Positions 1 to 10,016 of a DNA stretch of 10,016 nucleotides are shown here, one piece after another. This stretch comes from Thiotrichaceae bacterium (lineage in GTDB: Bacteria > Pseudomonadota > Gammaproteobacteria > Thiotrichales > Thiotrichaceae), in assembly GCA_027024625.1 (NCBI GenBank), contig JALVRY010000399.1, positions 1-10,016 on the forward strand. Reading direction: 5' to 3'. How positions within the stretch are numbered: the stretch's first letter is position 1; each line of letters starts with the position of its first letter. The notes beneath the pieces were generated by a model that did not search any database, was not told where the DNA came from, and saw only the letters and a list, made by a program, of their open reading frames with translations. The translations under genes were made by a program, and so were the position numbers.

Positions 1-423
1 TTCTTTGTTAAATGGATCATTATCAGGTATGACAATATGTACTCTTGCGATAATAACTCCATCTATTTGAGATAATGTTTCCTGCACACTCTGTGATAAT
101 GCATAGATGTATCGTACACGTTCTTCTAAAGGAGATGAAACTAAACCTTCTTTTTTGAATAAGTCTCCGATAGCAATTGATTTTTCATGTGGGTAGCCGC
201 TTTCTTTGAGTAATTCAACAGCATTTGGAATATCGGATTCTTCGACGAATAGTGTGAAGTTTTTTTCTTTTTTATTTATTTTCTTCTCTGCATCAATATC
301 GTTTCTCATTAGCAGGGCTAGCATGCTATTAACATCACTTTCAGACAAACCACTATATAGCTCTACACGGCAACCTGACAGTAGCAGTACACTGATTAAC
401 AGGATGATTATTCTTTTTTTCAT
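1..423 (-). CDS. sctJ: SctJ, T3SS inner-membrane ring lipoprotein (partial, C-terminus beyond window edge)
   Basis: Inner MS-ring lipoprotein of the T3SS basal body (YscJ/PrgK/EscJ family). The visible 141 codons start MKKRIIILLISVLLLSGC, a lipoprotein signal peptide with lipobox LSGC and lipidated Cys18, followed by RVELYSGLSESDVNSMLALL, the hallmark opening of the YscJ ring-building domain. Further family segments follow: a stretch around FVEESDIPNAVELLK, then LFKKEGLVSSPLEERVRY and VIIARVHIVIPD. The reading frame is open to base 1, so the second ring-building domain and the transmembrane segment lie outside the window. The ATG is preceded by GGGGA about 8 nt upstream. It is the last visible gene of the operon, 131 bp after sctI. 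That gap holds only a weak inverted repeat (GGTAATG at 498-504, CATTACC at 533-539). Identification is firm. Confidence 0.95.
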   Translation of the reverse strand, partial: MKKRIIILLISVLLLSGCRVELYSGLSESDVNSMLALLMRNDIDAEKKINKKEKNFTLFVEESDIPNAVELLKESGYPHEKSIAIGDLFKKEGLVSSPLEERVRYIYALSQSVQETLSQIDGVIIARVHIVIPDNDPFNKE

Positions 424-554
424 TACCTTTTCCCCAAGAAATTTCTAATAATAGCTGAACCTACTAAGTCACTGTGCCATGGTGCAGATTAAGTTCAGGT
501 AATGGTTAATGAGTTTTAGTATTTTATATATTCATTACCGATATATTTAGCCCG

Positions 555-1106
555 TTAGCCACTGGATCTAAATAGTGTTTTAAATCCTGTGCTTACATTC
601 TTAACAATGGCTGAGAATATTGCCATATTAGTACTCCATACTCTCATTTCCATAAATTTTTGATTGACTAATTTTTTACTCTTTTTTAACTCTTTAAGCT
701 CAGTAATAGAGTCTTGAAGAGCTTTTTCTATCTGCGAAATACCGTTGTCAGAAGTATTTGTTCGAATATCCATATTAGTTCTATGTTTGTTATTGTCTAC
801 TGTTCTGATAGTGGATATCTCTTTTTTACTTATATCTTTTGGTGCTAGGATATTTCCAATATCGATTGCATTACTTTTGATGCTATTATAATTTTTATTA
901 GCAGTTAGTAATTTATCGAGAATCCCATTGTTGACAGGCGGGTTATTACCATATTGGAAGCTAGTGAGATTACTTGATTCCGCTTTTTGTAAAATGCTAT
1001 CAAATTTTGTAACAGCGCTTGAATCGGCAGTTTTTAATGCAATAGGATCAACGTCCTGATTTATATTGGGTAGGGTAATAACGGCACTTTGTATCGATTC
1101 AATCAT
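555..1106 (-). CDS. sctI: SctI, T3SS inner-rod protein (long form)
   Basis: Candidate inner rod subunit (YscI/PrgJ/HrpB2 type), which links the export apparatus to the needle and takes part in substrate switching. The C-terminal part carries the recognisable signal: a helical stretch at about 144-180 with KFMEMRVWSTNMAIFSAIVK and VSTGFKTLFRSSG at the very end, as in SctI proteins that end in a conserved amphipathic helix. The N-terminal segment ADSSAVTKFDSILQKAE (27-43) resembles the short conserved motif near the start of HrpB2/YscI proteins. Between them is an Asn/Ser/Lys-rich region of about 80 residues of low complexity. At 183 residues it is longer than the usual 80-145. The start codon is supported by AAGGAG 9 nt upstream. 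It lies 33 bp after sctG and directly before sctJ, the yscI position. Confidence 0.85.
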   Translation of the reverse strand: MIESIQSAVITLPNINQDVDPIALKTADSSAVTKFDSILQKAESSNLTSFQYGNNPPVNNGILDKLLTANKNYNSIKSNAIDIGNILAPKDISKKEISTIRTVDNNKHRTNMDIRTNTSDNGISQIEKALQDSITELKELKKSKKLVNQKFMEMRVWSTNMAIFSAIVKNVSTGFKTLFRSSG

Positions 1107-1139
1107 TGTAGATATCTCCTTCTAAAACCCTGATTTTGT

Positions 1140-1505
1140 TTAGCCATTGAGATAAACGGCTGCGATAGTTTTTTCGTCTTCGTTACCTTTTTCTGCTAGT
1201 TGTTGAAATAGTGACTGGGCTTGATCTGCTTTACCTGAGTCGGCTAATGCCATCCCGAGGAAACAAATTGCGGTTGTATTATCAGGGTCTACACTTAGGA
1301 CATCATCCCTAAGAATTGTGATTGCATCATCATGGCGACCACCGTAAATTCTGGCAATGGCAACGCCTACTTTAGCTGCTGGTTGCCCCTCACAATTTGC
1401 TTCTACGCCATCCATGATGATTTGCCCCTTATCAATATGACCTTTAAAGCACGCCATATAACCAATTTGAGCGAGTATTTGAACAAGTTCAGTTGCAATA
1501 TTCAT
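1140..1505 (-). CDS. sctG: SctG, TPR-type T3SS needle chaperone
   Basis: Small helical repeat protein of 121 residues without signal peptide, so cytoplasmic. Repeating A/G-rich helix pairs (AAKVGVAIARIYGGRHDDAI at about 43-62, TAICFLGMALADSGKADQAQ at 78-97) fit tetratricopeptide repeats. In Ysc/Psc systems, YscG/PscG is a TPR protein of about 115 residues that, together with YscE, holds the needle subunit monomeric before export. Length, fold and place between the putative needle gene and sctI all agree with SctG. HrpB1/HrpK proteins of plant pathogens are similar TPR proteins and are the main alternative name. AGGGGA lies about 5 nt before the ATG. A 6-bp inverted repeat (AACTAT 1540-1545, ATAGTT 1551-1556) stands in the leader. 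No YscH-like gene follows; only 33 bp separate it from sctI. Confidence 0.8.
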   Translation of the reverse strand: MNIATELVQILAQIGYMACFKGHIDKGQIIMDGVEANCEGQPAAKVGVAIARIYGGRHDDAITILRDDVLSVDPDNTTAICFLGMALADSGKADQAQSLFQQLAEKGNEDEKTIAAVYLNG

Positions 1506-1679
1506 AGTTTCCCCTGTGGGTTGTTGGTCTCATAAATCTAACTATTATTGATAGTTCTATTGTTGTTAGGTATGTGATAGTAAGCCCGTTACTTAAGAGC
1601 TTTTTATAAGAATGTTTAGCACGATTTTATTGGTATTTCTAAAGTAAGGGTGTCTATTTACTTTGATTACCTACAGTCA

Positions 1680-1721
1680 GTGGAACACTAAACCAAGAAA
1701 TACATTGGAATAGTGTCCCAC
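1680..1721 (-). promoter_or_regulatory. RNA hairpin behind the needle gene
   Basis: GTGGAACACTA (1680-1690) and TAGTGTCCCAC (1711-1721) are complementary at 10 of 11 positions as DNA. On the - strand transcript the odd position becomes a G-U pair, so all 11 pair. CCAA (1693-1696) and TTGG (1705-1708) extend the stem after a two-base internal mismatch, leaving an 8-nt loop. It begins 27 nt past the end of the putative sctF gene. No U-run follows, so a processing or mRNA-stabilising hairpin is likelier than a classical terminator. A second, weaker repeat lies just beyond (AAAGTAA 1641-1647, TTACTTT 1658-1664). Confidence 0.6.
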
Positions 1722-1748
1722 AATTTACAGTCTTCTCAAGATACTAAA

Positions 1749-1991
1749 TTAGCCTCGAGAGAAAGCTTGAGACGTTTGTTTTGCTTCATTCAACATTTTG
1801 GTTACAGCATCATTCTTAATACTGTCCTGTGTAGATTCTGCAGCAATCCTTTGCATCTCACTGCGAAATTTTTCAATTGCATTTTGTGACGCATCTTGAC
1901 TTTCTACGCCAGCTTGAAGGGCTTGAGTTTGTAGTGATAAGCCTTGGCTTGCATTTGCACCACCGACTCCGAAAGCATTTTCCATTTCCAT
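1749..1991 (-). CDS. Putative T3SS needle subunit (SctF position, divergent)
   Basis: An 80-residue, signal-less, helical and Ala/Ser/Gln-rich protein. It has a Gly/Asn-rich start (FGVGGANASQG, 7-17) and then a long predicted helix rich in Gln, Ala and Glu, ending in KQTSQAFSRG. Size, absence of cysteine and composition fit a T3SS needle or pilus subunit. Its place between SctE and SctG, the two chaperones of the Ysc needle protein, is the yscF position. However, I do not see the central P-(S/D)-(N/D)-P turn of YscF/PrgI/MxiH needles, nor their conserved C-terminal Ile/Lys pattern. The function is therefore inferred mainly from context; HrpE/HrpY-type Hrp pilins are of similar length and composition. 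GGAG lies 8 nt before the chosen ATG; a second in-frame ATG is two codons later. It is flanked on both sides by gaps of more than 230 bp with hairpins. Confidence 0.6.
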   Translation of the reverse strand: MEMENAFGVGGANASQGLSLQTQALQAGVESQDASQNAIEKFRSEMQRIAAESTQDSIKNDAVTKMLNEAKQTSQAFSRG

Positions 1992-2022
1992 GTTAATTTC
2001 TCCATATTGTAAAAATATTTTA

Positions 2023-2073
2023 AAATTAATACTGAATGTAAACTCACTTTACATTCGACGTCAGTATTAATTT
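2023..2073 (-). promoter_or_regulatory. Stem-loop with 20-bp stem and palindromic bulge before the needle gene
   Basis: Bases 2023-2042 pair perfectly with 2048-2056 plus 2063-2073, giving 9 + 11 = 20 base pairs, a 5-nt loop (CTCAC, 2043-2047) and one 6-nt bulge, GACGTC, at 2057-2062. The bulge is itself a palindrome. On the - transcript the stem ends about 20 nt before the GGAG of the putative needle gene. No proper U-tract follows. It is the last of four adjacent inverted repeats in this gap. Confidence 0.7.
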
Positions 2074-2075
2074 AG

Positions 2076-2091
2076 TGAGTAGTATTACTCA
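2076..2091 (-). promoter_or_regulatory. Small hairpin, second unit of the leader array
   Basis: TGAGTA (2076-2081) and TACTCA (2086-2091) form a perfect 6-bp stem with loop GTAT. Only two bases separate it from the 20-bp stem-loop. The sequence AGTGAGT (2074-2080) can also pair over 7 bases with ACTCACT (2042-2048), which spans the loop of that stem-loop, so the two could form an alternative or pseudoknotted structure. Confidence 0.45.
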
Positions 2092-2092
2092 A

Positions 2093-2119
2093 GCTATAAC
2101 TAACCATTTTAGTTATAGC
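2093..2119 (-). promoter_or_regulatory. Perfect 11-bp hairpin, third unit of the leader array
   Basis: GCTATAACTAA (2093-2103) and TTAGTTATAGC (2109-2119) are perfect inverted copies with a 5-nt loop (CCATT). It begins one base after the 6-bp hairpin. No gene overlaps it. Confidence 0.65.
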
Positions 2120-2121
2120 GG

Positions 2122-2146
2122 TTGGTGCTTACGTCTTTAGCACCAA
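2122..2146 (-). promoter_or_regulatory. Perfect 8-bp hairpin, first unit of the leader array in the transcript
   Basis: TTGGTGCT (2122-2129) and AGCACCAA (2139-2146) pair perfectly around a 9-nt loop. It is the most G/C-rich stem of the four. Between it and the end of sctE (2147-2225) lie two mutually exclusive 7-bp pairings that share a strand: ATATTGA 2154-2160 with TCAATAT 2185-2191, and AATATGA 2187-2193 with TCATATT 2211-2217. In such A/T-rich DNA these two may be chance. Confidence 0.55.
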
Positions 2147-2225
2147 TTCATTGATATTGAGCTATGTTGTGTTTATTTTTGTTGTCAATATGATGATATA
2201 GAGCTAGTAATCATATTTTGGGCTA

Positions 2226-2423
2226 CTATTCTTGCTCTACTACAAAAATTGCAGCTTCAACCGCTTTTAGCAACTTATCTGCCTTATCATATTCCTCTGG
2301 TTGAAGTCCTTTATCTAGTTCAGTTCTAACTTCAACTGCTGTTTCATTGAGCTTAATTAAAAGCTGATTTTTATAATCCCCATCAAGGTTGTTTTCTTCC
2401 AGATTGTTTTGCATCTGTAGCAT
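2226..2423 (-). CDS. sctE: SctE, small T3SS needle co-chaperone
   Basis: A 65-residue, all-helical cytoplasmic protein. Its C-terminal half, with KGLQPEEYDKADKLLKAVEA followed by AIFVVEQE, matches the layout of YscE/PscE: a basic-glycine turn, an aromatic in a short helix, then an Ala-rich helix ending in a hydrophobic run. YscE pairs with the TPR protein YscG to hold the needle subunit YscF before export. The frame is open upstream to a TTG at 2444, but I chose the ATG at 2423 because AAGGA stands 8 nt before it and the resulting 65 residues equal the usual length of about 66. It overlaps the end of sctD by 41 bp, suggesting translational coupling. A later ATG (2414) is also possible. Confidence 0.78.
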   Translation of the reverse strand: MLQMQNNLEENNLDGDYKNQLLIKLNETAVEVRTELDKGLQPEEYDKADKLLKAVEAAIFVVEQE

Positions 2424-3708
2424 TATCGTTATCCTTTTTTCCAAAATAGACAGGTATTTCTATGTCATTATGACGTAGTAAAATTTTGTCAGAAGTTATT
2501 GATTTCACATAATAACCTTCACCTAGATGAGAACCCACCAAGTATTTTTTGTCATCTTTGGATGTGATAAAAGGTACTTTACCTACGCTAACCCCACGTA
2601 TTGCCAATTTAAACCGGCTTCGAGGACTTTGTAGGTTTTCAACTAAGTCAGGGATATTTCCGTGTTTTTCAAAAAATTTATTTCTTACTTTTTCCCAGCG
2701 GTTAATTTCTTCATCTGTTAATTCACCTGATATTGTGATTTTTCCTTCTTTGATAGCCAAAGAAATACGTTTCTTGAATGGCTCTTTGTTTAGGTAGGTG
2801 CGAAACTTTTCTAATTGTTGTTGTAATGAATCTACTTTTGCATCTTGAATGCTGTTGATACCACCTATATCGCGGAGTATGGTTTGCTGAGCTTTATTCC
2901 AATTTGAAGCATTTTTCACATAACCTTCTGCGATTAGTTCACCATCTTTCTTCATTGTAAAGTGAATGTCTGATTCACCATAAGACTTTGAGATGTAGTT
3001 TGCGTGCTCAACTAGCTCTTTATCAATCCAAATCCGATAAGCGACGGGTTTACCCAGATTTTCAATTTTCTTGATTAATTCTAGTTTTTCTTTCTCATTT
3101 TTTACGTAGCCACGGATACGAAGTGTATTATTCTTTGTTTCTTCAACGGTTAGACCAGAGAAGCCCAGTTTATCAATTGTGGTTTGTGTTTCTTGTGCTA
3201 GTTTTTTTGTGCTACCTGTAGATTGTATAAAGTTTGTAATATCTGATTGAAAATAGAGAATATTTGCTAGCAATAAGATACCCAGACCACCTAATAAATA
3301 TCCCCACAATGATGTAGATTTGTTTGTGTTTGATTTCCCTCTTTGCTTTTGTCTTACACTACTCTTTTGAAATTTAGGGCGCCTGATTCGAGGCCATTTT
3401 TGTGTAATAGAGCCGATAGCAAAGTTTATTTTACCAATGGTAACAATTTGGTAAGGGCGTAATTTTGTGTCATTCCCACCAATATCTTTGCCTGCAATAT
3501 AGACAGGTTTAGCAAGAGGATGAATAAATATGCCCTTGGCTGTAACAATAAGCTTAATGTGTTGTGGAGCAATGAATTTATCATGAAATATAATTTCACA
3601 GTCTGTTGAGTTGCCAATGATGTAACTACCAGTTTTTAAAGTTATCTTAGCTCCTGAATTTGGACCTGAAAATACTTTAAGAAGGCAGATGTCTTTTGTT
3701 TGTGTCAT
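2383..3708 (-). CDS. sctD: SctD, T3SS outer MS-ring protein with FHA domain
   Basis: Single-pass inner-membrane ring protein of the basal body (YscD/PscD/EscD family), joining the SctJ ring to the secretin. Residues 1-105 form a cytoplasmic forkhead-associated-like domain (GSYIIGNSTDCEIIF at 27-41, IAPQHIKL at 46-53). A basic linker (107-130) follows, then one transmembrane helix at about 134-153 (LWGYLLGGLGILLLANILYF). The periplasmic part has repeated ring-building/BON-like modules (about 174-235, 246-290 and 312-350). It ends in a conserved small domain with RGVSVGKVPFI and VGSHLGEGYYVKSI. Length of 441 is normal for the family. The ATG overlaps the stop of the SctC-like gene as ATGA, and the tail overlaps sctE by 41 bp. 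Identification is firm. Confidence 0.93.
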   Translation of the reverse strand: MTQTKDICLLKVFSGPNSGAKITLKTGSYIIGNSTDCEIIFHDKFIAPQHIKLIVTAKGIFIHPLAKPVYIAGKDIGGNDTKLRPYQIVTIGKINFAIGSITQKWPRIRRPKFQKSSVRQKQRGKSNTNKSTSLWGYLLGGLGILLLANILYFQSDITNFIQSTGSTKKLAQETQTTIDKLGFSGLTVEETKNNTLRIRGYVKNEKEKLELIKKIENLGKPVAYRIWIDKELVEHANYISKSYGESDIHFTMKKDGELIAEGYVKNASNWNKAQQTILRDIGGINSIQDAKVDSLQQQLEKFRTYLNKEPFKKRISLAIKEGKITISGELTDEEINRWEKVRNKFFEKHGNIPDLVENLQSPRSRFKLAIRGVSVGKVPFITSKDDKKYLVGSHLGEGYYVKSITSDKILLRHNDIEIPVYFGKKDNDNATDAKQSGRKQP

Positions 3709-4349
3709 TGTTTTTTCTCATCAAGGTATAGATTGTCTTTTGTTAAGATACGCACCTTAGAATTAATATTGTTGCCACCTTTTTCTGGATTTATATTGCT
3801 GTAGTTAACGCGTCCTTCTTTATTTACCCATTTGAATACTTTATCGTTACTGGGTTTTTTATTATCTAATATTTCGGACATCTGTAGTACGGCACTGACA
3901 AAGCGTTCAGGCCCTTTAAAATAAACCATGTCCTCAGATTCAACTTCATTCCAATAGAATTGATCATCTAAAATGCCGATTTCTCTTAGGGTTTGGCTAA
4001 AGTCTTTTACCGAAATACGTTTTAGAGAAACAGATCCTGTTTGTATTTCATCATTTTTATAGATATAGAGTATTTCTCCATCGTAGTACCACAATAAATC
4101 ATTGGATTTGGCGAGAGATTTTAAAATGTCGATGGGATACATCTTTTTGTAATAGACACTAATGATATCGTTTACTTTTGGACTAATAACAATGCTGGTA
4201 CTCTGTGCAGATGCCATTGCTTCTAGCATGTCTTTTAGTGGCTGCTCTTCAGAATAATGAGTGTATTTTTCTTTATGCCACGGTAGCTTTTCTGCCAGTA
4301 GGCTTGTGGAAAAACAGAGAATAAACGTAAGTAATAAAATCTTTTTCAT
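3705..4349 (-). CDS. SctC-like protein: N0/N1 domains of a T3SS secretin without the pore domain
   Basis: Exported protein of 214 residues. MKKILLLTFILCFSTSLLA is a signal peptide, so I start at the ATG at 4349; the frame also has an upstream TTG at 4367. I see no good ribosome site for either. Residues 20-163 match the N-terminus of YscC: a Trp-containing opening (EKLPWHKEKY), the N0 core with SIVISPKVND (52-61), LLWYYDGEILYIYKND (85-100), and an N1-like segment with YFKGPERFVSAV (143-154). YscC continues for about 440 more residues; here the match ends. Residues 170-190 (KVFKWVNKEGRVNYSN) instead resemble a DUF4124 motif, followed by a polar tail. The stop overlaps the sctD ATG, so no lost secretin DNA follows. 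Rhizobial RhcC1, an N-terminal half secretin paired with a separate RhcC2, is the known precedent. Confidence 0.8.
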   Translation of the reverse strand: MKKILLLTFILCFSTSLLAEKLPWHKEKYTHYSEEQPLKDMLEAMASAQSTSIVISPKVNDIISVYYKKMYPIDILKSLAKSNDLLWYYDGEILYIYKNDEIQTGSVSLKRISVKDFSQTLREIGILDDQFYWNEVESEDMVYFKGPERFVSAVLQMSEILDNKKPSNDKVFKWVNKEGRVNYSNINPEKGGNNINSKVRILTKDNLYLDEKKQ

Positions 4350-4372
4350 AAGGCTATTATGTGTCAATATTT

Positions 4373-4401
4373 TTTATATAGACTCATAAAATCATTTATG
4401 A
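4373..4401 (-). promoter_or_regulatory. Candidate T3SS operon promoter with palindromic operator
   Basis: TCATAAA (4384-4390) and TTTATGA (4395-4401) form a perfect 7-bp inverted repeat around 4 bases. On the - strand a -10-like TATAAA follows at 4378-4373, which places the palindrome over the -35 region, where no good -35 hexamer is seen. This layout would suit a dimeric regulator. The A/T richness means chance is possible. A further -10-like TATACT lies upstream at 4448-4443. Confidence 0.35.
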
Positions 4402-4460
4402 AATGGATTTTGTACCTGAAATAGATGAGTGATAGAGAAGAGAGTATAAAAGGATTAAGT

Positions 4461-4495
4461 CGCTGAATATTGCTAAAGATTGAGCTTATTCAGCG
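4461..4495 (-). promoter_or_regulatory. Stem-loop in the pilR-T3SS gap
   Basis: CGCTGAATA (4461-4469) and TATTCAGCG (4487-4495) are a perfect 9-bp inverted repeat. GCT/AGC inside adds three pairs. On the - strand it is followed after 8 nt by a short CUUUUAU run, so it may act as a second terminator for pilR or belong to the T3SS leader. The gap 4368-4559 holds no convincing gene. Confidence 0.45.
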
Positions 4496-4525
4496 CCTAA
4501 TAGGAGGGGAAAAGTTTGTTATATT

Positions 4526-4560
4526 ATCCTGAATCCGTGACTTCAATGCGGATTCAGGAT
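4526..4560 (-). terminator. Stem-loop at the pilR stop, probable terminator
   Basis: ATCCTGAATCCG (4526-4537) and CGGATTCAGGAT (4549-4560) form a perfect 12-bp stem with an 11-nt loop. The stem overlaps the pilR stop codon by one base. On the - strand it is followed by AATATAAC rather than a U-run, so termination may be leaky and the T3SS genes downstream on the same strand could receive read-through. Confidence 0.55.
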
Positions 4561-5966
4561 TATGTTTCTAAGACAGCTTCTTGCTTGGGATCTAGGCTGT
4601 ATTTTTGAATGCGATAACGTAGTTGTCTAAATGTCATACCAAGTAACTCTGCTGCTTTTGTTCTATTCCAGCGAGTTTGCTCCAGTGCCTGTATGATACG
4701 TGTGCGTTCATCCGCTTCATCTGGGCTCATTGATGACGGTGCCATGTTATTACAATTGGTCTTTGTTGGTGATACATGAATTGCTGTATTTTGCTGTGTT
4801 GGTGAAGGCGTGTTCTGAGGGAGTTGTAAATCATCGGGCTGAATAATATCACTTTCACACAAAGTAACAGCTCGTTCCAATATGTTTTCTAACTCACGTA
4901 CATTCCCTGGAAAGGCATAATGCTGTAGTGATGATTTTGCAACAGCGGATAAGTTCATATTGGGGAGTTGCCAACGTTGTGTGATTTTCTTTAGGAAAAA
5001 ATCAGCAAGTAGCAAAAGATCATCTTGTCGATCACGTAAGGGAGGGACTTCTAGTTTTATTACGTTAAGACGATAATATAAATCTTGACGAAAACGCCCG
5101 CTAGCGACTTCTTGTTCTAGGTTTTTATGGGTAGCACTTAATATACGAATATCAACGGCAGTTTCTTCTAAGCCACCAACAGGCTTAATCGCCTTTTCTT
5201 GGATGGCACGAAGCAACTTAACTTGCATATCTAATGGCAGATCAGCCACTTCATCAAGAAATAATGTACCGTGATCAGCGGCTTGAAATAAGCCGATTTT
5301 ATCGGTTGTTGCTCCTGTGAAGCTGCCCTTTTTATGTCCAAAAAACTCGCTTTCCATCAAGTTCTCAGGAATTGCCCCACAGTTGACAGGAACAAATTTT
5401 GCATCATTTCGAGCACTTAATTGATGAATTTGCTTTGCAACCAATTCTTTACCACTACCCGATTCTCCTTGTATATATACGGGAGCCTGACTTCGAGCAA
5501 GTTTAGAGATGGTGTTTTTGAGTTTTTGGATAGCGGGGGACTCGCCAATAATATCGGTACTTTTTTGTATTTTATCAGCTTTTGTAACTGATGGAGTCTT
5601 AGACAGTTTCAATGAATTCTGTACTAAATCACGAAGCTTTTGTAAATCGACAGGTTTAGATACAAAGTCATAAGCCCCTGCTTTTAGAGCTTCTACGGCC
5701 GTTTCCATGCTGCCATGAGCAGTGATAACTGCAACGGGAATTTGGGGGAATTCGCGTTGAATATAATAAACAATATCAATACCGTTACCATCGGGCAAAC
5801 GCATATCAGTTAGGCAAAGATCGGGCTTGTATTTTTGAATATTGACAATTGCATCTTTGACATTAGCGGCTGTAATGGTATCTAACCCCATGCGAAGTAA
5901 CGTAATTTCCAATAGTTCGCGAATATCAGGTTCATCATCGATGATAAGTACACGTTGCTGATTCAT
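4560..5966 (-). CDS. pilR: PilR, sigma-54-dependent response regulator
   Basis: NtrC-type activator of type IV pilin transcription, phosphorylated by PilS. The 468 residues comprise three parts. The receiver domain has acidic pair D10/D11, phosphoacceptor D54 in LCLTDMRLPDG, T82 and K104. The AAA+ sigma-54 interaction domain has Walker A GESGSGKE at 167-174, the loop GSFTGA in place of GAFTGA, Walker B GTLFLDEV, and FRQDLYYRLNV with the arginine fingers. The Fis-type C-terminal helix-turn-helix reads TRWNRTKAAELLGMTFRQLR. Gene order after pilS and the close resemblance of the receiver to Pseudomonas PilR (DDEPDIRELLEITL, LTDMRLPDG) favour PilR over other NtrC relatives. I prefer the ATG at 5966, which gives the usual N-terminus; a TTG at 6011 is open upstream. 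The ribosome site is weak. Its target pilin promoter is not in this window. Confidence 0.92.
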   Translation of the reverse strand: MNQQRVLIIDDEPDIRELLEITLLRMGLDTITAANVKDAIVNIQKYKPDLCLTDMRLPDGNGIDIVYYIQREFPQIPVAVITAHGSMETAVEALKAGAYDFVSKPVDLQKLRDLVQNSLKLSKTPSVTKADKIQKSTDIIGESPAIQKLKNTISKLARSQAPVYIQGESGSGKELVAKQIHQLSARNDAKFVPVNCGAIPENLMESEFFGHKKGSFTGATTDKIGLFQAADHGTLFLDEVADLPLDMQVKLLRAIQEKAIKPVGGLEETAVDIRILSATHKNLEQEVASGRFRQDLYYRLNVIKLEVPPLRDRQDDLLLLADFFLKKITQRWQLPNMNLSAVAKSSLQHYAFPGNVRELENILERAVTLCESDIIQPDDLQLPQNTPSPTQQNTAIHVSPTKTNCNNMAPSSMSPDEADERTRIIQALEQTRWNRTKAAELLGMTFRQLRYRIQKYSLDPKQEAVLET

Positions 5967-5998
5967 TATATTATAAGTTTTTTTTATTGTATTGGTTG

Positions 5999-6007
5999 AG
6001 TATAGCA
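5999..6007 (-). promoter_or_regulatory. Candidate extended -10 promoter for pilR
   Basis: On the - strand TGC-TATACT (6007-5999) matches an extended -10 element. The -35 candidate 17 nt upstream (CTGAAT) is weak. Transcription would start near 5992, about 26 nt before the pilR ATG. This would let pilR be made apart from pilS. Confidence 0.35.
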
Positions 6008-6038
6008 CCAAAATAAAAGTTATTCAGTTTTATACATG

Positions 6039-6063
6039 GCAAATAAACAAAATGCTTATTTGC
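6039..6063 (-). promoter_or_regulatory. Hairpin between pilS and pilR
   Basis: GCAAATAA (6039-6046) and TTATTTGC (6056-6063) form a perfect 8-bp inverted repeat with a 9-nt loop, 52 nt beyond the pilS stop. No U-run follows directly. It may mark the pilS 3' end or attenuate read-through into pilR. The rest of the 148-bp gap is plain A/T-rich sequence. Confidence 0.45.
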
Positions 6064-6114
6064 TGATAAATCTCTTTATATATTTATAATAACTTACTGA
6101 ATTTATATGTAATA

Positions 6115-7755
6115 TTAATGGTTTCTTCCTTTCGAGAATGTCAGGCGAAAACAACTGCCATTTTGAGCAGACTCAACATATTCTAAGTTGCCACCGTTGC
6201 TCATTGCAAGCTCTCTAGACATAAATAAACCTAATCCAGTGCCAGACTCACTGGTTGTATAAAATGGCTCAAATAAACGTAATCGATCTTCCTTGGATAC
6301 GCCTTTTCCATTGTCTGCGATGTTGAGCATAATATCGCGGGAATGGTTAGGAATACCGCCTTGAATTTCTAGCTGTAGCGTTGCAGGATCATCTGTTGCA
6401 TGTTTGATTGCATTACGGCAAAGGTTCCACATAATTTGATGCAGATGAGCAGGGTCAAAGGTGACCGTACAATCCGCAGGGGACACAAAGACCTTAATTT
6501 GATCTTGGTTCAAGGCGGACTGACTAATAAAATCATCCAAAAACTCACGTAACCAAGCTTTTAAGCGAATAGTTTCACGATTAGGATTTTTCTTGCGTGA
6601 TAAATTTAAGACGCTTTCGATAGTTAAATTCATCCGTTTCGAATTGCTCTGAATGATTTGCACCATGCGGGAATCAACTTTATCAAGATTTGGTGATTCG
6701 GATAGCAACTGTGCAGAATGGCTAATCGCACCAAGTGGATTGCGTATCTCATGGGCAATATTTGCCGTTAATTGACCTAATGAGGCAAGCTTTACTTCCT
6801 GTACGCGTTCTCGTTGCTCACTGGTATCTTCAAGGTTGATTAGCGTTGTACCTTTGGTTTGTGTGCCGAGTTGTGTAAAACGGGTGCGTAATTCCATTGT
6901 GCCTTGATGTTTAATATCGCAAGTAATGATTTTGGGGCAAATATTATCCAGCCAAACTTGTAAGTGTTTATCCAATTCTGGGGCAAATTGCCTTAATGGG
7001 CGGCTTCGCCAACTGCTGGGTTTTCCTAAAAATTCCCATGCGGTTGAGTTGATGTGACGGATTGCACCCGAGCTTTCCACCACCAAAATCCCTGATTGCA
7101 ATTCGTCCAAAATGGTTTGGTTGAGCTGAGATAAATTAGCAATATCCAAGCCACGACGTTTCGCTAATGCTGCGGTGCTGGATGTTTTTATTGCCCATTT
7201 TCCGCCTAGCCATGAGCCTGTCAAAATAAAGAGTGAGAGTAGGCCTGTTTGCAATAAATCACGGGCTTGTGATTGATGATATTTCTGTAGATAAACCTCA
7301 AGCCCAAGTAAGGCAACAATGCTAGTTGCTGTGATAAAAAGTGATATTTGACCCGGACGAATAATATTTAAGGTAAACAGAGGGATGGTCATTAATAGCC
7401 CAAGTTCGGAGATCATGCCACCTGTACTGTAAATCAGTTTTAGCATGACAACTGTGTCGGCAATGGTATTAAATGAAATCTGAGTGAGGTGATCAGGCCA
7501 CTGAATATATGTGGTAATACTGCCTGTTATCGCAAAAAAAAGATAAAGGCCAATCGCAAGAATAAATAAATGCTCATCGAGAAAATCTATATCGAGCGGA
7601 GAATAGTTGGAAAAACCAACAAAGATTAAAACACCCGCAAGTGCAAGGCGGTAGATGCTATAGAGCCATAGAATTTTCCATGGATCTCCATGCAGTGCAT
7701 CAATCGCTAAGCCGCTGGCGGCAGGTTGTCCTGATTGGCGTGCTCGAGACAGCAA
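6115..7755 (-). CDS. pilS: PilS, membrane sensor histidine kinase
   Basis: Sensor kinase of the PilSR two-component system, which in Pseudomonas senses pilin in the membrane and controls PilR. The 546 residues start with about six hydrophobic segments between 28 and 188. A PAS-like region follows (about 212-310, with SGILVVESSGAIRHINSTAW). The HisKA region has the H-box TANIAHEIRNPLGAISHSAQ with phosphoacceptor H335. The ATPase domain has the N-box HQIMWNLCRNAIKHA, G1 DNGKG (481-485), FEPFYTT and G2 TGLGL (506-510). All catalytic motifs are intact. No ATG or GTG exists near the N-terminus; TTG at 7755 is the first start after the in-frame stop TAA at 7764-7762 and has AGGGG about 9 nt upstream. 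It overlaps the upstream PP0621-like gene by 49 bp, so the two are probably translated together. Confidence 0.93.
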   Translation of the reverse strand: MLSRARQSGQPAASGLAIDALHGDPWKILWLYSIYRLALAGVLIFVGFSNYSPLDIDFLDEHLFILAIGLYLFFAITGSITTYIQWPDHLTQISFNTIADTVVMLKLIYSTGGMISELGLLMTIPLFTLNIIRPGQISLFITATSIVALLGLEVYLQKYHQSQARDLLQTGLLSLFILTGSWLGGKWAIKTSSTAALAKRRGLDIANLSQLNQTILDELQSGILVVESSGAIRHINSTAWEFLGKPSSWRSRPLRQFAPELDKHLQVWLDNICPKIITCDIKHQGTMELRTRFTQLGTQTKGTTLINLEDTSEQRERVQEVKLASLGQLTANIAHEIRNPLGAISHSAQLLSESPNLDKVDSRMVQIIQSNSKRMNLTIESVLNLSRKKNPNRETIRLKAWLREFLDDFISQSALNQDQIKVFVSPADCTVTFDPAHLHQIMWNLCRNAIKHATDDPATLQLEIQGGIPNHSRDIMLNIADNGKGVSKEDRLRLFEPFYTTSESGTGLGLFMSRELAMSNGGNLEYVESAQNGSCFRLTFSKGRNH

Positions 7756-7943
7756 TAGTAGTTACCCCTGTTTATTGTTGCTTCTTGTTCTGGAATATGC
7801 AGCCCACATACATTGCATTTGACAATATTATCGACTTTCTTTTTCTTTGCTTTTGTCAAGCGTTTCATTTCTTGTTTACGTTTGAATGATTTTATAACAA
7901 GAAAGCTGACGACAAGCAGAATGATAAGAGCTAAAACACGCAT
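7707..7943 (-). CDS. PP0621-family small membrane protein with Cys/His cluster
   Basis: A 78-residue protein. One hydrophobic segment at 2-18 (RVLALIILLVVSFLVIK) acts as a membrane anchor. A strongly basic stretch follows (19-37). The C-terminal module CNVCGLHIPEQEA...YYCCLEHA has C43, C46, C64, C65 and H68, which could bind a metal such as zinc. I recognise this as the PP0621 family, small proteins often found just upstream of pilS in gammaproteobacteria; their function is not established. It overlaps pilS by 49 bp on the same strand, which suggests a joint role or at least shared expression. The ATG at 7943 is preceded by AGGT at about 8 nt. Transcription diverges from sucC. Confidence 0.8.
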   Translation of the reverse strand: MRVLALIILLVVSFLVIKSFKRKQEMKRLTKAKKKKVDNIVKCNVCGLHIPEQEATINRGNYYCCLEHANQDNLPPAA

Positions 7944-7969
7944 GATATTACCTGTAGATTGTTATATAT

Positions 7970-8010
7970 TGCGTTCTCCACCTTGATTAGTATCTTCTTT
8001 GGAGAATGCA
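7970..8010. repeat. Inverted repeat in the divergent promoter region
   Basis: TGCGTTCTCCA (7970-7980) and TGGAGAATGCA (8000-8010) are inverted copies with one mismatch, separated by 19 bases. As + strand RNA the mismatch is a G-U pair; on the - strand it is not paired. It lies 26 bp upstream of the PP0621-like start codon, so it could be an operator for that operon or a hairpin in an antisense or leader transcript. Confidence 0.45.
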
Positions 8011-8133
8011 GAATCTCAAGAGTGGGGGGAGAAAAGTTAAATTACAAGTTTTCTCTGTGTAAGTAGGAGTGCATAATTAATTTAACAAAATTTGCGAAGG
8101 ATATTTTTTGATATTCACGTCATTATCGAAGAA

Positions 8134-8151
8134 GCATAGCCCGTGCTACGC
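8134..8151 (-). repeat. Hairpin inside the element core
   Basis: GCATAGC (8134-8140) and GCTACGC (8145-8151) form a 7-bp stem with a 4-nt loop if transcribed on the - strand, using one G-U pair; the + strand form has an A-C mismatch there. It is the most G/C-rich part of the element. Confidence 0.4.
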
Positions 8152-8166
8152 GACTGAGAGAATGGC

Positions 8167-8195
8167 TTGAATAGCAGAAAATAGACCAGTAAATT
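8167..8195 (+). promoter_or_regulatory. Candidate sucC promoter inside the element
   Basis: TTGAAT (8167-8172) and TAAATT (8190-8195) with a 17-bp spacer each match four of six consensus positions of a sigma-70 promoter. Transcription would start near 8202, about 55 nt before the sucC ATG. The match is modest. Only 36 bp lie between the element and sucC, so any sucC-proximal promoter must overlap the element. Confidence 0.3.
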
Positions 8196-8256
8196 GTTAA
8201 ATGTGTGTGCACTCCTACTTTAAAGCAGAGAACAAAAACAACGATGGATAAAACGG

Positions 8257-9426
8257 ATGAATCTTCACGAATATCAAGCAAAGGCGTTATTTTCACGCTA
8301 CGGTGTTCCTGTACCTGAAAGTCAGGTAATCAGTTCAGTGGACGAGGCAGAAGCTGCGATGAGTCAACTCGGTGGCGAAGCTTGGGTGGTTAAAGCTCAA
8401 GTTCACTCAGGTGCTCGTGGAAAAGCAGGGGGTGTAAAGCTCGTAAAGGGTAAAGATGCCCTAATAGATGCCGTTAACGCCATGCTAGGCTCAACCTTAG
8501 TTACACATCAAACAGGTGCTGAAGGCTTGCCAATTAATCAAGTGTTGATTGAATCACTGACAGACATTAAACGTGAACTATACCTCAGTTTGTTGGTAGA
8601 CCGTGCGTCTAAGCGTCTTACCGTGATGGCATCGACCGAAGGTGGAATGGATATTGAGCAGGTTGCGGCAGATACCCCAGAGAAAATTCTAACGGAGAGT
8701 ATTTCTCCTACAGCGGGTTATCAAGCCTATAACGGTCGTAATCTTGCCTTTAAATTAGGTTTGGAAGGCTTGCAGATTCGTCAGTTTGTGGCTTTGCTTG
8801 GTGGTTTAATTAAGCTATTTAATGAACAAGATGCTTCTTTACTTGAAATTAATCCATTGGTTGTTACGGGTGAAGGCAGTTTGATTGCTCTTGATGCAAA
8901 GCTGAATTTAGATGGCAATGCACTATATCGTCATCCTGATTTATTAGAAATGCGTGATCTTAGCCAAGAAGATGAACGAGAAGCAAAAGCGGCTGAGCAT
9001 GAGCTAAACTATATCCGCCTAGACGGTTCGATTGGTTGTATGGTCAATGGAGCAGGCTTAGCGATGGCGACAATGGACTTAATTAAATTACATGGTGGTG
9101 AACCTGCTAATTTCTTAGATGTGGGTGGTGGAACGACAGCCGAGCGAGTCGCAGAAGCTTTTAAAATCATCTTGTCTGACTCTGCGGTAAAGGGTGTTCT
9201 TGTTAATATTTTTGGTGGCATTGTGCGGTGTGACTTAATCGCAGAGGGCATTATACAAGCGGTGAAAGAAATTGGCATTAGCGTACCTGTTGTCGTGCGA
9301 TTAGAAGGCACGAATGTAGAGCAGGGCAGAGAACTACTTGCCAACAGTGGCATGAACATTACAACATCCAAAGGTTTGACCGATGCAGCACAGATGATTG
9401 TTGCTGCCGCAGGAGCAGAATCATGA
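8257..9426 (+). CDS. sucC: Succinyl-CoA synthetase, beta subunit (ADP-forming type)
   Basis: TCA-cycle enzyme subunit that, with SucD, converts succinyl-CoA, ADP and phosphate to succinate, CoA and ATP in the cytoplasm. The 389 residues equal the usual length (388 in E. coli). It begins with the family signature [20 protein letters not shown]. The ATP-grasp domain has [20 protein letters not shown] (44-63, K46) and LLEINPLVV, with the metal-binding N199 and D213 at the same positions as in E. coli. The C-terminal CoA-ligase domain has FLDVGGGT and [16 protein letters not shown]. The stop overlaps the sucD ATG as ATGA. The ribosome site before the ATG is weak (GGAT). No sdh, sucA or sucB gene precedes it, so sucCD here stands apart from the rest of the cycle. 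Confidence 0.97.
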
Positions 9427-10016
9427 GTGTATTAATCAATAAAAATACTAAAGTTATTTGCCAAGGTTTTACAGGAAAGCAAGGCACATTTCATGCAGAA
9501 CAAGCCATTGCTTATGGTACAAATATGGTTGGTGGTGTGACACCCGGAAAAGGTGGGCAAACACACTTGGATTTACCTGTATTCAATACCGTGGCTGATG
9601 CCGTTGAAGCTACAGGTGCTGATGCGACAATGATCTATGTGCCTGCTGCATTCGCCGCAGATGCTATATTAGAAGCTGCCTCAGCAGGTATTAAGGTCAT
9701 TGCTTGTATCACGGAAGGTATCCCCGTGCTGGATATGCTGAAAGTAAAAGCAGCTTTAGAAGCTTATGACGATGTTTATCTCATCGGACCAAATTGCCCC
9801 GGTTTAATCACCCCTGATGAATGCAAAATTGGCATTATGCCCGGCTCGATTCATTTGGCGGGTAAAATTGGTGTGGTATCACGTTCTGGAACATTAACCT
9901 ATGAAGCGGTTCATCAAACAACCACGACAGGTTTAGGTCAATCTACCTGTATCGGTATTGGCGGTGATCCCATCCAAGGTATGAACTTCATTGATTGCCT
10001 AAAGCTCTTTGAGGCC
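9423..10016 (+). CDS. sucD: Succinyl-CoA synthetase, alpha subunit (partial, C-terminus beyond window edge)
   Basis: Catalytic subunit carrying the phosphohistidine and the CoA site. The first 198 codons of about 290 are present. Visible motifs are the CoA-binding [64 protein letters not shown] and [11 protein letters not shown]. The active-site histidine lies past the window end. The ATG overlaps the sucC stop by four bases (ATGA), the normal coupled arrangement that gives equal amounts of both subunits. Confidence 0.97.

Follow-up and report, generated by a model that had tools for sequence, protein, structure and literature searches.

A short SctC with a DUF4124-like tail, and no recognised pore of its own, in a type III secretion system of the Thiotrichaceae

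The sctC position of a type III secretion system (T3SS) locus in a genome of the Thiotrichaceae, a family of sulfur bacteria, is occupied by a short gene, here called sctC', whose product carries the periplasmic part of SctC and a DUF4124-like tail. The question raised by this locus, which was found in a stretch of 10,016 nucleotides (referred to below as the window), is whether a T3SS that seemingly has no usual exit pore ends inside the cell envelope or leaves it in some other way. The reading that we prefer, with a probability of about 0.65, is that a Ysc-like T3SS has turned into an exporter without a pore of its own, in which SctC is reduced to a periplasmic collar and the exit is either periplasmic or via PilQ or GspD. 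Such a system is of interest as a conserved natural T3SS in which the collar is under strong selection and for which our searches recognised no dedicated pore. It opens to experiment the role of the N0-N1 domains by themselves, the question whether one secretin can serve a T3SS along with another system, and the binding partner of DUF4124, which is a widespread domain of unknown function. To our knowledge, the host organisms are not known pathogens.

The short SctC and its locus

The sctC' gene (3705..4349, minus strand, as are all window genes described here) encodes a protein of 214 aa, which was analysed by profile matches, a structure model and a homologue search. Residues 1-19 (4293..4349) read, by eye and not by a predictor, as a Sec signal peptide. 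They are followed by an N0 domain (residues 29-98; 4056..4265; Pfam match to residues 34-97 and model) and an N1 domain (residues 103-165; 3855..4043; Pfam Secretin_N match to residues 106-165 and model), viz. the periplasmic domains of an SctC-type ring protein. Behind these lie a DUF4124-like hairpin (residues 168-190; 3780..3848; Pfam match to residues 168-187) and a variable C-terminal end (residues 191-214; 3708..3779) of low pLDDT and loose conservation. The NCBIfam model of SctC is covered only from position 2 to 143 of its 463, the N2/N3 and pore domains are absent, and the secretin pore domain PF00263 was matched neither by the window protein nor by any of 32 homologues. In the alignment of these homologues N0 is matched in all 32 members and DUF4124 in 31 of them (E up to 0.01), and the hairpin residues W174, G179 and P188 are invariant. 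The window copy scores 18.1 bits with the DUF4124 profile (PF13511), i.e. under the cut-off of 22, and the copy of the genome G033 scores 25.1 bits, over it. The first-pass annotation had described a truncated SctC with N0 and part of N1, a DUF4124-like tail and neither N2/N3 nor pore domains, and this description was borne out by the profiles and the model.

The stop codon of sctC' overlaps the start of sctD (2383..3708), the gene for the inner-membrane ring, which is full length and intact, as had been claimed (TIGR02500, 162.7 bits with a cut-off of 86; profile positions 3-409 of 413). Next come sctE, a YscE-like co-chaperone (2226..2444; PF08988, 22.9 bits with a cut-off of 22; TIGR02501 under its cut-off), and a candidate needle subunit gene, sctF (1749..1991), which matches no family and is named for its position between the YscE- and YscG-like genes. 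The latter, sctG (1140..1505), encodes a TPR co-chaperone and was recognised by a TPR match and its position; a candidate inner rod gene, sctI (555..1106), was recognised by its position and by similarity to the same gene in relatives. The last gene, sctJ (1..423; TIGR02544, 166.5 bits with a cut-off of 161.95), is cut by the contig end. The scan of the genome contigs gave one locus. In genus g1 the order is C'-D-E-F-G-I-J-K-L, and in G033, G027 and G059 a single locus contains sctK-L and then, on the other strand, sctO-N-V-U-T-S-R-Q, divergent from sctC'-D-E-F-G-I-J. For G033, NCBIfam models were matched over a cut-off by SctN, SctR, SctS, SctT, SctQ and SctL, and SctU scored 290 bits against a cut-off of 358. 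SctK, SctO and SctI of this genome matched no NCBIfam model, and these labels are therefore given by position and by similarity between loci. At the level of sequence, the export core of the machine (export gate, ATPase, C-ring and inner rings) is intact. Neither a ruler SctP nor a gatekeeper SctW is among the labelled genes of the loci read, as judged by label and not by profile. A gene of 400-470 aa between sctQ and sctC' was considered for the ruler and rejected, its profile match being to the transglutaminase family.

Distribution of sctC' and selection on it

A short gene in a single assembly could be a pseudogene or product of decay, or an assembly error, and some features of the data point in this direction: the assembly of the window genome is fragmented and its sctU occupies two frames, in one relative (G001) the copy at a contig end is chimeric, and in G005 a second sctC' fragment with a stop (C35:162317-162523, L102) lies near the intact copy. 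The G001 copy (L092:11151-11810, in record JALWYT010000294.1) is fused to an unrelated frame and is probably a misassembly. However, the distribution of the gene makes this explanation highly improbable. In an initial search, with the window protein as the query, 33 of 95 genomes gave a match, all of them among the 60 of the family and none among the 35 others of the class. With the alignment of 32 rows, a strong match (E below 1e-68) was obtained in 36 of 63 family genomes; the tally of 51 genomes from this search includes matches to the tail only, i.e. to other DUF4124 proteins. Six of the carriers (G027, G033, G039, G059, G095 and G096) are single contigs with the same short gene, and the stop-to-stop frames of SctC' measure 183-306 aa, the shortest being cut by a contig end. 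The replacement domain is conserved and the export operons are complete.

Selection was assessed with 34 of the 36 copies, leaving out the chimeric one of G001 and that of G009, which is cut. Pairs were kept at 0.02 < dS < 1.5, which gave 17 pairs, non-independent as they share genomes. For the 14 closest pairs dN/dS is 0.010-0.125, and for the hairpin, where defined in these pairs, it is 0.19 or less. The three most distant pairs gave 0.39, 0.09 and 0.23, and the far C-terminal end is loose. Since 36 of 63 family genomes, six of them single contigs, share this short gene and dN/dS is low, sctC' is not a product of decay but is conserved across the family under purifying selection. It was accordingly correct of the first-pass annotation to regard it as something other than a fresh frameshift, and the architecture is common to relatives. 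Neither a complete sctC in the locus nor a relative in which the frame continues into a full secretin was found.

SctV was detected in 38 of the 63 family genomes at E up to 1e-30, in 32 of them over the curated cut-off and in six as partial frames. As this threshold can let in the flagellar FlhA, which was seen in controls, the six partial calls lean also on SctU or on neighbouring genes where seen. SctV and SctC' occur together in 34 genomes. SctV was not found in the SctC'-bearing G038 and G054, which are 84% and 67% complete. SctC' was not found in the SctV-positive G004, G014, G028 and G051 (assemblies of 100 to 570 contigs), and these four genomes count against the preferred reading.

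Search for a pore

A full SctC or a pore half was sought in the window's own genome and in its relatives by means of two models, PF00263 and TIGR02516, the genome-wide search being for secretins only, and none was recognised. The SctC model is over its cut-off in none of 33 carriers. PF00263 secretins are present in 32 of these carriers (none in G001). Another 30 family genomes, of which 23 are without detected SctV, were searched as well and 29 of them gave a match; the secretin sets of T3SS-less relatives are like those of the carriers. The 11 carrier assemblies of at most 8 contigs contain three secretins each, except for G048 with four. A stand-alone secretin near other sct genes, the search for which had been proposed earlier, was not encountered in these 11: the distance from secretin to T3SS is at least 177 kb as computed (nearest in G033), and may be about 140-150 kb in G096 if this genome is circular. 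In G033 the secretins are complete proteins, viz. a PilQ and two GspD, all over cut-off and each with a GspD-type N0 match; those of the other genomes were classed by length and some by neighbours. By this classification (by length, and by profile in G033), a type IV pilus secretin is present in the closed genomes. In the genera g3 and g8, which have the T3SS, one or two secretins were counted, in assemblies of which several are fragmented. In none of the 33 and 30 genomes was an RhcC2-type pore for the family T3SS recognised, the criteria being length and position, with profiles in the case of G033.

Two candidates for a dedicated pore were rejected. One is a secretin of about 487 aa, which is confined to 4 of 63 genomes (G003, G048, G057 and G097); SctV was not detected in one of the four, G057, and in G048 this secretin is 0.56 Mb away from the T3SS. 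The other, the third secretin of G033, belongs by profile to GspD, and by eye its neighbours are gspL/M/C-like genes; a third secretin (by count and length) is missing from the T3SS-bearing g3 and g8 and present in the T3SS-less G002, G036 and G057, and for this reason it was rejected as a dedicated pore. A secretin of 560 aa occurs in G018 only.

If a dedicated pore half were present but too divergent for the secretin models, then a search defined by PF00263 and TIGR02516 would pass it by. However, the same PF00263 search detects the RhcC2-like pores of the genomes G425 and G122 as well as weak secretins down to 86 bits, and we consider a divergent pore very unlikely. An exit through an outer-membrane channel other than a secretin, encoded outside the T3SS locus, is less improbable than this but still unlikely. 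It would agree with the loci read, which contain no further obvious outer-membrane protein, and with a genome-wide search that covered secretins, but there is no candidate for such a channel and we know of no T3SS precedent for it. The first-pass annotation had raised two possibilities. One was a secretin split in two, with the pore encoded away from this locus, and for it no RhcC2-like pore tied to the T3SS was found. The other, a different outer-membrane exit, stands, beside the possibility, which the annotation had not listed, that there is no outer-membrane exit at all.

The preferred reading itself includes two branches. In one of them, which we regard as somewhat doubtful, the pore would be borrowed: PilQ or GspD would double as the outer-membrane exit of the T3SS, with the N0-N1 collar docked on it through the DUF4124 hairpin. 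We know of no direct link between DUF4124 and secretins; moreover, the same secretins occur in T3SS-less relatives, and those of G033 already bear N0 domains of their own. In six DUF4124 paralogues the domain follows the signal peptide, whereas in SctC' it is C-terminal, behind N1, and no pilus genes were seen by eye in the stretches around these six. On the other side, the type IV pilus secretin of the closed genomes would be available, and two precedents lend indirect support. According to a published proposal, RhcC1 connects SctD with RhcC2, a pore of Tad origin (consulted part of PMC3459982), and TfpC, a DUF4124 protein, is required to keep gonococcal type IV pili extended; TfpC-type proteins are, like SctC', periplasmic and carry the hairpin motif (consulted part of PMC7593972).

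In the other branch, which is tentative but has the better claim, the machine would have a periplasmic terminus, SctC' would only brace the SctD ring, and a short periplasmic filament would be formed or substrates released into the periplasm. In the Salmonella SPI-1 system, export of the needle subunit as far as the periplasm is reported to continue when the secretin is missing (consulted part of PMC3459982). No dedicated pore, convincing translocator or SctU switch motif (see below) was found, which agrees with such a terminus. However, the YscE- and YscG-like needle chaperones and a candidate needle are retained, which a purely periplasmic exporter does not obviously need, and this weighs against the branch and against the preferred reading as a whole, in which SctF and SctI are moreover identified by position alone. 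A search for the translocon (PF04888) over 36 genomes gave two matches and no convincing translocator: the protein with the SseC match in G020 has an RHS domain and was rejected, and the match in G041 is weak and under the cut-off.

Relationship to other systems and the switch motif of SctU

In a scan of 369 genomes of the class 8 had a match, five of them outside the family. Four of these (G224, G122, G256 and G425) have a short SctC, and the 411-aa frame of G127 is, by eye, a pilus-type secretin. The short SctC of G425 is nearly identical to a Vreelandella titanicae protein, and a 431-aa RhcC2-like secretin lies two genes away from it. This closed gammaproteobacterial genome has a split secretin of the rhizobial type, with RhcC1- and RhcC2-like parts (L106:11998-13293 and 9971-10570). 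In G122 an RhcC2-like secretin adjoins sctU, on a different contig from sctC, and G256 gave weak RhcC2-like matches only. G224, from another family, has a DUF4124-like tail that scores 18.9 bits, under the cut-off, and only two long secretins, in 430 contigs; no match was obtained in four further genomes from the family to which it belongs.

The comparison with the split RhcC1/RhcC2 of rhizobia, made in the first-pass annotation, is apt as to anatomy but not as to lineage. Like SctC', RhcC1 (NolW) is about 200-230 aa long, with a signal peptide, only N0-N1 and no pore, and goes with a SctU without NPTH in the copies read. In contrast to SctC', it has no DUF4124 tail (as seen in the non-family rows of alignment A2, G224 excepted), it belongs to a separate SctV clade, and an RhcC2-like gene accompanies it in 5 of 7 short-SctC loci read as long stretches (G425, NGR234b, S. 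meliloti GR4, Bosea, B. barranii, S. alkalisoli and Bradyrhizobium CCBAU 53340). In the last two no RhcC2-like gene was found within 24-30 kb, for CCBAU 53340 by annotation only. In an SctV tree of 20 rows, 8 of them from the family and none from Myxococcales, the family forms one clade (100/100) and the Rhc rows stand apart (100/100). Due to this position outside the Rhc clade, the truncation of SctC probably arose independently of RhcC1, the pore half being lost and the hairpin gained. G224 joins the family at 81/64 only, and the link to Ysc-like systems is not resolved in this tree. Among the plasmid matches listed, an even sample of the ranking beside which one unlisted record has a place corresponding to 60-80% identity, the best SctV identities are those to Photobacterium, Aeromonas and Yersinia (47-49%), and the Ysc-family systems of Photobacterium, Yersinia and Nitratidesulfovibrio lie at 45-49%. 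The latter share YscE- and YscG-like genes with the family, and Nitratidesulfovibrio also the order C-D-E-F-G-I-J. However, SctC is full length in the two Ysc-family systems read (623 aa, and 720 aa in Nitratidesulfovibrio), and Nitratidesulfovibrio has the NPTH motif, sctW and translocon genes.

T3SSs without a pore gene have been reported before, from Myxococcales and as Rhc-III of R. etli (consulted parts of PMC3459982, PMC3574062 and PMC3973906). In the R. etli system only rhcC1 was found (PMC3574062, PMC3973906), so that, as in the family, an N-terminal SctC half has no pore gene in its cluster; it differs, by its description in these parts, in belonging to the Rhc family, in its restriction to few strains and in that no DUF4124 is reported. 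The non-flagellar T3SS of Myxococcales, or 'needleless T3SS*', is described in the consulted parts of PMC3459982 and PMC12075869 as an export core without secretin or translocon, which has no needle and no reported SctC part and works with a Kil Tad-like pilus, whereas the family T3SS keeps the N0-N1 part of SctC and the needle chaperones. In the open-access papers that were searched, no description of the Thiotrichaceae system was found (subscription papers were not covered). As far as these searches go, the lineage, the replacement by DUF4124, the loss of NPTH and the family-wide conservation are new.

Autocleavage of SctU at NPTH is the switch from early to late substrates. SctU was searched in 40 family genomes, with the G000 copy unreadable and no match in G032, and the motif is present in none of the 38 readable copies, all of which have a one-residue gap at this place. 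The SctU of the G224 T3SS is similar, with the same gap and no NPTH, and all seven Rhc-type copies (G425, G122, NGR234b, GR4, S. alkalisoli, Bosea and B. barranii) are without NPTH. In the same alignment NPTH is present in two flagellar FlhB copies, and it is also present in the three other T3SSs compared (Nitratidesulfovibrio, Mycetohabitans and Bradyrhizobium NK6b). The copies compared are those of L176-L215, L108, L206, L218, L223 and L225-L227; G256 was left out and the Mesorhizobium huakuii frame is unreadable. All readable systems with a short SctC, viz. the 38 family copies, G224 and the 7 of Rhc type, are therefore without NPTH, which suggests, in a small sample with related family copies, that reduction of the pore may be associated with loss of the substrate switch. 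However, it would be incorrect to interpret the loss of NPTH alone as proof of a non-injecting machine, as proteins are secreted by rhizobial T3SSs, whose SctU copies, in so far as read, are without NPTH too. Without a recognised outer-membrane pore of its own, and with the autocleavage motif of SctU lost, the family machine is probably not a standard injectisome.

In terms of the preferred reading, the pore half of SctC would have been lost in an ancestor of the Thiotrichaceae T3SS lineage (and of at least one related genome), the DUF4124 hairpin taking its place. We infer the assembly of the collar, the exit route and the role of the hairpin: the N0-N1 part of SctC' is most likely assembled into a collar that sits on the SctD ring, as it does in basal bodies already described. 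The machine keeps the export gate, ATPase, C-ring, rod and candidate needle. It would be a one-mode exporter, whose substrates are either delivered into the periplasm or passed on to PilQ or GspD as the resident secretin, and the hairpin may serve for docking; docking or wall binding had been suggested for the tail in the first-pass annotation. A more specific version, in which the exit is via the type IV pilus (or type II) secretin through the collar and docking hairpin, and the switch-less system serves the cell's own envelope or surface and not host injection, we regard as rather speculative, and as improbable in its entirety.

Several genes near the T3SS loci were also noted. Of 9 loci read, 5 have a transglutaminase-family gene (PF20085, 1.7e-17 to 3.1e-25) between sctQ and sctC', present twice in G005 (L065:9825-11114, L069:8844-10121, L071:9413-10786, L073:7934-9163, and L077:10994-12196 and 12720-14120). 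It has no signal peptide by eye, and its product is a possible T3SS substrate. Upstream of sctC', the window contains genes for an NtrC-family regulator and a histidine kinase and a PP0621-family gene (4560-7943, minus strand); the order of the two-component pair is reminiscent of PilS/PilR, names for which NCBIfam gave no confirmation. Between sctU and sctV, several loci encode a membrane protein whose C-terminus resembles NfeD, and also a STAS-like protein (L063:6859-7386; L073:2998-3321 and 3318-3899), and in G033 a transglycosylase with SLT and LysM domains is encoded near sctK (L063:508-1530).
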